64,000 nt of DNA, taken from positions 620,001 through 684,000 of the forward strand of contig NZ_JASVWF010000002.1 in the NCBI RefSeq assembly GCF_030286555.1, read 5' to 3'. The position numbers and the translations under genes are program-made. The DNA is from Actinomycetospora termitidis. Lineage in GTDB: Bacteria > Actinomycetota > Actinomycetes > Mycobacteriales > Pseudonocardiaceae. The notes beneath the pieces are model-generated. The model was not told the origin of the DNA. It made no database searches and saw only the letters and a program-made list of their open reading frames with translations. Every line of letters begins with the position of its first letter. The stretch's first letter is position 1. Positions 1 to 64,000 of this stretch are shown here, piece after piece.

Positions 1-1
1 G

Positions 2-178
2 CTGGAGGACCTGCTGCTGCGCGTGGGGCAGCTCGCCGACCACGTGCCGGAGCTGCGCTCGCTCGTGCTCGACCCGGTCCTCGTGGCCGAACGCGGGGTG
101 CACCCGACGTCGGTGCGCGCGGTGCTCGGCCCGCCACCGGGGCCCCGCGACGGCGGCCCGCGACGCCTCGGCGGGTAA
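2..178 (+). CDS. C-terminal fragment of an ATP-grasp acyl-CoA synthetase-like protein
   Basis: Only the last 58 codons fall in the window, read from base 2 to a TAA at 176-178. The residues LLLRVGQLADHVPEL followed by LDPVLV resemble the end of the ATP-grasp half of ADP-forming acyl-CoA synthetases, including the actinobacterial fusions of this fold to a GNAT domain that act as protein lysine acetyltransferases. In those families a conserved LDLNPV-type strand lies near the terminus. The family call rests on this short tail alone. If the full gene is an acetyltransferase of the Pat type it could act on the acetyl-CoA synthetase 4 kb downstream, but that is speculation. Confidence 0.5.
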   Translation: MEDLLLRVGQLADHVPELRSLVLDPVLVAERGVHPTSVRAVLGPPPGPRDGGPRRLGG

Positions 179-234
179 CCCGTGTGCGTGACGGGCGCGC
201 GCCCGAGTGCCGTTCCGCGCGACCATGCCGGGCG

Positions 235-723
235 ATGCGTGCCGTCGGGATGATCGTGCTGCTGGCCACCGTCGTGCTGTTCGCGGCCGGGTGCGGGTCA
301 CCGGGCGGCGGTGGTGGCGGCGACACTCCTCCGGGCACGCCACCGACCGTGCCCACCGGTGCCCCTCCCGGCGGGACGTCGACACCGCCCGTGCCGGTCG
401 ACCCGCTGGTGGCCGACCCGCCTCCCGGCGGGACGGCCCTCGATCCCGCCCGGGTCACGACGACGGGTCTGCCGGCCGGCTTCCCGACGCTGGTGTGGTC
501 GCGCGGTCCGCGCACGCTCGGCGTCTACGGGCGCTCGGGAGGGTGCACGGAGGCGGCCGCGACGGTCGTCGACCAGACGCCGGAGGCGGTGACCGTGCGC
601 GTCACGCAGACCACCACCTCGACGGGGCCGTGCACGAGGGAGCTGCGCTACCCGGCGTTCGAGCTGCCGCTGACCGCGGATCTGGGGCAGCGCCGGGTCG
701 TACTCACGGGGGAGCAGAACTAG
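235..723 (+). CDS. Small secreted lipoprotein, unknown function
   Basis: This 162-residue protein begins MRAVGMIVLLATVVLF and has a lipobox ending AAGC (Cys at about residue 21), so it should be exported and lipid-anchored on the outer face of the membrane. A Gly/Pro/Thr-rich linker (about residues 23-60) follows and then a compact C-terminal domain with two Cys residues that could pair. An in-frame GTG at 184 would add 17 residues, but it would push the hydrophobic core too far inwards, so the ATG at 235 is preferred. I do not recognise the C-terminal domain. It is followed by two hairpins and converges on sigB. Confidence 0.7.
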   Translation: MRAVGMIVLLATVVLFAAGCGSPGGGGGGDTPPGTPPTVPTGAPPGGTSTPPVPVDPLVADPPPGGTALDPARVTTTGLPAGFPTLVWSRGPRTLGVYGRSGGCTEAAATVVDQTPEAVTVRVTQTTTSTGPCTRELRYPAFELPLTADLGQRRVVLTGEQN

Positions 724-737
724 GAAGGGCCGAGAAA

Positions 738-762
738 CCGGGACGGCCCCCGGCCGTCCCGG
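738..762. terminator. Hairpin between convergent lipoprotein and sigB genes
   Basis: CCGGGACGGCC (738-748) pairs perfectly with GGCCGTCCCGG (752-762) across a 3-base loop, 15 bases after the lipoprotein stop. No U-tract follows, as is usual in actinobacteria. Confidence 0.6.
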
Positions 763-835
763 CCCCTCGTGGCAGGGCAGCCGCCATCGGCTGCCGGAGT
801 GGGGGGAGCCGGGGGCGGTACCGCCGTCCCGGCGT

Positions 836-863
836 GCGTCAGGTCACACGCCTGCGCTGACGC
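836..863. terminator. Second hairpin downstream of sigB
   Basis: GCGTCAG (836-842) and CTGACGC (857-863) form a 7-bp stem with a 14-base loop. It lies in the 228-base convergent gap (724-951) that otherwise shows no gene, and may serve the sigB transcript. Confidence 0.4.
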
Positions 864-951
864 GAGCATGCCCCTCCCCGAACGGAGGGGTCAAGCTCCC
901 GTGCCATCGCATCGTCCGCAGCCGAACCGACGTTCGGCGGGGTCCCCCCGG

Positions 952-1983
952 TCAGCTCGCGGCGTAGGCCTTGAGCCGGCGGGCCCGGTCGCCCTCGCGG
1001 AGCTTGGACATGACCTCACGCTCGATCTGGCGGACGCGCTCGCGGGAGAGCCCGAAACGCTTGCCGATCTGGTCGAGCGTGCGCGGCTGGCCGTCGTCGA
1101 GGCCGTACCGCAGCCGGATCACGTTCTGCTCGCGCTCGTCGAGCGTCGCGATGACCCGCCGCATGTCGTCGTGCAGCAGCCCGGAGATCACCGTCGACTC
1201 GGCGTCGGTGGCCTCGGCGTCCTCGATGAAGTCCCCGAGCGGGGCCTCCTCCTCGGACCCGACCGGCATGTCCAGGCTCACCGGGTCGCGGCTGTGGTCG
1301 AGCAGGTCGGCCACCTTCTCCACCGCGAGCCCCGACTCCTCGGCCAGCTCCTCGTTCGTGGCCTCACGTCCGAGGGTCTGGTGCAGGTCGCGCTTGATGC
1401 GGGCCAGCTTGTTGACCTGCTCGACCAGGTGGACGGGCAGGCGGATGGTGCGGGCCTGGTCGGCCATGCCGCGGGTGATGGCCTGGCGGATCCACCACGT
1501 CGCGTAGGTCGAGAACTTGAAGCCCTTGGCGTAGTCGAACTTCTCGACCGCCCGGATGAGGCCGAGGTTGCCCTCCTGGATGAGGTCCAGCAGGGGCATC
1601 CCGCGGCCGGTGTAGCGCTTGGCCAGCGAGACGACCAGCCGCAGGTTGGCCTCCAGCAGGTGGGCGCGGGCCCGCAGGCCGTCGCGCGCCACCAGGCGGA
1701 GGTCCTTGGCCCGGGCGGGCTCGAGGTCCTCGGTCTCCAGCAGGTGCGCCGCGTAGACGCCGGCCTCGATGCGCTTCGCGAGCTCCACCTCGTCGGCGGC
1801 CGTCAGCAGCGCGGTCTTTCCGATACCGTTGAGGTACACACGGACGAGGTCGGCAGCCGGGCTCTGGGCATCCAGGTCGCTCTGGATCTCGGCCTCGGTC
1901 TGCAGAGCAGTGGACTCGGTGCTCTCGGAGGTCTCGGCGCCGTCGGGGGTCGACTCGACCTGCGGGGCGAGTGTCGCCGTCAT
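952..1983 (-). CDS. sigB: Group-2 (SigB/HrdB-type) RNA polymerase sigma factor
   Basis: This 343-residue sigma-70 factor directs RNA polymerase to promoters close to those of the housekeeping factor. It has region 1.2 ([17 protein letters not shown], from about residue 40), region 2 with core-binding and -10 recognition segments ([18 protein letters not shown], then ATWWIRQAI), region 3, and the region 4 helix-turn-helix ([19 protein letters not shown]). It lacks the long acidic N-terminal extension of the sigA product at the other end of the window, so it is group 2. The start at 1983 follows AGGGAGGA at good spacing; a longer reading from 2130 lacks conserved sequence. In mycobacteria, SigB serves stress and stationary phase. 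Confidence 0.9.
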
Positions 1984-2139
1984 GAAATCCTCCCTGCGCG
2001 GCGTTGGTCTGGCGCGCCGCGTCACATGGTCGAACGCGCGATGGCGCGCGATCGTTCCCGCGCGCCGGGCTCCGTCGCGGATAGCCGCTTGTGACGGTCC
2101 TGACGCGTGGTTCGGGTCATCGCGCGACAACCGCCGCCC

Positions 2140-2574
2140 TCAGACCTCGACGAGCACGGTGAACGGCCCGTCGTTCACGGATTCCACCGCCATGTCCGCG
2201 CCGAACACGCCCGTGGCCACCGTCGCACCCCGCGTGCGCAGCTCGGCCACCACCGCGTCGACGACCCGCTCCGCCTCCGGTCCCGGTGCGGCCGCCGACC
2301 ACGATGGTCGTCGTCCCTTCCGCGTCTCGCCGTAGAGCGTGAACTGACTCACGACGAGCAGTCCGGCGCCCGTGTCCGCGCAGCTCTGCTCCCCGTCCAG
2401 GATCCGCAGCTCGTGCAGCTTGCGCGCCATCGTCGCGGCCGGCGCGTCGTCGCGGGACGGGTCGTCCCGGTGGACGCCGAGCAGGACGAGCAGGCCCGGG
2501 CCGTCGAGCGCACCGACCACCGCGCCGTCCACCGTCACCGAGGCCCGCGTCACCCGGGCGACGACGGCCTTCAC
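2140..2574 (-). CDS. dtd: D-aminoacyl-tRNA deacylase
   Basis: Dtd hydrolyses D-amino acids (and glycine mischarged on tRNA-Ala) off tRNA in the cytoplasm, protecting translation quality. The 144-residue length is standard. The N-terminal [17 protein letters not shown] strand is typical. The SQFTLYG motif lies near residue 80 and the C-terminal NDGPFT near 137 corresponds to the NxGPVT active-site motif, with Phe in place of the usual Val. Its ATG overlaps the stop of the upstream methyltransferase gene (ATGA at 2574-2571), so the pair is probably translationally coupled. Confidence 0.95.
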
Positions 2575-4091
2575 GACGGCGTCCGCGGCACCAGCAGGCC
2601 GTGCAGGAACAGTTCCCGGACCACGGGCAGCGCGGCCGCGGTGAGCTCGTCGACGTCACGGCCGTGGGCGACCGCCAGCAGCCCGAGGAGGTCCGACAGC
2701 GGCAGGTACCCGCGGCAGCCCGCGATCAGGGCCTCGCCGAGGTCGTCGAGGTCGTGGCGCCACTGCGGGCCGTCGAGGCGGACCAGGGTGCCGCCGATGC
2801 GCCGCCACCCCTCGTCGTCGCCGGTGTAGCCGCGTTCCAGGGCGGTGGTCGGGGGCGCCACGAGCGGCTCGTCGAGCAGGTCGTGCCCCCGGAGCCACGC
2901 CACCCGGTCCAGCCAGGCCTCGACCTCCCCGCCGAGCGGGTCGCCGATCGCCTGCCGCATGTCCTCGCACACGACCGTGCCGCCGCCCCCGGTCCGCCGC
3001 AGCGTCACGAACCCGAAGCCGATGCCCACCACATCGTGCGCGGCGAAGAAGTCCAGCCACTCCGCGGTCCGTGCGCGCCCGGCGGGCGAGGCGGGGTCGA
3101 CGCCCGCGTCCCGCAGCCACGTGCCCACGTGCAGGGCGGGGTCGGCGACGTCGCGCTGCACGACCCACGCGTCCAGTCCGCCGGGCGCCGCGGCCGCCGC
3201 GGCGTCGGCCAGCCAGCGGCGTGGACGCGCCTGCCACCCGGTGCCCGGCTCCTCGGCGGCCGCCAGGTCCGCACCGGTGATCAGCCAGGAGGCCAGCAGC
3301 TGCCCGACCCCACCTGGCGTCAGGAAGCCGGGGAGGGAGGACACGAGCAGGGCGGAGGCGCCGTCGCCGCCGAGGCCGGCGTCGCGGTAGACGTGCTCGA
3401 CGGCGGGCGGGCCGGGCACGAAGGGCGGGTTGCAGACGATCTGGTCGTAGCGCCGGCCGGCGACCGGCTCCCACCACGGGCCGGTGAGCACCTCGACGTC
3501 GACCCCGGAGATCGCGAAGGTCGCCCGGGCGAGGGTGTTGGCGCGCTCGGAGACGTCGGTCGCGGTGAGCGACGCGGCGTGCCCCGAGCAGTGCAGGGTC
3601 TGGACCCCGCACCCGGCGCCGAGGTCGAGCAGCGTGCCCACCTCGCGCCGCACGGTCGCGCGGGCCAGCGACATCGACGCGGCCCCGGCGCCGAGGACGT
3701 GCTCGGTCGCCTTGTCGGCGCCGTGGTCGAGGTCGGAGAGGACCCACCACGACCCGTGCTCGTCGGCGTGCGGGCGCAGGTCCAGCCCGGCGGCGATCCC
3801 GCCGTCGGTGCGGCGCAGCAGCTCGGCGTCGACCAGCTCGTCGACCCTCACCGGCGCGAACGCCGCGGTCGCCTCGTCGGGCGTCACGGCCTCCGACAGC
3901 AGGAAGAGGCGCACCAGGACGGGGAACGGGCCGGCGTCGGGAAGGCTCCGTCGGGCCGGTTCGGGCTCGCCGCGGTCCAGCGCGGCCCCGGCCTCGGCGC
4001 CGAGGGCCTCGGCGACGCCGTCGACGGTGAAGCCCGCGGCACGGAACACCGGGGCGAGCCGGGCGGCCACCTCCGGGAGTCGATCGATCAC
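2571..4091 (-). CDS. Class I SAM-dependent methyltransferase, PrmC/RsmC-like
   Basis: This is a roughly 506-residue protein. An N-terminal helical region (about 1-150) precedes a Rossmann methyltransferase domain with motif [14 protein letters not shown] near residue 175 and motif [10 protein letters not shown] near 245. NPPF is the signature of N-methylating small-domain enzymes acting on glutamine or on exocyclic amines of bases. The C-terminal 200 residues form an extra domain seen in actinobacterial homologues. The substrate is unknown: release factor, rRNA and tRNA are all possible. The start is uncertain; GTG 4091 was chosen over a start at 4154 because homology-like sequence begins at [11 protein letters not shown]. 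It is coupled to dtd by a 4-base overlap, which hints at a translation-related role. Confidence 0.8.
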
Positions 4092-4313
4092 ACCGCCCAG
4101 TCTGTCCCGGTGGATCGGTCCACCCGCCGGAAGGTCCGGTGTGACCGGTTGCACTCGACCACGAAGGGGAACACGCCCGTCCAGTGAGAGGGGACCGTGC
4201 CGCGTCGATCGTGGCAGGGTTGCCCGACGGGGTCGCCGTGGTGACGCTGCGCACAGCGCTGTCGCCGTGCCCGACCCCGGTCAGTGGAGTCACGAGGAAC
4301 CGGAGGCCAGCGG

Positions 4314-6240
<1,927 letters not shown>

Positions 6241-6254
<14 letters not shown>

Positions 6255-7194
6255 TCGGCGTGCCGTCGGTGGTCGGTCCGGCCACCGGCGGCACCTCCCC
6301 GCGCAGGGTCGCGAGTTCCTCGGTGACCCGTCCCATGATGCGGTCGGTCGCCTCCTGCAGGGCCTTCCGCTGCCCCTGGCGCCCGACCAGGTCGGAGAGG
6401 TCCACCGGGTCGCCGGCCAGGACCCGCAGCGTCGCGCGGGGGAACAGGCGGAGCTTGACCCCGGTCGGGGGCATCAGGTGGTTCGACCCCCACTGGCCGA
6501 CCGGGATCACCGGTGCGCCCGTTGCGAGGGCCATCCGTGCGACGCCGGTGTGCGCCTTCTGCGGCCAGCCGTCGGAGTGTTGCGGGAACCCGCCCTCGGG
6601 GTAGACCACGACGCACTCGCCGCGCTCCACCGCGGCGACCGCGGCGCGGTAGGCCTCGATGCCGGACGCCTTGCGGTCCACCGGGATGTGCCGGCCGCCC
6701 CGCAACGGCGAGCCGACGACCTTCATCCCCCACAGCTCCTTCATCGCGAGGAACCGCGGCACCCGGCCCTGCGCCATGCAGTAGGCGACCATCGTGATCG
6801 GGTCGACGTGCGCGAGGTGGTTCACCGCGAGCAGCACGCCGCCCTCGCGCGGCACGTGCCGCCCGCCGCGGAAGTCCCACCGCGCCACGGCCATGAGGAC
6901 CGGCCAGAGCAGGTCGATGGCGAACCCGTACCCGAATCCGCGGTCGCGTCGGGCGTAGAGGATCCAGATCGCGAGCTTGCGCCAGAGCCGCATCGGCCGG
7001 CCCGGCGGGCGCCGGTCGTGCCCCTGCGCGACCCGGCGCACCCGCGGGTGGGGCCGCGGCGGCGGGTAGTCGTCCTTCGCCGGGGCGCGGGCGGGGGTGG
7101 GCGCGGCGGGGTCGGGCGCCGGCGCGGCCAGCGGGGAGGGGCCTTCGTCGGGAAGGGGAGGCTGCGGCGCCTGGGAGGACATGCCCCGGATCAT
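6241..7194 (-). CDS. plsC: 1-acyl-sn-glycerol-3-phosphate acyltransferase family protein
   Basis: PlsC-fold membrane-associated enzyme that transfers an acyl chain to lysophosphatidic acid or a related lipid. The HX4D catalytic motif is NHLAHVD (about residue 137), followed by the phosphate-binding block near VYPEGGFPQHS (about residue 206). A Pro-rich N-terminal 70 residues is unusual and probably disordered. The ATG at 7194 has GGAGGA upstream at 6 bases and is preferred over the internal ATG at 7182. The 3' end overlaps acs by 14 bases tail to tail, and the gene is divergent from the cyclopropane synthase, putting three lipid genes together. Confidence 0.88.
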
Positions 7195-7306
7195 GTCCTG
7201 TCCTCCGCGCGGCCCGCATGAGTAGTTCTCCCACGGCGGTCGTCGAACCGTCCGGCGCCCGGCCGCGATGATCCTCGGGGACGGTGGGGACGCGATCGGA
7301 GGACGG

Positions 7307-8641
7307 ATGGCAGGCGCAGCATCGACGGTGGTCCGCGCGGCGGCGAGGTTCGTGGACGGGACGCTGCCCGTACGGATCCGGGCGTGGGACGGCAGCGAGG
7401 CCGGCGCGACCCGGGAGTCGGGCGCACCCGTCGTCGTCCTGAACCACCGGCGGGCCCTGCGGCGCCTGCTGTGGCAGCCGGGCGAGATGGGGCTGGCGCA
7501 CGCCTACGTCTCCGGCGACCTCGACGTCGAGGGCGACCTGCAGGAGGGACTCACCGCGATGTGGGGCCTCGTCCGCGACGGTGCCGTGCGGCCGCGCCGG
7601 CCGGGCATCGGCGAGCTGCCCGGCCTCCTCGGGAGCGCCGCCCGGCTCGGCCTGCTGGGGCCGCGGCCCGCGCCGCCGCCCGAGGCGATCCGGCTGCCGC
7701 GGTTCGCGAAGCTGCATTCGAAGCTGCGCGACCGGGCCGTCATCGCGCACCACTACGACGCCGGCAACGACTTCTACGAGCTGCTCCTCGACCCGAACAT
7801 GGCCTACTCGTCGGGGTACTGGACCGACCTGGGGGCCGAGGTCACGCCGGAGAACCTCCGCGCCGCGCAGGACGCCAAGCTCGACATGATCTGCCGCAAG
7901 CTCGGGCTCGGGCCGGGCTCGACGCTGCTCGACGTCGGCTGTGGCTGGGGTTCGCTGCCGATCCACGCGGCCAGGCACTTCGGCGCGCACGTCCGCGGCG
8001 TGACGATCGCGACCGAGCAGCGCGACCACATCAATCAGCGGATCCGGGCCGAGGGCCTGGCCGACAAGGTGCAGGTGGACCTCGTCGACTACCGCGACGT
8101 CCCCGCGCGGATCGAGGGTTACGGCGAGTTCGACGCGGTGTCCAGCATCGAGATGGGCGAGCACGTCGGCGACGGGAACTACCCGACGTTCGCCTCGATC
8201 CTGGTCGGGGCCCTGCGCCCGGGTGGGCGGGCGCTGGTCCAGCAGATGTCCCGCCGCCCCGGCGACCACCCCGGCGGCGGGCCGTTCATCGAGACCTACG
8301 TGACCCCTGACATGGTGATGCGGCCGGTCGGGGACACCCTGACCCTGCTGCAGCGGGCCGGTCTCGAGGTCCGCGACGTCCACGTGATGCGGGAGCACTA
8401 CGTGCCGACGTGCCGGGCCTGGATCGCGACCCTCGAGGCGCACTGGGACCGCGCGGTGGCGCTGGCCGGGGAGCGGGGCGCCCGCATGTGGCGGCTCTAC
8501 CTGGTGGGCGCCGCGCTCGCGTTCGAGGAGAACCGGATGGGCGTCGACCAGATCCTGCTGGCGCGCCCCACGGCGACGGGGCGCTCGGGGATGCCGGCGA
8601 CGCGTTCGTCCTTCGAGCCCGGGGGTATCTCGGTCCCGTGA
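7307..8641 (+). CDS. Cyclopropane-fatty-acyl-phospholipid synthase family methyltransferase
   Basis: This 444-residue SAM-dependent enzyme of the CFA synthase family methylenates or methylates the double bond of acyl chains in membrane phospholipids. An N-terminal domain (about 1-140) is followed by the methyltransferase core: the HHYDAGNDFYELLLD region near 150, SAM-binding LLDVGCGWGSL near 210, and SIEMGEHVG near 280 containing the family's catalytic Glu region. The ATG at 7307 has GGAGG at 7298-7302. Its stop overlaps the GTG start of the DUF1295 gene (GTGA at 8638-8641), so the two are coupled; in tuberculostearic acid synthesis a methyltransferase likewise works with a reductase. Confidence 0.92.
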   Translation: MAGAASTVVRAAARFVDGTLPVRIRAWDGSEAGATRESGAPVVVLNHRRALRRLLWQPGEMGLAHAYVSGDLDVEGDLQEGLTAMWGLVRDGAVRPRRPGIGELPGLLGSAARLGLLGPRPAPPPEAIRLPRFAKLHSKLRDRAVIAHHYDAGNDFYELLLDPNMAYSSGYWTDLGAEVTPENLRAAQDAKLDMICRKLGLGPGSTLLDVGCGWGSLPIHAARHFGAHVRGVTIATEQRDHINQRIRAEGLADKVQVDLVDYRDVPARIEGYGEFDAVSSIEMGEHVGDGNYPTFASILVGALRPGGRALVQQMSRRPGDHPGGGPFIETYVTPDMVMRPVGDTLTLLQRAGLEVRDVHVMREHYVPTCRAWIATLEAHWDRAVALAGERGARMWRLYLVGAALAFEENRMGVDQILLARPTATGRSGMPATRSSFEPGGISVP

Positions 8642-9462
8642 GCTTCGACTGGGCGGCCGCCGGCATCCTCCTGGCGGTCGCCGCCGGCGTCGTCGTCGTG
8701 ACCTTCGCGGTGACGCTGCTGCTGGCGCGGGCGATGGGCAGGCACTCGATCGTCGACGTGACGTGGGGCCTGGGCTTCGCGCTGATCGCGGTGGCGGCCT
8801 ACGTGACCTCGGGCCTGCTCGGCGTCGGGAACGACGCCGTCCGCCTGGTCGCCCTGCTGCTGCCCGTGATCTGGGGGCTGCGGCTGGGCGGCTACATCGC
8901 CTGGCGCAACCACGGGAAGGGCGAGGACCCGCGCTACACCGCGATGCTGGGCGAGGACCATCCGCCGGGCGCGATCACCTGGACCGTCGTGCGGAAGGTC
9001 TACCTGACGCAGGCCGGCGTGCAGCTCGTCGTCGTGCTCCCGGTGCTCGCCGCCATGGTGCGGGACTCGACCGTGTCCGCGGTGCTGATCCTCGGCGCGC
9101 TGGTCTGGCTGGTCGGGTTCTTCTTCGAGTCCGTCGGCGACGCGCAGCTCGCACGGTTCAAGGCCGACCCGCGGAACAAGGGGAAGGTCCTCGACTCCGG
9201 GCTCTGGCGCTACACCCGGCACCCGAACTACTTCGGCGACTTCTGCGTCTGGTGGGGCATCTTCCTGGTCGCCGTGGGGCACCCGGCCGGACTGATCACG
9301 ATCGTCGGGCCGGCCCTGATGAGCTACCTGCTCATCGGTGTCACCGGCAAGGAGCTCACCGAGAAGTCGATGTCCGACCGCCCGGGGTACGCGGAGTACG
9401 TCGAGCGGACGTCCGGCTTCTTCCCGCTGCCGCCCGGCAGTGCCCCCGCCCGCGCCACCTGA
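8638..9462 (+). CDS. DUF1295 family membrane reductase (steroid 5-alpha-reductase-like)
   Basis: Polytopic membrane protein of 274 residues with about six to seven hydrophobic helices. The C-terminal block LWRYTRHPNYFGDFCVWWG (about residues 188-206) is the hallmark of the DUF1295/isoprenylcysteine methyltransferase/5-alpha-reductase superfamily, whose members bind NADPH or SAM near that motif. Start GTG 8638 overlaps the preceding stop. Coupling to a CFA-type methyltransferase suggests it reduces or otherwise finishes the modified acyl chain, but no substrate can be read from the sequence. In many genomes this gene occurs in one operon with CFA synthase, an FAD oxidoreductase and DUF1365; here those two are 4 kb away. 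Confidence 0.85.
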   Translation: MSFDWAAAGILLAVAAGVVVVTFAVTLLLARAMGRHSIVDVTWGLGFALIAVAAYVTSGLLGVGNDAVRLVALLLPVIWGLRLGGYIAWRNHGKGEDPRYTAMLGEDHPPGAITWTVVRKVYLTQAGVQLVVVLPVLAAMVRDSTVSAVLILGALVWLVGFFFESVGDAQLARFKADPRNKGKVLDSGLWRYTRHPNYFGDFCVWWGIFLVAVGHPAGLITIVGPALMSYLLIGVTGKELTEKSMSDRPGYAEYVERTSGFFPLPPGSAPARAT

Positions 9463-9472
9463 GGGCGGGGGC
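9442..9472 (+). terminator. Terminator hairpin at the end of the CFA/DUF1295 operon
   Basis: GCCCCCGCCC (9442-9451) pairs perfectly with GGGCGGGGGC (9463-9472) over an 11-base loop that contains the DUF1295 stop codon. It also sits just beyond the convergent peroxiredoxin gene and can serve both. Confidence 0.7.
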
Positions 9473-9479
9473 CGCCGGG

Positions 9480-9938
9480 TCAGGCCGCGCGCTTGCGCAG
9501 CGTCGCCAACGCCGAGTCGGCGTGCTCGTCGAACTTCATCTCCCCGGTGATCACCTCGAGCACGGTGCGGTCGGTGTCGATGACGAAGGTCTTGCGCTTG
9601 ATCGGCAGCACCGGCAACCACGAGCGCTTCGCGTCGAACTGCTTGGCGACCTCGCCCCCCGGGTCGGAGAGCAGCGGGTAGTCGAACGAGTTCGCCTCGG
9701 AGAACGTGTGCTGCTTCTCCACCGAGTCCGCGCTGATGCCGACCCGCTGCGCCCCGACCTGCGCGAACTCCGACGCCAGGTCGCGGAAGTGGCAGCTCTC
9801 CTGCGTGCAGCCGCCCGAGCTGGCCAGCGGGTAGAAGAACAGGACCACCGGCCCGTTCGTCAGCAGCTCCGAGAGCGTCCGGGGCGTCCCGGTGTCGTCG
9901 GCGAGCGAGAAGTCGGGCGCGGTGTCTCCGGCCTTCAT
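9480..9938 (-). CDS. Peroxiredoxin, Bcp/PrxQ type
   Basis: Cytoplasmic thiol peroxidase of 152 residues that reduces H2O2 and organic hydroperoxides. The thioredoxin-like fold starts at MKAGDTAPDFSLADDTG. The peroxidatic Cys lies in SSGGCTQESC, and a second Cys five residues later matches the atypical 2-Cys (Bcp) arrangement. The usual Thr of the PxxxTxxC site is replaced by Ser. The ATG at 9938 follows GGAAGGA at 8 bases; the in-frame sequence upstream looks non-coding. It is divergent from the DUF2975/XRE pair. Confidence 0.93.
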   Translation of the reverse strand: MKAGDTAPDFSLADDTGTPRTLSELLTNGPVVLFFYPLASSGGCTQESCHFRDLASEFAQVGAQRVGISADSVEKQHTFSEANSFDYPLLSDPGGEVAKQFDAKRSWLPVLPIKRKTFVIDTDRTVLEVITGEMKFDEHADSALATLRKRAA

Positions 9939-10031
9939 GGGCGCGATTCCTTCCGGACGGCGGGTTTCGGTCCCTGTTCGTCCGACGACCTCTCCCGGTT
10001 CGACCCGGCTGGGGGTATCGACAATCGATCG

Positions 10032-10532
10032 ATGACGCGCGACAGTCGACCGATGTCGCTCGATCGTCGTGCGGTCCACGTGCTACGAGGGCTCCTCGTC
10101 GCCCTGTTCGTGCTCCTGGTGGTGCTCCAGACGTTCTCCCTGCCCGGCCAGTTCGCGCATCTGGCTCGGACCGACCCGGGGGCGGTCCCCTGGCGATGGC
10201 CGCTCACCGCGCTGTCGGTGTTCTGGGTGCTGTGCCTGCAGGTCGTGGTCGTGTGCACCTGGCGGCTCCTCGGTCTGGTGCGCGACGGCCGGATCTTCCG
10301 GAGGGCCGCGCTGCCGTGGGTCGACGCCATGATCGGTGCGGTCGGCGCGGCCTGGCTGGTCCTGCTCCTCGCGGGCGGCGTCGCCGTCGGTCGGGCGGAC
10401 GACCCGGGCAACGCCCTCGCGCTCCTCGTGGTCCTGGTGATCGGCGCCGTCGTGGGTCTGCTGCTCGTGGTGATGCGCGGGCTGTTGCGCGACGCCACCG
10501 CGCTGCGCGCCGACCTCGAGACGGTCATCTGA
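10032..10532 (+). CDS. DUF2975 membrane protein
   Basis: A 166-residue membrane protein with four predicted helices: RGLLVALFVLLVVLQ, ALSVFWVLCLQVVVV, a third starting MIGAVGAAWLVLLLAGG, and ALALLVVLVIGAVVG. The layout and the immediately following small XRE gene match the DUF2975/YozG-type pair common in Gram-positive bacteria, in which the DNA-binding protein regulates the membrane partner. Function is unknown. Starts at ATG 10032 or ATG 10053 are both possible. The stop overlaps the next start (TGATG). Confidence 0.75.
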   Translation: MTRDSRPMSLDRRAVHVLRGLLVALFVLLVVLQTFSLPGQFAHLARTDPGAVPWRWPLTALSVFWVLCLQVVVVCTWRLLGLVRDGRIFRRAALPWVDAMIGAVGAAWLVLLLAGGVAVGRADDPGNALALLVVLVIGAVVGLLLVVMRGLLRDATALRADLETVI

Positions 10533-10768
10533 TGCCCATCGTCGTCCGGATCGACGTCGAGCTCGCCCGCCGCAAGATGGGCGTGAACGAGTTCGCCGAG
10601 CTGGTCGGGCTCACGCCGGCGAACGTCGCGGTGCTCAAGAACGGCCGGGCCCGGGCCGTCCGGTTCAGCACCCTCGAGGCCATGTGCCGGGTGCTCGACT
10701 GTCAGCCCGGGGACCTGCTCGAGTTCGTCGACGAGGAGCAGGTCGCCGATCAGGCGGTCCGGCGATAG
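10532..10768 (+). CDS. Small XRE-family transcriptional regulator
   Basis: A 78-residue protein that is essentially one Cro/CI helix-turn-helix: VELARRKMGVNEFAELVGLT, then PANVAVLKNGRARAVRFSTL as recognition helix and beyond, then LCQ-like LDCQPGDLLEF. It is of the YozG type that accompanies DUF2975 proteins and starts on the ATG overlapping the DUF2975 stop, so both are made from one message. It probably regulates its own operon. Its last 19 bases overlap the end of the convergent NrtR-like gene. Confidence 0.88.
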   Translation: MPIVVRIDVELARRKMGVNEFAELVGLTPANVAVLKNGRARAVRFSTLEAMCRVLDCQPGDLLEFVDEEQVADQAVRR

Positions 10769-11382
10769 AGGCGCGCGGGCTTCCCGACGGTGCCCGTGCG
10801 GACCCCGCCGGTCGGCTCGAGGTCGGCGAGTACGTGCCGTCGGAAGGTGTCCTTGGGCAGCGGTCCGCCCAGCACGGCCTCGTGCAGCCCCTGCAGCTCG
10901 GCCAGCGTGAACTCCGCGTCGAGCAGTCCCGCGGGGTCCGGCTCGCGGCGGTGCCGGGCCCGGACGTGCTCGGCGGCCGCCGCGACCATGGCGTCGTGGT
11001 CGAAGGCGAGCGTCGGGCGGCGATCGACGGCGGCGGTCTCGGTCCCGGCCGGTAGGACGTCGGCGCCCACGAGGTCCACGTGGGCCACGGCGAGGACCCG
11101 GCCGCGGTCGTCGCGGGCGGGGTCGTCGAAGACGCGCAGCTGTTCCGGCGACCGACCCGTGATCCCGAGGTGCTCGCGCAGGGCCCGCAGCGCGGCGGCG
11201 GCGAGGGTCTCGTCGATCCGGACGAAGGTCCCGGGCAGCGCGAGCTCGCCGGCCGCGTGCCCGTCCCGGCGGTGCAGGGCGACGTGCAGGGCCCCGTCCA
11301 CGACGCTCAGGAGGGCGACGTCGACGGCCACCGACGGGTGCGGGTAGTCCGCCAGGCTCCGGCCGGTCTCGTCGCGCCACAC
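10750..11382 (-). CDS. NrtR-like regulator: Nudix domain plus winged helix
   Basis: The 210 residues split into an N-terminal Nudix domain (about 15-145) and a C-terminal winged-helix domain (about 150-205, with LPKDTFRRHV). The Nudix box is degenerate: the expected REUxEExGU reads RALREHLGI, losing catalytic glutamates, and the leading GG is GT. This is the state expected of NrtR repressors, which sense ADP-ribose or related NAD metabolites rather than hydrolyse them. It is divergent from an ADP-ribosylglycohydrolase gene, which fits ADP-ribose sensing. Start GTG 11382 has no clear Shine-Dalgarno and could be leaderless. Confidence 0.85.
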   Translation of the reverse strand: MWRDETGRSLADYPHPSVAVDVALLSVVDGALHVALHRRDGHAAGELALPGTFVRIDETLAAAALRALREHLGITGRSPEQLRVFDDPARDDRGRVLAVAHVDLVGADVLPAGTETAAVDRRPTLAFDHDAMVAAAAEHVRARHRREPDPAGLLDAEFTLAELQGLHEAVLGGPLPKDTFRRHVLADLEPTGGVRTGTVGKPARLYRRTA

Positions 11383-11392
11383 GCTGGACAGG

Positions 11393-11439
11393 TTAGCGCA
11401 GACGTGCTCTTATCCTGATTAGCGCAGGAACGAGCTAAT
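11393..11439. promoter_or_regulatory. Candidate operator for the NrtR-like regulator
   Basis: The 68-base divergent gap holds a direct repeat TTAGCGCAG (11393-11401 and 11419-11427) and an inverted pair ATTAGC (11418-11423) and GCTAAT (11434-11439) ten bases apart. A TATCCT -10-like hexamer (11411-11416) is embedded, so a bound regulator would occlude the promoter of the glycohydrolase gene. The assignment is inferred from position. Confidence 0.5.
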
Positions 11440-11450
11440 GGGAGACGCGG

Positions 11451-12440
11451 ATGACGCTGGAGCAGCACGTGGACCGCATCGTCGGCACGCTGCAGGGTGG
11501 CGCCGTCGGTGACGCGCTCGGCGTGCCCTACGAGTACGGCACCCGGCGACTCGACGGTGAGCCCGCGATGCTCGGCGGCGGTCTCGGCGGGTACGCGCCC
11601 GGCCAGTGGAGCGACGACACGGAGATGGCGTCGGTGATCGCGCAGGTCGCCGCGACCGGGGTGGACCTGCGCAGCGACGAGGCCCTGGACGCGATCGCCG
11701 ACGGCTTCATCGGGTGGTACCGGCAGGGGCCCGCGGACGTCGGGACGCAGACGGCGTCGGTGCTCCGCGGGCAGGAGCCGGGACCGGGCTCGGCCGACCG
11801 GCTCCGGCTGCGCGCCCTCGAGGTGCACCGGCGTACGGGGCGCAGTGGCGGCAACGGGTCACTGATGCGGACGGGCCCCGTCGCCCTCGCCCACCTCGGT
11901 GACCCGGTCGCGATCGTGGAGGCCGCGACGGCGGTCAGCGTGCTGACGCACTGGGACCCGGAGGCGGGAGAGGCCTGCGCGATCTGGTGCCTGGCGATCG
12001 ACGCGGCCGTCCTGCACGGCAGGCTCGACGTCACGTCCCGGATGCACCACCTGCGCGACGACTCGGCCCGGCACTGGATCCCCCGGCTCGAGGAGGCGGC
12101 CCGGCTCGACCCTGCGGCCTACGGGTCGAGCAACGGCTGGGTGGTCGCCGCGCTGCAGGGGGCGTGGGCGGCGGTGGCGCGGTCGTCGGGCCCCGAGGAC
12201 GGACTGTTCGCGGCGGTCCGCGGAGGCGGGGACACCGACACGGTCGCCGCGATCGCCGGGGCGCTCCTCGGAGCCGCGCACGGTGGGTCGTCGCTGCGGG
12301 CGGAGTGGCGCGACCGGGTGCACGGCTGGCCGGGCCTCGACGGTCACGACCTCGCCGGGCTCGCGGCGACGATCGGGCGGCACGCGACGGCCCGCGCGTA
12401 CGACGGGGACCTCCCCGTCCTCGATCGTCCTCGGAGGTGA
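11451..12440 (+). CDS. ADP-ribosylglycohydrolase family protein
   Basis: DraG/ARH-type enzyme of 329 residues that removes ADP-ribose from proteins or other substrates using two Mg ions. The metal-binding blocks are visible: GGAVGDALGVPYE near residue 17, SDDTEM near 56, and GGDTDTVAAIAGALLGA near 263. All-alpha composition and length are typical. The ATG at 11451 has GGGAG at 11440-11444. Divergent pairing with the NrtR-like regulator suggests control by an NAD-derived metabolite, for instance free ADP-ribose made by this enzyme. Confidence 0.92.
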   Translation: MTLEQHVDRIVGTLQGGAVGDALGVPYEYGTRRLDGEPAMLGGGLGGYAPGQWSDDTEMASVIAQVAATGVDLRSDEALDAIADGFIGWYRQGPADVGTQTASVLRGQEPGPGSADRLRLRALEVHRRTGRSGGNGSLMRTGPVALAHLGDPVAIVEAATAVSVLTHWDPEAGEACAIWCLAIDAAVLHGRLDVTSRMHHLRDDSARHWIPRLEEAARLDPAAYGSSNGWVVAALQGAWAAVARSSGPEDGLFAAVRGGGDTDTVAAIAGALLGAAHGGSSLRAEWRDRVHGWPGLDGHDLAGLAATIGRHATARAYDGDLPVLDRPRR

Positions 12441-12496
12441 CCCGCACCTCAGCCGCATCCGTCACCCGTCGTCGTGAACGCACGCAGGATGGAGGG

Positions 12497-13198
12497 GTGA
12501 GTCTGCCCCGCCTCGAACCGGCCTCCCCGTGCGGCGACGGACGCGCCGGTGTCGTGCTGGTGCTGCACGGCGGGCGTCCCGACGGCCACCAGGGCGCCGG
12601 CGGGTTCCTGCTCTCGCACGTCCGGATGGTGCCGTTCGGGCAGGCCGTGGCGCGGGTCGGCGCGCGGCGCGGGGTGGAGACCGACCTGCTGCGCTACCGG
12701 GTCCGCGGCTGGAACGAGCCGGATCTCGACCCGGTGGTCGACGCCCGCTGGGCTCTCGACGAGGTCCGGGGTCGGCTCGGGCCGGACGTGAGGATCGTGC
12801 TCGTCGGGCACTCGATGGGCGCGCGGGCGGCGTTGCGGGTGGGCGGTGACCCGAACGTCGTCGGGATCGCTGCGCTCGCGCCGTGGATCGGGCGCGACGA
12901 GCCGTGGGAGCACCTGCGCGGGCAGACCCTGCTGGTCGCGCACGGCGACCGGGAGCGGATGACCGATCCGCGTTCCTCGTTGTGGTTCGCGCGCCGGGTG
13001 TCGACGATCAGCGACCGGGTGGCCCGCTTCGACGTGCACGGCGACGGGCACGCCATGCTGCGCCGGGCGGGGGAGTGGCACGGGCTGGTCGCGCGGTTCG
13101 CGCTGGCCGCGCTCGGGCTCGAACCGTTCGAACCCGCCGTCGCGAACGCGATGACGGCCGGTGCCCCGGAGGGCCTGTCCGTCCCGCTGAACGCCTGA
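12497..13198 (+). CDS. Alpha/beta hydrolase
   Basis: Cytoplasmic alpha/beta-hydrolase fold of 233 residues. The oxyanion region VVLVLHGG lies near residue 20, the nucleophile elbow GHSMGAR near 103 supplies the Ser, and the acid and His are probably in HGDRERMTD and GDGHAML. The substrate is unknown. The start is ambiguous: GTG 12497 has GGAGG almost touching it, and GTG 12437 overlaps the preceding stop as GTGA, which would couple it to the glycohydrolase gene. Confidence 0.8.
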   Translation: MSLPRLEPASPCGDGRAGVVLVLHGGRPDGHQGAGGFLLSHVRMVPFGQAVARVGARRGVETDLLRYRVRGWNEPDLDPVVDARWALDEVRGRLGPDVRIVLVGHSMGARAALRVGGDPNVVGIAALAPWIGRDEPWEHLRGQTLLVAHGDRERMTDPRSSLWFARRVSTISDRVARFDVHGDGHAMLRRAGEWHGLVARFALAALGLEPFEPAVANAMTAGAPEGLSVPLNA

Positions 13199-13207
13199 GG
13201 AGCGCCC

Positions 13208-14452
13208 GTGCCCCGTGATCGTGTCGCCGTGATCGGGGCCGGTGTCTCCGGCCTGACCGCCGGCTACGTGCTGCAGCGGGCGCACGACGTGACGCTGTTC
13301 GAGGCCGAGCCGCGCCTCGGCGGGCACGCGCACACCCACGACCTGGACACGGTCAGCGTCGACTCCGGGTTCATCGTGCACAACGCGGCGACCTACCCGC
13401 ACCTGATCCGGCTCTTCGGCGAGCTCGGCGTCGCCACGCAGGACTCCGAGATGTCGATGAGCGTGCGCGACGAGTCGACGGGCCTGGAGTACGCCGGGGC
13501 CCGCGGGGCGGCCGGACTGTTCGCGCAGCGGCGCAACGTCGTGAACCCGCGGCACCTCGGGATGCTGGCCGAGGTCCTGCGCTTCCACCGCGCCGCCCGC
13601 CGGGTGCTCGCGGGGCGCACCGACCTCGACGAGGACGTGACGCTCGGCGAGTTCCTCCGGGTCCACCGGTTCTCCCGCTACTTCGTGGACACGTTCGCGG
13701 TCCCGGTGGTGTCGGCGGTGTGGTCGTCGGGCGCGGAGCTGTCGATGCAGTACCCGGCGCGCTACCTGTTCGCCTTCCTCGCCAACCACGGGCTGCTCTC
13801 GGTGGGCGGCTCGCACCAGTGGCGGACCGTGGTCGGTGGGTCGGCGCGCTACGTGGAGAAGGCCGCGAAGGGGCTGTCGGCGGTGGAGGTGTCGACGCCG
13901 GTGCGGTCCGTGACGCGGGTCGGCGCCGGGTTCGAGGTGCGCGACGACTCGGACGTCGTGCACGCGTTCGACCGGGTCGTGATCGCCACGCACGCGCCGA
14001 CGGCGCTGTCCCTCCTGGCCGCCCCGACGGCTGCCGAGGCCGCCGTTCTGGGCGCTTTCGAGTACTCGGCGAACGAGACCTGGCTGCACACGGACACCTC
14101 GGTGCTCCCGCAGGCTCCCGGCGCGCGGGCCTCGTGGAACCTGCTGCGGGTCCCGGGCGAGGACCGGGTGCTGGTCAGCTACGACATGACGCGGCTGATG
14201 CGCCTCGACGGACCGGAGACCTACGTCGTCACGCTGAACGCGACCGACCGGGTCGACCCCGCGACGGTCATCGCGCGGATGGACTACGAGCACCCGGCCT
14301 ACACCCCGGCCTCGGTCGCGGCGCAGCGGGAGCTGCCGGGGCTGAACGACGGGCGGATCGCCTTCGCGGGCGCCTACCACGGGTGGGGGTTCCACGAGGA
14401 CGGCTGCGCCTCCGGGGTGCGGGCGGCCGCCTCGCTCGGGGTGGCGTGGTGA
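13208..14452 (+). CDS. FAD-dependent oxidoreductase (amine-oxidase fold)
   Basis: 414 residues with an N-terminal dinucleotide-binding motif VIGAGVSGLTAGYVL and FEAEPRLGGHAHTHD, the FAD-binding signature of the flavin amine-oxidase/desaturase superfamily. The C-terminal FAYHGWGFHEDGC-like segment (AGAYHGWGFHEDGC) is typical of the subfamily encoded next to DUF1365 and CFA synthase, where these proteins act on acyl chains (for example in furan fatty acid synthesis). The GTG at 13208 follows GAGGAG. It is coupled to the DUF1365 gene by GTGA. Confidence 0.88.
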   Translation: MPRDRVAVIGAGVSGLTAGYVLQRAHDVTLFEAEPRLGGHAHTHDLDTVSVDSGFIVHNAATYPHLIRLFGELGVATQDSEMSMSVRDESTGLEYAGARGAAGLFAQRRNVVNPRHLGMLAEVLRFHRAARRVLAGRTDLDEDVTLGEFLRVHRFSRYFVDTFAVPVVSAVWSSGAELSMQYPARYLFAFLANHGLLSVGGSHQWRTVVGGSARYVEKAAKGLSAVEVSTPVRSVTRVGAGFEVRDDSDVVHAFDRVVIATHAPTALSLLAAPTAAEAAVLGAFEYSANETWLHTDTSVLPQAPGARASWNLLRVPGEDRVLVSYDMTRLMRLDGPETYVVTLNATDRVDPATVIARMDYEHPAYTPASVAAQRELPGLNDGRIAFAGAYHGWGFHEDGCASGVRAAASLGVAW

Positions 14453-15189
14453 CCTCCCTCTACGAGGTGCTGGTGGAGCACCGGCGGACGCAGACCCTGT
14501 CCGATGCGTTCACCCACCGCATGTCCCTGTGGCTGGTGGACCTGGACGACCTGCCGTCGTTCCCGGGGGTGTCCTTCCGCGGCGCCGACCACCTCGGCGA
14601 CCCCGACCACTCGATCCGCGAGAACGTCGACGCCTTCCTGGCGGCTCGGGGCCGCGCGCGCCCGGCGCGCGTGCTCATGCTCGCGCACCCGCGGACGCTC
14701 GGGTACGTCTTCAACCCGATCTCGCTGTACTGGGCCTACTCCGCGACCGGCGAGCTGACCGAGGTCGTCGCCGAGGTGCACAACACCTACGGCGGGCGGC
14801 ACCACTACCTGCTCGACGTCGACGCGGCCGGGCGTGCCCGCGTGGACAAGGAGTTCTACGTCTCGCCGTTCTTCCCGGTCGACGGCGAGTACCGGATGAA
14901 GGTGCCGGAGCCGGGGGAGACGCTGTCGGCGACGGTGGTGCTGCGGCGGGCTTCGGACGAGGGAGGGCTGGAGACGGCGTTCGTCGCGACGATGCGCGGT
15001 CGTCGCCGGCCGGCGACCCGCCGGAACATCGTGCGCGCGATGCTGCGGCACCCCTTCGTCACGCAGCGGGTCTCGCTCGCGATCCGCCGTCGGGGTGTCG
15101 CGCTGTACCTGCGCGGACTGCCCGTTGTGAAGCGCTCCGCCGCCGACGTCGACCGGGGCCTGGGCCAGCTCGAGCGGGCCGCCTCGTAG
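14449..15189 (+). CDS. DUF1365 family protein
   Basis: 246-residue DUF1365 protein. The conserved LAHPRTLGYVFNPISLYW block (about residues 78-95) and EVHNTYGGRHHYLL (about 107) are characteristic, and FYVSPFFPVDGEY follows. The family has no firmly established reaction; it nearly always sits between an FAD oxidoreductase and a CFA-type methyltransferase and is assumed to take part in modified fatty acid synthesis. GTG 14449 overlaps the oxidoreductase stop, so these two are one transcript, while the CFA and DUF1295 partners are at 7.3-9.5 kb. Confidence 0.88.
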   Translation: MTSLYEVLVEHRRTQTLSDAFTHRMSLWLVDLDDLPSFPGVSFRGADHLGDPDHSIRENVDAFLAARGRARPARVLMLAHPRTLGYVFNPISLYWAYSATGELTEVVAEVHNTYGGRHHYLLDVDAAGRARVDKEFYVSPFFPVDGEYRMKVPEPGETLSATVVLRRASDEGGLETAFVATMRGRRRPATRRNIVRAMLRHPFVTQRVSLAIRRRGVALYLRGLPVVKRSAADVDRGLGQLERAAS

Positions 15190-15246
15190 CAGATCCGGAC
15201 GCCCGGGCCTCGGGTCCGCGACTTCGGCGCTAGGTCTGCGACCGGC

Positions 15247-15281
15247 GTGTCTGGCGCACAGGATTCCTGTGCACCGGACAC
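15247..15281 (+). terminator. Hairpin after the DUF1365 gene
   Basis: GTGTCTGGCGCACAGG (15247-15262) pairs with CCTGTGCACCGGACAC (15266-15281) with two imperfect positions and a 3-base loop, 57 bases after the stop. It probably ends the oxidoreductase/DUF1365 transcript. Confidence 0.55.
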
Positions 15282-15337
15282 GGCTCTCGTGAACCCAGCG
15301 CCGCCCGAGGCCGCGCCGTTCCGACGGCGGCGCCGTC

Positions 15338-15433
15338 GTTGCGTGGCGCACACGGCTGGAGCGGTTCGTGTCCCGGCGAGGCCACGTTGCGTGGCGCACA
15401 CGGCGGAGGCGGGACGTCCTCGACCTCGACCGT
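15338..15433 (+). repeat. 48-bp repeat units, left array (two copies, plus orientation)
   Basis: The 18-mer GTTGCGTGGCGCACACGG occurs at 15338-15355 and 15386-15403, exactly 48 bases apart, and the following bases (CTGGAGCGG...) are related to those after the mirror copies at 15611-15724. Part of the 584-base non-coding interval 15190-15773. Confidence 0.8.
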
Positions 15434-15453
15434 CGTCCGGCCCGGAGTCACGA

Positions 15454-15521
15454 CAAGATCTCATCCGGCCCCTCGGACCGATCGGTCCGCGCCCCTGTTC
15501 GATCCGCTCGACGAGATCTTG
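15454..15521. repeat. 68-bp element with terminal inverted repeats, copy 1
   Basis: It is bounded by CAAGATCTC (15454-15462) and its exact complement GAGATCTTG (15513-15521), with the palindrome GGACCGATCGGTCC at 15475-15488. A second copy of identical length and internal spacing lies at 58226-58293. It lies between the two opposed 48-bp arrays. There is no coding capacity. Confidence 0.8.
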
Positions 15522-15610
15522 GCCGGCGCGGCGTGGACGGCCGGCGGAGATGTAGCGGATCCGAACGCCCGGCCCTCGAATCCGCTCCTTCTCGCCGGAG
15601 CCCCACCCGC

Positions 15611-15724
15611 CCGTGTGCGCGACGCAACGCTCGTGTGTCGGGACGCGGCCCGGTCCAGCCGTGTGCGCGACGCAACGCCTGTGCGGCCGGACGCGGCCCG
15701 GCCCAGCCGTGTGCGCGACGCAAC
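15611..15724 (-). repeat. 48-bp repeat units, right array (three copies, minus orientation)
   Basis: CCGTGTGCGCGACGCAAC occurs at 15611-15628, 15659-15676 and 15707-15724, each 48 bases from the next. It is the reverse complement of the left-array 18-mer with one base changed. Spacers of 30 bases are about 80% alike. A degenerate 38-base direct repeat (15187-15224 and 15553-15590, TAGC[AG]GATCCG...) further patterns the interval. Confidence 0.8.
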
Positions 15725-15773
15725 GCCCGGTATGGCGTTCCGTCGGTGGCGCGGATGAGCGCAGACTGCACCC

Positions 15774-16301
15774 GTGACCAGCGCCCCGCTCACGATCCGT
15801 CCCGCCGTCGCCGAGGATGCCCCGGCCCTCCTCGAACTGATCCACGCGGCCTACCGCGGTGAGGGCGGGAGCGTCGGTTGGACCACCGAGGCGGAGCTGA
15901 TCGACGGGCCGCGCACCACGCTGGAGCTGCTGGCCGAGGACCTGCGGAACCCGGCCATCTCGCTGTTCGTCGCCGGTGAGCACGAGGGCTGCTGCGCGGT
16001 GACGCACCGGGCGGGCGAGGACACGGCGTCGTTCGGGATGTTCGCGGTCCGTCCGTCGGCGCAGGGGACGGGCCTCGGGAAGGTCCTGCAGGCCGCGGCC
16101 GAGGAGCACGCCCGGCAGGCCGGCGCCACGACGATGGAGCTGTGCGTGATCGACCGGCGCGCCGAGTTGATCGCCTGGTACGAGCGCCGCGGGTACGTCC
16201 GCACCGGGGAGACGCGACCGTTCCCGTACGGCGAGCCCGGGGTGGGGTTCCCGCGCGGGGACGACTTCCGGTTCGCGGTCCTCCGCAAGCCCCTACAGTG
16301 A
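15774..16301 (+). CDS. GNAT family N-acetyltransferase
   Basis: Acetyl-CoA-dependent acyltransferase of 175 residues. The GNAT fold is seen from LTIRPAVAEDAPALLELI, through the beta-4/alpha-3 CoA-binding segment VRPSAQGTGLGKVLQAAAE (about residues 91-109), to IAWYERRGYVRTGE (about 132-145). The substrate is unknown. Start GTG 15774. It is translationally coupled to the next gene (GTGA at 16298-16301). Confidence 0.88.
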   Translation: MTSAPLTIRPAVAEDAPALLELIHAAYRGEGGSVGWTTEAELIDGPRTTLELLAEDLRNPAISLFVAGEHEGCCAVTHRAGEDTASFGMFAVRPSAQGTGLGKVLQAAAEEHARQAGATTMELCVIDRRAELIAWYERRGYVRTGETRPFPYGEPGVGFPRGDDFRFAVLRKPLQ

Positions 16302-16900
16302 GCGTCGTGTCCCCGCAGCTGACCCTCGCCCAGGACCCGGACGCCGACCGGGTCCTCTCCGAGAACCCGCTCGCGCTGCTGATCGGCATGGTGCTCGACC
16401 AGCAGTTCCCGATGGAGCGCGCCTTCGCGGGGCCCGCGCTGCTGACCGACCGGATCGGTGAGATCACCGCCGAGAAGATCGCGAACTACGACCACGACGC
16501 GCTCGTCGCCGCATTCACCGGCCCGCCCGCGCTGCACCGGTACCCGAAGTCGATGGCCGAGCGCGTCCAGGCCGTGTGCCGGGCGATCGTCGAGGACTAC
16601 GGCGGCGACGTCACCCGCATCTGGACCGAGGCCGCGGACGGTCGGGACGTGTTCCGACGCCTCAAGGCGCTCCCCGGCTGGGGCGACATGAAGGCGAAGA
16701 TCTTCACCGCTCTGCTCGGCAAGCAGCTCGGACTCGACGCCGACGGCTGGCGCGAGGCGGCCGGGAACTACGGCGACGAGGGCTCGCGGCGCTCGATCGC
16801 GGACGTCGTCGACCCGGTCACCCTCGCCGAGGTCCGCGACTTCAAGCAGGCCCAGAAGAAGGCGGCGAAGGAAGCCAAGGCCGCGAAGGCGGAGGCGTGA
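16298..16900 (+). CDS. HhH-GPD-type base-excision repair protein
   Basis: 200-residue protein of the helix-hairpin-helix GPD superfamily, in the short actinobacterial subgroup. PLALLIGMVLDQQFPMERAF (about residues 25-44) corresponds to the glycosylase core, and ALPGWGDMKAKIFTALLGKQ (about 125-144) to the hairpin-helix that contacts DNA. The catalytic Asp and Lys used by Nth/MutY are not obvious, so activity is unproven. A Lys/Ala-rich tail closes the protein. GTG 16298 overlaps the GNAT stop. Confidence 0.82.
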   Translation: MSVVSPQLTLAQDPDADRVLSENPLALLIGMVLDQQFPMERAFAGPALLTDRIGEITAEKIANYDHDALVAAFTGPPALHRYPKSMAERVQAVCRAIVEDYGGDVTRIWTEAADGRDVFRRLKALPGWGDMKAKIFTALLGKQLGLDADGWREAAGNYGDEGSRRSIADVVDPVTLAEVRDFKQAQKKAAKEAKAAKAEA

Positions 16901-17661
16901 GCCGCACGGTCCACGTCGTCGGGATCGGGGCCGGCTCGCCGGGCCACCTCACGCTCGACGCCGTCGAGACGCTTGCGAAGGTCGACGTCGTCCTGCTCCT
17001 GCACAAGCGGGGGAAGGCCGACGAGCTGACCGACGCGCGGACCGCGATCGCGGAGCGCTTCGCCCCGCAGGCCCGGGTCGTCCGCCGTCAGGACGCCCAC
17101 CGCGAGCGCGGCACCACCGAGGAGGGCCGCTACCTGCAGACGACGCAGGAGTGGCGCGACGAGCGTCTCGCGCTCTACGAGGAGCTGATCTCCACCGAGG
17201 TTCCCGACGGCGGGTCGGTGGCCCTGTTGGCCTGGGGTGATCCTGGCATCTACGACGGCACCGTGGACACGGTCGAGCGGATCGTCGAGCGCGGGAACGT
17301 GGCGATCGAGTGGACCGTCATCCCCGGGATCGGGGCGCCGGCGGCGCTCACCGCGGCCCACCGGGTCACGATGACGCGGACCGGCCGACCCGCCGTCGTC
17401 ACCCCCGCACGGCAGGTGATTGCGGGGACGCCGGCCGAGCGGGCCGACCTCGTCGTCATGCTCGACGGCGCCGACCAGCACGGCGTCGACGCCCTGCCCG
17501 ACGACGCGACCGTCTACTGGGGCGCCTACCTCGGCACGCCGGACGAGGCGCTGATCAGCGGGCGGCTGGGCGACGTGCGCGCCGAGATCCTGTCCACGCG
17601 GGCCGACCTGCGGGAGCGCAAGGGCTGGATCATGGACACCTACCTAATCCGCCTCGACTGA
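16897..17661 (+). CDS. cobF: Precorrin-6A synthase (deacetylating)
   Basis: CobF methylates precorrin-5 at C1 with SAM and releases acetate, giving precorrin-6A in aerobic cobalamin synthesis. 254 residues. The tetrapyrrole methylase signature is present: VVGIGAGSPGHLTL at the N-terminus, LLAWGDPGIYDGT (about residue 109) and VIPGIGAPAA (about 142). It is coupled by GTGA to the repair gene, an odd operon partner. No other cob gene lies in the window, so the rest of the pathway must be elsewhere. It converges on a nickel/cobalt permease gene, overlapping by 18 bases. Confidence 0.9.
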   Translation: MSRTVHVVGIGAGSPGHLTLDAVETLAKVDVVLLLHKRGKADELTDARTAIAERFAPQARVVRRQDAHRERGTTEEGRYLQTTQEWRDERLALYEELISTEVPDGGSVALLAWGDPGIYDGTVDTVERIVERGNVAIEWTVIPGIGAPAALTAAHRVTMTRTGRPAVVTPARQVIAGTPAERADLVVMLDGADQHGVDALPDDATVYWGAYLGTPDEALISGRLGDVRAEILSTRADLRERKGWIMDTYLIRLD

Positions 17662-18732
17662 GCGCAGCCTGCTCTCCCACCGTTCCTCGACCCGGCCGAA
17701 CCTCCACACGAGCAGGGCCACGACCCAGGCGACGACGAACAGTCCGACGATCCAGAACCCGACGTCGTCCAGGGGCAGGTTCGCGATCCAGGCGAGCGGC
17801 CCGTCGGAGATCTGCAGCTGGTCGGTGAGGATGGAGATCAGCTCGACCAGGCCGATCACGAGGGCGACGACGACGGACAACGACGTGATCGTGATGTTGT
17901 AGAAGACCTTGCGGACCGGGCGCATGAACGCCCAGCCGTAGGCGAAGCACATGAACGCGCCGTCGAGCGCGTCGAACAGGCTCATGCCGGCCGCGAACAG
18001 GATCGGGAGGATCAGCACGGCCCACCACGGCAGGGTCGCTGCGGCCGCGCCGCCGGCGAGCACCAGCAGCGAGACCTCGGTGGCGGTGTCGAAGCCGAGG
18101 CCGAACAGCACGCCCACCGGATACATGTGCGCGGGCCGGCGCACGGCCTTCGTCACGCGGCCGAGGAAGCGGTTCATGAAGCCGCGCTCGTCGAGGTGGC
18201 GCTCGAGCTCGGCCTCGTCGTAGTCCCCGTGGCGCATACGCCGGAAGATCCGCACGATGCCCAGCAGGACGACGAGGTTGATCACGCCGATCAGGACGAG
18301 GAACACGCCGCTGACCGCGGTGCCGATGAGGCCCCCGATCACCTTGAGCGGCGAGTCGTCGTCGCCGATCTCGCTGGTGACCGCGCGGCCGCCGAGGCCG
18401 AGCAGCAGCACGAGGACGAACACGATCGTCGAGTGGCCGAGCGAGAACCAGAACCCGACGGTGAGCGGTCGCGGCCGACCCTCGTCCTCGCGACGGTCGG
18501 CCAGGAGCTTCCGTGTGGTGTTGTCGATCGCCGCGATGTGGTCGGCGTCGAACGCGTGCCGCATGCCGAGCAGGTAGGCGGTGAGGCCCAGCCCGAGGCC
18601 GAAGACGCCGGCGTCGCCGAGGTCGTAGTGGTTCGGGGCGATGAAGGCCGCCAGGACGCCCCAGCCGACGACGTGCAGCAGCAGGACGAACGCGGTCATG
18701 CCGGCGACGGAGACCTTCTCGGACCGGGTCAT
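17644..18732 (-). CDS. HoxN/NixA (NiCoT) family nickel/cobalt permease
   Basis: High-affinity Ni2+/Co2+ uptake permease of 362 residues with about eight hydrophobic helices. The family signature HAFDADHIAAIDN in helix II (about residues 60-72) carries the metal-selecting His/Asp residues, and GFWFSLGHSTIVF and LGFDTATEVSLL are the other conserved segments. It is next to cobF, so cobalt supply for corrin synthesis is the likely job, though nickel cannot be excluded. It starts 23 bases after the uncharacterised gene upstream on the same strand. No B12 riboswitch is visible ahead of it. Confidence 0.92.
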   Translation of the reverse strand: MTRSEKVSVAGMTAFVLLLHVVGWGVLAAFIAPNHYDLGDAGVFGLGLGLTAYLLGMRHAFDADHIAAIDNTTRKLLADRREDEGRPRPLTVGFWFSLGHSTIVFVLVLLLGLGGRAVTSEIGDDDSPLKVIGGLIGTAVSGVFLVLIGVINLVVLLGIVRIFRRMRHGDYDEAELERHLDERGFMNRFLGRVTKAVRRPAHMYPVGVLFGLGFDTATEVSLLVLAGGAAAATLPWWAVLILPILFAAGMSLFDALDGAFMCFAYGWAFMRPVRKVFYNITITSLSVVVALVIGLVELISILTDQLQISDGPLAWIANLPLDDVGFWIVGLFVVAWVVALLVWRFGRVEERWESRLRSVEAD

Positions 18733-18755
18733 GGTGAAGCGGCGCGAGGCGGACG

Positions 18756-19643
18756 TCAGCTCCCCGTCTCGTCGGTAGCGCGGAGCGCACCTCCGACCCG
18801 ACGACCCCGACGCTGTGCGGCGTTCATGACGGCGGGTGCGGGTCCGCCGGCGCGGGCGTCGCGGGTGGCCACGAGCTCGTCGGGGTCGCCGAAGGCCTCG
18901 AGCACGGCCTCGAACGCCGCGTCCGCGTCGGGGTCGTAGGGGTGCGCCCGTCCGAGGGCGTCCCGGAGTGGATGCGGCGGGAAGACCGACGCGACGGGGA
19001 CCTCTACGTCGGGGATCGGATCGGTCGCGGCGTGGGTCCGCCGGTGCGCGAGGAGGTCCGGGAGCAGGTGGGTGTGCGGCCCGAGCGGGCTCTCCCCGTC
19101 CGGCGGCGGGATCGGGGTGCACACCTCGATCCGCGCGACCGCCGTCCGGAAGACCCGGGTCGCACCGCTCGCCACGATCGCGCCGACGAGTTCACCGTCG
19201 AGGGCCGCGGCCTGCTCACAGCGCTCGATCAGGGCCCGGTCCGTCGTCCGGACGCAGGGCTCGAGGTGGCCCACACCGAGACCGAGGTCGACCAGGGTGC
19301 CCGGGGCGACGAGCGGGTCGGGGTCGTCGCCCAGCACGGTGACCGCCGTCCGCCCGGGGCCCGCCGCGCGATCGCCCGGCAGGCAGAGGGCGACGGCGTG
19401 GGTCCAGTCGTCGGTGCCCACCGGCCGGCGCCAGGCGCGCGGGGACAGCGTGCCGTGGTGCAGGTCGAGCCGGAGCGCGCCCTCGTCGCAGACCGCGGTG
19501 TGCCGGCCGGGCCGGTGCTCCACGGTGACGGTGGCACCCGGCGGGCGCAGGAACTCCGCGATCGCCCCGAAGGTCCCGACGGCGAACCCGGCGAGGGGGT
19601 CGTCGACCCAGCCGGTGACGAACTCGTCGAGGAGGTTCAGCAC
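18756..19643 (-). CDS. Uncharacterised protein, 295 residues
   Basis: I do not recognise this protein. It begins MLNLLDEFVTGWVDDPLAGF, has no signal peptide or membrane helix, and mixes a hydrophilic N-terminal region with a Pro-rich middle (about residues 180-230) and a basic tail. Its codon use matches its neighbours, so it is a real gene. It lies 23 bases upstream of the Ni/Co permease on the same strand, suggesting cotranscription, and is divergent from an ABC importer. Confidence 0.65.
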   Translation of the reverse strand: MLNLLDEFVTGWVDDPLAGFAVGTFGAIAEFLRPPGATVTVEHRPGRHTAVCDEGALRLDLHHGTLSPRAWRRPVGTDDWTHAVALCLPGDRAAGPGRTAVTVLGDDPDPLVAPGTLVDLGLGVGHLEPCVRTTDRALIERCEQAAALDGELVGAIVASGATRVFRTAVARIEVCTPIPPPDGESPLGPHTHLLPDLLAHRRTHAATDPIPDVEVPVASVFPPHPLRDALGRAHPYDPDADAAFEAVLEAFGDPDELVATRDARAGGPAPAVMNAAQRRGRRVGGALRATDETGS

Positions 19644-19645
19644 GG

Positions 19646-19686
19646 ACCAGGTGTACCAGGCCGCTCACCAATACTTCACCAGGTGA
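19646..19686. promoter_or_regulatory. Candidate operator in the divergent gap before the ABC importer
   Basis: ACCAGGTG occurs at 19646-19653 and 19678-19685, and TCACC-A-GGTGA (19676-19686) is an inverted repeat. Both lie in the 60-base gap between divergent starts. Confidence 0.3.
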
Positions 19687-19703
19687 TGAGATGATCTTTG
19701 ATC

Positions 19704-21206
19704 GTGAGACTCCTGGCTCCCCTCGTCGTCGTCCTCGCTCTGCTGGTGTCCGCCTGCGGGGGAGGGGCCCCGTCCTCCGGCGGGGGCATCGCCGTCGCCC
19801 TGCAGTTCCCGCCCCGGGCGGGCTACGCCTTCGACGCCGACGACGGCGCGCTGCTGACCAAGCTCGGCGTGGCCGAGCCGCTCGTGGCCCTCGACCGGCA
19901 GGGCGACCCGGTGCCGGGTCTCGCGACGTCGTGGACCCAGGAGGGCTCGTCGTGGCGGTTCGTGCTGCGGGAGGGCGTGACGTTCCACGACGGAGCGCCG
20001 GTCGACGCGAACGCCGTCGTCACCGCCCTGACCTACGTCCTCGGCCGCCCGGCGCCACCGCGGGCGATCAAGGGCATCGGGCTGCAGGTGGCCGCCGAGG
20101 GCCCGATGACGGTACGCGCGACGACCACCGCGCCCGACCCGGTCCTGCCGCTGCGGCTGAGCTCCGGGACCACCTCGATCCTCTCCCCGGCCGCCTACGC
20201 GACGGGACAGCAGCCCTCGCCGATCGGCACTGCGACCGGGCCGCTGCGCATGACGGAGATCCGCGGCACCGAGGGTGCGACCCTCGAGCGGAACGACGGC
20301 TACTGGGGCCCGAAGGCGGCGTCGGCGCGAGTCGACGTCCGCTACGTGACCGACCCGCAGACCCGCGAGCTGGCCCTGCGCTCCGGTGACGTCGGGTTCG
20401 CCGAGGGCCTGCCGGAGACCTCGAAGGCCGGACTGCAGGCGGACCCGTCGGTCACGTTCACCGAGTTCCCCTCCGCCCGCACGATCCTGCTGCAGCTCAA
20501 CCAGTCCGCGCCACCCTTCGCCGACGTCCGCGTCCGGAAGGCCGTCACCACGGCGCTGGACCGGAACGTGCTCGCGAACCAGGTCCTCGGCGGGTCCGCC
20601 CTCCCCGCCTCGGACCTGTTCGGCCCGGCCGTGCCGTACGGCGCCACGCAGGCTCCGCCCGCGGCCGACGTCCCCGGGGCGCAGGCCCTGCTCGCCCAGG
20701 CCGGCTTCGGCCCGGCCAACCCGCTGCGGGTGCGGCTGTGGACCTTCCCGAACCGGCCCGAGCTCCCGGTGCTCGCCCAGGCGATCGCGTCGCAGCTGCA
20801 GGCCGCCGGGGTCGACACCGAGATCACCGTCGGGCAGTACGACGCCCAGGAGCCCGAGGTGCTCGCCGGCCGCTACGACATGTTCCTGAACTCGCGCAGC
20901 TACCTCTCCGACTACCCGGACGCCGCGAGCACGCTGTCCTCGGACTACACCTGCGGCGGCTCGTACGCGATCGACCGGTACTGCTCGCCGGCCTTCGACG
21001 CGCTCGTCGCGCAGCTCGGCATCGTGACCGACCCCGCCGCCCGCGCCCAGCTGTACCGGCAGGCCGCGGGGATGCTGACCACCGACGCCGTCGGGGTCCC
21101 GATCGTGCACCCGCGCAACACCGCGGCCGAGAAGGGCGTCACCGGGTTCGTGCCGGACCCGCTCGACCTGCGGCCCGTGCTCCCGGTGCTGGCACCGGCC
21201 GGGTGA
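19704..21206 (+). CDS. ABC transporter substrate-binding lipoprotein, family 5
   Basis: Extracytoplasmic solute-binding lipoprotein of 500 residues, of the oligopeptide/nickel type. The signal is MRLLAPLVVVLALLVSAC with a lipobox Cys at about residue 18. The family-5 core is seen in EGSSWRFVLREGVTFHDGAPV (about 78-98), and the rest of the length is standard. An in-frame TTG at 19698 adds two residues; GTG 19704 gives the more usual signal. It starts a coupled run with two permeases and pabBC. Confidence 0.9.
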   Translation: MRLLAPLVVVLALLVSACGGGAPSSGGGIAVALQFPPRAGYAFDADDGALLTKLGVAEPLVALDRQGDPVPGLATSWTQEGSSWRFVLREGVTFHDGAPVDANAVVTALTYVLGRPAPPRAIKGIGLQVAAEGPMTVRATTTAPDPVLPLRLSSGTTSILSPAAYATGQQPSPIGTATGPLRMTEIRGTEGATLERNDGYWGPKAASARVDVRYVTDPQTRELALRSGDVGFAEGLPETSKAGLQADPSVTFTEFPSARTILLQLNQSAPPFADVRVRKAVTTALDRNVLANQVLGGSALPASDLFGPAVPYGATQAPPAADVPGAQALLAQAGFGPANPLRVRLWTFPNRPELPVLAQAIASQLQAAGVDTEITVGQYDAQEPEVLAGRYDMFLNSRSYLSDYPDAASTLSSDYTCGGSYAIDRYCSPAFDALVAQLGIVTDPAARAQLYRQAAGMLTTDAVGVPIVHPRNTAAEKGVTGFVPDPLDLRPVLPVLAPAG

Positions 21207-22132
21207 TCGGACTCGCCCTCCGCCGGAGCGCGCTGATCCCGCTCGTCCTGCTGGTCGCGTCCGCGGTCGTGTTCTGCCTGTCGCGGCTGCTCGGCGGGAA
21301 CGTCACGCGGTCGGTGATCCGGTCCCGCAGCCTCGCCTCGGCGCCCGATCCGGCCGCCGAGGCGAGGCTGGCCGCGGAGCTGGGACTGGACCGGCCGCTG
21401 CGCGACCAGTACCTGGCCTGGCTCGCCGGGGCGGTGCGCGGCGACCTCGGACGGTCCTTCACGACGCGGGCGGCGGTCGGCCCGGAGGTGCTCGGGGCCG
21501 CCGGGGTGTCGGCGACGCTCGCCATCCTGGGACTGGCCGTCGCGCTCGCGGTGGCCGTGCCGGCGGGCGTCCTGGCCGCCGATCGACCGGGCGGAGCGGG
21601 GGACCGGGCCGTCGACCGTCTCGGGGCCGTCGTACTCGCGGTCCCGGAGTTCGTCGTCGGACCGGTGCTGGTGCTCGTCGTGGCGGTGTGGGCCGGGTGG
21701 CTGCCGGCGCTCGGATGGGGGACGCCCGCGCAGGCGGTCCTGCCGGTGGTCACGCTTGCGTTCTTCCCCGCGGCGCTCGCCGCCCGGCTGGTGCGGGCCG
21801 AGACGCGGGTGGCCCTGGCGCACCCCTCGACCACGACCGCCGTCGCGAAGGGGCTGACTCGACGGCGGGTCCTGGCGGTGCACGTGCTCCCGCGCTCGCT
21901 GACCGCGGTGCTCGCCGAGGCGGGGCCGTTCCTCGCCGGGACGTTGGGCGGCGCGGTCGTGGTCGAGGTCGTGTTCGACGTCCCGGGACTCGGCCGGCTG
22001 CTCGCGGACGCCATCGGCTCGCGGGACCTCCCGACGATCCAGGCGGGGCTCGTCGTCGTGCTCGCCGTGGCCCTGGTGCTGACCCTGGCCACGGAACTCC
22101 TCGGGCGGGCGCTGGACCCGCGGCTCCGGTGA
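21203..22132 (+). CDS. ABC transporter permease (DppB/OppB type)
   Basis: Integral membrane subunit of 309 residues with six helices. The typical N-terminal segment VIGLALRRSALIPLVLLVAS leads into an extracytoplasmic region with ELGLDRPLRDQYLAWL, and a cytoplasmic EAA-like loop follows near AKGLTRRRVLAVHVLP, where the ATPase docks. GTG 21203 overlaps the binding-protein stop, and the stop overlaps the next start. Confidence 0.9.
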   Translation: MIGLALRRSALIPLVLLVASAVVFCLSRLLGGNVTRSVIRSRSLASAPDPAAEARLAAELGLDRPLRDQYLAWLAGAVRGDLGRSFTTRAAVGPEVLGAAGVSATLAILGLAVALAVAVPAGVLAADRPGGAGDRAVDRLGAVVLAVPEFVVGPVLVLVVAVWAGWLPALGWGTPAQAVLPVVTLAFFPAALAARLVRAETRVALAHPSTTTAVAKGLTRRRVLAVHVLPRSLTAVLAEAGPFLAGTLGGAVVVEVVFDVPGLGRLLADAIGSRDLPTIQAGLVVVLAVALVLTLATELLGRALDPRLR

Positions 22133-22914
22133 GGGAGACGAAGCGCAGCGGAGCTCGACCCGCGATGGAGCTCCTGCTGGTGGCGGCCCTCGTGGTGGTC
22201 GCCGTGATCGACTGGCCGGTGGAGGCGACGGACTTCGCGAACCGGCTCGACCCGCCGTCGGGAACGCATCTGCTCGGCACCGACCAGCTCGGGCGCGACG
22301 TGCTCGCGCGGGTGCTGGGCGGGGTGCGCTGGACGGTCGGTCTCGGGGCGGCCGCGGTGCTCGTGAGCGTGGTGATCGGTACGGCCGTCGGGCTCGCGAC
22401 GGGATGGCTGGACGGGACGCGGGCGCGCATCGTGGGGACGCTGGTGCAGTCGGTGGTGGACCTCGTCGTCGCGCTGCCGGCGCTGCTGGTGGGCCTGCTC
22501 GTCGCCGCCGTGCTCGGGCCGGGGCTCGCACCCGCGATGATCGCGCTCGTGGTGATGGGGTGGGCGCCGTTCGCGCGGCTCGCCCATCGGCTGACGGTCA
22601 CCGCGCGGACCGAGGAGTGGGTCGTGGCCGCACGGTCGCTGGGGGCCGGGCCGGTGTGGATCCTGCGGGTGCACGTCCTGCCCGCGATCACCGGTCCCCT
22701 GCGGGAGGCGTTCACCGCCCGGTTCGTCGGCGCGATGCTGACGTTGGCCGGCCTGTCCTTCCTCGGGCTGGGGGTGCAGCCGCCGACGCCGGAGTGGGGT
22801 GCGATGCTCGCCGAGGGCCGCACCTACGCCTTCGTCGCGCCGTGGCTGGTCGCGGCGCCCGCGGCGGCCGTCGTGCTGGTCAGCGCCCTCGCCGGGCGGA
22901 GCCGCATCCGGTGA
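22129..22914 (+). CDS. ABC transporter permease (DppC/OppC type)
   Basis: Second permease of 261 residues. GTDQLGRDVLARVLGGVRW (about residues 49-67) is the DppC signature, and the EAA-loop reads AARSLGAGPVWILRVHVLP. The first 12 residues, RETKRSGARPAM region, are encoded by a 31-base repeat that also occurs in the metE riboswitch, so the annotated N-terminus may be partly repeat-derived; ATG 22165 (MELLLVAAL) would give a cleaner start. No ATPase gene follows: the next gene is pabBC. Confidence 0.88.
   Translation: MRETKRSGARPAMELLLVAALVVVAVIDWPVEATDFANRLDPPSGTHLLGTDQLGRDVLARVLGGVRWTVGLGAAAVLVSVVIGTAVGLATGWLDGTRARIVGTLVQSVVDLVVALPALLVGLLVAAVLGPGLAPAMIALVVMGWAPFARLAHRLTVTARTEEWVVAARSLGAGPVWILRVHVLPAITGPLREAFTARFVGAMLTLAGLSFLGLGVQPPTPEWGAMLAEGRTYAFVAPWLVAAPAAAVVLVSALAGRSRIR
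22130..22160 (+). repeat. 31-bp dispersed repeat, copy in the permease start
   Basis: These 31 bases (TGAGGGAGACGAAGC... to ...CTCGACC) are identical to the reverse complement of 27163-27193 inside the metE cobalamin riboswitch. Confidence 0.85.
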
Positions 22915-24668
22915 GTGCCCGCTTCGACGACCTGCGCCGCGGGTGTGCCCTGGCGTTCGACCCGCCGGACGACGTGCTCGTCGCGACGTGCCCGGAGGAG
23001 GTCGGCCCGGTGCTGGCGGCGCTCGACGCGGCCGTCGCGGACGGGGCCTGGGCGTACGGGTACGTCGCCTACGAGGCCGCCGGCGGGCTGGACCCACACC
23101 TCGTCACCCGCGCGCCCGACCCGGGCGGCCCGCCCCTGGTGTGGTTCGGCCTCACCCGCGACGCGCCGCGGGGGGTGCCGGTCGTGGCTCCCTCGGGTGC
23201 CCCCGCGGGTCGCTGGACGCTGCGCGAGGACGCCGCCGGCCACGCCCGCCAAGTCGCACGGGTGCACGAGCACATCGCGGCCGGGCTGACGTACCAGACC
23301 AATCTGACCGTGCGCGTCGACGGCGAGCTGGGCCCCGACGCCGACCTCGCCGGGCTCTACGCCGATCTCGCCCACGCCCAGCGCGGGGCGTACCACGCCC
23401 TGCTCGACCTCGGCCGCCACGTCGTCGTCAGCGCGAGCCCGGAGCTGTTCGTCCGTCGCACGGGCGACCGGTTGACGCTGCGGCCGATGAAGGGGACGGC
23501 GGCGCGGGGGCGGACCTCCGCCGAGGACGATGCGATCGTCGCGCGGCTGCGGGCCGACCCGAAGGAGCGGGCCGAGAACGTCATGATCGTCGACCTGCTG
23601 CGCAACGACGTGGCGCGGGTGGCCCTCGACGGGACGGTGCGGGTGGGCGACCTGCTCGCGGCCGAGCGCTACGAGACCGTGTGGCAGTTGACCACCGAGA
23701 TCACGGCGACGGCACGCCCCGGGGCGGGGGTGGCGGAGCTGATGGCCGCGCTCTTCCCGTGCGGGTTGGTCACCGGCGCCCCGAAGGTCTCGACGATGCG
23801 GCTCGTCGCGGAGCTCGAGGACTCCCCGCGCGGGGTGTACTGCGGGGCGCTCGGGTGGGTGGCGCCGTCCGGCGACCTGCAGTTCTCCGTGCCGATCCGG
23901 ACCGCCGTCGTGGAGCGGGCCACGGGGCGGGCGGTGTACGGCACCGGCAGCGGGGTCACGTGGGACTCGCGGGCGGCCGCCGAGTACGCGGAGCTGCGGG
24001 CCAAGGCTGGCGTGCTGACCCATCGCCGGCCGCCCGTCGGCTTGCTGGAGACGTTCGGCGTTCACGGCGGGCACGCCGTCCACCTCGAGCGCCACCTCGC
24101 GCGGATGGCCGACTCGGCGGCGTACCTGGGGATCGACGCCGGACAGGTCGGACCCGTCGTCGGGAAGGAGCTGGCCGGGGTGGCGGACGCTCGGGTGCGG
24201 GTGGTGCTGCGTCCCGACGGCGCGGTGGAGGTGACGCTCGCGCCGCTCCCGGTCGACGACGGGCCGCCGGTCCGGCTCGCCCCGCCGCTGCTCGACGACC
24301 CGGTGGACGCCCGGGAGTGGTGGCCGCACCACAAGACCACCGACCGCGAGCCGTACGAGCGCCGTCTCGCCGCGGCCCGGCGGACGTGGCCCGAGGCCGA
24401 CGACGTGATCCTCGTGAACACCGACGGCGAGCTGACCGAGACGACGATCGCCTCGCTCGCGATCCGCCTGGACGGCCGCTGGTACACCCCACCCCTCGGC
24501 GGCGGGGCCCTGCCCGGGGTGGGCCGGGCGGTGCTCGTGGAGCGGGGTGACCTCGTCGAGCGCGTGCTGTACCCGGCCGACCTCGACCGCGCCGAGGAGC
24601 TCGCGGTGGTGAGCTCCCTGCGGGGCCTGCGCCCCGCCGTCGCGGTCGGGTCGGCCGTGTCCGGCTAG
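22911..24668 (+). CDS. pabB-pabC: Fused aminodeoxychorismate synthase component I / 4-amino-4-deoxychorismate lyase
   Basis: Bifunctional folate enzyme of 585 residues. The PabB half (about 1-370) binds chorismate and uses ammonia to form 4-amino-4-deoxychorismate: LRPMKGTAARGRT (about 192), ENVMIVDLLRNDV (about 222), CGLVTGAPK (about 281). The PabC half (about 375-585) is a PLP-dependent class IV lyase releasing p-aminobenzoate: HHKTTDREPYE carries the PLP Lys (about residue 473), then LTETTIASL and PPLGGGALPGVGR. No linked pabA is visible. It is coupled by GTGA to the ABC permease upstream, an unexpected partner, and converges on metE with a 4-base overlap. Confidence 0.92.
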   Translation: MSARFDDLRRGCALAFDPPDDVLVATCPEEVGPVLAALDAAVADGAWAYGYVAYEAAGGLDPHLVTRAPDPGGPPLVWFGLTRDAPRGVPVVAPSGAPAGRWTLREDAAGHARQVARVHEHIAAGLTYQTNLTVRVDGELGPDADLAGLYADLAHAQRGAYHALLDLGRHVVVSASPELFVRRTGDRLTLRPMKGTAARGRTSAEDDAIVARLRADPKERAENVMIVDLLRNDVARVALDGTVRVGDLLAAERYETVWQLTTEITATARPGAGVAELMAALFPCGLVTGAPKVSTMRLVAELEDSPRGVYCGALGWVAPSGDLQFSVPIRTAVVERATGRAVYGTGSGVTWDSRAAAEYAELRAKAGVLTHRRPPVGLLETFGVHGGHAVHLERHLARMADSAAYLGIDAGQVGPVVGKELAGVADARVRVVLRPDGAVEVTLAPLPVDDGPPVRLAPPLLDDPVDAREWWPHHKTTDREPYERRLAAARRTWPEADDVILVNTDGELTETTIASLAIRLDGRWYTPPLGGGALPGVGRAVLVERGDLVERVLYPADLDRAEELAVVSSLRGLRPAVAVGSAVSG

Positions 24669-26938
24669 GAGTTCCTGGCCTCCACCGCCGCCTCGACCAT
24701 CGCCCGCAGCGTGGGCTCGACCTCGGCGTAGCCGCGGGTCTTCAGCCCGCAGTCCGGGTTGATCCACAGCCGGTCGTCGGGCACGGCGCGCTGGGCCTCG
24801 GCGATCAGCGCGGCGATCTCGTCCCGGGTCGGCACCCGCGGCGAGTGGATGTCGTAGACACCCGGGCCGACCCCGCGGGCGTAGCCCACCTTCTCGAGGT
24901 CGGCCAGGATCTCCATGCGCGACCGGGCCGCCTCGATCGTCGTGACGTCGGCGTCCAGGCCGTCGATCGCGTCGATGACGTCGCCGAACTCCGAGTAGCA
25001 CAGGTGCGTGTGGATCTGCGTCTCGTCGGCGGCGCCGCCGGTGGCGAGCCGGAACGAGCCGACCGCCCAGTCCAGGTAGGCGCCCCAGTCGGAGCGGCGC
25101 GGCGGGAGCAGCTCGCGCAGCGCGGCCTCGTCGACCTGGATGATCCGGATTCCGGCGTCCTCCAGGTCGGCGATCTCGTCGCGCAGGGCGAGGGCGACCT
25201 GGTCGGCGGTGACACCGAGCGGCTGGTCGTCGCGGACGAACGACCAGGCGAGGATCGTCACCGGGCCGGTCAGCATGCCCTTCATCGGCTTCGGCGTGAG
25301 CGACTGCGCGTACTGCGCCCACTCGACCGTGATCGGCTCCGGCCGCGACACGTCGCCGTGCAGGATCGGCGGCCGCACGCAGCGCGAGCCGTAGGACTGG
25401 ACCCAGCCGAGCTTCGTCGTCGCGAACCCGGGCAGGGTGTCCGCGAAGTACTGGACCATGTCGTTGCGCTCGGGCTCGCCGTGCACGAGGACGTCGAGCC
25501 CGAGGTCCTCCTGCAGTCGGACGACGCGCTCGATCTCGTCCTGCATGCGCTTCGTGTAGTCGGCCCCGTCGAGCCGACCGGCCGCGAAGTCGGCGCGGGC
25601 CCTGCGCACGTCCGGGGTCTGCGGGAACGAGCCGATCGTCGTCGTCGCGAGGTCCGGCAGGCCGAGCTCGGCCGCCTGGGCCTTGCGGCGCACGTCGTAG
25701 GCGCTGCGGGAGCGGTCGGCGGACTCGACGGCGGCCACCCGGGCGCGGACGGTCTCGTCGACCGCGGCGCGCTGGTTGGTGGACGCGTCCACGACGGCCC
25801 GGCGTAGGTCGTCCGAGCCCTCCTGGGTGAGCGCGCGACCCAGAAGCGCGACCTCGGCGACCTTCTCGCGGGCGAACGCGAGCCGCGCGGTCACCGTCGG
25901 CTCGAGCGCGTCCTCGACCGAGACGTCGTAGGGCACGTGCAGCAGCGAGCAGGAGCTGGAGACGGCGAGCTCGGCCACGCCGCCGAGCACGGTCGCGGCC
26001 CGGGAGAGCACGCGGGGCAGGTCGGTGCGCCACACGTTGCGGCCGTCGACCACCCCGGCCACCAGGGTCTTGTCGCGCAGGCCCGTGGTGGACGGGACGC
26101 GGTCGACGAGGTCCGGGGCGGTCACCAGGTCCAGCGCCACGCCCTCGACGTCGGTCCGGGCGATCACGTCGAGCGCCGGGCCGGGGTCGCCGTAGGAGAA
26201 CACCGTGAGGATGCTCGGGCGGGTAGACACCGAGGTCAGCCGCTCGTAGGCGCGGCGCAGCGCGTCGAGCTCGGCCTCGGAACGGTCCTGCACGAAGGCG
26301 GACTCGTCGAACTGCACCCACCCGGCCCCGGCGGCGGCGAGCTCACCGAGCAGTTCGGCGTAGACGGCGACGACGTCGTCGAGCCGGCTGACCGGGTCGA
26401 AGCCCTCGGGGGCGCCGTCGGCCGCCTTGGCCAGCAGCAGGTAGCTGACCGGACCGACGATGGCCGGCCGGCCGTTCCGCACCCCACCGTCGACGGCCTC
26501 GCGGTAGAGGTCGACCGGGGTCTTCTCGGCGAGCCGGAACGTCGTGTCCGGGCCGATCTCCGGGACGAGGTAGTGGTAGTTCGTGTCGAACCACTTCGTC
26601 ATCTCCATGGGCGGCGCCGTCTCGGTGCCGCGGGCCATGGCGAAGTACTCGTCGAGCGCCGAGCCGCTCCGGCGCCCGTCCGGGCGAAATCGCGGCGGGA
26701 CGGCGTCGAGCAGGGCCGTCACGTCGGCGACCTGGTCGTAGAACGAGAACGTGCCGGTGGGCTGCGAGTCCAGCGCGGAGAGGTCCGTGCGCGTCCCGGC
26801 GCGGATCTCCGAGGCGACGGTCTGCAGGTCGTCGGCGGACGACGTCCCGGCCCAGTAGGACTCGAGGGCCTTCTTGAGCTCACGGCGGGGTCCGATACGG
26901 GGATATCCCAGAACGGTCGAGCCGATCGGTGCTGACAC
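24665..26938 (-). CDS. metE: Cobalamin-independent methionine synthase
   Basis: MetE transfers the methyl group of 5-methyltetrahydrofolate polyglutamate to homocysteine without B12. 757 residues, standard length. The N-terminal [19 protein letters not shown] binds folate; the C-terminal barrel has the zinc ligands in [11 protein letters not shown] (His, Cys) and in the late PDCGLKTRG segment (second Cys). GTG 26938 follows GGAGGAG at 6 bases. A cobalamin riboswitch precedes it, so it should be expressed only when B12 is short, with MetH (not in window) used otherwise. Confidence 0.96.
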
Positions 26939-27085
26939 TCGCTCTCCTCCTCGTCGAGCTCGTGCGGCCGGAGAGGCCCGAGGGGGGAGGTCGCGACGAC
27001 GGCGGAGGATGGCAACCGAACCCACCGTCGGCCGCGGCCTCCCCACGGGGCCACCAGCCGCGCGCACCGGATCTCGGTGCACGCA

Positions 27086-27303
27086 CCGGTGGCAGGTCTT
27101 CGGACTCGTGGGCGTGGTCCTCGCTCCTACTGACCGTCGCTTCCCGAGGTCTCCGCGCAGCTGGTCGAGCTCCGCTGCGCTTCGTCTCCCTCAGTGCTTC
27201 GTGACGGCGCTCGTTCCCACTCACCGCTGCGGGGCAGTCCCGGGGTCACACCGGGTTCCCTGTTGCCACGACGTCGACCGTGGGCCGACGCCGAACCACC
27301 AGC
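27086..27303 (-). ncRNA. Cobalamin riboswitch upstream of metE
   Basis: On the minus strand the conserved AdoCbl-riboswitch blocks occur in order: CAGGGAACCCGGTGTGACC (around 27263-27245), GGGACTGCCCCGCAGCGGTG (about 27242-27223), the CACTG block (27196-27192), CGGGAAG (27146-27140), and the B12-box AGTCCGAAGACCTGCC (27106-27091). Flanking CTGGTGG and CCACCGG close helix P1, giving about 218 nt. A leader of about 150 bases separates it from the metE start. Repression by cobalamin is expected, matching the B12-independent enzyme it controls. Confidence 0.93.
27163..27193 (-). repeat. 31-bp dispersed repeat, copy in a riboswitch peripheral stem
   Basis: It is identical to 22130-22160 in reverse complement. 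It forms one side of a peripheral helix (GCGCAGC pairs with a following GCTGCGC) between the CACTG and GGGAAG blocks. Confidence 0.85.
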
Positions 27304-27423
27304 GCCGGGAACGCTAGCGACCCGTCGTCGGGAATGCATGTGTCCCAGGTCATCCGACCCCGACGACGGGCGGGCTGACCTGGGATGCCACATCGAGCCA
27401 GTCCCCGGCGGCGGACTGCGAAT

Positions 27424-27434
27424 GTTGCAAAGTC
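27424..27434 (+). promoter_or_regulatory. RamB-type box upstream of its candidate regulator
   Basis: GTTGCAAAGTC is the reverse complement of GACTTTGCAAC, close to the ACTTTGCAAA motif bound by RamB in Corynebacterium and to the TTTGCAAA core of PrpR sites. It ends 23 bases before the regulator's ATG, suggesting autoregulation. Confidence 0.55.
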
Positions 27435-27457
27435 TCATCGTCTGCTGAGATGTCGCG

Positions 27458-28852
27458 ATGGCGAAGACCTTCGCCGGTGCGCGGCTGCGCCGGCTGCGCG
27501 AGGAGCGGCGGCTCTCGCAGGTCGACCTCGCCCGGGTGCTCGAGCTCTCCCCGAGCTACCTCAACCAGATCGAGCACGACGCACGGCCGTTGACGGTGCC
27601 GGTGCTGCTCCGCCTGACCGAGGCGTTCGGGGTGGATGCCTCGTTCTTCGCCGCCCGCGACACCGCCCGCCTGACCGCCGAGGTCCGCGAGGCCGTCGCC
27701 GACGAAGTGGAGTCCGGCGCGGTCAACGCCTCGGAGATCGCGGAGCTCGCCGAACGCATGCCGGGGATGGCGCGCACCCTGGTCGACCTCCGGGCTCGTC
27801 TGGAGCGGTTGTCGACCGCGGTCGGACGCCGGGACGACGCCGAGATGCGGGCCCCGACCTCGCACGAGCAGGTCCGCGACTTCTTCTCCCGGCACCGCAA
27901 CCACATCCCGGTCCTCGACGAGGCGGCCGAGCGGCTGGCCGGCGAGATCGGGGTCCGGGCCGGGGAGACCCGGGCGGCGCTCGTCCGTCGGCTCATCGAG
28001 CGGCACGGCGTCCGGGTGCAGGTCGGGGAGCAACCGGAGGGGGAGCTGCACCGCTACGACGCCGACCGCGACGTCCTGCGCCTCGCCCCGCACCTGCGTC
28101 CGGGCCAGCGCGCCTTCCGGGTGGCGACCGTGATCGCCCAGCTCGAGTTCCCCGATCTGATCGAGGCCGAGGTGGCCGACGCGGTCGAGCTCGGCGACCC
28201 CGACACCCGCGCCCTGGCACGGATCGGGCTCGCGCACTACGCGGCCGCCGCGCTCGTCCTGCCCTACCGCGCGTTCCACGGCACGGCCGAGCGCTTCGGG
28301 TACGACCTGGAGCGTCTGGCCGACCACTTCGGGGTGGGGTTCGAGACGGTCGCGCACCGGTGCTCGACGCTGCAGCGACCCTCGCTGCCCGGGGTGCCGT
28401 TCGCGTTCGTCCGGGTCGACCGCGCGGGCAACATGTCGAAGCGGCAGTCGGCGACCGCGTTCCACTTCTCCCGCGGCGGCGGGACGTGCCCGCTGTGGAA
28501 CGTCTACGAGGCGTTCGCGTCGCCGGGGCGGGTGTCGACCCAGATCGCGGAGATGCCCGACGGGCAGCGGTACTTCTGGATCGCCCGCACGGTGTCGCGT
28601 CGCCGGGGTGGGTGGCACACGCCGACGAAGACCTTCGCCGTCGGGCTGGGCTGCGAGCTCCGGCACGCCGAACGGCTCGTGTACTCCGCGGGCCTGGACC
28701 TGGCCGACCGGTCCGTGATCACGCCGATCGGCAGTGGCTGCCGGACCTGCGAGCGTCTGGAGTGCCCGCAGCGCGCGTTCCCGCCGCTGGGGAAGTCGTT
28801 GGCCGTCGACCCCGACCGGTCGACGTTCGTGCCGTACCCGGTGCACCCGTGA
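27458..28852 (+). CDS. Short-chain fatty acyl regulator (RamB/PrpR/ScfR family)
   Basis: 464-residue transcription factor. An XRE helix-turn-helix (ARLRRLREERRLSQVDLARV, about residues 7-26, then LSPSYLNQIE) is followed by an ImmA/IrrE-like domain (about 150-270) and a C-terminal DUF2083 region with Cys residues GSGCRTCERLECPQRAF (about 425). Relatives sense short acyl-CoAs and control acetate, glyoxylate-shunt or methylcitrate genes. acs at 4.3 kb is a possible target. ATG 27458; a matching box lies just upstream. Confidence 0.9.
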   Translation: MAKTFAGARLRRLREERRLSQVDLARVLELSPSYLNQIEHDARPLTVPVLLRLTEAFGVDASFFAARDTARLTAEVREAVADEVESGAVNASEIAELAERMPGMARTLVDLRARLERLSTAVGRRDDAEMRAPTSHEQVRDFFSRHRNHIPVLDEAAERLAGEIGVRAGETRAALVRRLIERHGVRVQVGEQPEGELHRYDADRDVLRLAPHLRPGQRAFRVATVIAQLEFPDLIEAEVADAVELGDPDTRALARIGLAHYAAAALVLPYRAFHGTAERFGYDLERLADHFGVGFETVAHRCSTLQRPSLPGVPFAFVRVDRAGNMSKRQSATAFHFSRGGGTCPLWNVYEAFASPGRVSTQIAEMPDGQRYFWIARTVSRRRGGWHTPTKTFAVGLGCELRHAERLVYSAGLDLADRSVITPIGSGCRTCERLECPQRAFPPLGKSLAVDPDRSTFVPYPVHP

Positions 28853-29035
28853 AGCGCTGTTCCGCCGCCAACGTGCATCTGGTCGCGGAAGGAAGGGACC
28901 GGGGGGGCGCGTGACCGCCGGTCAGATTTTGGCCCATCTCGATGCCGTCAGGGGCAAGGAGCCGGACGACGGCTGAGCACGCGAGCGCACGGACCCGGTG
29001 CGGCCGGCTCCCGACCGGCGGTTGAGGGAGGTCCC

Positions 29036-29062
29036 GGGAACCACGAGGGGCTGTCGGACGAC
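29036..29062 (+). promoter_or_regulatory. ECF-type promoter GGGAAC-N17-CGAC ahead of the PepSY gene
   Basis: The -35-like GGGAAC is at 29036-29041 and the -10-like CGAC at 29059-29062. The same bipartite motif with identical 17-base spacing precedes the DUF5134 gene and the zinc-finger gene either side of the SigC-like gene. The expected start site near 29070 leaves a leader of about 35 bases containing GAGG. The rest of the gap 28853-29035 holds no convincing gene. Confidence 0.6.
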
Positions 29063-29104
29063 CGGAACGGTCGAACCCCTGCCGCCCGCCCCTGAGGACC
29101 GCCC

Positions 29105-30538
29105 GTGTCAGACACCCTCGACCCGCCACTCGAGAAGGACGCACCGCAGCCGCGGCCGACACCGCCCGTGTCGCCGCGGCGCCTCGGCGCCTGGCGGGGG
29201 CTGCGGCCCCTGGTGATGCGGCTGCACTTCTACGTCGGGATGTTCGTCGGTCCGTTCATCCTCGTGGCGGCCACGACCGGGCTGATCTACACGATCACCC
29301 CGCAGCTCGACCAGCTGCTCTACCGCGACGCGCTCACCGTCCCGGCGTCGAGTGCGCAGGTGGACCTGGGTGCGCAGATCGCCGCGGCCTCGGCGGCCGT
29401 GCCCGACGGGACCGTGACCGAGGTCCGGCCGTCACCGGGCCCGGAGACGACCACCCGGGTGTCCTTCGACGCGCCCGGGGTCGCGGAGGACTACGCCCGC
29501 ACGGCCTTCGTCGACCCGCACACCGGGCAGGTCCGCGCGGTCCTCGACACCTTCGGCGAGTGGCTCCCGACCCGCGCCTGGATCGACACGCTGCACCGAA
29601 ACCTGCACCTCGGCGACGTCGGGCGGGTCTACTCCGAGCTCGCGGCGAGCTGGCTGTGGGTCCTCGCGCTGAGCGGGCTCGCGCTGTGGATCGTCCGCCG
29701 CCGTCGGCAGTCGCGGGTCCGGCGGACCCTGCTGCCGGAGAACGGCCCGGCCGGGCGCGCCCGCATCCGCTCGTGGCACGGGTCGGTCGGCCTGTGGGCG
29801 GCGATCGGCATGCTGGGGCTGTCCGCGACCGGTCTGACCTGGTCGCAGTTCGCGGGCGAGAACGTGTCGAACCTGCGCACCGCGCTGGACTGGACGACGC
29901 CCTCGGTGTCGACCGAGCTGCCGGCGGCGCAGGCCCCGACCACGGACGCGACGCCTTTGGCGATGACGCCGGCCGTCCCGGCCGAGGCGGCGCCCGTCGG
30001 AGCCACCGTGGACCGGGTGCTCGCGTCCGCGCGCGGGGCGGGCATGACGGACCCGATCGCGATCACCCCGCCCGAGGAGGCGGGCCAGGCGTGGACGGTC
30101 AGCCAGGTGAAGCGGTCCTGGCCGCTGAAGCAGGACTCGATGGCGGTGGACCCGACGTCGGGTGCGGTGCTCGAGACCGTCCGGTGGGCGGACTGGCCGA
30201 TCGCCGCGAAGCTCGCCGAGATCGGGATCAGCGCGCACATGAGCATCCTGTTCGGGATCGGCAACCAGCTGCTGCTGCTGGCGCTCGCCCTCGGGATCAT
30301 CGTCGTGGTCGTCTGGGGCTACCGGATGTGGTGGCTGCGCCGCCCGACCCGGCCGGGAGCCTCCGCGCCCGGCGGCACCGAGCGCCCGGGCGTCGGCGCG
30401 ATCGCGACGGTCGGCGCGATCGCGGTCGTACTCGGGGTGTTCTTCCCGGTGCTCGGGGTCTCGCTGCTGCTGTTCCTGATCGTCGACGCGGTCCGGCAGG
30501 AGATTCTGCGGAACCGCGAGCACCGGCTGCCATCCTGA
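29105..30538 (+). CDS. PepSY-associated transmembrane protein
   Basis: 477-residue membrane protein of the PepSY_TM superfamily (PiuB-like). The first helix bears RLHFYVGMFVGPFILVAATT (about 40-59), a periplasmic PepSY region follows, then LHRNLHLGD, further helices with SWHGSVGLWAAIGMLG (about 220-235), another PepSY-like stretch, and two C-terminal helices. Conserved His residues at helix ends are probable haem ligands, so an electron-transfer role in metal reduction or uptake is the usual inference. GTG 29105 has GAGG at 29094-29097. It probably shares a transcript with the Cys-rich protein 52 bases downstream. Confidence 0.85.
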   Translation: MSDTLDPPLEKDAPQPRPTPPVSPRRLGAWRGLRPLVMRLHFYVGMFVGPFILVAATTGLIYTITPQLDQLLYRDALTVPASSAQVDLGAQIAAASAAVPDGTVTEVRPSPGPETTTRVSFDAPGVAEDYARTAFVDPHTGQVRAVLDTFGEWLPTRAWIDTLHRNLHLGDVGRVYSELAASWLWVLALSGLALWIVRRRRQSRVRRTLLPENGPAGRARIRSWHGSVGLWAAIGMLGLSATGLTWSQFAGENVSNLRTALDWTTPSVSTELPAAQAPTTDATPLAMTPAVPAEAAPVGATVDRVLASARGAGMTDPIAITPPEEAGQAWTVSQVKRSWPLKQDSMAVDPTSGAVLETVRWADWPIAAKLAEIGISAHMSILFGIGNQLLLLALALGIIVVVVWGYRMWWLRRPTRPGASAPGGTERPGVGAIATVGAIAVVLGVFFPVLGVSLLLFLIVDAVRQEILRNREHRLPS

Positions 30539-30590
30539 CGCGTCACGAGCGCGACGATCCTGTTCCACCCATCGAGACCCGGGAGTCCCC

Positions 30591-30812
30591 ATGACGATCG
30601 ACACCGACGGCTTGCAGCACATCGCGACCTTCTGCGGGCAGTGCAACTGCGGATGCCCGGAGCTCTACCTCGATCCCTCGGCGGACGAGGAGCGCCGCGT
30701 CGTCATCAGCGACGACTTCGGCCAGCGGATCCAGATGAGCGTGCGCCAGCTCGCCGACCTGGTGGCCGACGCCCGCAACGGCGTCCTGGACGAGGTGCTC
30801 GCCGGCGCGTGA
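30591..30812 (+). CDS. Small Cys-rich protein downstream of PepSY
   Basis: This 73-residue protein has no signal peptide. Its N-terminal third carries FCGQCNCGCPEL, four Cys in a CxxCxCxC arrangement suited to binding a soft metal or an Fe-S cluster. The rest is an acidic helical region (RQLADLVADARNGVLDEVLA). ATG 30591 follows GGGAG (30581-30585). Position after the PepSY gene and behind an ECF-type promoter suggests a metal-carrier, precursor or sensor role. I know no firmly named family. Confidence 0.75.
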   Translation: MTIDTDGLQHIATFCGQCNCGCPELYLDPSADEERRVVISDDFGQRIQMSVRQLADLVADARNGVLDEVLAGA

Positions 30813-30852
30813 CCCGCCCGGGCGGCGGCTCAAGCGGGATCCCGGTCGGCCG

Positions 30853-31557
30853 TCAGAGCATGGCCAGCAGCATGCCGGCCATGCCCAGGCTCATGAGCAG
30901 GTGGCAGCCGGCGTCCAGCCGCGGCCCGGCCGTCCGGGTCGGCGCCGCGGGAGCCGCGACGGCGACGCCCCCGCCGGATCCCGGCGGGGTCGCGTCCGGG
31001 GTCGCCGGCGCGGCCGACCGGCCGGCCCGGACGGCCCGCACCGCCCACCACGCTGCGGCGGCCACCAGGAGCACGACGAACACCCGGGTCAGGGTGGTCG
31101 CCCACCACGGAGTCGGGATCGTGGGCATCGCGCCCATCCCCTCCGTGCCACCACCGTGGTGGTGGCCGCCGCCGGCGTCCTCCCCGGCGCTCATGTCCAT
31201 GCCTATGATCTGCGGCATCGCGGCGACCATGAAGAGCATGGCCGCGTTCATGACGAGGTGGTAACCCTCGCCGACCAGCGAGTGGCCGTTGGTGGGCCGG
31301 ACGGCGCGGGCCAGGAACCACACGGTGAAGAACCCGAAGACGACGATCTGCAGCAGGCCGCTCGGAGACGTCGGTCCGCCGGTCCACCCCCAGGCCATCG
31401 CGACCATCGCGATGCTCATGACCAGGTGCGACAGCTCGACGACGCGGCTCCCGGTGCGCTCCGGTTCGCTACCCAGCTCGGCCAACCGGACCAGCGAGTA
31501 CGCCCCGGTCAGCACGAAGACGACGGTGAAGACCCACGACAACGACGACGAGAACAC
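30853..31557 (-). CDS. DUF5134 membrane protein with His/Met-rich loop
   Basis: 234 residues with six predicted helices; the N-terminal LSWVFTVVFVLTGAYSLVRL and following HLVMSIAMVAMAW are typical of DUF5134. Helices contain many Met and conserved His (HLVMSIAM, YHLVMNAAMLFM, CHLLMSLGMAGM), and the loop between helices 4 and 5 reads MDMSAGEDAGGGHHHGGG, a probable copper or other metal site. GTG 31557 follows GGAGAGGGA. Its own ECF-type promoter overlaps the end of the SigC-like gene. The function is not established in the family. Confidence 0.82.
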   Translation of the reverse strand: MFSSSLSWVFTVVFVLTGAYSLVRLAELGSEPERTGSRVVELSHLVMSIAMVAMAWGWTGGPTSPSGLLQIVVFGFFTVWFLARAVRPTNGHSLVGEGYHLVMNAAMLFMVAAMPQIIGMDMSAGEDAGGGHHHGGGTEGMGAMPTIPTPWWATTLTRVFVVLLVAAAAWWAVRAVRAGRSAAPATPDATPPGSGGGVAVAAPAAPTRTAGPRLDAGCHLLMSLGMAGMLLAML

Positions 31558-31586
31558 GGCGATCCCTCTCCACGACTACCGACCAG

Positions 31587-31613
31587 GTCGCGGCCAGAGA
31601 GCATCGGGTTCCC
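31587..31613 (-). promoter_or_regulatory. ECF-type promoter GGGAAC-N17-CGAC ahead of the DUF5134 gene
   Basis: On the minus strand GGGAAC (31613-31608) is 17 bases from CGAC (31590-31587). A start site near 31579 gives a leader of about 22 bases with a good Shine-Dalgarno. Confidence 0.6.
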
Positions 31614-31617
31614 GGGA

Positions 31618-32184
31618 TCAGCGCGCGTCGGCGGCGCCGGGCGCGGTGCCACCGTGGACGGCCCGGACCAGGTCGGCACGCGCTCGTGCGACACGGGAAC
31701 GGATCGTGCCGACCGGGCAACCGCAGACGTGCGCGGCCTCGGCATACCCGAGGCCGACCACCTGAGTGAGGACGAAGGCCTCCCGCCGGTCGGGGTCGAG
31801 CGCCGTGACCGCTGCCTCGAGCACGATCTGCTCGGCGGCGTCCCCGGGCAGGGGACGCCCCCACGGCTCGTCGGCGTCGGTGATCTCCATGGCGACGACG
31901 GGGCGGCGCGCCCGACGCCGGAGGTGGTCGGCGGCGACGCGCCGGGCGATCGACAGCAGCCACGCCCGCGCGGGCGCCTCCCCGCGGTAGCGCGGCAGCG
32001 CGCCGAAGGCCCGCTCGTAGGTCTCCTGCGCCAGGTCCTGGGCGACCCCGCGGTCGGCGAGGTGGACGAGCAGCCGCCACACCTGGTCCTGCGTGAGCCG
32101 GACGAACTCCCCGGCGGCCGCCCGGTCGCCGCCGCGCGCCCGCTCGGCCGCGCGCGTGACGGCAGCGTCGGCAGCCTCGTCCAT
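31618..32184 (-). CDS. SigC-like ECF RNA polymerase sigma factor
   Basis: 188-residue group-4 sigma factor with only regions 2 and 4. Region 2: VWRLLVHLADRGVAQDLAQE through LSIARRVAADHLRRRARR (about 30-95). Region 4: TQVVGLGYAEAAHVCGCPVG followed by TIRSRVARARADLVRA (about 143-178). The CGCPVGTIRSRVARAR segment and the D-V/R-L-AQ-DL-QET segment closely match the SigC family of Mycobacterium, which has been linked to copper acquisition there. ATG 32184 follows GGGAGGA. It is divergent from a zinc-finger protein gene and flanked by metal-type membrane proteins. Confidence 0.88.
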   Translation of the reverse strand: MDEAADAAVTRAAERARGGDRAAAGEFVRLTQDQVWRLLVHLADRGVAQDLAQETYERAFGALPRYRGEAPARAWLLSIARRVAADHLRRRARRPVVAMEITDADEPWGRPLPGDAAEQIVLEAAVTALDPDRREAFVLTQVVGLGYAEAAHVCGCPVGTIRSRVARARADLVRAVHGGTAPGAADAR

Positions 32185-32365
32185 GGGGTGCGTGTCCTCC
32201 CGGTTCCGCGCGCGACGACCGTGATCGCGTGCGCGCCGTGTCCGGCGAGCCAGAGTAGGCGGTCCTTCGGGGGAGCCGGGAGCCGCGCCCCGGAGGAAGC
32301 ACGGTGCTGACCGGTGCCCCGGACGGGTCATGCGCTCCGGGCTCGCCGAATCGGTGCACCTCGGC

Positions 32366-32392
32366 GGGAACCGGACGGCCTTCCTGAGCGAC
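32366..32392 (+). promoter_or_regulatory. ECF-type promoter GGGAAC-N17-CGAC ahead of the zinc-finger gene
   Basis: GGGAAC (32366-32371) and CGAC (32389-32392) have the same 17-base spacing as two nearby genes. The predicted start site falls at about 32400-32402, on the GTG codon, so the message would be leaderless. Confidence 0.6.
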
Positions 32393-32401
32393 ACTGACGA
32401 C

Positions 32402-32779
32402 GTGGAGTGCGAGCGCTGTCGCGAGGTCACCTCGGCCGACCTCGACGGGGAGGCGACCGCCGGGGAGAGCCGGGCCGCCGAGGCTCACCGGCAGCAGTGT
32501 GCGGCCTGCCGGGAGTGGCTCGAGCGTGCGGCCGCGGTCACCCGACGGGCGCGGACCCGGCCGGCCGCGGCGGGCCCGGACCTGGTGGACGGGGTGCTGG
32601 ACGCCCTGGACCGCGGGTGGCCCGTGCGCGAGGCGCCCGCGGTCGTGCCGGAATCCGCGCGCCGGCTCGTCCTGCTCGTCGGCGGCGAGGCGGTGTCGGA
32701 GTGCGGCTGCGCCGCATCCTGCAGCTGCGGCTGCCAGCAGGGTCGGCCCTGTCGCTGCGGCGACCACCGCGCCGCCTGA
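32402..32779 (+). CDS. zf-HC2-type protein with Cys-rich tail (candidate anti-sigma factor)
   Basis: 125 residues. The N-terminus has a zf-HC2/ZAS arrangement, CERC near residue 3 and HRQQCAACREWL near 28, as in zinc-binding anti-sigma factors. A linker of about 60 residues contains LVLLVGGEAV. The last 25 residues contain CGCAASCSCGCQQGRPCRCG, nine Cys with metal-binding spacing. There is no membrane helix. Divergent from the SigC-like gene, it could be its soluble anti-sigma factor and metal sensor. GTG 32402 was chosen because Cys-rich homology begins there and the promoter ends there; an ATG at 32330 is the alternative. Confidence 0.72.
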   Translation: MECERCREVTSADLDGEATAGESRAAEAHRQQCAACREWLERAAAVTRRARTRPAAAGPDLVDGVLDALDRGWPVREAPAVVPESARRLVLLVGGEAVSECGCAASCSCGCQQGRPCRCGDHRAA

Positions 32780-32877
32780 GTCGCATCACAGCGCGAGGGA
32801 GTCCGCGACGGAGTCGTCGAGGATCTCGGAGAGTTCGTCGTCGGTGGGGCGTGACTGTCGGGGGGTCGCGCTATTCT

Positions 32878-32893
32878 TCGAACATGAGTTCGG
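32878..32893 (+). promoter_or_regulatory. LexA-like SOS box over the start of the HNH gene
   Basis: TCGAAC-ATGA-GTTCGG matches the actinobacterial SOS box TCGAAC(N4)GTTCGA at 11 of 12 arm positions and spans the ATG at 32884. Confidence 0.55.
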
Positions 32894-34185
32894 ACGATGG
32901 TGGGGACGCGGTCAGCGGGGAGCTGACCGCGCTGCTCACGCGTCTCGCCGAACTCGCCGATCAGCCCACCGACCCGTCGTGCGGGGTGCCCGACGCCGCC
33001 CGGATCGATCGGATCGCGCTGCTCGAACAGACCCGCGCCGCGTTGGCCGCCGCCCAGCACACCGAGATGGTCGCGTTCGCCCGCGCGCACGTGGAAGCCC
33101 AGGCCGGCCTGGTCGCCGCGCACGAGCTCGACCCGCGCGACCTCGGGAAGGGGATCGCCGACCAGATCGCCCTGGCCTGCCACGTGTCCCCGACGGTGGG
33201 CTCGCGGCGGTTGGGAGTGGCGCAGGCGTTGGCCGACGACCTGCCGTGTACGCGGGCCCTGCTCGCGGCCGGGCGGGTCTCAGAGCGGGTCGCCGAGCTG
33301 GTGGTGTCCTGGACCAGTCACCTCGACCCGGAACTCCGCCGACTCGTCGACAAGCAGGTCGCCGACTCGGGGATCGAGACCCAGAGCCGGTTCGCCGCCG
33401 AGGCGACGATCAAGCGGTTGGCCTACGAGGCCGACCCGGCCGGGTTCACCCAGCGCGGGCGGACCGCGCGCACGCAGCGGCGGGTCACGCTGCGCCCCGC
33501 CCCGGACACCATGTCCGTGCTGTCGGGGCTGTTGCCGGTCGAGCAGGGCGTCGCCTGCATCACCGCCCTACGCCGGCACGCCGACACGTTGATCGCCGGT
33601 GGGGACGCCGACGGCCGGACGCGGGATCAGATCGTGGCCGACACCCTGGTCGAACGGGTCACCGGGCAGACCTTCGCCGAGGACGTGAACGTCGAGGTCG
33701 GGATCGTGCTGCCCCTCGACGCCCTCACCGACACCGATGGGCCCGGCATCGGCGAGGTCGTCGGCTACGGGCCACTCCCCGGCGGGATCGTCGCCGACCT
33801 GCTCAACAGCACCCAGGGCCGGAAGTGGTGGCGGCGGCTGTTCACCCACCCCCGCTCCGGACGCCTCGTCGGCGGCGACCCCCAGCGTCGGCTGTTCGAC
33901 GGGTTCCTCGCCGGCCTGATCCACTACCGCGACCACGGCCGCTGCCGGGATCCGTACTGCGGAGCCCCCGCCCGGCACACCGACCACATCCGCGGCCGCA
34001 CCGCCGGTGGCCCGACCAGCCTCGGCAACGGGCGGCGTACCTGCGTGCGCGGCAACCAGGTCAAGGAGCTGCCCGGCTGGTCCACCGACCTCCTCGACGA
34101 CGGCCTCGGCGACCACCCCCACGAAGTCCGGACCACCACCCCCACCGGCCACACCTACACCAGCCGGGCCGACGACCCGCCGTAA
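32884..34185 (+). CDS. 13E12-type DUF222/HNH endonuclease domain protein
   Basis: 433-residue member of the 13E12 repeat family, multicopy in many actinobacteria. DUF222 occupies about residues 20-330. The C-terminal HNH nuclease motif is CRDPYCGAPARHTDHIRGRT, with CxxxxC zinc residues and DHI followed by N (GNGRRTCVRGNQVKE). A canonical final His in the HNH helix is not obvious, so activity is uncertain. ATG 32884 lies within an SOS-like box. It separates the sigC locus from the amidohydrolase and is probably an acquired or mobile gene. Biological role unknown. Confidence 0.9.
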   Translation: MSSDDGGDAVSGELTALLTRLAELADQPTDPSCGVPDAARIDRIALLEQTRAALAAAQHTEMVAFARAHVEAQAGLVAAHELDPRDLGKGIADQIALACHVSPTVGSRRLGVAQALADDLPCTRALLAAGRVSERVAELVVSWTSHLDPELRRLVDKQVADSGIETQSRFAAEATIKRLAYEADPAGFTQRGRTARTQRRVTLRPAPDTMSVLSGLLPVEQGVACITALRRHADTLIAGGDADGRTRDQIVADTLVERVTGQTFAEDVNVEVGIVLPLDALTDTDGPGIGEVVGYGPLPGGIVADLLNSTQGRKWWRRLFTHPRSGRLVGGDPQRRLFDGFLAGLIHYRDHGRCRDPYCGAPARHTDHIRGRTAGGPTSLGNGRRTCVRGNQVKELPGWSTDLLDDGLGDHPHEVRTTTPTGHTYTSRADDPP

Positions 34186-34241
34186 CAGCCCGTCATTTGG
34201 AGGCAGCCATTCGGAAACACGGCCTTGCCAGGGTCGACGAC

Positions 34242-35069
34242 GTGCCGAACCTGCCCGTCGTCGACGCCCACCGCCACCTCGGTGTCCTGCCGTCCTACCC
34301 CTTCTACGGCGGCCCGCCGGTCAACCCGGACATCGGCGCCCGGGAGACGATCGACCAGCTGCGCGCGGACCTCGACGAGGAGGGCACCGAGCTCGCCGTC
34401 GTGATCCCGAACTACGGCGTGCCGGACGCCTCGGCCTCGTTCGCCCTCAACGAGCTGTGCCTCGAGGCGGCCGCGAAGGACGACCGCATCCGCACCGGCA
34501 TCTGGGCGTCCCCGCGCGCGCAGGACGCGGCCGAGACCGCGAAGGCCCTCGAGCTCGCGGCCGAGGAGTCGGTCCGCGTCATCAAGATCAGTTTCCTGCT
34601 CGGCGGCTCGCCCACCGACCCGGAGTGTAGGCCGCAGCTGGACGCGATCTTCGACGCTGCGCGCCGGCACGACCGCGTGGTCCACGTACACACCTCGCCC
34701 GGTGCCGCGTCGGACATCGATCAGGTCGGCGAGCTGGTCGACCGCTACGCCGACGACGTGAAGCTGCACCTGGTGCACCTCGGCGGCGGCATGAGCGGGC
34801 ACATCAAGCTGATCGGCGGGCGGTTCTTCGACTGGATCGAGGCCGGGAAGCAGGTCTACACGGACACGAGCTGGGCGATCGGGTTCGCGCCGCGCTGGCT
34901 GGCGGCGGAGATCGAGCGCCGGGGGACCGGGCACGACCGCGTGCTGTTCGCCAGCGACGAGCCGTGGGGCGACCGCATCGGAGAGCTGGTGCGCATGCAG
35001 GCGGCCATGGGCGACGGCGAGCTGGGTCGGCTCACGCTCGCGGAGAACGCCCGGGCGCTCTACGTCTGA
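34242..35069 (+). CDS. Amidohydrolase-2 family metal-dependent hydrolase
   Basis: TIM-barrel hydrolase of about 275 residues. The metal-binding VVDAHRHLG lies at the N-terminus, HVHTSPG near 152, HLVHLGGG near 178, and the final Asp in FASDEPWGDR near 240. Relatives include decarboxylases and lactonases; the substrate cannot be read. The start is unclear. GTG 34242 has no Shine-Dalgarno, while GGAGG at 34199-34203 stands 5 bases before an ATT codon (34209) in frame. The 13E12 gene directly upstream may have displaced the original 5' region. Confidence 0.85.
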   Translation: MPNLPVVDAHRHLGVLPSYPFYGGPPVNPDIGARETIDQLRADLDEEGTELAVVIPNYGVPDASASFALNELCLEAAAKDDRIRTGIWASPRAQDAAETAKALELAAEESVRVIKISFLLGGSPTDPECRPQLDAIFDAARRHDRVVHVHTSPGAASDIDQVGELVDRYADDVKLHLVHLGGGMSGHIKLIGGRFFDWIEAGKQVYTDTSWAIGFAPRWLAAEIERRGTGHDRVLFASDEPWGDRIGELVRMQAAMGDGELGRLTLAENARALYV

Positions 35070-35070
35070 C

Positions 35071-35086
35071 CTGAGCATCTGCTCAG
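35071..35086. promoter_or_regulatory. Palindrome ahead of the secreted metal-type protein
   Basis: CTGAGCA-TC-TGCTCAG is a 16-base inverted repeat, 20 bases upstream of GTG 35106. It is a plausible repressor site, and it starts 2 bases after the amidohydrolase stop. Confidence 0.45.
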
Positions 35087-35105
35087 ATGATCGTATGCTC
35101 GACGG

Positions 35106-36545
35106 GTGCCCCGCGGTCCGGTCGCCCTGCTCCTCGCCGTCCTGGGGCTGTTCGTGTTCTCCGCGCCGGCGGTAGCCCACGAGTCGGTGCCGTCCGGGGT
35201 CGTCCGGGTCGCGCAGAGCCTGGCCGACCGCGAGCTGACCGTGACCCTGACGCCGCCGCCCACCGGCTCCGGCAGCCTCGCGGTCGCGATCGAGGCGCTG
35301 GGAGACCCGGGGAACCGGCCCGTCGCGGTCCGGGCAGAGCCCGTCGACGGGGCTGCCGCGGCGGCGACACCGGTCGTGCCGGGGCCGGTCGGAGCACCGG
35401 GACGCACCTCGGTCGACCTCGAGCGTGCCGGCACCTGGACGCTGGTGCTCGACGACGCCGGCGCACTCGCCCGCATCCCGCTGCGCTGGGAGGACCCGGG
35501 GACACCGGGCTCGACCTGGGCCACCCGGATCGGAGCCGCCGTCGCCGTCCTGGCCGGGATCGCCGCCACGAGCTTCCTCCGCCGCCGGGTCGCGGTCGCG
35601 GCCGGTCTCGGCGTGCTCGCGGCCGCCGGGGCGGCGGTCGCGGTGACCGCCTTCGCGCTCGGGACGACCCCCGTGTCGGCCGCCTATGTCGCGGGCGGCG
35701 CGCCCCTGTCGGCCGCCCCGGCGGGCGACACCGCACCGGACCCGGGCGGCATGCCCGGCATGACCGGCACGGGAGGGATGGCCGGCATGCACGGCTCGGG
35801 CGGCGGCTCGCCGACGGCGATGCCCGGCGGAGGCGCCGTCTCGATGACGAGCACCCTCACCGGGTCGACGCTGGACCTGCAGCTGCGCGACGCCTCCACC
35901 GGCGTCGCGGTGGACGACCTGATGGTCCACGACGACGCCTTCGTCCACCTCGCGGTCCTGGGTCGGGACGGATCCGAGCAGCACGTCCACCCGGTACGCA
36001 CCGGACCGGGCCGGTGGCAGGTGCGGCTCGCGCCGATGACTCCCGGCCGCCACGGCGTGTTCGCCGAGTTCTCCCGCGACGGCGTCACCCACCAGCAGGT
36101 GCGGTCCGCGGTCGACGTCCCGGGCGTGCCGGCGTCGCCCGGCGCGCTGCCCGCACCCGGGCGGCAGGCCGTGGCCGGTCTGGTCGCCGACGTCGCCGTC
36201 CCCGACGCGGTCGCCGGGCGACCGGCCACGGTCCGCGCCACCTTCAGTCAGGACGGTCGCCCGGTCACCGACCTGCAGGCCTGGCTGGGGATGGCCGGAC
36301 ACCTGTTCGTCCTCGGACCCGGCCGGTCGGGCGCCCCGGACCCCGCCGACGTCACGGCGTCCTTCGCCCACGTCCACGACATGCAGGCCCGCCCGCCCGG
36401 ACGCGGGTACGGACCCGACGTCAGCTTCGCCTACACGTTCCCCGACCCCGGCACCTACCGGCTGTGGCTGCAGGTCCTGCGAGGCGGGTCCGTGGTGACG
36501 GTGCCCGTGGAGGTGTCGGTCGGCGCACCCGCCGGCGCGGTCTGA
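35106..36545 (+). CDS. Secreted, membrane-anchored Met/His-rich protein (putative copper binding)
   Basis: 479 residues. The signal peptide RGPVALLLAVLGLFVFSAPAVA would be cut to leave His-Glu at the mature N-terminus, as in CopC-type copper proteins. A beta-rich domain (about 25-140), two hydrophobic segments (about 140-185 and 198-220), and a Met/Gly linker PGGMPGMTGTGGMAGMHG (about 217) follow. Two beta-sandwich domains come next, one with EQHVHPV and one with LGMAGHLFVLGPG and FAHVHDM. Spaced His and Met suggest Cu(I)/Cu(II) ligands. It starts at GTG 35106. Family name uncertain; the copper role is inferred. Confidence 0.75.
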   Translation: MPRGPVALLLAVLGLFVFSAPAVAHESVPSGVVRVAQSLADRELTVTLTPPPTGSGSLAVAIEALGDPGNRPVAVRAEPVDGAAAAATPVVPGPVGAPGRTSVDLERAGTWTLVLDDAGALARIPLRWEDPGTPGSTWATRIGAAVAVLAGIAATSFLRRRVAVAAGLGVLAAAGAAVAVTAFALGTTPVSAAYVAGGAPLSAAPAGDTAPDPGGMPGMTGTGGMAGMHGSGGGSPTAMPGGGAVSMTSTLTGSTLDLQLRDASTGVAVDDLMVHDDAFVHLAVLGRDGSEQHVHPVRTGPGRWQVRLAPMTPGRHGVFAEFSRDGVTHQQVRSAVDVPGVPASPGALPAPGRQAVAGLVADVAVPDAVAGRPATVRATFSQDGRPVTDLQAWLGMAGHLFVLGPGRSGAPDPADVTASFAHVHDMQARPPGRGYGPDVSFAYTFPDPGTYRLWLQVLRGGSVVTVPVEVSVGAPAGAV

Positions 36546-36552
36546 CCGGGTC

Positions 36553-36702
36553 TCAGCGACCCTGCTCCGCGGCCGGGAGGTCGACGACCGGCAGCTCCTC
36601 GGACCAGTGGAACGCGGCGTCCCGCGACTCCCACCCGCAGCGGCAGTGCCCGCGTGGGTCGATCCGGTGCCCGGGGGCCTCCTCGCGCACGTCCGCAGTC
36701 AT
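36553..36702 (-). CDS. Possible 49-residue Cys/His protein
   Basis: Begins MTADVREEAPGHRIDPRGHC and contains GHCRCGWESRDAAFHW, a CxC with flanking His that could bind metal. Codon use matches real genes in the region, but no Shine-Dalgarno precedes ATG 36702 and the gene is short. It lies tail to tail with the copper-type gene. Its upstream DNA contains an inverted repeat at 36721-36739. Treat as probable rather than certain. Confidence 0.45.
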   Translation of the reverse strand: MTADVREEAPGHRIDPRGHCRCGWESRDAAFHWSEELPVVDLPAAEQGR

Positions 36703-36720
36703 GACTGCCAGCGCACCGTT

Positions 36721-36739
36721 GTTGCCATTAAAAGGCAAC
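36721..36739. promoter_or_regulatory. Inverted repeat GTTGCC-N7-GGCAAC
   Basis: GTTGCC (36721-36726) and GGCAAC (36734-36739) flank the A-rich ATTAAAA, unusual in this GC-rich DNA. Candidate regulator site for the small minus-strand gene. Between here and 36826 I see no gene. Confidence 0.4.
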
Positions 36740-36826
36740 TGTTCGGACGGGGGTGGTGGAGCGGCGTCGAGAATGTGGTGTCCCCCCGCGCACCCACCGG
36801 GTAGCGGTGGCCGTCGGCGGACGACG

Positions 36827-36856
36827 ACCGTGGTTTCGGTCGACCGAAACCACGGT
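36827..36856. repeat. Perfect 30-bp palindrome
   Basis: ACCGTGGTTTCGGTC (36827-36841) is followed without a gap by its exact complement GACCGAAACCACGGT. It lies 70 bases upstream of the 178-residue gene at 36926. It is either a high-affinity operator for a dimeric regulator or a cruciform-forming site; the absence of a loop argues against a terminator. Confidence 0.85.
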
Positions 36857-36925
36857 GTTCAAGTCGGCGAATCCATGGTTAGGATGTCCCGGAACGTTCC
36901 GGGCAGGACGATGGACGGAGCACCC

Positions 36926-37462
36926 GTGACGCAGCGCCTCTCGAGGGGAGCCCACTCCGCGGCGGAGGAGGGCACCTGCCTCATGGAGCAGGTCGCGCTC
37001 GCCGCCGACGAGTCCTTCTCCGACCGGCCGCGCTGCACCCCCACCGCGCTGTCCGCCCTGGCTCAGCAGGTCAACGACCGGGTCTCCGACGCTGGCCGCG
37101 ACCGGCTCCTCGAACTCGTCCCGGCCCTGACGACCAGCGCGAGCGACGACCCGGTCGACGCCTGGGAACTCGTGGCCGTGTGCGCTCGCGCGGCACTCGC
37201 GATCCGGCCGGACGACCGCCTGGCCACCCGGTTGCTCGCCCGCGCCGGACGCGCGCAGCGTCGCTGGTCCCGCCTGGGCCTCGACGGTGCGCCCGGCCGG
37301 ATCGCCGGTCTGCGCGCCCTGCCGCACCTCACCGCGGCCTTCCACCGCATGGCCGTCCTCGCCGGGCCGGCCGGCTCCGCCGAGAGGGACGATCGCCTGA
37401 TCGCCCTGCTCGCCGACGCGGTCGGCGTCCGGCCGGAGGAGCAGGAGTTCGCCGCCGCCTGA
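36926..37462 (+). CDS. Conserved hypothetical actinobacterial protein, 178 residues
   Basis: Helical cytoplasmic protein without known domain. The N-terminal segment EEGTCLMEQVALAADESFSD then RPRCTPTALSALAQQVND resembles a conserved but unnamed actinobacterial family with two Cys near residues 19 and 35. Pro-free helices continue to the end. GTG 36926 has GGAG at 36917-36920; ATG 36911 and ATG 36875 are in-frame alternatives. The 30-bp palindrome upstream is its most likely control site. Function unknown. Confidence 0.7.
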   Translation: MTQRLSRGAHSAAEEGTCLMEQVALAADESFSDRPRCTPTALSALAQQVNDRVSDAGRDRLLELVPALTTSASDDPVDAWELVAVCARAALAIRPDDRLATRLLARAGRAQRRWSRLGLDGAPGRIAGLRALPHLTAAFHRMAVLAGPAGSAERDDRLIALLADAVGVRPEEQEFAAA

Positions 37463-37478
37463 CCCGCGCCCTGCGCGG

Positions 37479-38501
37479 CTAACCGGCGCCCTGGGCGTAC
37501 GGCGCGAGTGCCGGCTCCCGGGGCACGAACGGCCCCGTCGCCAGCGCGGTGCCGGCCGAGGCGACGAGCCCCGCGAAGTCGAGCGGGAACGTCACCGGGT
37601 TCACGCCGGGCTGGAACGGCCGGAGGCACACCCCGCGGCCGATCCGGTCGGCCTGCGCCGGGCCGTCGTGGTCGAGCGCGTCGACGGCGATCGCGTAGGC
37701 GACCGCGTCGGACGTGCCGATCCCGAAGTGGTCGACCACCCGGGTCACGCCGCACAGCCCCTGCAGCGAGATGTTGCTGACGCGGTCGCCGCCACCACGG
37801 ATCGGCGAGTTCGCGGGCGGCGTGGCGTCCACCGGCACCCCGCGCGGGACGGCCAGGTTCGGCACCACGATCTCGTCGTAGATCGTGTAGGCCACGGTGT
37901 AGTCGACGCCCGGGACGGTCTCGCCACCTGCGTTGAGCGCTGCGAGGAAGCGCGACCGAGGCGCCTGCTGCCAGATCGCCGGGGCGCAGCCGACGGCCGG
38001 GACCGCGCACACGAGCGGGGCGTCGACCGTGCCGCGGGTCGACGGGGCGAGGGCCACGTAGTCGTCGACCTTCCCGCGGGTGTCGGGGAAGAACTTCAGC
38101 GCCCAGCGCCCGATCATCCCGCCCTGGCTGTGCCCGAGCAGGTCGATCTTCCCGCCGGCCCGCTCGGACATCGTGCGGATCGCCGACACCACGTACTCGG
38201 CGGCGACCTGGAGGTCCCCGAGCGCGTTCTGCGGCAGCGTCACGCTGCAGAACGGCCGGCCGGTCGCGGTGAACGCCCGCGCGTAGTTCCAGTCGAACTC
38301 GGCCGGCGTCAGCGTCGTCCCGGGGATGAGCAGGACCGGCTGCCGGGCGGCCAGGTCGCCGTGGCAGGCCAGGCTCTGCCGCAGCGCGTCCGCCGGGACG
38401 CTCAGCGCCGGGCCGTCGTTCGCCGCGGCCGACCCGCTCGCGGCTCCGATCCCGAGCAGCAGCACCACGAGGAACAGGCCGATCCGCCGGGCGAGGTTCA
38501 C
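37479..38501 (-). CDS. Secreted triacylglycerol lipase/esterase (class 2)
   Basis: 340-residue alpha/beta hydrolase with signal peptide NLARRIGLFLVVLLLGIGAA and SAAAND cleavage region. LLIPGTTLTP is the oxyanion strand (about residue 57), and LLGHSQGGM near 121 has the nucleophilic Ser. Four or more Cys in the mature part can form disulfides, as in extracellular lipases related to Candida antarctica lipase B. It hydrolyses long-chain acylglycerols or esters outside the cell. Start GTG 38501. It is convergent with the hypothetical gene and precedes, on the same strand, nothing obviously related. Confidence 0.88.
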   Translation of the reverse strand: MNLARRIGLFLVVLLLGIGAASGSAAANDGPALSVPADALRQSLACHGDLAARQPVLLIPGTTLTPAEFDWNYARAFTATGRPFCSVTLPQNALGDLQVAAEYVVSAIRTMSERAGGKIDLLGHSQGGMIGRWALKFFPDTRGKVDDYVALAPSTRGTVDAPLVCAVPAVGCAPAIWQQAPRSRFLAALNAGGETVPGVDYTVAYTIYDEIVVPNLAVPRGVPVDATPPANSPIRGGGDRVSNISLQGLCGVTRVVDHFGIGTSDAVAYAIAVDALDHDGPAQADRIGRGVCLRPFQPGVNPVTFPLDFAGLVASAGTALATGPFVPREPALAPYAQGAG

Positions 38502-38530
38502 GCCCGCCCAACGACGGGTTCCCGACGGCG

Positions 38531-38872
38531 TTACTCCGACGGGGTGGCCGCGGTCAGGTGCTCGACGTGGAAGACGGCCTCGTCGAGCAGCTGGGCCACG
38601 TGGTCGTCGTGCAGCCGGTAGCGGATCTGGCGCCCGGCCCGCTCGCCGACGACCAGCCCGAGGTGTCGCAGCACGCGCAGCTGGTGGGACACCGCGGACT
38701 GCTCCATCCCGACGTCCTCGACGAGTTCACCGACGGTGCGCGGCTCCACGCGCAGCCGCAGCAGCAGCTGGACCCGGCTGGGGGTGGAAAGGGCGTGCAT
38801 CGTGCGCGCGATCGCCTCCACCCCGGCTGGGGCGAGCGTCGTCGCGGCGGCGCCGTCCCTGCCGTGGCCCAT
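38531..38872 (-). CDS. ArsR/SmtB-family metal sensor repressor
   Basis: 113-residue winged-helix repressor. The recognition helix is QSAVSHQLRVLRHLGLVV (about residues 56-73), then the wing ERAGRQIRYRL. The last helix contains DDHVAQLLDEAVFHVEHL, which fits DxHx10HxxH exactly, the alpha-5 site that binds Zn, Ni or Co in CzrA/NmtR-type sensors. There is no alpha-3 Cys pair. It is divergent from a P1B-type ATPase gene with an inverted repeat between, so metal binding should release repression of the exporter. Confidence 0.92.
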   Translation of the reverse strand: MGHGRDGAAATTLAPAGVEAIARTMHALSTPSRVQLLLRLRVEPRTVGELVEDVGMEQSAVSHQLRVLRHLGLVVGERAGRQIRYRLHDDHVAQLLDEAVFHVEHLTAATPSE

Positions 38873-38915
38873 GCGCGGAGCCTACTCACCTCAGCGGTTG
38901 GTCAGACATGAAAGT

Positions 38916-38931
38916 ATGAACGAGCATTCAT
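38916..38931. promoter_or_regulatory. ArsR-type operator between sensor and metal ATPase
   Basis: ATGAA-N6-TTCAT (38916-38920 and 38927-38931) resembles the ATGAA/TTCAT half-sites of SmtB-family operators. It lies in the 74-base divergent gap, 15 bases before the ATPase start. Confidence 0.6.
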
Positions 38932-38946
38932 TCGTGTGTAGCGTGA

Positions 38947-40845
38947 GTGACCGTGACCGCCCTCGACGTCCGTCCGAGCCCCACGGCCGCGCCCGCCGCC
39001 CGGGCGGAGCTGCTCGGCCTGCCCGAGGTCCGCTGGGCCGCGATCGCGCTGGCTGCGTTCGTGGTCGGCGGGCTGCTGTGGCTGGCGGACGCACCCGCGT
39101 GGGCGTCGGGGCCGGTGCTCGCGGTCTGCTACCTCGCCGGGGGGTGGGAGCCGGCGGTGGAGGGGCTGCGGGCGCTGCGGGAGCGGACGCTCGACGTCGA
39201 CCTGCTCATGGTCGTCGCGGCGCTCGGCGCGGCCGCGATCGGCCAGGTGCTCGACGGTGCCCTGCTGATCGTCATCTTCGCGACGTCGGGTGCGCTCGAG
39301 GCGTGGGCGACCGCGCGGACCGAGCGGTCGGTGGGGGGCCTGCTCTCGACGGCCCCGGAGACCGCCACACGGGTCGCCGACGACGGGTCCGAGGCGGTGT
39401 GCGAAGCGGCCGACCTCGCCGTCGGCGACGTCGTGGTGGTCCGGCCGGGCGCCGCGATCCCCGCGGACGGGCTGGTCGTCGAGGGGGCGGCCGAGATCGA
39501 CCGGGCGAGCATCACCGGCGAGCCGTTGCCGGTCCCGGCGGGCGTCGGCACCGAGGTCTACGCGGGCACCGTCGCCACCGGGGGCACGCTGCGCGTGCGG
39601 GTGTCGCGACCGGCGGCGGAGTCCGTCGTCGCCCGGATCGCGGTGCTGGTCGAGGAGGCGTCCCGGACGAAGGCGCGCACGCAGCTGTTCGTCGAGAAGG
39701 TCGAGCAGCGGTACTCGGTCGGGGTCGTGGTGGCGACGCTCGCGATCTTCGCGGTCCCGCTCGCCCTGGGATCGTCGTTGGACGACGCCCTCCTGCGGGC
39801 GATGACGTTCATGATCGTCGCGTCGCCCTGCGCCCTGGTGCTCGCGACGATGCCGCCGCTGCTCGCCGCGGCCGCGCGGGCGGGGCGGCGGGGCCTGCTC
39901 GTCCGCTCGGCGCAGGTGATGGAGCGCCTCGCCGACGTGGACGCGGTCGTGCTGGACAAGACGGGCACCGTCACCGAGGGGCGTCCGCGGGTGGTCGGGG
40001 TTCCCGACGACGAGGTGCTGCGCCTCGCGGCCGCCGTCGAGACCGGCAGCGAGCACCCGCTGGGCCGCGCCGTCGTCGCAGCGGCGTGCGAGCGCGGGCT
40101 CACGGTCCCGCCCGTCGAGGACTTCGTCGCCGCCCCCGGCGTCGGGGTGCGCGGGGTCGTCGGCGGCCGCCGGATCGGGGTCGGGCGGGCCTCCTCGCAG
40201 CCGGCCGCCACCACCACCCCGGTCGCCGTGACCGACCTGGACGACGGGTCCGTGCTCGGCACCCTGGAGATCGCCGACGCGCTGCGGCCCGACGCCGCGG
40301 ACGCGGTCGGCGCGCTCGCCGCGCGCACCGTCGTCCCGCCCGTCCTCGCCACGGGGGACGCACCCGGCCCGGCGCGCGAGGTCGGGCGGCGGATCGGGGT
40401 GGCGGACGTGCGCGCGGAACTCCTGCCGGAGGACAAGGTCGACGTGGTGGCCGACGTCCGGCGACCCGGCCGCACCGTCGCGGTGGTCGGGGACGGGGTG
40501 AACGACGCCCCGGCCCTCGCGGCCGCGGACGTGGGGGTGGCGATGCGCGGGTCGGACCTCACGATGCGGGCCGCGGACGTCGTCGTCCTCTCCGCAGACC
40601 TCGCCCGGCTGCCCTGGCTGCTGGACCTCGCGCGGCGGGCCCGCCGCATCGTCGTCGCCAACCTGGTGATCGCGGGCACCCTGATCGTCGGGCTCGTGAC
40701 GTGGGACCTCGTCGGGCACCTGCCGCTCGCGCTCGGTGTCGCGGGGCACGAGGGGTCGACGATCCTGGTCGCGCTGAACGGCCTCCGGCTCTTGCGCGAG
40801 CCCCGACGTTCCTCAGGAAACGTGCGCGACGTGCCCCGTCTGTAG
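38947..40845 (+). CDS. P1B-4-type heavy-metal translocating ATPase (CtpD/CzcP-like)
   Basis: 632-residue P-type ATPase that exports divalent metal (Co2+, Fe2+ or Zn2+) from the cytoplasm. The transmembrane metal site is IVASPCALVLA (SPC, about residue 295), the phosphorylation site DKTGTVTEG (about 338), the TGDAPGP-like ATP region and the hinge VGDGVNDAPA (about 517). The late HEGST in helix 8 (about 601) with SPC defines subgroup P1B-4. No N-terminal metal-binding domain is present, as usual in that group. GTG 38947 or 38953. Controlled by the divergent ArsR sensor. Confidence 0.93.
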   Translation: MTVTALDVRPSPTAAPAARAELLGLPEVRWAAIALAAFVVGGLLWLADAPAWASGPVLAVCYLAGGWEPAVEGLRALRERTLDVDLLMVVAALGAAAIGQVLDGALLIVIFATSGALEAWATARTERSVGGLLSTAPETATRVADDGSEAVCEAADLAVGDVVVVRPGAAIPADGLVVEGAAEIDRASITGEPLPVPAGVGTEVYAGTVATGGTLRVRVSRPAAESVVARIAVLVEEASRTKARTQLFVEKVEQRYSVGVVVATLAIFAVPLALGSSLDDALLRAMTFMIVASPCALVLATMPPLLAAAARAGRRGLLVRSAQVMERLADVDAVVLDKTGTVTEGRPRVVGVPDDEVLRLAAAVETGSEHPLGRAVVAAACERGLTVPPVEDFVAAPGVGVRGVVGGRRIGVGRASSQPAATTTPVAVTDLDDGSVLGTLEIADALRPDAADAVGALAARTVVPPVLATGDAPGPAREVGRRIGVADVRAELLPEDKVDVVADVRRPGRTVAVVGDGVNDAPALAAADVGVAMRGSDLTMRAADVVVLSADLARLPWLLDLARRARRIVVANLVIAGTLIVGLVTWDLVGHLPLALGVAGHEGSTILVALNGLRLLREPRRSSGNVRDVPRL

Positions 40846-40917
40846 TCTGTGATACAGATCGCGGTCCGATTCCTCCCGATACTGCGTGTGACACCACGTT
40901 CGACCCGGGAGGGCTCG

Positions 40918-42246
40918 TTGACCACTTCGGACCACGCGGCATCACCGAGCGCACCGCCGATGCGCCGCATCGCGCTCGCGAGCATGACCGGCACGGTCAT
41001 CGAGTTCTACGACTTCTTCATCTACGGCACGGCCGCCGCGCTCGTGTTCAACAAGGTCTTCTTCCCCGAGCTGGGGGCGGCGGCCGGCACCGCGCTGGCG
41101 CTCGCGACCTTCGGCGTCGCCTTCGTGGCGCGGCCGTTCGGCTCCGTGCTGTTCGGGCACTTCGGCGACCGGCTCGGCCGCAAGCGCACGCTGGTCACGA
41201 CGCTGCTGCTGATGGGTCTCTCGACGCTGGCGATCGGCCTGCTGCCCTCCACCGGGCTGATCGGCTGGCTCGCGCCCGTGCTGCTCGTGCTGCTGCGCAT
41301 CCTGCAGGGCCTCGCGGTCGGCGGGGAGTGGGCCGGCGCCACGCTGCTCACCGCGGAGAACTCGCCCGCGAAGGTGCGCGGCAAGTACGCGCTCTACCCG
41401 CAGCTGGGGCCGTCGGTCGCGTTCGCGCTCGCCAGTGCCACCTTCCTGACGACCGCTCTGACCATGTCCAACGAGGCCTTCCTGGCCTGGGGCTGGCGCA
41501 TCCCGTTCATCGGCAGCGTCGTCCTCGTGGCGCTCGGCCTGTACGTGCGCCTCGCGATCACCGAGACGGCCGCGTTCTCCCGGCGCAACGAGGCCGAGGG
41601 CGGGGCGCGCAGGCTCCCCGTCACCGACGTCCTGACCCGCCAGCCCAAGGAGGTCCTGCTCGGCGCGGGCTCGACGATGGCGGTGTTCGCCTTCTTCTAC
41701 ATCGGCGTCACCTACCTGACCAGCTACGGCACGCAGGAGCTCGGGCTGCCCCGCCCGACGGTGCTCGCGATGGGGATCGTCGGCGGGCTGGTGTTCGCGG
41801 GCACGACGATCGCCGGCGCGATCCTGTCCGACCGCGTCGGGCGCCGTCGCATGGTGATCATCGGCAACGCGGTGTCCGTGGTCGGCGGTCTCGTCGCGTT
41901 CCCGATCATCGACCTCGGCACGGCCGCCTCGTTCGGGCTCGGGCTCTCGGTGGTGCTCGGCGTCGTCGGCATCGCCTACGGCCCGATCGGTGCGCAGCTG
42001 CCCGAGCTGTTCCCCACCCGGTACCGCTACACCGGCGCCGGCATGGCCTACAACCTGGCCGGCGTGCTCGGCGGCGGCGTGGTCCCGCTGATCGCCACCG
42101 CCCTGGTCGCCACCTACGCGTCCAGCCTGGCGATCGGCCTGCTCCTCGCCGGTCTCTCCGTGGTCAGCCTGGCCTGCACGCTCCTGCTGCCCGACTCCGT
42201 CGACGAGTCGATCAGCGCCGAGGCCCCGGCGCGTCTCGCTGCCTGA
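40918..42246 (+). CDS. MFS transporter, metabolite:H+ symporter (MHS) family
   Basis: 442-residue 12-helix transporter. MTGTVIEFYDFFIYGTAAAL near the start, the loop FGHFGDRLGRKRTLV (about residue 76) and the symmetric SDRVGRRRMVI (about 304) are MHS signatures shared with ShiA, ProP and dicarboxylate symporters. Substrate unknown: an organic acid, betaine or shikimate is typical. TTG 40918 is preferred because GGGAGGG (40907-40913) stands before it; the in-frame reading from 40849 adds non-conserved sequence. Confidence 0.88.
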   Translation: MTTSDHAASPSAPPMRRIALASMTGTVIEFYDFFIYGTAAALVFNKVFFPELGAAAGTALALATFGVAFVARPFGSVLFGHFGDRLGRKRTLVTTLLLMGLSTLAIGLLPSTGLIGWLAPVLLVLLRILQGLAVGGEWAGATLLTAENSPAKVRGKYALYPQLGPSVAFALASATFLTTALTMSNEAFLAWGWRIPFIGSVVLVALGLYVRLAITETAAFSRRNEAEGGARRLPVTDVLTRQPKEVLLGAGSTMAVFAFFYIGVTYLTSYGTQELGLPRPTVLAMGIVGGLVFAGTTIAGAILSDRVGRRRMVIIGNAVSVVGGLVAFPIIDLGTAASFGLGLSVVLGVVGIAYGPIGAQLPELFPTRYRYTGAGMAYNLAGVLGGGVVPLIATALVATYASSLAIGLLLAGLSVVSLACTLLLPDSVDESISAEAPARLAA

Positions 42247-42286
42247 GAGAAGGGCTGGGCCGGGCGGTCGCGCCCGGTTAGCCTCC

Positions 42287-42314
42287 GTCCCGACCCGGAT
42301 GTCCGGGTCGGGAC
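42287..42314 (+). terminator. Perfect 13-bp stem hairpin between MHS and Crp genes
   Basis: GTCCCGACCCGGA (42287-42299), a 2-base loop, and TCCGGGTCGGGAC (42302-42314). It lies 40 bases after the transporter stop and 14 bases before GTG 42329. A terminator is likely; an operator for the Crp-type regulator is the alternative. Confidence 0.6.
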
Positions 42315-42328
42315 GGGGGTCGTCGGAC

Positions 42329-43048
42329 GTGTCGCGCCCCCTGCCGTCCCCCGTTCCCGTCGCCACACCGGAACTCGCGGTCTCGCCCTTCCTGCTCGCC
42401 GAGACCGGCCCGGTCGCGGCCCGGCTCGCGGCCCTCGGCGTGTCGCGTCGGCTCCGCGCGGGCGAGGTCGTCATGCGGCAGGGCGAGCTGTCCGGCTCCC
42501 TGTTCGTCCTGACGGCGGGTCGGCTCCGGCTCTCGCTACTGCGTCCCGACGGCGGGGAGCGCGTCCTGGGCTACGCCGAGCCCGGCGCGAGCGTCGGGGA
42601 GACCGCGTGCGTGGACCGGGCCGCCCGCGCGGCGACCGCGGTCGCCGTCGTGGACTCCGAGGTCCTCGCGGTGACCCGCGAGAGCCTGCTCGCCGCCGCG
42701 CGCAGCGACCCGGAGCTGCTGCTCGAGGTGGCCCGCCGGGTCGCGCACAAGCAGCACGTGCTGCACCTGCACCTCGCGCTGGACGCACTGCCCGCCCGCG
42801 AGCGCATGGTGCTGCTGCTGTCCCACCTCGTCGACGCGCACGGCGAACCCGGCCCGGACGGCCTGGTCCGCCTGCGTCTACAGCTCGCCGTCGACGACCT
42901 GGCCGCGATCGTCGGGCTCACCCGCGTCACCGCCTCCCGCGAGCTCTCGCGGCTCGTCGCCGAGGGCGTGCTGCTCAAGCAACGTCGCTCGTTCGTCGTG
43001 CGCGACCGGCCCGCGCTGCGCCGCCTCACGGCCTCCGTCGCGGTCTGA
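42329..43048 (+). CDS. Crp/Fnr-family transcriptional regulator
   Basis: 239 residues. An N-terminal cyclic-nucleotide-binding fold (about 20-130: [30 protein letters not shown]) is followed by a winged helix-turn-helix (about 175-225: [20 protein letters not shown]). No N-terminal Cys cluster, so not an Fe-S Fnr sensor; the ligand Arg of cAMP-type sites is not clear. ATG 42299 lies inside a perfect hairpin, so GTG 42329 is taken as the start. Target genes unknown; sodA follows on the same strand after 182 bases. Confidence 0.85.
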
Positions 43049-43230
43049 CTCCACGCCGCTTTCGGAGTTTGCGTCCCGGTGCTGCCCGGGATCCCGGGTC
43101 CAGCGGTCGATCCGGCGTGCGCCGGCGGCCCGGACCATCGACTTGCTGTCATCTGCCAGTTGCACCAGGATCGCAACAGCGAAGCAGGGGTCGATCACCG
43201 ACGGACTCTTTCGAGGAGATGCGCGAAGCG

Positions 43231-43845
43231 ATGGCGGAGTACACGCTGCCCGACCTGCCCTACGACTACGGCGCTCTCGAGCCCCACATCTCGGGCAAGA
43301 TCATGGAGCTGCACCACGACAAGCACCACAACACCTACGTCACCGGTCTGAACTCCGCTATCGACGCCCTCGCCGAGGCGCGCGAGAAGGACACGATCGG
43401 CACGACGGCGCTGCTGTGGGAGAAGAACCTCGCCTTCAACTACGGCGGGCACATCAACCACACCGTCTTCTGGCAGAACCTCTCCCCGGACGGCGGCGAC
43501 AAGCCCACCGGGGAGCTCGCGTCGGCGATCGACCGGGACTTCGGCTCGTTCGAGCTCTTCCAGAAGCACTTCACGTCGGTCGCCACGACGATCCAGGGCT
43601 CGGGCTGGTCGATCCTCGGGTTCGACACGCTCGCCCAGAAGCTGCGCATCTTCCAGCTCTACGACCAGCAGGCCAACGTGCCGCTGGGGATCATCCCCGT
43701 GGTCATGCTCGACATGTGGGAGCACGCCTTCTACCTGGACTACCTCAACGTGAAGCCGGACTACGTGAAGGCCTGGTGGAACGTCGTCAACTGGGCCGAC
43801 GCCGCCAAGCGCTTCGAGTCCGCCCAGGGGACGCAGCTCGTCTGA
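43231..43845 (+). CDS. sodA: Superoxide dismutase, Fe/Mn type
   Basis: Cytoplasmic enzyme converting superoxide to H2O2 and O2. 204 residues, standard length. [20 protein letters not shown] starts the hairpin domain; metal ligands are the His in MELHHDKHH (about 27), His in INHTVFWQN (about 78), and Asp and His in [11 protein letters not shown] (about 160 and 164). ATG 43231 gives the typical N-terminus; ATG 43219 sits directly on GAGGAG and is unlikely. A strong hairpin terminator follows. Confidence 0.96.
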
Positions 43846-43905
43846 GAGCCGTTCCCGCACGACCCGCGGTGATCGTTCCGACCAGACGACCCACCGCGCC
43901 GGCGG

Positions 43906-43937
43906 CGACCCCCATGGGCTTAGGCCCGTGGGGGTCG
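43906..43937 (+). terminator. sodA terminator hairpin
   Basis: CGACCCCCATGGGC (43906-43919) pairs with GCCCGTGGGGGTCG (43924-43937), with one G-T pair and a 4-base loop, about 60 bases after the sodA stop. Confidence 0.75.
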
Positions 43938-44013
43938 TCGTGTCTCTACAGCCAATGCTCAGTAAAAGCTAGTTCTTGTTCCTGCCACTTGCTGGTGATT
44001 ACCGTCCCGGCTC

Positions 44014-45606
44014 GTGATCGTCGCCCGTTTCGTCCCGCTGGCCGCCGCCGCGGTCCTCGCCCTGCTCGTGGGCGCCTGCTCCGCCCCGACGTCCGGTCCC
44101 GCCGCCTCCGACCCGGGGAGCATGGTCCTGGCCGACGGCTACGAGCCCGACGACGTCAACCCGCTCATGGGGTACGGCGAGGAGGGCGCGTCGAAGATCT
44201 ACGACGGCCTGACCGCGCTGGACGCCCAGCGGGAGCCGCAGCCGGCCCTGGCCGCCTCCGCGCCCGTCGCGGCGCCGGACGGGCTGTCCTGGACCGTGCC
44301 GCTCCGACCGGGCGTGACCTTCCACGACGGCACCGCCTTCGACGCCACCGACGTCGTGGCCACGTACAAGGCCGTGCTCGACCCGACGAAGGCGGCGACG
44401 GTCGCCTCCGGCTTCTCGATGGTGCGCGACGTCGTCGCCGTCGACGCCGGCACGGTGCGGTTCGACCTCACCCGGCCGTTCCTGCTCTTCCCCGGGCGGC
44501 TCACGCTCCCGATCGCCCCGTCCGAGGCGGTGGCGATTCCCGGCCCGGCGTCGGACATGCCGCTGGGCACGAAGCCGGTCGGCACCGGCCCGTATCGGAT
44601 GGTCGAGTGGCGCCAGGGCTCGTCGATGGTGCTCGAGGCGAACCCGTCCTACTTCGGGGGCGCACCCGCCGTCCGGAGGATCACCGTCGTCTTCGCGACC
44701 GACGACAACACCCGCGCCCAGCGCGTCGCGGCCGGGGAGTTCGACGGCACCGTCCTGCCGCCCGCCCTGGCGAAGGGGATCGCGGGCCAGGCCCAGGACA
44801 TGGTGCTGCGGGAGCACGCCAGCGCGGACTACCGGACGATCACGATGCCGTTCGGCAACCCCGTCACCGCCGACCCGGCGATCCGGCAGGCCCTCAACCG
44901 CGCGGTCAACCGGCAGGGGATGATCGACGCCCTGCTCGCGGGGCAGGGACGGCCCGCCAGCACCCCGATCCCCGAGGTGCTGCCCGAAGAGGTCGAGCCG
45001 GCCGCGCAGTTCCCGTTCGACCCGGCGCAGGCGAACGCGATCCTGGACGCGGCGGGCTGGACGCGCGGCGCCGACGGGATCCGGGCCCGCGGAGCGCTGC
45101 CCGCCCGGTTCACGCTCATGTACAACCCCGCCGACACCGTGCGCCGCGACCTCGCGCAGGCGTTCGCCTCCGACGCCCGCGCGATCGGGGTGGACGTGCG
45201 GCTCGAGGGCCTGGGGTGGGACGCGATCGACCCGCGCCTCGGGACCGACGCGGTCGTCCTCGGCGGCGGCAACCCGTTCGACACGGCGTTCAAGTCCTGG
45301 CAGCTGCTCTCGTCGGTGAACGCGGCCGACGGCTACAACAACCCCGGCTCGTACCGCAACGCCGCCGTCGACCAGGCGCTCGACGCGGCGATCGCCGCCC
45401 CGGACCGGGCGACCCGGGCCGCGGAGCTGCGGCGCTTCCAGCAGGCCTACGCCGCGGACCCGGGCATGGTGTTCCTGACCTTCCTCGGCCACAGCTACCT
45501 CACCCGCGACCGGTTCGACGGCTACCAGCCCGTCGTCGAGCCGCACACCCACGGCACCACGTGGGGTCCGTGGTGGAACGTCGAGCGCTGGACGCCGCGG
45601 ACGTGA
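44014..45606 (+). CDS. ABC transporter substrate-binding lipoprotein, family 5
   Basis: 530-residue peptide/nickel-type binding lipoprotein. The signal ARFVPLAAAAVLALLVGAC has its lipobox Cys at about residue 22. The SBP-5 segment SWTVPLRPGVTFHDGTAF lies near 91. First gene of a complete importer with two permeases and two ATPases, all overlapping by 4-8 bases. GTG 44014 is preceded by a relatively AT-rich promoter stretch (43955-44000). Peptides, nickel chelates or opines are possible ligands. Confidence 0.9.
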   Translation: MIVARFVPLAAAAVLALLVGACSAPTSGPAASDPGSMVLADGYEPDDVNPLMGYGEEGASKIYDGLTALDAQREPQPALAASAPVAAPDGLSWTVPLRPGVTFHDGTAFDATDVVATYKAVLDPTKAATVASGFSMVRDVVAVDAGTVRFDLTRPFLLFPGRLTLPIAPSEAVAIPGPASDMPLGTKPVGTGPYRMVEWRQGSSMVLEANPSYFGGAPAVRRITVVFATDDNTRAQRVAAGEFDGTVLPPALAKGIAGQAQDMVLREHASADYRTITMPFGNPVTADPAIRQALNRAVNRQGMIDALLAGQGRPASTPIPEVLPEEVEPAAQFPFDPAQANAILDAAGWTRGADGIRARGALPARFTLMYNPADTVRRDLAQAFASDARAIGVDVRLEGLGWDAIDPRLGTDAVVLGGGNPFDTAFKSWQLLSSVNAADGYNNPGSYRNAAVDQALDAAIAAPDRATRAAELRRFQQAYAADPGMVFLTFLGHSYLTRDRFDGYQPVVEPHTHGTTWGPWWNVERWTPRT

Positions 45607-46604
45607 CGACGGTGCAGCCGGCCCGGCGGCGCGGCCGCGAGATCGGCATCCTGGTGGCCTGGCGCCTCGGGGTGGCGGTGCCGGTGGTGGCCGTCGTCGC
45701 CACCGGGGTGTTCCTGCTCGCCGCGTGGTCGCCGTTCGACCCGATCTACCAGTACTTCGGGGCCGGGGTGTTCTCCGCGGGCGACGCCGCCGTCGCGAAC
45801 GCCCGGGAGCAGCTCGGGCTGAACGACTCGGTGTGGACCCAGCTCGGCCGCTGGGTCGGCGGACTGCTCTCCGGCGACCTCGGCCAGAGCCTCTCGTTCC
45901 GCCAGCCGGTCGGGACGGTGATCGCCCAGCGGCTGCCGTGGACGCTGCTGCTGGTGACCCTCGGCCTCGTGGTCAGCGTCGTGCTGTCCCTGGTCGCCGG
46001 GGTCACCGCGGCCTGGCGGCAGGGCGGGTGGGTCGACCGCGCGGTGACCGCGGTCGGGCACACGCTCGAGGGCCTGCCGCCGTTCGTCCTCGCGCTCGGG
46101 GCGATCGCGGTGTTCGCGGTCGCGTGGCCGCTGCTGCCGGTCGCCGGGCTCACCGACGCCGGGGCCGCCCCGACCCTCGGCCAGGTCGCCCGGCACGTGG
46201 TGCTGCCCGCGGTCGTGCTCGGTATCTCGCAGATGCCGTGGCTGGTGCTGCACGTGCGCTCGTCCCTGCTCGGGGCGCTCGACGAGGACCACGTCACCGG
46301 GGCCCGGGCCCGCGGGCTGCCGGAACGGGTCGTGGTGCTGCGCCACGCCCTGCCGACCGCGCTGCTCCCGTTCGTGACGGTGCTCGGCAACCGGCTCCCG
46401 GAGGTCGTCACGGGCGCGGTGCTGGTCGAGACGGTGTTCTCGTGGCCCGGGATCGCGGCGGCCGTCGTGACCGCGGCGCTGTCCGTCGACTTCCCGCTGC
46501 TCGCGGCGCTGACGCTGCTCACCACCACTGCGGTGCTGCTCGGCGCCCTGCTGGCCGACGTCGCGGTGCTGGTGCTCGACCCGAGGGTGACCGCCGATGG
46601 CTGA
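45603..46604 (+). CDS. ABC transporter permease (DppB type)
   Basis: 333 residues, six helices. The N-terminal helix VPVVAVVATGVFLLAAWSPF, extracytoplasmic LSGDLGQSLSFRQPV (about 100) and the ATPase-docking loop ARARGLPERVVVLRHALP (about 236) fit DppB. GTG 45603 overlaps the binding-protein stop; its end overlaps the next ATG by 8 bases. Confidence 0.9.
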   Translation: MTTVQPARRRGREIGILVAWRLGVAVPVVAVVATGVFLLAAWSPFDPIYQYFGAGVFSAGDAAVANAREQLGLNDSVWTQLGRWVGGLLSGDLGQSLSFRQPVGTVIAQRLPWTLLLVTLGLVVSVVLSLVAGVTAAWRQGGWVDRAVTAVGHTLEGLPPFVLALGAIAVFAVAWPLLPVAGLTDAGAAPTLGQVARHVVLPAVVLGISQMPWLVLHVRSSLLGALDEDHVTGARARGLPERVVVLRHALPTALLPFVTVLGNRLPEVVTGAVLVETVFSWPGIAAAVVTAALSVDFPLLAALTLLTTTAVLLGALLADVAVLVLDPRVTADG

Positions 46605-47556
46605 GCTGACGACCTACCGGGGCGAGCGCAGCGACGGGGGAGGAGCAGCGGCACCGTCCGCCGTCGGGAAGGACAGGACGTGGCGCCCGGCCGGGCACCG
46701 GCGGCCGGGGACGCTCCGGGCACGGGCCTCGTGGACCGGTCGGGGGCGGTTGGTCGCCGGGCTCGTCGGCCTCGTCGTGCTCGTGCTCGGCGCGATCCTG
46801 ATCCCGTGGCTCGGCGGCCTGGACCAGGGCGCGGTGGACTACACCGCGGTCCGGCAGCCGCCGTCGCTCGCGCACCCGTTCGGCACGGACGCCGTCGGAC
46901 GGGACCTGTTCCTGCGCTCGTTCGCCGGGCTCGGGGTCTCGTTGACCGTCGCGGCCTCCTGCGCGGTGATCTCGACGGTGATCGGCACGCTGTACGGGGC
47001 GCTGTCCGGGCTGCTCGGCGGCTGGCCGGACCGGATCCTGATGCGCGCCGTCGACGGCGTGAACGCGGTGCCGCACCTGCTGCTCGGCATCGTCATCGTG
47101 GCGCTCTACCGCGGCAGCGTGCCGGCGGTGATCGCCTCGATCGGGCTGACGCACTGGACGACGGTGGCGCGGGTGGTGCGGTCCGAGGTCCTGTCCCTGC
47201 GGTCGCGGCCCTACGTGGACGCGGCGATCAGCGGCGGCGCGTCCCGACGGCGGGTGCTGGGCCGGCACCTGCTGCCGGCGGTCGTCCCGCCCGCGGTGCT
47301 CTCGAGCGTGCTGATCCTGCCGCACGCGGTGTGGCACGAGACTGCGCTCTCGTTCCTCGGTCTCGGGCTCCCGCCGCACCTGGCGAGCCTGGGCAACATC
47401 CTCGCGGAAGGACGGCAGGCGGTGCTGCTCGGCAGCTGGTGGATCGTCGTGTTCCCCTCGGCCCTGCTCGCGGCGACGACGCTGGCCGTGGCCGGTATCG
47501 CGGCCTGGTGGCGCGACCGCAGCCGGCCGCGACGCCGCTCGGAGATGGCGCTGTGA
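46597..47556 (+). CDS. ABC transporter permease (DppC type)
   Basis: 319 residues. About 40 hydrophilic Gly/Arg-rich residues precede the first helix. The DppC signature is HPFGTDAVGRDLFLRSFAG (about 91), and the docking loop reads AAISGGASRRRVLGRHLLP (about 209). ATG 46597 overlaps the upstream gene; the stop overlaps the GTG of the first ATPase gene. Confidence 0.9.
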   Translation: MAELTTYRGERSDGGGAAAPSAVGKDRTWRPAGHRRPGTLRARASWTGRGRLVAGLVGLVVLVLGAILIPWLGGLDQGAVDYTAVRQPPSLAHPFGTDAVGRDLFLRSFAGLGVSLTVAASCAVISTVIGTLYGALSGLLGGWPDRILMRAVDGVNAVPHLLLGIVIVALYRGSVPAVIASIGLTHWTTVARVVRSEVLSLRSRPYVDAAISGGASRRRVLGRHLLPAVVPPAVLSSVLILPHAVWHETALSFLGLGLPPHLASLGNILAEGRQAVLLGSWWIVVFPSALLAATTLAVAGIAAWWRDRSRPRRRSEMAL

Positions 47557-48503
47557 CCGCCGCGCTGGAGGTCGAGGGGCTCGACGTGCGGTTCGGGCTG
47601 CGCGGGCGCCGGGGCGGGCCCCCACGGTTCGTGCGCGCCGCGAGCGAGGTCGACCTGACGCTGCACCACGGCCGCCTGCTCGCGCTGGTGGGGGAGTCCG
47701 GGTGCGGCAAGTCGGTGCTCACCGAGGCGCTGACCGGGCTGCTGCCGGGCAACGCGGAGACACGCGGTCGGGCGGCGCTGCGCCCCGAGGGTCTCGACCT
47801 GCTCACCGCCCCCGAGCCGGTGCTGCGGGACGAGGTGCGGGGGCGGCGGGTCGGGCTGGTGGGACAGTCCGCGGGCACCTTCCTGACACCGACGCGCACC
47901 ATCGGGACACAGCTGCGCGAGGCGGTGCGGCTGCTGGACGGCCCCGAGCCGGCCGAGGTGCTCGCCGAGCGCGCCGGGCTCCCGGCCGCTGCCCTGGACA
48001 TGTACCCGCACGAGCTCTCCGGCGGCACCGCGCAGCGGGCCGGGCTCGCCGCGGCGCTCGCCGGCGACCCGGCGATCGTGCTCGCCGACGAGCCCACGGC
48101 CGGCCTCGACCGCCCGCTCGTGGACCGCACGACCGACCTGCTCGTCGACCTCGCCCGCGACGGGAAGGCGGTCCTGCTCATCACCCACGACCTGCGGGCG
48201 GTCCGCCGGATCGCCGCGGAGGGCCCCGTCGACCTCGCCGTGATGTACGCGAGCCGCATCGTCGAGTCCGGGCCGGCGGCGGAGGTGTTCGCCCGCCCGT
48301 GGCACCCGTACACGCGCGGGCTGCTCGGGGCGCTGCCGGACGAGGGCTTCGTCCCCGTGCCGGGGCACCCGCCGGAGCTGTCCGACCTGCCGTCGGGATG
48401 TCCGTTCCGCCCCCGGTGCGGGAGCACCGCCTGTACCGACGACCCCGCCCTCGTCCACCACGGCGACCGCGCGGTCGCCTGCCATCCGGCGGTGCCGGCG
48501 TGA
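47553..48503 (+). CDS. ABC transporter ATPase (DppD type)
   Basis: 316-residue nucleotide-binding subunit. Walker A GESGCGKS (about 48), signature LSGGTAQRAG (about 157), Walker B IVLADEPTAGLD (about 175), and switch His in LITHDLRAV (about 209). The C-terminal oligopeptide extension carries PSGCPFRPRCG and further Cys, as in DppD/OppD where it can hold an Fe-S cluster. Coupled to both neighbours. Confidence 0.92.
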   Translation: MTAALEVEGLDVRFGLRGRRGGPPRFVRAASEVDLTLHHGRLLALVGESGCGKSVLTEALTGLLPGNAETRGRAALRPEGLDLLTAPEPVLRDEVRGRRVGLVGQSAGTFLTPTRTIGTQLREAVRLLDGPEPAEVLAERAGLPAAALDMYPHELSGGTAQRAGLAAALAGDPAIVLADEPTAGLDRPLVDRTTDLLVDLARDGKAVLLITHDLRAVRRIAAEGPVDLAVMYASRIVESGPAAEVFARPWHPYTRGLLGALPDEGFVPVPGHPPELSDLPSGCPFRPRCGSTACTDDPALVHHGDRAVACHPAVPA

Positions 48504-49150
48504 GCCTCGTCGGGAGCGGGCTGGTCGGCGGGTGGCGGCGCGGGCACGCCGTCGTCGAGCGGCTGGACGTGGCCGTCGAGCCCGGTCGGGTGCTGGGCAT
48601 CGCGGGGCCGAGCGGCTGCGGGAAGTCGACGCTCGTGCGGATGCTGGCCCTGCTGCACACGCCGTGGCGGGGCACGGTGGCCGTGGACGGCACCGCGGTG
48701 CCGCGGATGCGCTACCGGGCGCCGGCGGCGCTGCGCCGCCGGGTGGGGGTCGTGTTCCAGCAGCCCCGGGCGGCCGCCGACCCCCGGCTGACGCTGACCG
48801 AGATCCTGACCGAACCGCTGCGCGCCGCCGGGGAGCGTGACCGCGCCGTCCTCGACGCCCGGGCCGCGGAGCTGTCCGACCGAGTCGGCCTCACCGCCGA
48901 GCTGCGGACCCGCCGGCCGCACGAGGTCTCCGACGGCCAGCTCCAGCGGGCGTGCCTCGCGCGGGCGCTCGCCGCGGAGCCGGACTACCTGCTCTGCGAC
49001 GAGATGACGGCGATGCTGGACGCGTCCACCACGGCGGCGCTCGTGTCGGTGATCGGCGCGGAGGTCGACCGGGGGCTGGGCGTGCTCACGGTCAGCCACG
49101 ACGAACCGCTGCTGGCCGCCTGGGCGGACGAGGTGCTGCGCCCCTGGTGA
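48500..49150 (+). CDS. ABC transporter ATPase (DppF type, short)
   Basis: 216-residue partner ATPase. Walker A GPSGCGKS (about 35), Q-loop FQQPRA (about 88), signature VSDGQLQRA (about 146), Walker B LLCDEMTAMLD (about 164), His-loop VSHDEP (about 196). It is shorter than usual, lacking the roughly 80-residue C-terminal oligopeptide extension, and the signature begins VSDGQ rather than LSGGQ. Catalytic residues are present, so it should be active. Confidence 0.9.
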   Translation: MSLVGSGLVGGWRRGHAVVERLDVAVEPGRVLGIAGPSGCGKSTLVRMLALLHTPWRGTVAVDGTAVPRMRYRAPAALRRRVGVVFQQPRAAADPRLTLTEILTEPLRAAGERDRAVLDARAAELSDRVGLTAELRTRRPHEVSDGQLQRACLARALAAEPDYLLCDEMTAMLDASTTAALVSVIGAEVDRGLGVLTVSHDEPLLAAWADEVLRPW

Positions 49151-49225
49151 TCCGGGCGGTCGCCCGGGGATTGCCCGCCATGCCATCGGGGACCCGAAGT
49201 GGGACAGTGGCGGGAAGGAAGGGCG

Positions 49226-49663
49226 GTGCGCGTGAAGCGACCAGGCCAGAGGAACGACGACGATCCGGTCCTCATCACCGAGGCGGCCGTCTCGTTCGAG
49301 GACGAGTTCGCCGCCCGGAAGAAGCGGTACTCGCTGATCATGGCGTGCCGCATCCCGTGCCTCATCCTGGCCGGCGTCTTCGGCATCGGCTTCAACTGGC
49401 CCCTGGTCGCGGTCGCGTTCATCGTGCTGTCGGTCCCGCTGCCCTGGGTGGCGGTGCTCATCGCGAACGACCGTCCGCCGAAGAAGTCGCAGAAGGTCAA
49501 CCGCTACCGGGCCGACCGGAAGGCGCTGCCCGAGGTCAGCGAGGCGCGGATCATCGAGGCCGCCGAGGCCCTGGACGCGCGGTCCCAGCGGACGGACGGT
49601 CCCCGGCAGTCCCGCCAGGACGGACCCGACCACGCGCCGCCGCGAACGGGCACCGACGGCTGA
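49226..49663 (+). CDS. DUF3099 membrane protein
   Basis: 145-residue actinobacterial protein. The DUF3099 core ITEAAVSFEDEFAARKKRYS runs into two helices, ACRIPCLILAGVFGIGF and LVAVAFIVLSVPLPWVAVL, and a charged C-terminal tail (RYRADRKALPEV...). Function unknown. GTG 49226 follows GGAAGGAAGGG. It is upstream of DUF3039 and a helicase, an order often seen in actinobacteria. Confidence 0.88.
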   Translation: MRVKRPGQRNDDDPVLITEAAVSFEDEFAARKKRYSLIMACRIPCLILAGVFGIGFNWPLVAVAFIVLSVPLPWVAVLIANDRPPKKSQKVNRYRADRKALPEVSEARIIEAAEALDARSQRTDGPRQSRQDGPDHAPPRTGTDG

Positions 49664-49694
49664 CGCCGTCGGACCCCTGAGGCAAACTAGGGGC

Positions 49695-49946
49695 ATGAGC
49701 CAGACCGCGGTCCTCCCCGACGTCCGTCCCGACGCCACGGACCGGACGAACGACGACGACCCGAAGATGTTCCACTACGTCCGCAAGGACAAGGTGGCCG
49801 AGAGCGCGGTGATGGGCTCCATGGTCGTGGCGCTCTGCGGTGAGACCTTCCCGGTCACGCGCTCGCCGAAGCCCGGCTCGCCGGTCTGCCCGGCCTGCAA
49901 GGAGATCTTCGAGAAGCTGCCGCGCGGCGGCGGGGACGACGACTGA
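49695..49946 (+). CDS. DUF3039 small zinc-ribbon-like protein
   Basis: 83 residues. KMFHYVRKDKVAESAVMGS then ALCGETFPVTRS and CPACKEIF define DUF3039. Cys near 48 plus CPAC near 67-70 and the His at 27 could bind zinc. It is conserved across actinobacteria and of unknown function. ATG 49695. Confidence 0.92.
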   Translation: MSQTAVLPDVRPDATDRTNDDDPKMFHYVRKDKVAESAVMGSMVVALCGETFPVTRSPKPGSPVCPACKEIFEKLPRGGGDDD

Positions 49947-50018
49947 GCGTCCGCCCCTGACGGTCTCCCGCGCCGGGAGGCCGGCCTCGTCCTGCCCACC
50001 ATCCCGCCCGGAGGGTCC

Positions 50019-51782
50019 TTGACTGCGCGCGCGCCCGGCCGAACCGGATCGACGACGGACACGCCGTCCGGTCCACCCCTGCGGCAGTGGCAGCGGCGGG
50101 CCCTGACCCGCTACCTCGCGGAGCGCCCCAAGGACTTCCTCGCGGTCGCGACCCCGGGCGCGGGCAAGACGACCTTCGCGCTGCGGGTGGCCTCCGAGCT
50201 GCTCGGCGACCGGACCGTCGACACGGTGACGATCGTGTGCCCGACCGAGCACCTCAAGCACCAGTGGGCGGGCGCGGCCACGCGGGCGGGCATCGCGATC
50301 GACCCGGAGTACTCGAACTCCGTCGGGAAGCTCTCCGCGGACTTCCACGGCGTCGCGGTCACCTACGCCCAGGTCGCCGCGCACCCGATGCTGCACATGA
50401 ACCGCACCGAGTCGCGGCGCACCCTGGTGATCTTCGACGAGATCCACCACGCCGGGGACGCGAAGAGCTGGGGCGAGGCCACGCGGGAGGCCTTCGGGGG
50501 CGCGACCCGTCGGCTCGCCCTGACCGGGACGCCGTTCCGCTCGGACGACAGCCCGATCCCGTTCATCACCTACGAGCCCGACTCGGCGGGCGCCCTGCGC
50601 TCGAAGGCCGACCACTCCTACGGCTACTCCGACGCGCTCGCCGACGGCGTCGTCCGGCCGGTGGTGTTCCTGGCCTACTCCGGGCAGGCGTCGTGGCGCA
50701 CCAGCGCCGGCGAGGAGATGACCGCCCGGCTCGGCGAGCCGCTGACCGCCGAGCAGACCTCCCGGGCCTGGAAGACGGCGCTGGACCCGAAGGGCGACTG
50801 GATGCCCGCCGTCCTGCAGGCCGCCGACACGCGGCTCAACCAGCTGCGCCAGGGCGGGATGCCCGACGCCGGCGGGCTCGTCATCGCGACCGACCACACC
50901 ACCGCCAAGGCCTACGCGAAGATCCTCGCCCGGCTCTCCGGGGAGGAGCCGGTCGTCGTGCTCTCCGACGACCCGAAGGCCTCCGGGCGGATCGCGACCT
51001 TCTCGGCGTCGAACGACCGCTGGCTCGTGGCCGTCCGCATGGTCTCCGAGGGCGTCGACGTGCCGCGCCTGGCCGTCGGTGTCTACGCCACCAGCGCCTC
51101 GACCCCGCTGTTCTTCGCACAGGCGGTCGGCCGGTTCGTGCGCTCGCGGCGCAGCGGCGAGACCGCGTCGGTCTTCCTGCCCAGCGTCCCGACGCTGCTG
51201 GGTCTGGCGAGCGAGCTGGAGCTGCAGCGCGACCACGTCCTCGGCGAGCCGCACCGGCCGAAGGAGGGCCTCGACGACGAGCTGCTCGAGCGCGCGAACC
51301 GCACCGAGGACGAGCCGGGGGAGCAGGAGAAGGCGTTCGAGGCGCTCTCCGCCGAGGCCGAGCTCGACCAGCTGATCTACGACGGGGCCTCGTTCGGCAC
51401 CGCCGCCGGCTCGGGCACCGACGAGGAGCAGGACTACCTCGGGCTGCCGGGGCTGCTCGACCCCGACCAGGTGCGGGCGCTGCTGCGTCGGCGGCAGAGC
51501 GAGCAGCTGGACGAGCAGGCTGCGCGCACGTCCGCCGAGCCCGCCGCCGCCCCGCCTCCGCCGGCCCGGATCACGCCGTCCGCCGCGGAGAAGCTCAAGG
51601 AACTGCGCCGCGAGCTCAACACGCTCGTCGCCGCCCACCACCACCGCACCGGCCAGCCGCACGGCGTGATCCACGGCGACCTGCGCAAGGCGTGCGGCGG
51701 CCCGGCCACCCCGGTCGCCACCGCCGAGCAGATCGAGGAGCGGATCACCATGCTCCGGTCGTGGCGCTCGCAGCCGCGCTGA
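50019..51782 (+). CDS. DEAD/DEAH-box helicase of superfamily 2
   Basis: 587-residue ATP-dependent nucleic-acid helicase. Motif Q/I: LRQWQRRAL and ATPGAGKTTFAL (about 48), Ia CPTEHLKHQW, motif II DEIHH (about 141), motif III LTGTPFR (about 172), and the C-terminal motifs MVSEGVDVPRLAVGVY (about 345) and AQAVGRFVRS (about 368). An extra helical C-terminal region of about 150 residues ends KLKELRRELNTLVA. Actinobacterial homologues regularly follow DUF3039, and the role is unknown. TTG 50019 is supported by GGAGGG (50010-50015). Confidence 0.9.
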   Translation: MTARAPGRTGSTTDTPSGPPLRQWQRRALTRYLAERPKDFLAVATPGAGKTTFALRVASELLGDRTVDTVTIVCPTEHLKHQWAGAATRAGIAIDPEYSNSVGKLSADFHGVAVTYAQVAAHPMLHMNRTESRRTLVIFDEIHHAGDAKSWGEATREAFGGATRRLALTGTPFRSDDSPIPFITYEPDSAGALRSKADHSYGYSDALADGVVRPVVFLAYSGQASWRTSAGEEMTARLGEPLTAEQTSRAWKTALDPKGDWMPAVLQAADTRLNQLRQGGMPDAGGLVIATDHTTAKAYAKILARLSGEEPVVVLSDDPKASGRIATFSASNDRWLVAVRMVSEGVDVPRLAVGVYATSASTPLFFAQAVGRFVRSRRSGETASVFLPSVPTLLGLASELELQRDHVLGEPHRPKEGLDDELLERANRTEDEPGEQEKAFEALSAEAELDQLIYDGASFGTAAGSGTDEEQDYLGLPGLLDPDQVRALLRRRQSEQLDEQAARTSAEPAAAPPPPARITPSAAEKLKELRRELNTLVAAHHHRTGQPHGVIHGDLRKACGGPATPVATAEQIEERITMLRSWRSQPR

Positions 51783-52072
51783 CCCTCCGGGGTCGGACCG
51801 TCCGGACTGTGAGCGACTTCACACTCCGTGGTGGCGACTCCGAGCCGTGTCGATCACGTTGCGATACGTGCCCGTCACGAGCGACATCGGATCGTCACAC
51901 GCCGTGGTCGTCGCCGAGGTGGGTCGGGGACCCGGCGTCGGTCGCCGCGGCGACCACGGGTGACGGTCCGAACCACCCGACCGAGCGCGTCACAGGAGCG
52001 CGGTCGGCGTGTCGGGCCGTCCGTCGGGACGCCGCGCGCCGCGACCGGGGGCGGACAGGGGCGCAGACGGGA

Positions 52073-52109
52073 ACGGCGGGCGGGGACCGGTCCGGTCCCC
52101 GCCCGCCGT
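52073..52109. terminator. Strong bidirectional terminator hairpin
   Basis: ACGGCGGGCGGGGACC (52073-52088) and GGTCCCCGCCCGCCGT (52094-52109) form a perfect 16-bp stem with a 5-base loop between the convergent helicase and DUF7455 genes. The rest of 51783-52159 contains no gene I can support. Confidence 0.8.
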
Positions 52110-52159
52110 CAGCTCGAGCGTCGTGGCGGCGATCTCCGTCGCCGCAGGTCAGCGGCGCG

Positions 52160-52348
52160 TCAGACCGTCTCCCCGGCCTGCACGTCGATGGAGAGCTCCT
52201 TCATCTTCGCCTCGTGGGCACGGGCGTGGTGCCCGCAGAAGAGCAGCTCCCCGCCGGAGGGCAGGACGGCGCGAACCCGCGCCGCTGCCCCGCAGCGGTC
52301 GCATCGGTCCGAGGCGGTGAGTTCTGGCCGGGTCAGGGTTCCGGGCAT
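52160..52348 (-). CDS. DUF7455 small zinc-binding protein
   Basis: 62 residues. DRCDRCGAAARVRAVLPSGG then ELLFCGHHARAHE gives a CxxC...CxxH zinc site characteristic of this actinobacterial family. Function unknown. ATG 52348 has GGAGGGAG at a suitable distance; ATG 52354 touches the Shine-Dalgarno and is less likely. In related genomes it lies near sigA, as here (9 kb). Confidence 0.88.
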   Translation of the reverse strand: MPGTLTRPELTASDRCDRCGAAARVRAVLPSGGELLFCGHHARAHEAKMKELSIDVQAGETV

Positions 52349-52539
52349 CGTCATCTCCCTCCGTTCGGGAGCCGGCCGTACGACCGGTCCCGCTGGCTCC
52401 GGCCGAGTGACCGTTGCCCCTCCACTGTGTCAGACCGGGGCGACGACCGCTCGTGTTCACGTGCTGCTTTGTCCTCGGTCACGTACCGCTCATCGACGGA
52501 TTGCGACCGCTGTTATCCGGGAAGGGGCGGGACCACACG

Positions 52540-53424
52540 ATGGTGAGTCGATCTTCGACGACGAACGGTCTCCCGGCGCCGCTACTCTTCGTGCTCGGTG
52601 GGGCGTCGATGTACGTCGGCGCGGCGCTCGCGGTCGGACTGTTCGAGCGGGTGTCGCCCGCGGGCGTGGCGTGGCTGCGCCTGGCCGGCGCCGCGGTCGT
52701 GCTCGGGGTGTGGCGGCTGGCGGCCCGGCGGTGGTCGCGGGGGGAGCGCGTCCGCTGGTCCCGACGGCGGGTGCTCCTCGCCGGTGCGTTCGGACTCGTC
52801 ACGGCCGGGATGAACATCGTCTTCTACGAGGCGATCGCCCGGCTGCCGCTCGGCACCGCGGTGGCGATCGAGTTCGCCGGGCCGGTGCTCGTGGCCGCGC
52901 TGGGCTCGCGGAGTCGCCGGGACTGGGCGGCGCTGGCGCTGGTGGTGCTCGGCGTCGGGCTGATCGCGGACGTCCGGCTCGAGGGCTCGCCCGCGGGCGT
53001 GGCGTTCGCGTTGCTAGCCGCCCTGCTGTGGGCGGGCTACATCGTCCTCGGCGCCCGGGTCTCGAGCGGGTCGGCGTCGACGGGGGAGGGCATCGACGGT
53101 CTCGCGATCGGGTTCGTCGTCGCCGCGGTCGTGCTCTCGCCGTTGGCCCTCACCGCCGCCCCGATCGCGGGGGAGCCGCTGCTGCTGGGTTCCGCGCTCG
53201 CTCTGGGTGTCCTGTCGTCGGTCGTGCCCTACGTGCTCGACCAGGTGGTGCTGCGTCGGGTCGGCCGGGCGCGATTCGCGCTGCTGCTGGCGCTGCTGCC
53301 GCTCACGGCCACCGTGGTGGGGCTGGTGGGCCTCGCGCAGATCCCGGCGCCGCTCGAGGCGGTGGGCATCGCGGCGGTCGTCGTGGGGGTGGCGCTGCGC
53401 CGGGAGTCGCCGGCTCCTGACTAG
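52540..53424 (+). CDS. EamA/DMT-family transporter (RhtA-like)
   Basis: 294 residues, ten helices in two EamA repeats (about 12-140 and 150-280). LYEAIARLPLGTAVAIEF-like FYEAIARLPLGTAVAIEFAG (about 90) and the second-repeat VLSSVVPYVLDQVVLRRVG (about 228) resemble threonine/homoserine exporter RhtA. Probably exports amino acids or related metabolites. ATG 52540; GTG 52543 is possible. It is 40 bases upstream of a glutamine synthetase-like gene and may be cotranscribed. Confidence 0.87.
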   Translation: MVSRSSTTNGLPAPLLFVLGGASMYVGAALAVGLFERVSPAGVAWLRLAGAAVVLGVWRLAARRWSRGERVRWSRRRVLLAGAFGLVTAGMNIVFYEAIARLPLGTAVAIEFAGPVLVAALGSRSRRDWAALALVVLGVGLIADVRLEGSPAGVAFALLAALLWAGYIVLGARVSSGSASTGEGIDGLAIGFVVAAVVLSPLALTAAPIAGEPLLLGSALALGVLSSVVPYVLDQVVLRRVGRARFALLLALLPLTATVVGLVGLAQIPAPLEAVGIAAVVVGVALRRESPAPD

Positions 53425-53464
53425 CCTGACCTGCGCCGACGGGGCGAGGGAGAGGGTGGGACGC

Positions 53465-54844
53465 ATGTCCGAACAGTTGCGCGACCGCGGCCGGGAGCTC
53501 GCCGCGGCGCTGGCCGCCGACGGGGTCGTCGGGCTGACGATCGCCTGGGCCGACAACAACGGCATCCCGCGCTCGCGCACCGTGCCGGTGTCGGCGCTGC
53601 CCCAGGTGGCGGTGGCGGGCGTCGGGGTGACGCACCTGTTCGCGGTGTTCGACACGAACGACGCCATCGCCTACGGCTCTCCGGGCATGCAGAACGCGTC
53701 CGGCGACGTCCGCCTGGTCCCGCAGCTCGACCGCATCACCCGCCTCGCCGGGCAGCCGGCCTTAGCGTGGGCGCCCGGGAAGCAGGTCACGGCCGACGGC
53801 GGGCCGTGGGCGTTCGACCAGCGCTCCGTGCTGGAGCGGGTCGTCGAGGCGCTCGCCGCCGACGGCACCACCGCGCTGGTCGGCTACGAGATGGAGTTCG
53901 GGGTCTTCGAGCAGGCGACGGACCCGGAGGACACCGAGCTCCTCGCCGCCCACTCCGGGCCCGCGTACAGCCCGCACGCGCTGCTGCCGATCGACGGCTT
54001 CATCGCGTCCGTGATGCGCGACGCCGAGGCCAACGGGCTGCGCCTGGGCCAGGTCCACGCCGAGTACGGGCCGGCGCAGGTCGAACTCTCGCTGGCCGCC
54101 ACGGACCCGCTCACGGCCGCCGACCAGCAGTTGCTCGCCCGGCAGACGATCCTCGCGGCGGCGGAGGCCCACGGCCTGCGGGTCTCCTTCGCCCCGCTGC
54201 CGACCCTGAACGGCGCGGGCAACGGGTGGCACGTGCACACGTCGCTGTGGCGCGGCGGGGAGAACCTGCTCGCCGGCGGCCCGGAGGGCCCGCGCGGGAC
54301 GGCCGGCGCCGGCTACGTCGCCGGACTGCTGCGCGACCTGCCCGCGCTCGCCGCGCTCACCGCACCGTCGCTCGGGTCGCTGGCCCGACAGCGCCCCGGC
54401 TTCTTCGCCGGGGCGTTCTCCGGGTTCTGGGGCGTGGAGAACCGCGAGGCCCCGCTGCGCTACGTGCCGGGCTCGGCGCTGCTCGGCGAGGACCACGCCA
54501 ACGTCGAGCTGAAGGTCTCCGACGCCTCGGCCAACCCGTACCTCGCGCTCGCCGCCCTCCTGACGGCGGGTGCGGCCGGCATCGAGGAGAACCTGGTGCC
54601 GCCGGCGCCGACCGCCGAGGACCCGGGCACGTGGAAGAAGAAGCAGCGCGCCGCGGCCGGCGTCGAGCGGCTGCCGGGGACGCAGGCCGAGCAGGAGGAG
54701 GCCCTCGTCGGGAACCCGCGCATCGCCGGCGTGCTCGGTGACGACCTCCTGGCCGCCTTCCTCGCGGTGCGCCGCGCGGACGCGGCGTGGGCCGCGGAGA
54801 AGGACACCGAGGAGGTCCTCGCCGCCTGGCGCTGGCGCTACTGA
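53465..54844 (+). CDS. Glutamine synthetase-family ligase (GlnA4-like)
   Basis: 459-residue ATP-dependent gamma-glutamyl ligase. The beta-grasp start is VVGLTIAWADNNGIPRSRTV; the catalytic domain has YEMEFGVFE (about 140), AEYGPAQVELS (about 199), GNGWHVHTSLW (about 255) and NREAPLRYV (about 327), the metal- and ATP-site blocks. The sequence departs from true GlnA (no DGSS loop, no adenylylation Tyr block), so polyamine or another amine is the likely acceptor, as in Streptomyces GlnA homologues. ATG 53465. Confidence 0.85.
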   Translation: MSEQLRDRGRELAAALAADGVVGLTIAWADNNGIPRSRTVPVSALPQVAVAGVGVTHLFAVFDTNDAIAYGSPGMQNASGDVRLVPQLDRITRLAGQPALAWAPGKQVTADGGPWAFDQRSVLERVVEALAADGTTALVGYEMEFGVFEQATDPEDTELLAAHSGPAYSPHALLPIDGFIASVMRDAEANGLRLGQVHAEYGPAQVELSLAATDPLTAADQQLLARQTILAAAEAHGLRVSFAPLPTLNGAGNGWHVHTSLWRGGENLLAGGPEGPRGTAGAGYVAGLLRDLPALAALTAPSLGSLARQRPGFFAGAFSGFWGVENREAPLRYVPGSALLGEDHANVELKVSDASANPYLALAALLTAGAAGIEENLVPPAPTAEDPGTWKKKQRAAAGVERLPGTQAEQEEALVGNPRIAGVLGDDLLAAFLAVRRADAAWAAEKDTEEVLAAWRWRY

Positions 54845-54907
54845 TCACCCGACGGGGCGGCCGTCCCTCGCGCCGACACGACGTCCCGTCGGCGATCATC
54901 GGTCCCC

Positions 54908-55906
54908 GTGGGACACCCCGGAGGCCGCGCCGCGGCGAGCGCGCTCGTCACCGCCGTCGTCCTGCTCCCCGAGGTGGTCGGGCTCGACCGGACGGCGCCG
55001 TGGCCGATCGTCACGGCGTTCCGGCGCCGGCTCGCCCTCGGTGCGGGCGCCCTCGCCGCCGGGGCGGCGGTCCGCCCGGGGCCGTGGCGGGCCGCCGGCG
55101 CCGGGGTGGGCCTCGTGGCGGCGGCCGCCGTGGTCCTGTCGGCGGTGCGGCACCGGGCCCGCACCGGGGAGGGCGCGACCGACGGCGAGCCGGTGAGCGT
55201 GCTCGGGGCGAACGTGTGGATCGGCCGGGCGGACCCGGTCGCGCTCGGGGACCTGGTGCGGTGCGAGCGGCCGGACGTCGTGGTCCTGCTGGAGTCCGGG
55301 GACCGCTTCCGCCGGGCGCTCACGGCGGAGATCGACGACCTCGGGTACCGGGGGTGGTCCGGCGCTCCGGGCCGCGCCGAGGTCGAGGCCGCGGGGGCCG
55401 GGGACCACGCGTGCACGTCGGTGCTGGTCGCCCCCCGGCTCGGTGACGTCACGGCGCGGGCGGTCACCCGGGACACGGCCTCGGGCTGGATCGAGGTCAC
55501 GGGCGGCGGGCTCGGCGACACGCGGGTCCTCGCGGTGCACCCCGCCGTCCTGCTGCCGCGCCGCACCCACGAGTGGCGCCGCGAACTCGCCCGCCTGGCC
55601 GGTCTGGTCGCCGACGACCCGCGACCAACGGTCGTCGTCGGGGACCTCAACGCCACCCTGGACCACCGGGCCCTGCAGTCCGTCCTGCGCCACCTCCGCT
55701 CGGCCTCCGCGGAGGTCGGCCGGGCCCGGGTGGGAACGTGGCCCGCGGGGCGGTCCCGTCGACTCGGGGTCGCGATCGACCACGTCCTCGTGTCCGCCGC
55801 CGTGGGCGTCGAGTCCGTCGAGGTGCTCGACGTCCCCGGCAGCGACCACCGCGCGCTGCTCGCGCGGCTCAGACGTCCGAGAGGCGCCGCAGCTCCTCGT
55901 CGGTGA
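54908..55906 (+). CDS. Membrane-anchored endonuclease/exonuclease/phosphatase family protein
   Basis: 332 residues. Two to three N-terminal helices (about 10-85) precede an EEP domain: GANVWIG (about 98), LLESGDRF (about 122), VVGDLNATLDH (about 238), IDHVLV (about 280) and GSDHRAL (about 298). These are the Mg-binding and catalytic residues, so the enzyme probably cleaves phosphodiesters outside or at the membrane. GTG 54908. Its last 38 bases overlap the end of the convergent aldo/keto reductase gene. Confidence 0.85.
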   Translation: MGHPGGRAAASALVTAVVLLPEVVGLDRTAPWPIVTAFRRRLALGAGALAAGAAVRPGPWRAAGAGVGLVAAAAVVLSAVRHRARTGEGATDGEPVSVLGANVWIGRADPVALGDLVRCERPDVVVLLESGDRFRRALTAEIDDLGYRGWSGAPGRAEVEAAGAGDHACTSVLVAPRLGDVTARAVTRDTASGWIEVTGGGLGDTRVLAVHPAVLLPRRTHEWRRELARLAGLVADDPRPTVVVGDLNATLDHRALQSVLRHLRSASAEVGRARVGTWPAGRSRRLGVAIDHVLVSAAVGVESVEVLDVPGSDHRALLARLRRPRGAAAPRR

Positions 55907-56807
55907 GCCGCAGCGAGACAGCGGGCAGGATCTCCTGCAGCTGCTCGACCGTCCGGCCCGAGGCGATCGGTGCCCCGACGGTCGGCTGTGCGGCGAGCCA
56001 CGCGAGCGAGACCGCCGCGACCGGGACGTCGTGGGCCGCCGCGATCTCGTCGAGCACCCCGAGCACGGCCACGCCGTGGTCGTCGAGGTAGGCGCGGGCG
56101 CCCTCGGCGCGGGCGCTCGCCATCGCGCCGGACGACGCCCCGGAGTCGACGGTGTCCTGCCCGGGCCGGTACTTGCCGGTCAGGAAGCCCTTGGCCAGCC
56201 CGAAGTACGGGTAGCAGACCAGGCCCTCGCGGTCGACGAACGGAGCGAGGTCACGTTCGTAGTCCCGCTCGACGAGATTGTAGTGCGGCTGCACCGCGCT
56301 GAACGGGGTCAGGTCGTGCTTCTCGGCGAGCTCGAGGGCGCAGGCGAGCCGGTCCTCGTCGAAGTTCGAGGCGCCGACGGCCCGCACCTTCCCCGCCCGC
56401 ACGAGCTCGTCGAACGCCGCGACGTAGTCCTCCTGCGGGGTGTCCGGGTCGTCGCGGTGGGCGTAGTACAGGTCGATGTGGTCGGTCTGCAGCCGGCGCA
56501 GCGAGTCGTCGCACGCGGCCCGGACGTTCTCCGGACGCAGGCCCTTGCGCTGCTCCCAGGAGCCGACCTTCGTCGCGATCACCACGTCGTCGCGGCGCCC
56601 CGTCCGCGCCAGCCAGTTCCCGATCACGGTCTCGGACTCGCCGCCGGAGTTCCCCTCGGCGCGCGCCATGTAGGAGTCGGCGGTGTCGATCATGCGGCCG
56701 CCGGCGTCGACGAAGGCGTCGAGGAGGGCGAACGACGTCGGCTCGTCCGCCGTCCACCCGAACACGTTGCCGCCCAGGCACAACCCGTCGTCAGGAAGAG
56801 AGGTCAT
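55869..56807 (-). CDS. Aldo/keto reductase
   Basis: 312-residue NADPH-dependent (beta/alpha)8 oxidoreductase. MIDTADSYMARAEG (about residue 39) holds the catalytic Asp and Tyr, VVIATKVG (about 75) the Lys, and DLYYAHRDDPDTP (about 111) the His. C-terminal IASGRTVEQLQEI binds the cofactor phosphate. Substrate unknown; the group includes YajO/Tas-like enzymes for sugars and small aldehydes. ATG 56807. Confidence 0.92.
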   Translation of the reverse strand: MTSLPDDGLCLGGNVFGWTADEPTSFALLDAFVDAGGRMIDTADSYMARAEGNSGGESETVIGNWLARTGRRDDVVIATKVGSWEQRKGLRPENVRAACDDSLRRLQTDHIDLYYAHRDDPDTPQEDYVAAFDELVRAGKVRAVGASNFDEDRLACALELAEKHDLTPFSAVQPHYNLVERDYERDLAPFVDREGLVCYPYFGLAKGFLTGKYRPGQDTVDSGASSGAMASARAEGARAYLDDHGVAVLGVLDEIAAAHDVPVAAVSLAWLAAQPTVGAPIASGRTVEQLQEILPAVSLRLTDEELRRLSDV

Positions 56808-56883
56808 GCCCCCGGTCTACCCGCACGGAACCGAGGCAGACCCTGCACGCGGGGCCGGGGATCTTGGTCGCGGTGATCGCGCG

Positions 56884-57366
56884 GTGGCAGTGTCCCCGGG
56901 CGTGGAGGAACTCCTCGGCGAGGTCGCCGTGCTCGGCGAGACCCCGACCCTGCTCGTGGCCTGCGGGTTCGACGGCGCGCTCGCCCCGCTCGGCGACGAC
57001 CGGGCGCTGCAGCAGTCCTCCGAGGCGCTCAACGTCCTGCTCGCCCTGCCCGGGACCACCGTGGCCGTCATCTCACGACGACCCGCCGACGAGGTCGCCG
57101 AGCTGATGTTCCTGTCGGGCGCCAAGGGCGGGCTGCGGATGGTCGCGCCGGACGACGTCGGGGCCCTCCGGCGGGAGCTCGGCGGCGTGGCCCTCGTCGT
57201 CGACGCAGACCCGGACTCGCTCACCGGCCTCGCCGACACCGACCTGGGCGTCCTCGTCGACGAGGAGTCCGATCCCGACGCCGATCCCGAGCAGCGGGTC
57301 TACCGCGTCACGGAGGCCGAGGACGTCGTCGAGGTCCTCGAGGAGCTGGTCAGCGCACGCCGGTGA
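56884..57366 (+). CDS. Trehalose-phosphatase-like HAD protein lacking the nucleophile
   Basis: 160-residue protein resembling the N-terminal part of OtsB-type HAD phosphatases: TPTLLVACGFDGALAPLGDD (about residues 17-36) aligns with LLVALDFDGTLAPxxDD. The first catalytic Asp of DxD is Gly (CGFDG), and Thr after the second Asp is Ala. VAVISRRPADEVAEL corresponds to motif II. The domain is cut short of motif IV. It is therefore probably a non-catalytic remnant or binding protein. GTG 56884 is likely; GTG 56890 and ATG 56806 are alternatives. Converges on cysQ with a 17-base overlap. Confidence 0.65.
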   Translation: MAVSPGVEELLGEVAVLGETPTLLVACGFDGALAPLGDDRALQQSSEALNVLLALPGTTVAVISRRPADEVAELMFLSGAKGGLRMVAPDDVGALRRELGGVALVVDADPDSLTGLADTDLGVLVDEESDPDADPEQRVYRVTEAEDVVEVLEELVSARR

Positions 57367-58129
57367 GCGCCGAGAGCACCGCCGCGTGCACACTCGGGCG
57401 GGCGATGAGCAGGTCGGGGGAGTAGGGGTCGTCCTGCCCGTAGGGCACGGGGGAGCCGTCGATGCGGGTCGCGAGCAGGCCCGCCGCCATCGCCACCGCC
57501 ATCGGCGCGGCGTTGTCCCACTCGTACTGCCCGCCGGAGTGCAGGTACACGTCGGCCTCGCCGCGCAGCACTGCGAGCATCTTGACCCCGGCCGCGGACC
57601 GGCGCACCAGCCGCACCCGGAACGCCCGCTCCACCGCGCGCAGCTCGTGCGGGGGCCGTGAGCGGCTGACGGTGACCGCCAGCTCATCGCCCAGGGGCGT
57701 GTCGGGGACCGCCTCGACCGTGCCCGAGTCGACCAGCGCGTCCGCGCCCGGGATCGCCACCGCCCCCGCAGCGAGCCGGCCGTCGACGACGAGGGCCACG
57801 TGTACCCCCCACTCGTCGGTGCCGCGGCCGAACCCGGAGGACCCGTCGAGCGGGTCGACGATCCAGAGCCGGTGGGCGCCCTGCCGGTCGTGCGGGTCGA
57901 GCGAGCCCTCCTCGGAGAGCACCGCGTCGTCGGGACGGAGCCGCGCGAGCTCGCGGGTGAGGAACTGGTGCGCCTGCTCGTCGCCCGCGTACTCCCGGTC
58001 CCGGCCCGGCGGCGTCGACGCCCGGAGGTCCAGCAGCAGCCGTCCGGTCGCGTCGGCCAGCTCCCGCGCGAGCGCGGCGTCGTCGGCGTAGGCGGGGCTC
58101 CCCGGGATCACGGTGTCTGCGGCGCTCAC
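57350..58129 (-). CDS. cysQ: 3'(2'),5'-bisphosphate nucleotidase, inositol monophosphatase family
   Basis: 259-residue Mg-dependent phosphatase that removes the 3'-phosphate of PAP, a product of sulfate assimilation. The metal motif WIVDPLDGSSGF lies near 93, EEGS near 75, and WDNAAPMAVAMAAG near 209, all family signatures. Start GTG 58129. Inositol phosphatase activity is an alternative assignment, as the family overlaps. Confidence 0.88.
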   Translation of the reverse strand: MSAADTVIPGSPAYADDAALARELADATGRLLLDLRASTPPGRDREYAGDEQAHQFLTRELARLRPDDAVLSEEGSLDPHDRQGAHRLWIVDPLDGSSGFGRGTDEWGVHVALVVDGRLAAGAVAIPGADALVDSGTVEAVPDTPLGDELAVTVSRSRPPHELRAVERAFRVRLVRRSAAGVKMLAVLRGEADVYLHSGGQYEWDNAAPMAVAMAAGLLATRIDGSPVPYGQDDPYSPDLLIARPSVHAAVLSALTGVR

Positions 58130-58225
58130 CCCCCGATCTTCGCCCACGACGGCGGGTCGGTGCGCACCGGCAGGGTGTCGTCCGTGATCGCGGCGGTGGC
58201 GTGGGTGTGGCGGCGAGTCGATCTG

Positions 58226-58293
58226 CACGATCTCGTCGGAACGCGCGGACCGATCGGTCCCCGCCCCTGTCCGCGCGGCGGAACGAGATCTTG
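58226..58293. repeat. 68-bp element with terminal inverted repeats, copy 2
   Basis: CACGATCTC (58226-58234) and GAGATCTTG (58285-58293) bound the element, with GGACCGATCGGTCC at 58247-58260. Length and internal spacing equal those of copy 1 at 15454-15521. It lies in the gap between cysQ and the next gene, 6 bases beyond that gene's stop. Confidence 0.8.
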
Positions 58294-58299
58294 CCGTCT

Positions 58300-58587
58300 C
58301 TAGGGCGTCTCCGCCGCGACGAGGACCCGGGCGAGTTCGTCGAGGACGGCCAGACGGGCCGCGTCGTCGTCCAGGGTGCGAGGCACCTGGTCGAGCAGCA
58401 GCCGCGCCAGGCTCGCCAGGCTCACGACCTGCGCCGCGAACTCCTCCGGCCCGCCCAGCTCGCCGAGCAGACCCCCGACGGCCTGGAGGTCCCCGTCGTC
58501 CATCGCGCGGATGACGGCCACGGAGCGCTCGTGGACGGTCGCCGGGTCGGGGCCGGGGATGTCGTCGGCGTCGGGGTGCTGGGTCAT
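58300..58587 (-). CDS. Hypothetical helical protein, 95 residues
   Basis: An acidic N-terminus (MTQHPDADDIPGPD) is followed by an all-helical stretch (RSVAVIRAMDDGDLQAVGGL, SLASLARLLLDQV, LAVLDELARVLVA). No recognised domain. Codon use is typical of real genes here. ATG 58587 is chosen over 58599. It abuts a decayed PIN-domain gene on the other strand. Confidence 0.6.
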   Translation of the reverse strand: MTQHPDADDIPGPDPATVHERSVAVIRAMDDGDLQAVGGLLGELGGPEEFAAQVVSLASLARLLLDQVPRTLDDDAARLAVLDELARVLVAAETP

Positions 58588-58601
58588 GCGGTCGAGCATT
58601 C

Positions 58602-58742
58602 CAGGAGCCGGGGTACGACGCCGTGCAGCTCGCCTCGGCCCGCGCGGCCGCCGGGGCCGACGACCGCATCCGCACGTTCGCCGCCTTCGACCGTCAGCTG
58701 TGCGACGCCGCCGCGGAGGAGGGGTTCGTCGTCGTGCCCTGA
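58602..58742 (+). pseudogene. 3' remnant of a VapC-type PIN-domain toxin gene
   Basis: Read from 58602, the frame gives EPGYDAVQLASARAAAG and then FAAFDRQLCDAAAEEGFVVV before TGA at 58740-58742. This matches the end of VapC toxins: the YDA-xxLA helix and the FDxxL...A...G active-site strand. No start or N-terminal PIN half exists upstream in this frame; a minus-strand gene begins there instead. It is a truncated relic that now overlaps the thioesterase gene antisense. Confidence 0.6.
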
Positions 58743-59146
58743 CGCAGCGCGATGACGGACTTCGTGATCTGGCTGCGCGCGACGAGGCGGTCGCCCACCA
58801 TCGCCGTCGCGCTCAGGAACCCGAGCCGCCGGGTGCGGCGCTCCAGCACCGCGGTCACCAGGACCTCCTCGCCCCGCTGTCCGGGGCTGAGCAGCTGCGT
58901 CGAGATGTGGTGGGTGACGGCGTGCTCGTCGTCGGTCAGCTCCGGCAGCAGCGTCAGGAAGCCCTGCAGCTCGAGGATCGCGCCGAGCGCGCCCGCGTGC
59001 AGCGTCCCACCGGGGTTGATCGCGAGCCCCTCGACCGGGAACACGAGTCCGGCCGTGGGCGCGGCGGGGTCGGCCGGGCGGGCCCCGAGCGCGTCCTGCA
59101 GCGGGATGGCCAGGGCGGCGGCGGCACGGTCGGCGATCGAGGTCAC
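58694..59146 (-). CDS. PaaI-family hotdog thioesterase
   Basis: 150-residue hotdog-fold protein. VEGLAINPGGTLHAGALGAI (about 38-57) corresponds to the HGG-type acyl-CoA thioesterase motif, with THHISTQLLSPGQRGEEVLV as the long following strand. It probably hydrolyses aromatic or short acyl-CoA. Start at 59146. The last 49 bases lie across the VapC relic on the opposite strand. Confidence 0.82.
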   Translation of the reverse strand: MTSIADRAAAALAIPLQDALGARPADPAAPTAGLVFPVEGLAINPGGTLHAGALGAILELQGFLTLLPELTDDEHAVTHHISTQLLSPGQRGEEVLVTAVLERRTRRLGFLSATAMVGDRLVARSQITKSVIALRQGTTTNPSSAAASHS

Positions 59147-59162
59147 GCGATCATCCTCCCGC

Positions 59163-59378
59163 TCAGCGCAGGCCCTCCCGGTTCAGCACCGACAACGCCC
59201 AGGCGGACAGCCCCCCGAGCACGAGGCAGACCGCGAGCAGCGCCGCGAACCACCACACGCCGGTCACCACGAGCAGGACCGCCCACAGCACGCCCAGCGT
59301 CGCGTTGAACCACAGCAGGAACACGTAGCGGCGGCGCTCGTCGGGGCGGACCCGCTCCTCCATCGGCACGTCCGCCAC
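59163..59378 (-). CDS. Small membrane protein with two helices
   Basis: 71 residues. A charged N-terminus (VRPDERRRY) is followed by helices FNATLGVLWAVLLVVTGVW and ALLAVCLVLGGLSAWALSVL. No family recognised. ATG 59378, or ATG 59363 (MEERVRPDE). It lies 16 bases upstream of the thioesterase gene on the same strand and may be cotranscribed. Confidence 0.7.
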   Translation of the reverse strand: MADVPMEERVRPDERRRYVFLLWFNATLGVLWAVLLVVTGVWWFAALLAVCLVLGGLSAWALSVLNREGLR

Positions 59379-59496
59379 GGTAGCCGGTGGTGTCGTCGCG
59401 CCGGTCGAGCGAAGGGCCCGTTCGGTCGGATAGGCGGGCCCTGGGCGCCCCTGGCCAGTGGCACGGTCTCCTGGCCGTGGGCGCCCTTCGGCGGCT

Positions 59497-60438
59497 CTAT
59501 CGACCGGAGGTGCCCTTCGCTCGGACCGGATGGCCGCTGCTGCCGGGCACGGGTTCCCGACGACGGCGGGGCCACGTCCCGAGCCCGACGAACATGCCGA
59601 CGAGGGCGATCGCCAGCCCGAGCACCGCCCGGCCCGTCAGCGCCTCGGAGAGGAACGGGACCGCCAGCAGCGCGGTCGTCGCGGGGGAGAGGTTCAGCAG
59701 CGCGGACACGTGCACCGTGGAGCGCCGGCGCAGCAGCACGAACATCACCGCGAAGGTGCCGGCGGAGTTGACCACGCCGAGCCACACCACCGAGAGCCAG
59801 CCACCGGTCCCCGTCGGGAGCCACTGCGGCGAGAGGAACGGCATCGCCACGGCCAGGACGACCATCGACGTGACCATCTGGACGGTCACGCTCGCGGCGA
59901 CGGGCGTGTCGTCGTTGAACCGCTTCTGGTAGAGCGTGCCCGCCGTCAGGAACGCCATGCCCAGCACGGGCAGCAGTACCGGGCCGCCGCCGGTCAGGTT
60001 GCCGGACACCACGACGTAGACCCCGACCGCACCGATCAGCAGCCCGATCACCGGGCCGGCGCCGAGCCGGGTCCGGAGCACCAGCGGCGTGAGCAGCCCG
60101 ACGAGCAGCGGCGCGAGGCCGACGATCAGGCTCGTCAGCCCGGCCGGGACGCCGCGCGAGAGCCCGGTGAACACCGCCGAGAACACCCCGACCTGCAGCA
60201 GCAGTGCGGTCACCACGAGGTGCACCAGGGCCCGGCCCCGCGGCGTCGCCGGCCGCAGCCAGGCCGCTGCGGCCCCGGTGACGGCGGCCGCGATGACGAA
60301 CCGCCAGAACAGCACCGTCGGGACGTCCGTGGTGCGGGTGGCCAGCTTCGCGGCGATGAACCCGGAGGCCCACAGCAGCACGAACAGCACGCTGAGCACG
60401 ACGATGAGGCCGCGGTCGGTCGACCGGGTGGGCGTCAC
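59497..60438 (-). CDS. EamA/DMT-family transporter
   Basis: 313 residues with ten helices in two EamA repeats. LIVVLSVLFVLLWASGFIAA starts repeat 1; GMAFLTAGTLYQKRF (about 166) and a late LLNLSPATTALLAVPFLSEA (about 248) mark repeat 2. Probable exporter of metabolites; substrate unknown. GTG 60438. The sequence 59379-59496 upstream of its end shows nothing else. Distinct in sequence from the RhtA-like gene at 52.5 kb. Confidence 0.87.
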   Translation of the reverse strand: MTPTRSTDRGLIVVLSVLFVLLWASGFIAAKLATRTTDVPTVLFWRFVIAAAVTGAAAAWLRPATPRGRALVHLVVTALLLQVGVFSAVFTGLSRGVPAGLTSLIVGLAPLLVGLLTPLVLRTRLGAGPVIGLLIGAVGVYVVVSGNLTGGGPVLLPVLGMAFLTAGTLYQKRFNDDTPVAASVTVQMVTSMVVLAVAMPFLSPQWLPTGTGGWLSVVWLGVVNSAGTFAVMFVLLRRRSTVHVSALLNLSPATTALLAVPFLSEALTGRAVLGLAIALVGMFVGLGTWPRRRREPVPGSSGHPVRAKGTSGR

Positions 60439-60483
60439 GCCATCACCCAACGGACCGTCGTGTCGATCCGCAAGCGGAGCCGG

Positions 60484-60888
60484 TCAGTCGGCGTCGATGG
60501 CTCGGGCGACGTCGGGATGCACCGTTCGGAGCCCCGCGTCGAACGTGATGACGGTGCTCCCCCGGGCGCGGGCCAGCGCCGCGAGGTAGGCGTCCGTGAC
60601 CTGACGGTGTCCGATCACCCCGTCGAGGCGGACGTCGAGGAAGCTGAGGTCGTCGCCCCAGAACTCGTGTCGAGGGTCCTGGTGAACGGCGCGGAGGACC
60701 GATCGGGCAGTAGCGGCGTCGAGACGGCCACGCAGCAACTGCCGGACGAGACTGCCCTCGGTGATCGGGCAGGTCGCGAAGCCCGCGTCGGACTGCTGCA
60801 GCCAACGCTCCGCGGCGTCGTGGTGGACGTGGTCGGCGACGACGAGTGCGATGAGCACGTTCGCGTCGAGGAGTGGCGCCGTGGTCAC
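60484..60888 (-). CDS. vapC: VapC-type PIN-domain ribonuclease toxin
   Basis: 134-residue PIN nuclease. Acidic active-site residues are visible: LLDANVLIALV (Asp), TEGSLVRQLL (Glu), VTDAYLAALA (Asp) and ITFDAGL (Asp). Relatives cleave tRNA or rRNA when freed from antitoxin. ATG overlaps the vapB stop (ATGA, 60888-60885), ensuring coupled production. Confidence 0.93.
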   Translation of the reverse strand: MTTAPLLDANVLIALVVADHVHHDAAERWLQQSDAGFATCPITEGSLVRQLLRGRLDAATARSVLRAVHQDPRHEFWGDDLSFLDVRLDGVIGHRQVTDAYLAALARARGSTVITFDAGLRTVHPDVARAIDAD

Positions 60889-61112
60889 TCCTCGTCCTCG
60901 AGGGAACGCACGTCCTCGACGGTCACGACGCCACCGAGCCTGACCAGGGGGAGCCCTGTCCGCTCGCTGCGCGACACCCCGTGTGACTCCGGGGGCGCCA
61001 TCCCGCGCCGCATGAGCTCCGCGACGACGTCGCTCAGGGTGCGTGCGGTGTCGCGGGCGATCGACATCGCGAACCGGTGCAGGTCCTCGGGAAGGTCGAT
61101 CGTCGTCCGCAT
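60885..61112 (-). CDS. vapB: VapB-type ribbon-helix-helix antitoxin
   Basis: 75 residues. The N-terminal MRTTIDLPEDLHRFAMSIAR ribbon and helix, then DTARTLSDVVAELMRRGM, form an RHH DNA-binding domain. The C-terminal acidic tail (TVEDVRSLEDEE) would wrap the toxin. It is expected to autorepress the vapBC promoter immediately upstream. Confidence 0.92.
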   Translation of the reverse strand: MRTTIDLPEDLHRFAMSIARDTARTLSDVVAELMRRGMAPPESHGVSRSERTGLPLVRLGGVVTVEDVRSLEDEE

Positions 61113-61128
61113 CAGCTCATCGTACGCA

Positions 61129-61504
61129 TCATGATGCCGCTCCAGGGCAGGCGCGACCGCTGATCTCAGTGGGTGCGTCGTCGGCCCAGTGGAGGTCCTC
61201 GAGCACGAGGATCGTGCCGGCCGGGTCCGCGAGACGGTCGAGCACCGCCCGGTACAGCGTCACGGGTCGTTCGTCGGAGGCGATCAGATCGGCCGGGCGA
61301 CTGCCCGGCTCGGCCGGCCGGCCGGCCGGCAAGGCGTCGACGAGGCTGGTCTTGCCGATCCCCGCAGCCCCCGCTGACGAGGGCGAGCAGGCCGCTGTGA
61401 CGAGCCGACTGTGCCCACGGATCGAGGCGGGTCAGCTCCCGCTGCCGTTCGAGCAGACGGGGGCGCCGACCGGAGCTCGGGACCGACGCCCGTGACAGCC
61501 CCAT
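61129..61504 (-). pseudogene. Decayed LuxR-family/AAA-type ATPase regulator
   Basis: The N-terminal RPRLLERQRELTRLDPWAQS leads to LLALVSGGCG, then the Walker A continues in another frame as GIGKTSLVDALPAG, showing a frameshift near 61370. The second frame runs to VLEDLHWADDAP (Walker B) and then loses homology and stops at 61129. The family is normally about 900 residues with a C-terminal LuxR domain, so only the first 120 residues survive. It lies next to vapBC. Confidence 0.7.
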
Positions 61505-61584
61505 GGCGGCACCCGTACTCCCAGGAGTTCGCCATGGTGGGGCACCCCGGCATCCGGGAGCAACGGCACGGCCGACCGAAGGAC

Positions 61585-61626
61585 GACGACGGGCCCGACC
61601 ACCGTGAGGTGACCGGGCCCGTCGTC
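61585..61626 (-). terminator. sigA terminator hairpin
   Basis: GACGACGGGCCC (61585-61596) and GGGCCCGTCGTC (61615-61626) form a perfect 12-bp stem, extended inwards by CACC/GGTG. It lies 10 bases beyond the sigA stop. Confidence 0.8.
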
Positions 61627-61635
61627 GGGAAGGAG

Positions 61636-63009
61636 CTAGTCCAGGTAGTCGCGCAGCACCTGCGAGCGCGACGGGTGGCGCAGCTTCGACATCGTCTTCG
61701 ACTCGATCTGGCGAATGCGCTCGCGCGTCACGCCGTAGACCTGGCCGATCTCGTCGAGGGTGCGCGGCTGGCCGTCGGTGAGGCCGAAGCGCAGCCGCAC
61801 GACGCCCGCCTCGCGCTCGGAGAGCGTCGCGAGGACCGACTGCAGCTGGTCCTGCAGCAGCGTGAAGGACACCGCGTCGACGGCCACGACGGCCTCGGAG
61901 TCCTCGATGAAGTCACCGAGCTGCGAGTCGCCCTCGTCGCCGATCGTCTGGTCCAGCGAGATGGGCTCCCGGGCGTACTGCTGGATCTCCAGCACCTTGT
62001 CCGGGGTGATGTCCATTTCCTTGGCCAGCTCTTCAGGAGTGGGCTCGCGCCCGAGGTCCTGGAGCAGCTCACGCTGTATGCGGCCGAGCTTGTTGATGAC
62101 CTCCACCATGTGCACCGGGATGCGGATGGTGCGCGCCTGGTCGGCCATCGCGCGGGTGATGGCCTGGCGGATCCACCACGTCGCGTACGTCGAGAACTTG
62201 TAGCCCTTGGTGTAGTCGAACTTCTCGACCGCACGGATCAGACCGAGATTGCCCTCCTGGATCAGGTCCAGGAACGCCATGCCCCGGCCGGTGTAGCGCT
62301 TGGCCAGCGAGACGACGAGGCGGAGGTTCGCCTCGAGCAGGTGGGACTTGGCGCGCTCGCCGTCCCGGACGATCCACCGCAGGTCGCGCCGCATCTGCGT
62401 CGCGAGCTCCTGCTGGGCCTCGGCGACCTTGCGCAGCCGCTCCGCCGCGTAGAGGCCGGCCTCGATCCGCTTGGCGAGCTCGACCTCCTCCTCGGCGTTG
62501 AGCAGCGCCACCTTGCCGATCTGCTTGAGGTAGGCGCGGACCGAGTCGGCCGAGGCGGTGAGCTCGGCGTCCTTGCGCGCCTGGCGCAGCGCCTCGGACT
62601 CCTCCTCGTCCCAGACGAAGTCGCCGGACTTCTTGTCCTCCTCGGTGGGCTCCTCGGTCTCGACCTCCTCGACGACGACCTCGGCGCCCAGCGCCTCGAC
62701 CTCCTCGGTCAGGTCGGCGTCGCCGGGGGCGGCGTCCTCGAGCTCGCCCTCGGGGGTCTCGGCCTCGGTGCCCTCGGCCCCCTCGGTCTTGGCGCCCTTC
62801 TTGGCCGGGGCGGCCTTCTTCGCGGGGGCCTTCTTGGCCGGCGCCTTGGCGGCCGTGCCCGCGGCCGCCTTCGTCGCGGTCTTCGCACGGGTGGTCTTCG
62901 GACGCGCCGGGGCGTCGGCGGCGTCCTCGGTGACCACGCCCAGCGGGCCGGAGGGCTGCTCCGCCGTGGCGGTGGCGCGACGGCGGGAAGCGGAATCTGC
63001 GGCTGCCAC
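61636..63009 (-). CDS. sigA: Primary RNA polymerase sigma factor (SigA/HrdB)
   Basis: 457-residue housekeeping sigma factor. A Lys/Ala/Pro-rich then acidic N-terminal extension (about 25-150) precedes region 1.2 ([20 protein letters not shown]), region 2 ([33 protein letters not shown]), region 3 and region 4 ([19 protein letters not shown]), ending LRDYLD, the classic SigA terminus. GTG 63009 follows GAAAGG. It is adjacent to ppgK, as in mycobacteria and other actinobacteria. It should recognise -10/-35 promoters of most genes here. Confidence 0.97.
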
Positions 63010-63236
63010 GTACGACCTTTCGCGACGAACGACTGCTGGGGCGTCGGGCGGTACCGGATCGACGGACCCCGGACGCGGGCGATCACGACACGGAGTGGTC
63101 GGGAGTGGCCTCGGGCCCCGGTTCCGGCGGGGGACCGCCGCGGGCTGCACACCATTGTAACGACGTCGGGTGACGACCGCCCGAACCTCACAGCCCGGAC
63201 CGGCGTGCCGCCCCGTCGTCGGGAAGGATCTGCAGG

Positions 63237-63983
63237 TCAGGGGCTCGTGTCCTCCGCGGCGGCCATCGCCGCGCCGACGATCCCGGCCTGGTTCTGCAGC
63301 TGGGCGACCGCGATCTCGGTGCGCGCGTAGAGCAGCGGGACCCACTTGTGCGCCCGCTTGCTCACGCCCCCGCCCAGGATGAACAGGTCCGGCCAGATCA
63401 GGTTCTCGACGACCTGCAGGTAGCGGGACACGCGCTTGGTCCACTTCTCCCAGCTGAGGTCGCCGCGCTCCTTCGCGGAGAACGAGGCGCGGCTCTCGGC
63501 GTCGTGCCCGTCGATCTCCAGATGCCCGAGCTCGGTCGAGGGCAGCAGGACGCCGTCGTGGAAGACCGCGGAACCGATCCCGGTGCCGAAGGTCAGGACG
63601 CACACCACGCCCCGGCGCCCGGCGCCCGCCCCGAAGCGCACCTCCGCGAGCCCGGCGGCGTCCGCGTCGTTCAGCACGAACACCGGCTGGCGCCCCAGGC
63701 GTTCGGAGAACAGCCGGACCGCGTCCGTCCCCGGCCACGTCGTGTCGATGTTCGCGGCGGTGTGGGCGATCCCGTCCTTGACCACCGACGGCAGCGTGAT
63801 ACCGATCGGCCCCTGGTAGGAGTGCGCCTCGACGACCGCGGCGACGGTGTCCGCGACCGCCTCCGGGGTGGCGGGGTGCGGGGTCTCGATCCGCACCCGG
63901 TCGGCGACCGTCTCCCCGGTCTCGGTCTCGACCACGTTGCCCTTCACGCCGGTCCCGCCGACGTCGATGCCCAGTCGTCGCAT
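63237..63983 (-). CDS. ppgK: Polyphosphate glucokinase
   Basis: 248-residue ROK-fold kinase phosphorylating glucose with polyphosphate or [19 protein letters not shown] is the N-terminal phosphate loop, [12 protein letters not shown] (about 107) has the catalytic Asp, [12 protein letters not shown] (about 131) the second phosphate motif, and [13 protein letters not shown] (about 182) is typical of PPGK. ATG 63983 or GTG 63992; both fit. It lies upstream of sigA on the same strand. The 227-base gap 63010-63236 probably carries the sigA promoter and shows no gene. Confidence 0.95.
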
Positions 63984-64000
63984 GCCGTTCACACCCCGTC

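What the first reader, a model, noticed from the sequence alone, without database searches (positions are those of the whole stretch)
29036..32779. A local SigC-type ECF regulon marked by three GGGAAC-N17-CGAC promoters
Seen: the motif GGGAAC, exactly 17 bases, CGAC occurs upstream of the PepSY gene (29036-29062), the DUF5134 gene (31613-31587, minus) and the zinc-finger gene (32366-32392), each correctly oriented and close to its start codon. A SigC-like ECF gene lies among them and has no such motif. Known: ECF promoters have GGAAC-type -35 and short CG-rich -10 elements, and Mycobacterium SigC has been linked to copper acquisition. Inferred: the SigC-like factor drives a small metal-handling module of PepSY protein, Cys-rich carrier, His/Met-rich DUF5134 protein and a Cys-rich regulator.
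Basis: partly seen in the sequence, partly recalled or inferred. Interest (0 to 1): 0.82.

Follow-up and report, generated by a model that had tools for sequence, protein, structure and literature searches.

The report
Copper sigma-factor regulon with soluble anti-sigma
An actinobacterium carries a compact set of probable copper-handling genes that look switched on by a SigC-type sigma factor, and the factor's predicted off-switch here is a small soluble protein with a cysteine-rich tail instead of the usual membrane protein, which suggests how copper shortage might be sensed.

Summary
GGGAAC-N17-CGAC occurs exactly three times in the window, oriented towards PepSY, DUF5134 and the zinc-finger gene. 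Alone it is weak (70 copies in the genome); comparison makes it strong. In 42 sequences spacer 17 occurs 80 times, other spacers 0-26 times. At 41 of 80 sites a start codon lies exactly 36 bases after the first G of the -35, suggesting leaderless mRNAs. The motif matches the core of the published C. glutamicum SigC consensus, and the ECF gene's best solved relative is a M. tuberculosis SigC domain. In relatives the motif also precedes CopC, CopD/CtaG, heavy-metal ATPase, VKOR and DsbA-like genes. The zinc-finger gene encodes a ZAS-type anti-sigma factor, of a family naturally fused to SigC in two loci. Most aligned relatives have membrane helices; this genome has only a 125-aa soluble form with a Cys-rich tail. 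I read this as a SigC copper-starvation module, a new variant of a known kind. There are no expression, binding or metal data; sensing by the tail is inferred.

The parts
29036..29062 (+). SigC-type promoter for the PepSY gene (GGGAAC-N17-CGAC), 69 bases before GTG 29105
   Evidence: the similar gene in G003 (L080, 80% identity) has the motif 36 bases before its start
29105..30538 (+). PepSY_TM membrane protein, 477 aa
   Evidence: Pfam PF03929 E 8.1e-69
30591..30812 (+). 73-aa Cys-rich protein, possibly co-transcribed with PepSY (52-base gap); membership uncertain
   Evidence: no Pfam or NCBIfam match; homologues in 22 of 61 genomes, often not beside sigC; motif upstream in 1 of 22 loci
30853..31557 (-). 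DUF5134 membrane protein, 234 aa, six predicted helices, conserved Met/His
   Evidence: PF17197 102.5 bits; model pLDDT 84.3; 7 of 11 invariant columns in 12 sequences are Met or His
31587..31613 (-). SigC-type promoter for DUF5134, 56 bases before GTG 31557
   Evidence: 36 bases before the DUF5134 start in L078, L080, L094
31618..32184 (-). SigC-like ECF sigma factor, 188 aa
   Evidence: best PDB hit 2o7g (SigC region 2) E 1.9e-21; 2o8x (SigC region 4) ninth, E 1.5e-15; NF007231 (SigC) 149 bits, below its 219 cut-off
32366..32392 (+). SigC-type promoter of the anti-sigma gene; start codon exactly 36 bases after first G (predicted leaderless)
   Evidence: the only promoter-plus-start match in the genome
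32402..32779 (+). soluble ZAS anti-sigma factor (predicted), 125 aa, Cys-rich (metallothionein-like) C-terminal tail
   Evidence: invariant C3 H29 C33 C36; family profile matches RsiW 5wuq E 1.6e-7; only family member found in the genome

Best explanation
This is a SigC-type (ECF36-like) copper-starvation module. The SigC-like factor reads GGGAAC-N17-CGAC promoters and switches on a PepSY_TM protein, a six-helix Met/His-rich DUF5134 protein and its own anti-sigma factor. The zinc-finger protein is that anti-sigma factor: its N-terminal ZAS domain would hold SigC while copper is sufficient, and being itself a SigC target it would close a negative feedback loop. In 20 of the 25 aligned relatives and paralogues this protein has a long hydrophobic (membrane) part. 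Here that part is replaced by a Cys-rich tail, so I infer that copper status is read in the cytosol: Cu(I) on the tail favours the holding form, and loss of copper releases SigC, perhaps with removal of the anti-sigma through its conserved C-terminal -AA. Shown by computation: the motifs, their conservation, homology and gene order, and natural fusion of the two partners in relatives. Inferred: transcription by this SigC, binding to SigC, the metal, the sensing and the proteolysis.
For: Motif matches the core of the C. glutamicum SigC consensus and cg2556 is SigC-dependent there. Spacer 17 found 80 times in 42 sequences. 41 of 80 sites have a start at exactly 36 bases, next best distance 7. 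40 of 75 zinc-finger frames carry exactly this arrangement. The promoter-plus-start pattern has one hit in this genome, the zinc-finger gene; over 61 genomes 88 hits against 23 for the reversed pattern, in the genus 35 against 1 (summed by hand). It occurs in 38 of 46 genomes with a SigC-model hit of 129 bits or more and 5 of 14 without; outside the genus 21 of 29 against 5 of 14 (G004 set aside). SigC and anti-sigma domains in one frame in L179 and L180, Pfam-checked for L180. RsiW homology. Copper or disulfide genes behind the motif in relatives: HMA ATPase, CopC, CopD/CtaG, VKOR, DsbA-like, PepSY. In M. [quoted passage not shown]
Against: No expression, binding or metal data. The bare motif is common (70 in the genome); two of the three sites here lack the fixed 36-base start distance; the flanking bases of the C. 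glutamicum consensus are not matched. The ECF falls below the NCBIfam SigC cut-off. Thirty-one of 75 zinc-finger frames have no motif within 200 bases upstream, in a few cases because they follow sigC in one operon. Most PepSY and DUF5134 genes of relatives lack the motif directly upstream (16 of 25 and 25 of 30), some being inside operons. 5 of 14 genomes without a strong SigC hit still have the promoter-plus-start pattern, and two of its three hits in G043 lead into frames of only 52 and 34 codons. Spacer 16 also occurs 16 times, unexplained. The fusion model does not fix how the two halves dock (pTM 0.45).
Confidence: 0.74

Rival explanations
1. The three matches are real ECF-type promoters but another ECF factor of the genome reads them; the SigC-like gene is only a neighbour.
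For: The sigC gene here has no such promoter itself; the genome has other ECF-like genes (one search lists three weaker SigC-model hits).
Against: The motif matches the SigC consensus core and accompanies SigC-like genes in many genera; a site also lies between sigC and a divergent heavy-metal ATPase gene in a genome of another family (L151).
Confidence: 0.1
2. The zinc-finger protein is not an anti-sigma factor but a SigC-controlled metallothionein or copper chaperone that keeps a vestigial ZAS domain.
For: Cys-rich tail; in four sister loci (L078, L080, L092, L094) a membrane form coexists with the Cys-tailed form, so the latter could have another job. Its own zf-HC2 and anti-sigma model scores are below the cut-offs.
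Against: All ZAS residues are kept; in this genome it is the only family member, and in L087, L090, L193 and L292 the only one found at the locus beside sigC, although G010 and G012 (L087, L090) have a membrane form at another sigC locus.
Confidence: 0.17
3. The module answers another signal (copper excess, haem or thiol stress) rather than copper starvation.
For: Some genes behind the motif in relatives (HMA ATPase, VKOR, DsbA-like) could serve export or envelope redox; Cys-rich soluble anti-sigma factors elsewhere sense thiols (recalled, RsrA).
Against: SigC serves copper acquisition in M. tuberculosis, and the SigC regulon is activated by copper deprivation or disturbed haem a insertion in C. 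glutamicum.
Confidence: 0.2
4. Chance: GC-rich sequence yields such motifs and the reader picked a cluster.
For: 70 exact copies in the genome; about 0.045 clusters of this size expected (hand calculation).
Against: Conservation with fixed spacer and fixed start distance across genera.
Confidence: 0.02

Closest known systems
SigC regulon of Corynebacterium glutamicum
   Same: Promoter core GGGAAC / CGAC of the consensus GGGAACT / CGACTA, and a SigC-dependent 'iron-regulated membrane protein' gene, cg2556; activation under copper deprivation
   Different: Its known targets include cydABCD; the passages I saw mention no anti-sigma gene beside sigC. I did not compare the cg2556 protein itself
SigC of Mycobacterium tuberculosis (ECF36)
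   Same: Best solved homologue; copper acquisition role
   Different: [quoted passage not shown] a review proposes conformational control
RscA, putative anti-SigC of mycobacteria
   Same: Putative anti-SigC gene near sigC in some mycobacteria; SigC fused to Rv0093c, which has an anti-sigma signature. That RscA is Rv0093c is my joining of the two papers; sequences were not compared directly
   Different: The family members fused or linked to SigC that I saw carry membrane helices; the window's form is soluble with a Cys-rich tail
RsiW, anti-SigW of Bacillus
   Same: Family profile match over the ZAS domain, E 1.6e-7
   Different: Different sigma group; no Cys-rich tail (recalled)
CorE of Myxococcus xanthus
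   Same: Cys-rich extension reads copper for an ECF factor
   Different: There the tail is on the sigma factor itself, not on an anti-sigma factor

Membership tests
SigC / ECF36 sigma factors | ECF architecture with regions 2 and 4 | tested here: met
   Sigma70_r2 and r4_2 above cut-off
SigC / ECF36 sigma factors | closest solved homologue is M. tuberculosis SigC | tested here: met
   2o7g (region 2) first; 2o8x (region 4 only) ninth, E 1.5e-15
SigC / ECF36 sigma factors | NCBIfam SigC equivalog cut-off (219 bits) | tested here: not met
   149 bits; only 5 of 61 relatives pass, and 0 of 14 control genomes. I therefore say SigC-like
SigC / ECF36 sigma factors | ECF36 group model of the ECF classification | not testable with these tools
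   I found no such models among the tools; the paper is not held
SigC-type promoter | -35 GGGAAC and -10 CGAC core as in C. glutamicum | tested here: met
   flanking T and TA of that consensus not matched in the window sites
SigC-type promoter | transcription by SigC holoenzyme | not testable with these tools
   needs in vitro transcription
RscA-like anti-sigma factors | ZAS residues (C3, H29, C33, C36) | tested here: met
   invariant in 25 sequences
RscA-like anti-sigma factors | Pfam zf-HC2 or NCBIfam anti-sigma cut-off | tested here: not met
   zf-HC2 16.3 against 22.2 bits, NF052368 16.7 against 50; a membrane-form relative scores 38.5 for zf-HC2
RscA-like anti-sigma factors | gene beside sigC, or fused to it, in relatives | tested here: met
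   window; many relatives; one frame with both in L179, L180
RscA-like anti-sigma factors | C-terminal membrane helices | tested here: not met
   absent in the window protein; hence a variant, not a standard member
RscA-like anti-sigma factors | binds and inhibits SigC | not testable with these tools
   the fusion model does not dock the halves (pTM 0.45)
Metallothionein-like tail | Cys clusters that bind Cu(I) | tested here: inconclusive
   Cys clusters present; no Pfam match for the tail; binding not testable
DUF5134 | Pfam gathering score | tested here: met
   102.5 against 29 bits
Leaderless mRNA | start codon at the transcription start | tested here: inconclusive
   fixed 36-base distance; start sites not mapped

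The most novel reading that the evidence does not exclude
The copper sensor of a SigC system has moved from the membrane to the cytosol: a soluble anti-sigma factor with a metallothionein-like tail holds SigC when loaded with Cu(I) and lets go, or is degraded through its C-terminal -AA, when copper runs out. Sister species carry both forms, this genome only the soluble one, and a genus of a second family (L193, L292) has a similar tail, perhaps by separate origin.
Probability: 0.35. Interest if true: 0.8.

Novelty: new variant of a known kind. Interest (0 to 1): 0.62.

Why it matters
How copper deficiency is sensed in a SigC system is stated as an open question, with no anti-SigC identified (PMC7924339, passage), while others list a putative rscA (PMC6917791, passages). 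This locus and its relatives give a concrete, testable answer in Actinomycetospora, a genus that I know of no disease from (recalled): a specific partner, a specific promoter and a specific Cys-rich tail. They also make DUF5134 a candidate copper membrane protein; a full-text search for 'DUF5134' in the open library found no paper.

Tried and rejected
Genome-wide regulon by exact motif: of the 67 sites outside the window, 42 fell inside long GC3-rich frames by a crude test; of the other 25, 13 had a downstream frame printed and I recognised none as metal-related, 12 were not looked at further (counted by hand). One mismatch on the promoter-plus-start pattern gave 30 places in the genome against 9 for the reversed control; the genes beside them were not examined. 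DUF5134 fold search: no significant match in the PDB (best E 1.1). Fusion model: domains mostly well predicted, docking not; Foldseek found SigC and SigW chains. Motif before the 73-aa Cys-rich gene: 1 of 22 loci, L278, 108 bases upstream; one of the 22, L282, gave no match to anchor the count. Before DUF5134: 5 of 30 loci (4 by script, L232; most of the 30 were too distant for the script's anchor and were checked only in the 400 bases before the match). Before PepSY: 9 of 25 distinct genes (8, L150). Papers not held: Morosov 2018 and the ECF reclassification. Searches for 'anti-SigC', for SigC with PepSY and copper and for copper, anti-sigma and Cys-rich terms listed no paper whose title or start of abstract describes this arrangement; of those listings I read passages of PMC6917791, PMC8999054 and PMC7924339 (of the last also one part of a section), the rest not.
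Full report
OBSERVATION. The pattern GGGAAC-N17-CGAC occurs three times in the window, at the stated places and strands, against a shuffle mean of 0.45. The genome holds 70 exact matches, so the bare motif is not specific. By hand from that density, about 0.045 clusters of three in 3.4 kb would be expected genome-wide. Of the 67 other sites, 42 lie in long GC3-rich frames by a crude test. The value of the observation rests on comparison.

HOST AND GENES. The host is an Actinomycetospora: three genomes of its own genus have contigs of the same lengths as the named records L061-L063. Gene order is PepSY_TM (29105-30538 +), 73-aa Cys-rich protein (30591-30812 +), DUF5134 (30853-31557 -), ECF factor (31618-32184 -), zinc-finger protein (32402-32779 +). 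The zinc-finger gene most likely starts at GTG 32402, not at the ATG 32330 of the longest frame, because relatives start at the same place and the promoter would otherwise lie inside the gene.

THE SIGMA FACTOR. Its best PDB relative is the region-2 domain of M. tuberculosis SigC (2o7g, E 1.9e-21); the short region-4 domain (2o8x) is ninth with E 1.5e-15, behind longer chains of other ECF factors. The NCBIfam SigC model scores 149 bits, below its cut-off of 219, but no other place in the genome exceeds 71.6 bits. I call it SigC-like. It has no motif of its own: best stretch 7 of 10 bases. In a number of relatives the motif does precede sigC (for example L079, L081, L082, L086, L088), so self-activation varies.

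THE MOTIF IN RELATIVES. In 42 sequences (12 kb of the window, L064 and L078-L117; 549,347 bases) spacer 17 occurs 80 times, spacer 14 26 times, spacer 16 16 times, the rest 0-8; the reversed pattern peaks at 6. 23 of the 26 spacer-14 matches share their -35 with a spacer-17 site (CGACGAC); none of the spacer-16 matches do, and they are unexplained. Of the 80 spacer-17 sites, 41 have a start codon exactly 36 bases after the first G; the next commonest distance within 27-79 bases has 7. That is about where transcription should begin, so I predict leaderless mRNAs. In 70 sequences searched, 75 zinc-finger frames were found: 40 have exactly this arrangement, 4 have the motif elsewhere, 31 have none within 200 bases. 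Most sequences were collected by zinc-finger similarity; L152-L154, L156 and L161 were fetched for SigC, motif or weak zinc-finger hits, and two of the 75 frames are pieces at one place in L295. Other gene kinds carry the motif less regularly: PepSY 9 of 25, DUF5134 5 of 30, the 73-aa gene 1 of 22.

GENOME TALLY. The promoter-plus-start pattern has one hit in this genome, the zinc-finger gene; over 61 genomes it has 88 hits against 23 for the reversed pattern, in the 18 genomes of the genus 35 against 1 (summed by hand). It occurs in 43 of 61 genomes: 38 of 46 with a SigC-model hit of 129 bits or more, 5 of 14 without; G004, whose best SigC-model hits are weak and whose sigC homologue runs into a contig end (L253), is set aside. 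Seventeen of the 46 are from the host's genus, so they are not independent; outside it the figures are 21 of 29 and 5 of 14. Some hits are background: two of the three in G043 lead into frames of 52 and 34 codons.

THE SAME MOTIF IS KNOWN. The published C. glutamicum SigC consensus is -35 GGGAACT and -10 CGACTA, and the promoter of cg2556, an 'iron-regulated membrane protein', depends on SigC in vitro and in vivo (PMC5483222, passages). The window sites match the core GGGAAC and CGAC, not the flanking T and TA. A link of that SigC to copper deprivation is stated in PMC7337898 (passages). In M. [quoted passage not shown]

WHAT ELSE THE MOTIF PRECEDES. Beside sites in relatives and checked by Pfam: VKOR and DsbA-like (L079), Caa3_CtaG/CopD (L104), MauE (L153), a periplasmic binding protein (L156), an HMA/E1-E2 ATPase (L152), PepSY_TM (L150) and CopC (L285; the same kind in L283 and L284 by eye). 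By eye only: an HMA ATPase divergent from sigC in G043, another family (L151), and PCuAC-like and YcnI-like proteins. DUF5134 carries the motif in the window, L078, L080, L090, L094 and in G043 (L232). This looks like copper uptake and oxidase assembly.

THE ANTI-SIGMA FACTOR. The zinc-finger protein belongs to a family with invariant C3, H29, C33 and C36 (25 sequences); the family profile matches RsiW, the anti-SigW factor (E 1.6e-7), although the window protein alone is below the Pfam and NCBIfam cut-offs. Twenty of the 25 have a long hydrophobic part; the model of L180 shows four long helices there. In L179 and L180 the same domain is in one frame with SigC (Pfam for L180); the L180 sigma part is 85-97% identical to M. 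tuberculosis SigC chains. Prior statements exist: SigC fused to Rv0093c in the M. avium complex (PMC7563442, passage), a putative rscA in mycobacteria (PMC6917791, passages), ECF36 members fused to anti-sigma factors (PMC8999054, passages). Against these, PMC7924339 says no anti-SigC has been identified. So the family is not new. New here, as far as my searches went, are its frequent SigC-type, start-coupled promoter and the soluble Cys-tailed form.

THE SOLUBLE FORM. The window protein has no membrane part and ends in a Cys-rich tail. Four sister loci (L078, L080, L092, L094) carry both forms; L087 and L090 carry the tailed form beside a second sigC, in genomes with a membrane form elsewhere. 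In this genome no other family member was found (150 of 193 first-look candidates scored; completeness 97.7%). In the sigma-factor tree the window groups with the species that have both forms, so loss of the membrane form is the simplest reading. L193 and L292, one genus of another family, have a similar tail beside sigC, and L293 and L294 are short without it, so the change may have happened more than once. Many members end in A/V/T/S-A: 45 of 50 frames (one gene counted twice, L087 and L158), 12 of 20 in the second set, against 36 of 294 long frames of the same loci, these included. Such ends resemble Clp degrons (recalled), an unproved step.

MECHANISM. Shown: motifs, conservation, homology, fusion. 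Inferred: the SigC-like factor transcribes the three genes; the zinc-finger protein holds it; copper decides. The PepSY protein may reduce metal at the membrane (recalled for PepSY_TM proteins) and DUF5134 may pass Cu(I): 7 of its 11 invariant residues are Met or His, it has six predicted helices, and no known fold matches.

LIMITS. Everything is sequence comparison. Two of the three local sites do not keep the 36-base start distance. The metal is taken from relatives. The 73-aa Cys-rich protein is a weak member. After re-checking I mended several counts; none of them required a change of the odds.

Noticed in passing
L078 7829-/7830+, L080 7426-/7427+, L094 8360-/8361+: Two SigC-type promoters stand back to back with their -35 boxes touching, driving the Cys-tailed anti-sigma gene and DUF5134 in opposite directions, both with the 36-base start distance.
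   Followed up: partly
L078 7141+, L094 7613+: A SigC-type site between sigC and DUF5134 points antisense into DUF5134 in two species; purpose unknown.
   Followed up: no
upstream of the 73-aa Cys-rich gene in L256, L258, L259, L270, L273, L277: A repeated TGAGAA element, seen by eye, precedes the Cys-rich gene where it lies beside sigC, suggesting a different regulator.
   Followed up: no
C-termini of the anti-sigma family (for example window 32768-32779): Strong preference for a terminal small residue plus Ala, kept between soluble and membrane forms.
   Followed up: partly
window 35106-36542 (+): Protein with His/Met-rich stretches and a weak YtkA-like match (E 0.0074, below cut-off), possibly metal-related; a similar stretch lies near sigC in L112.
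   Followed up: no
window 27458-28852 (+): RamB-like regulator (NCBIfam 630.5 bits, cut-off 700) upstream of the module; an 89% identical gene also lies beside the sigC locus in L063/L078.
   Followed up: no
L117: Anti-sigma domain in one 810-aa frame whose printed start continues into a CopC-like sequence, read by eye.
   Followed up: no
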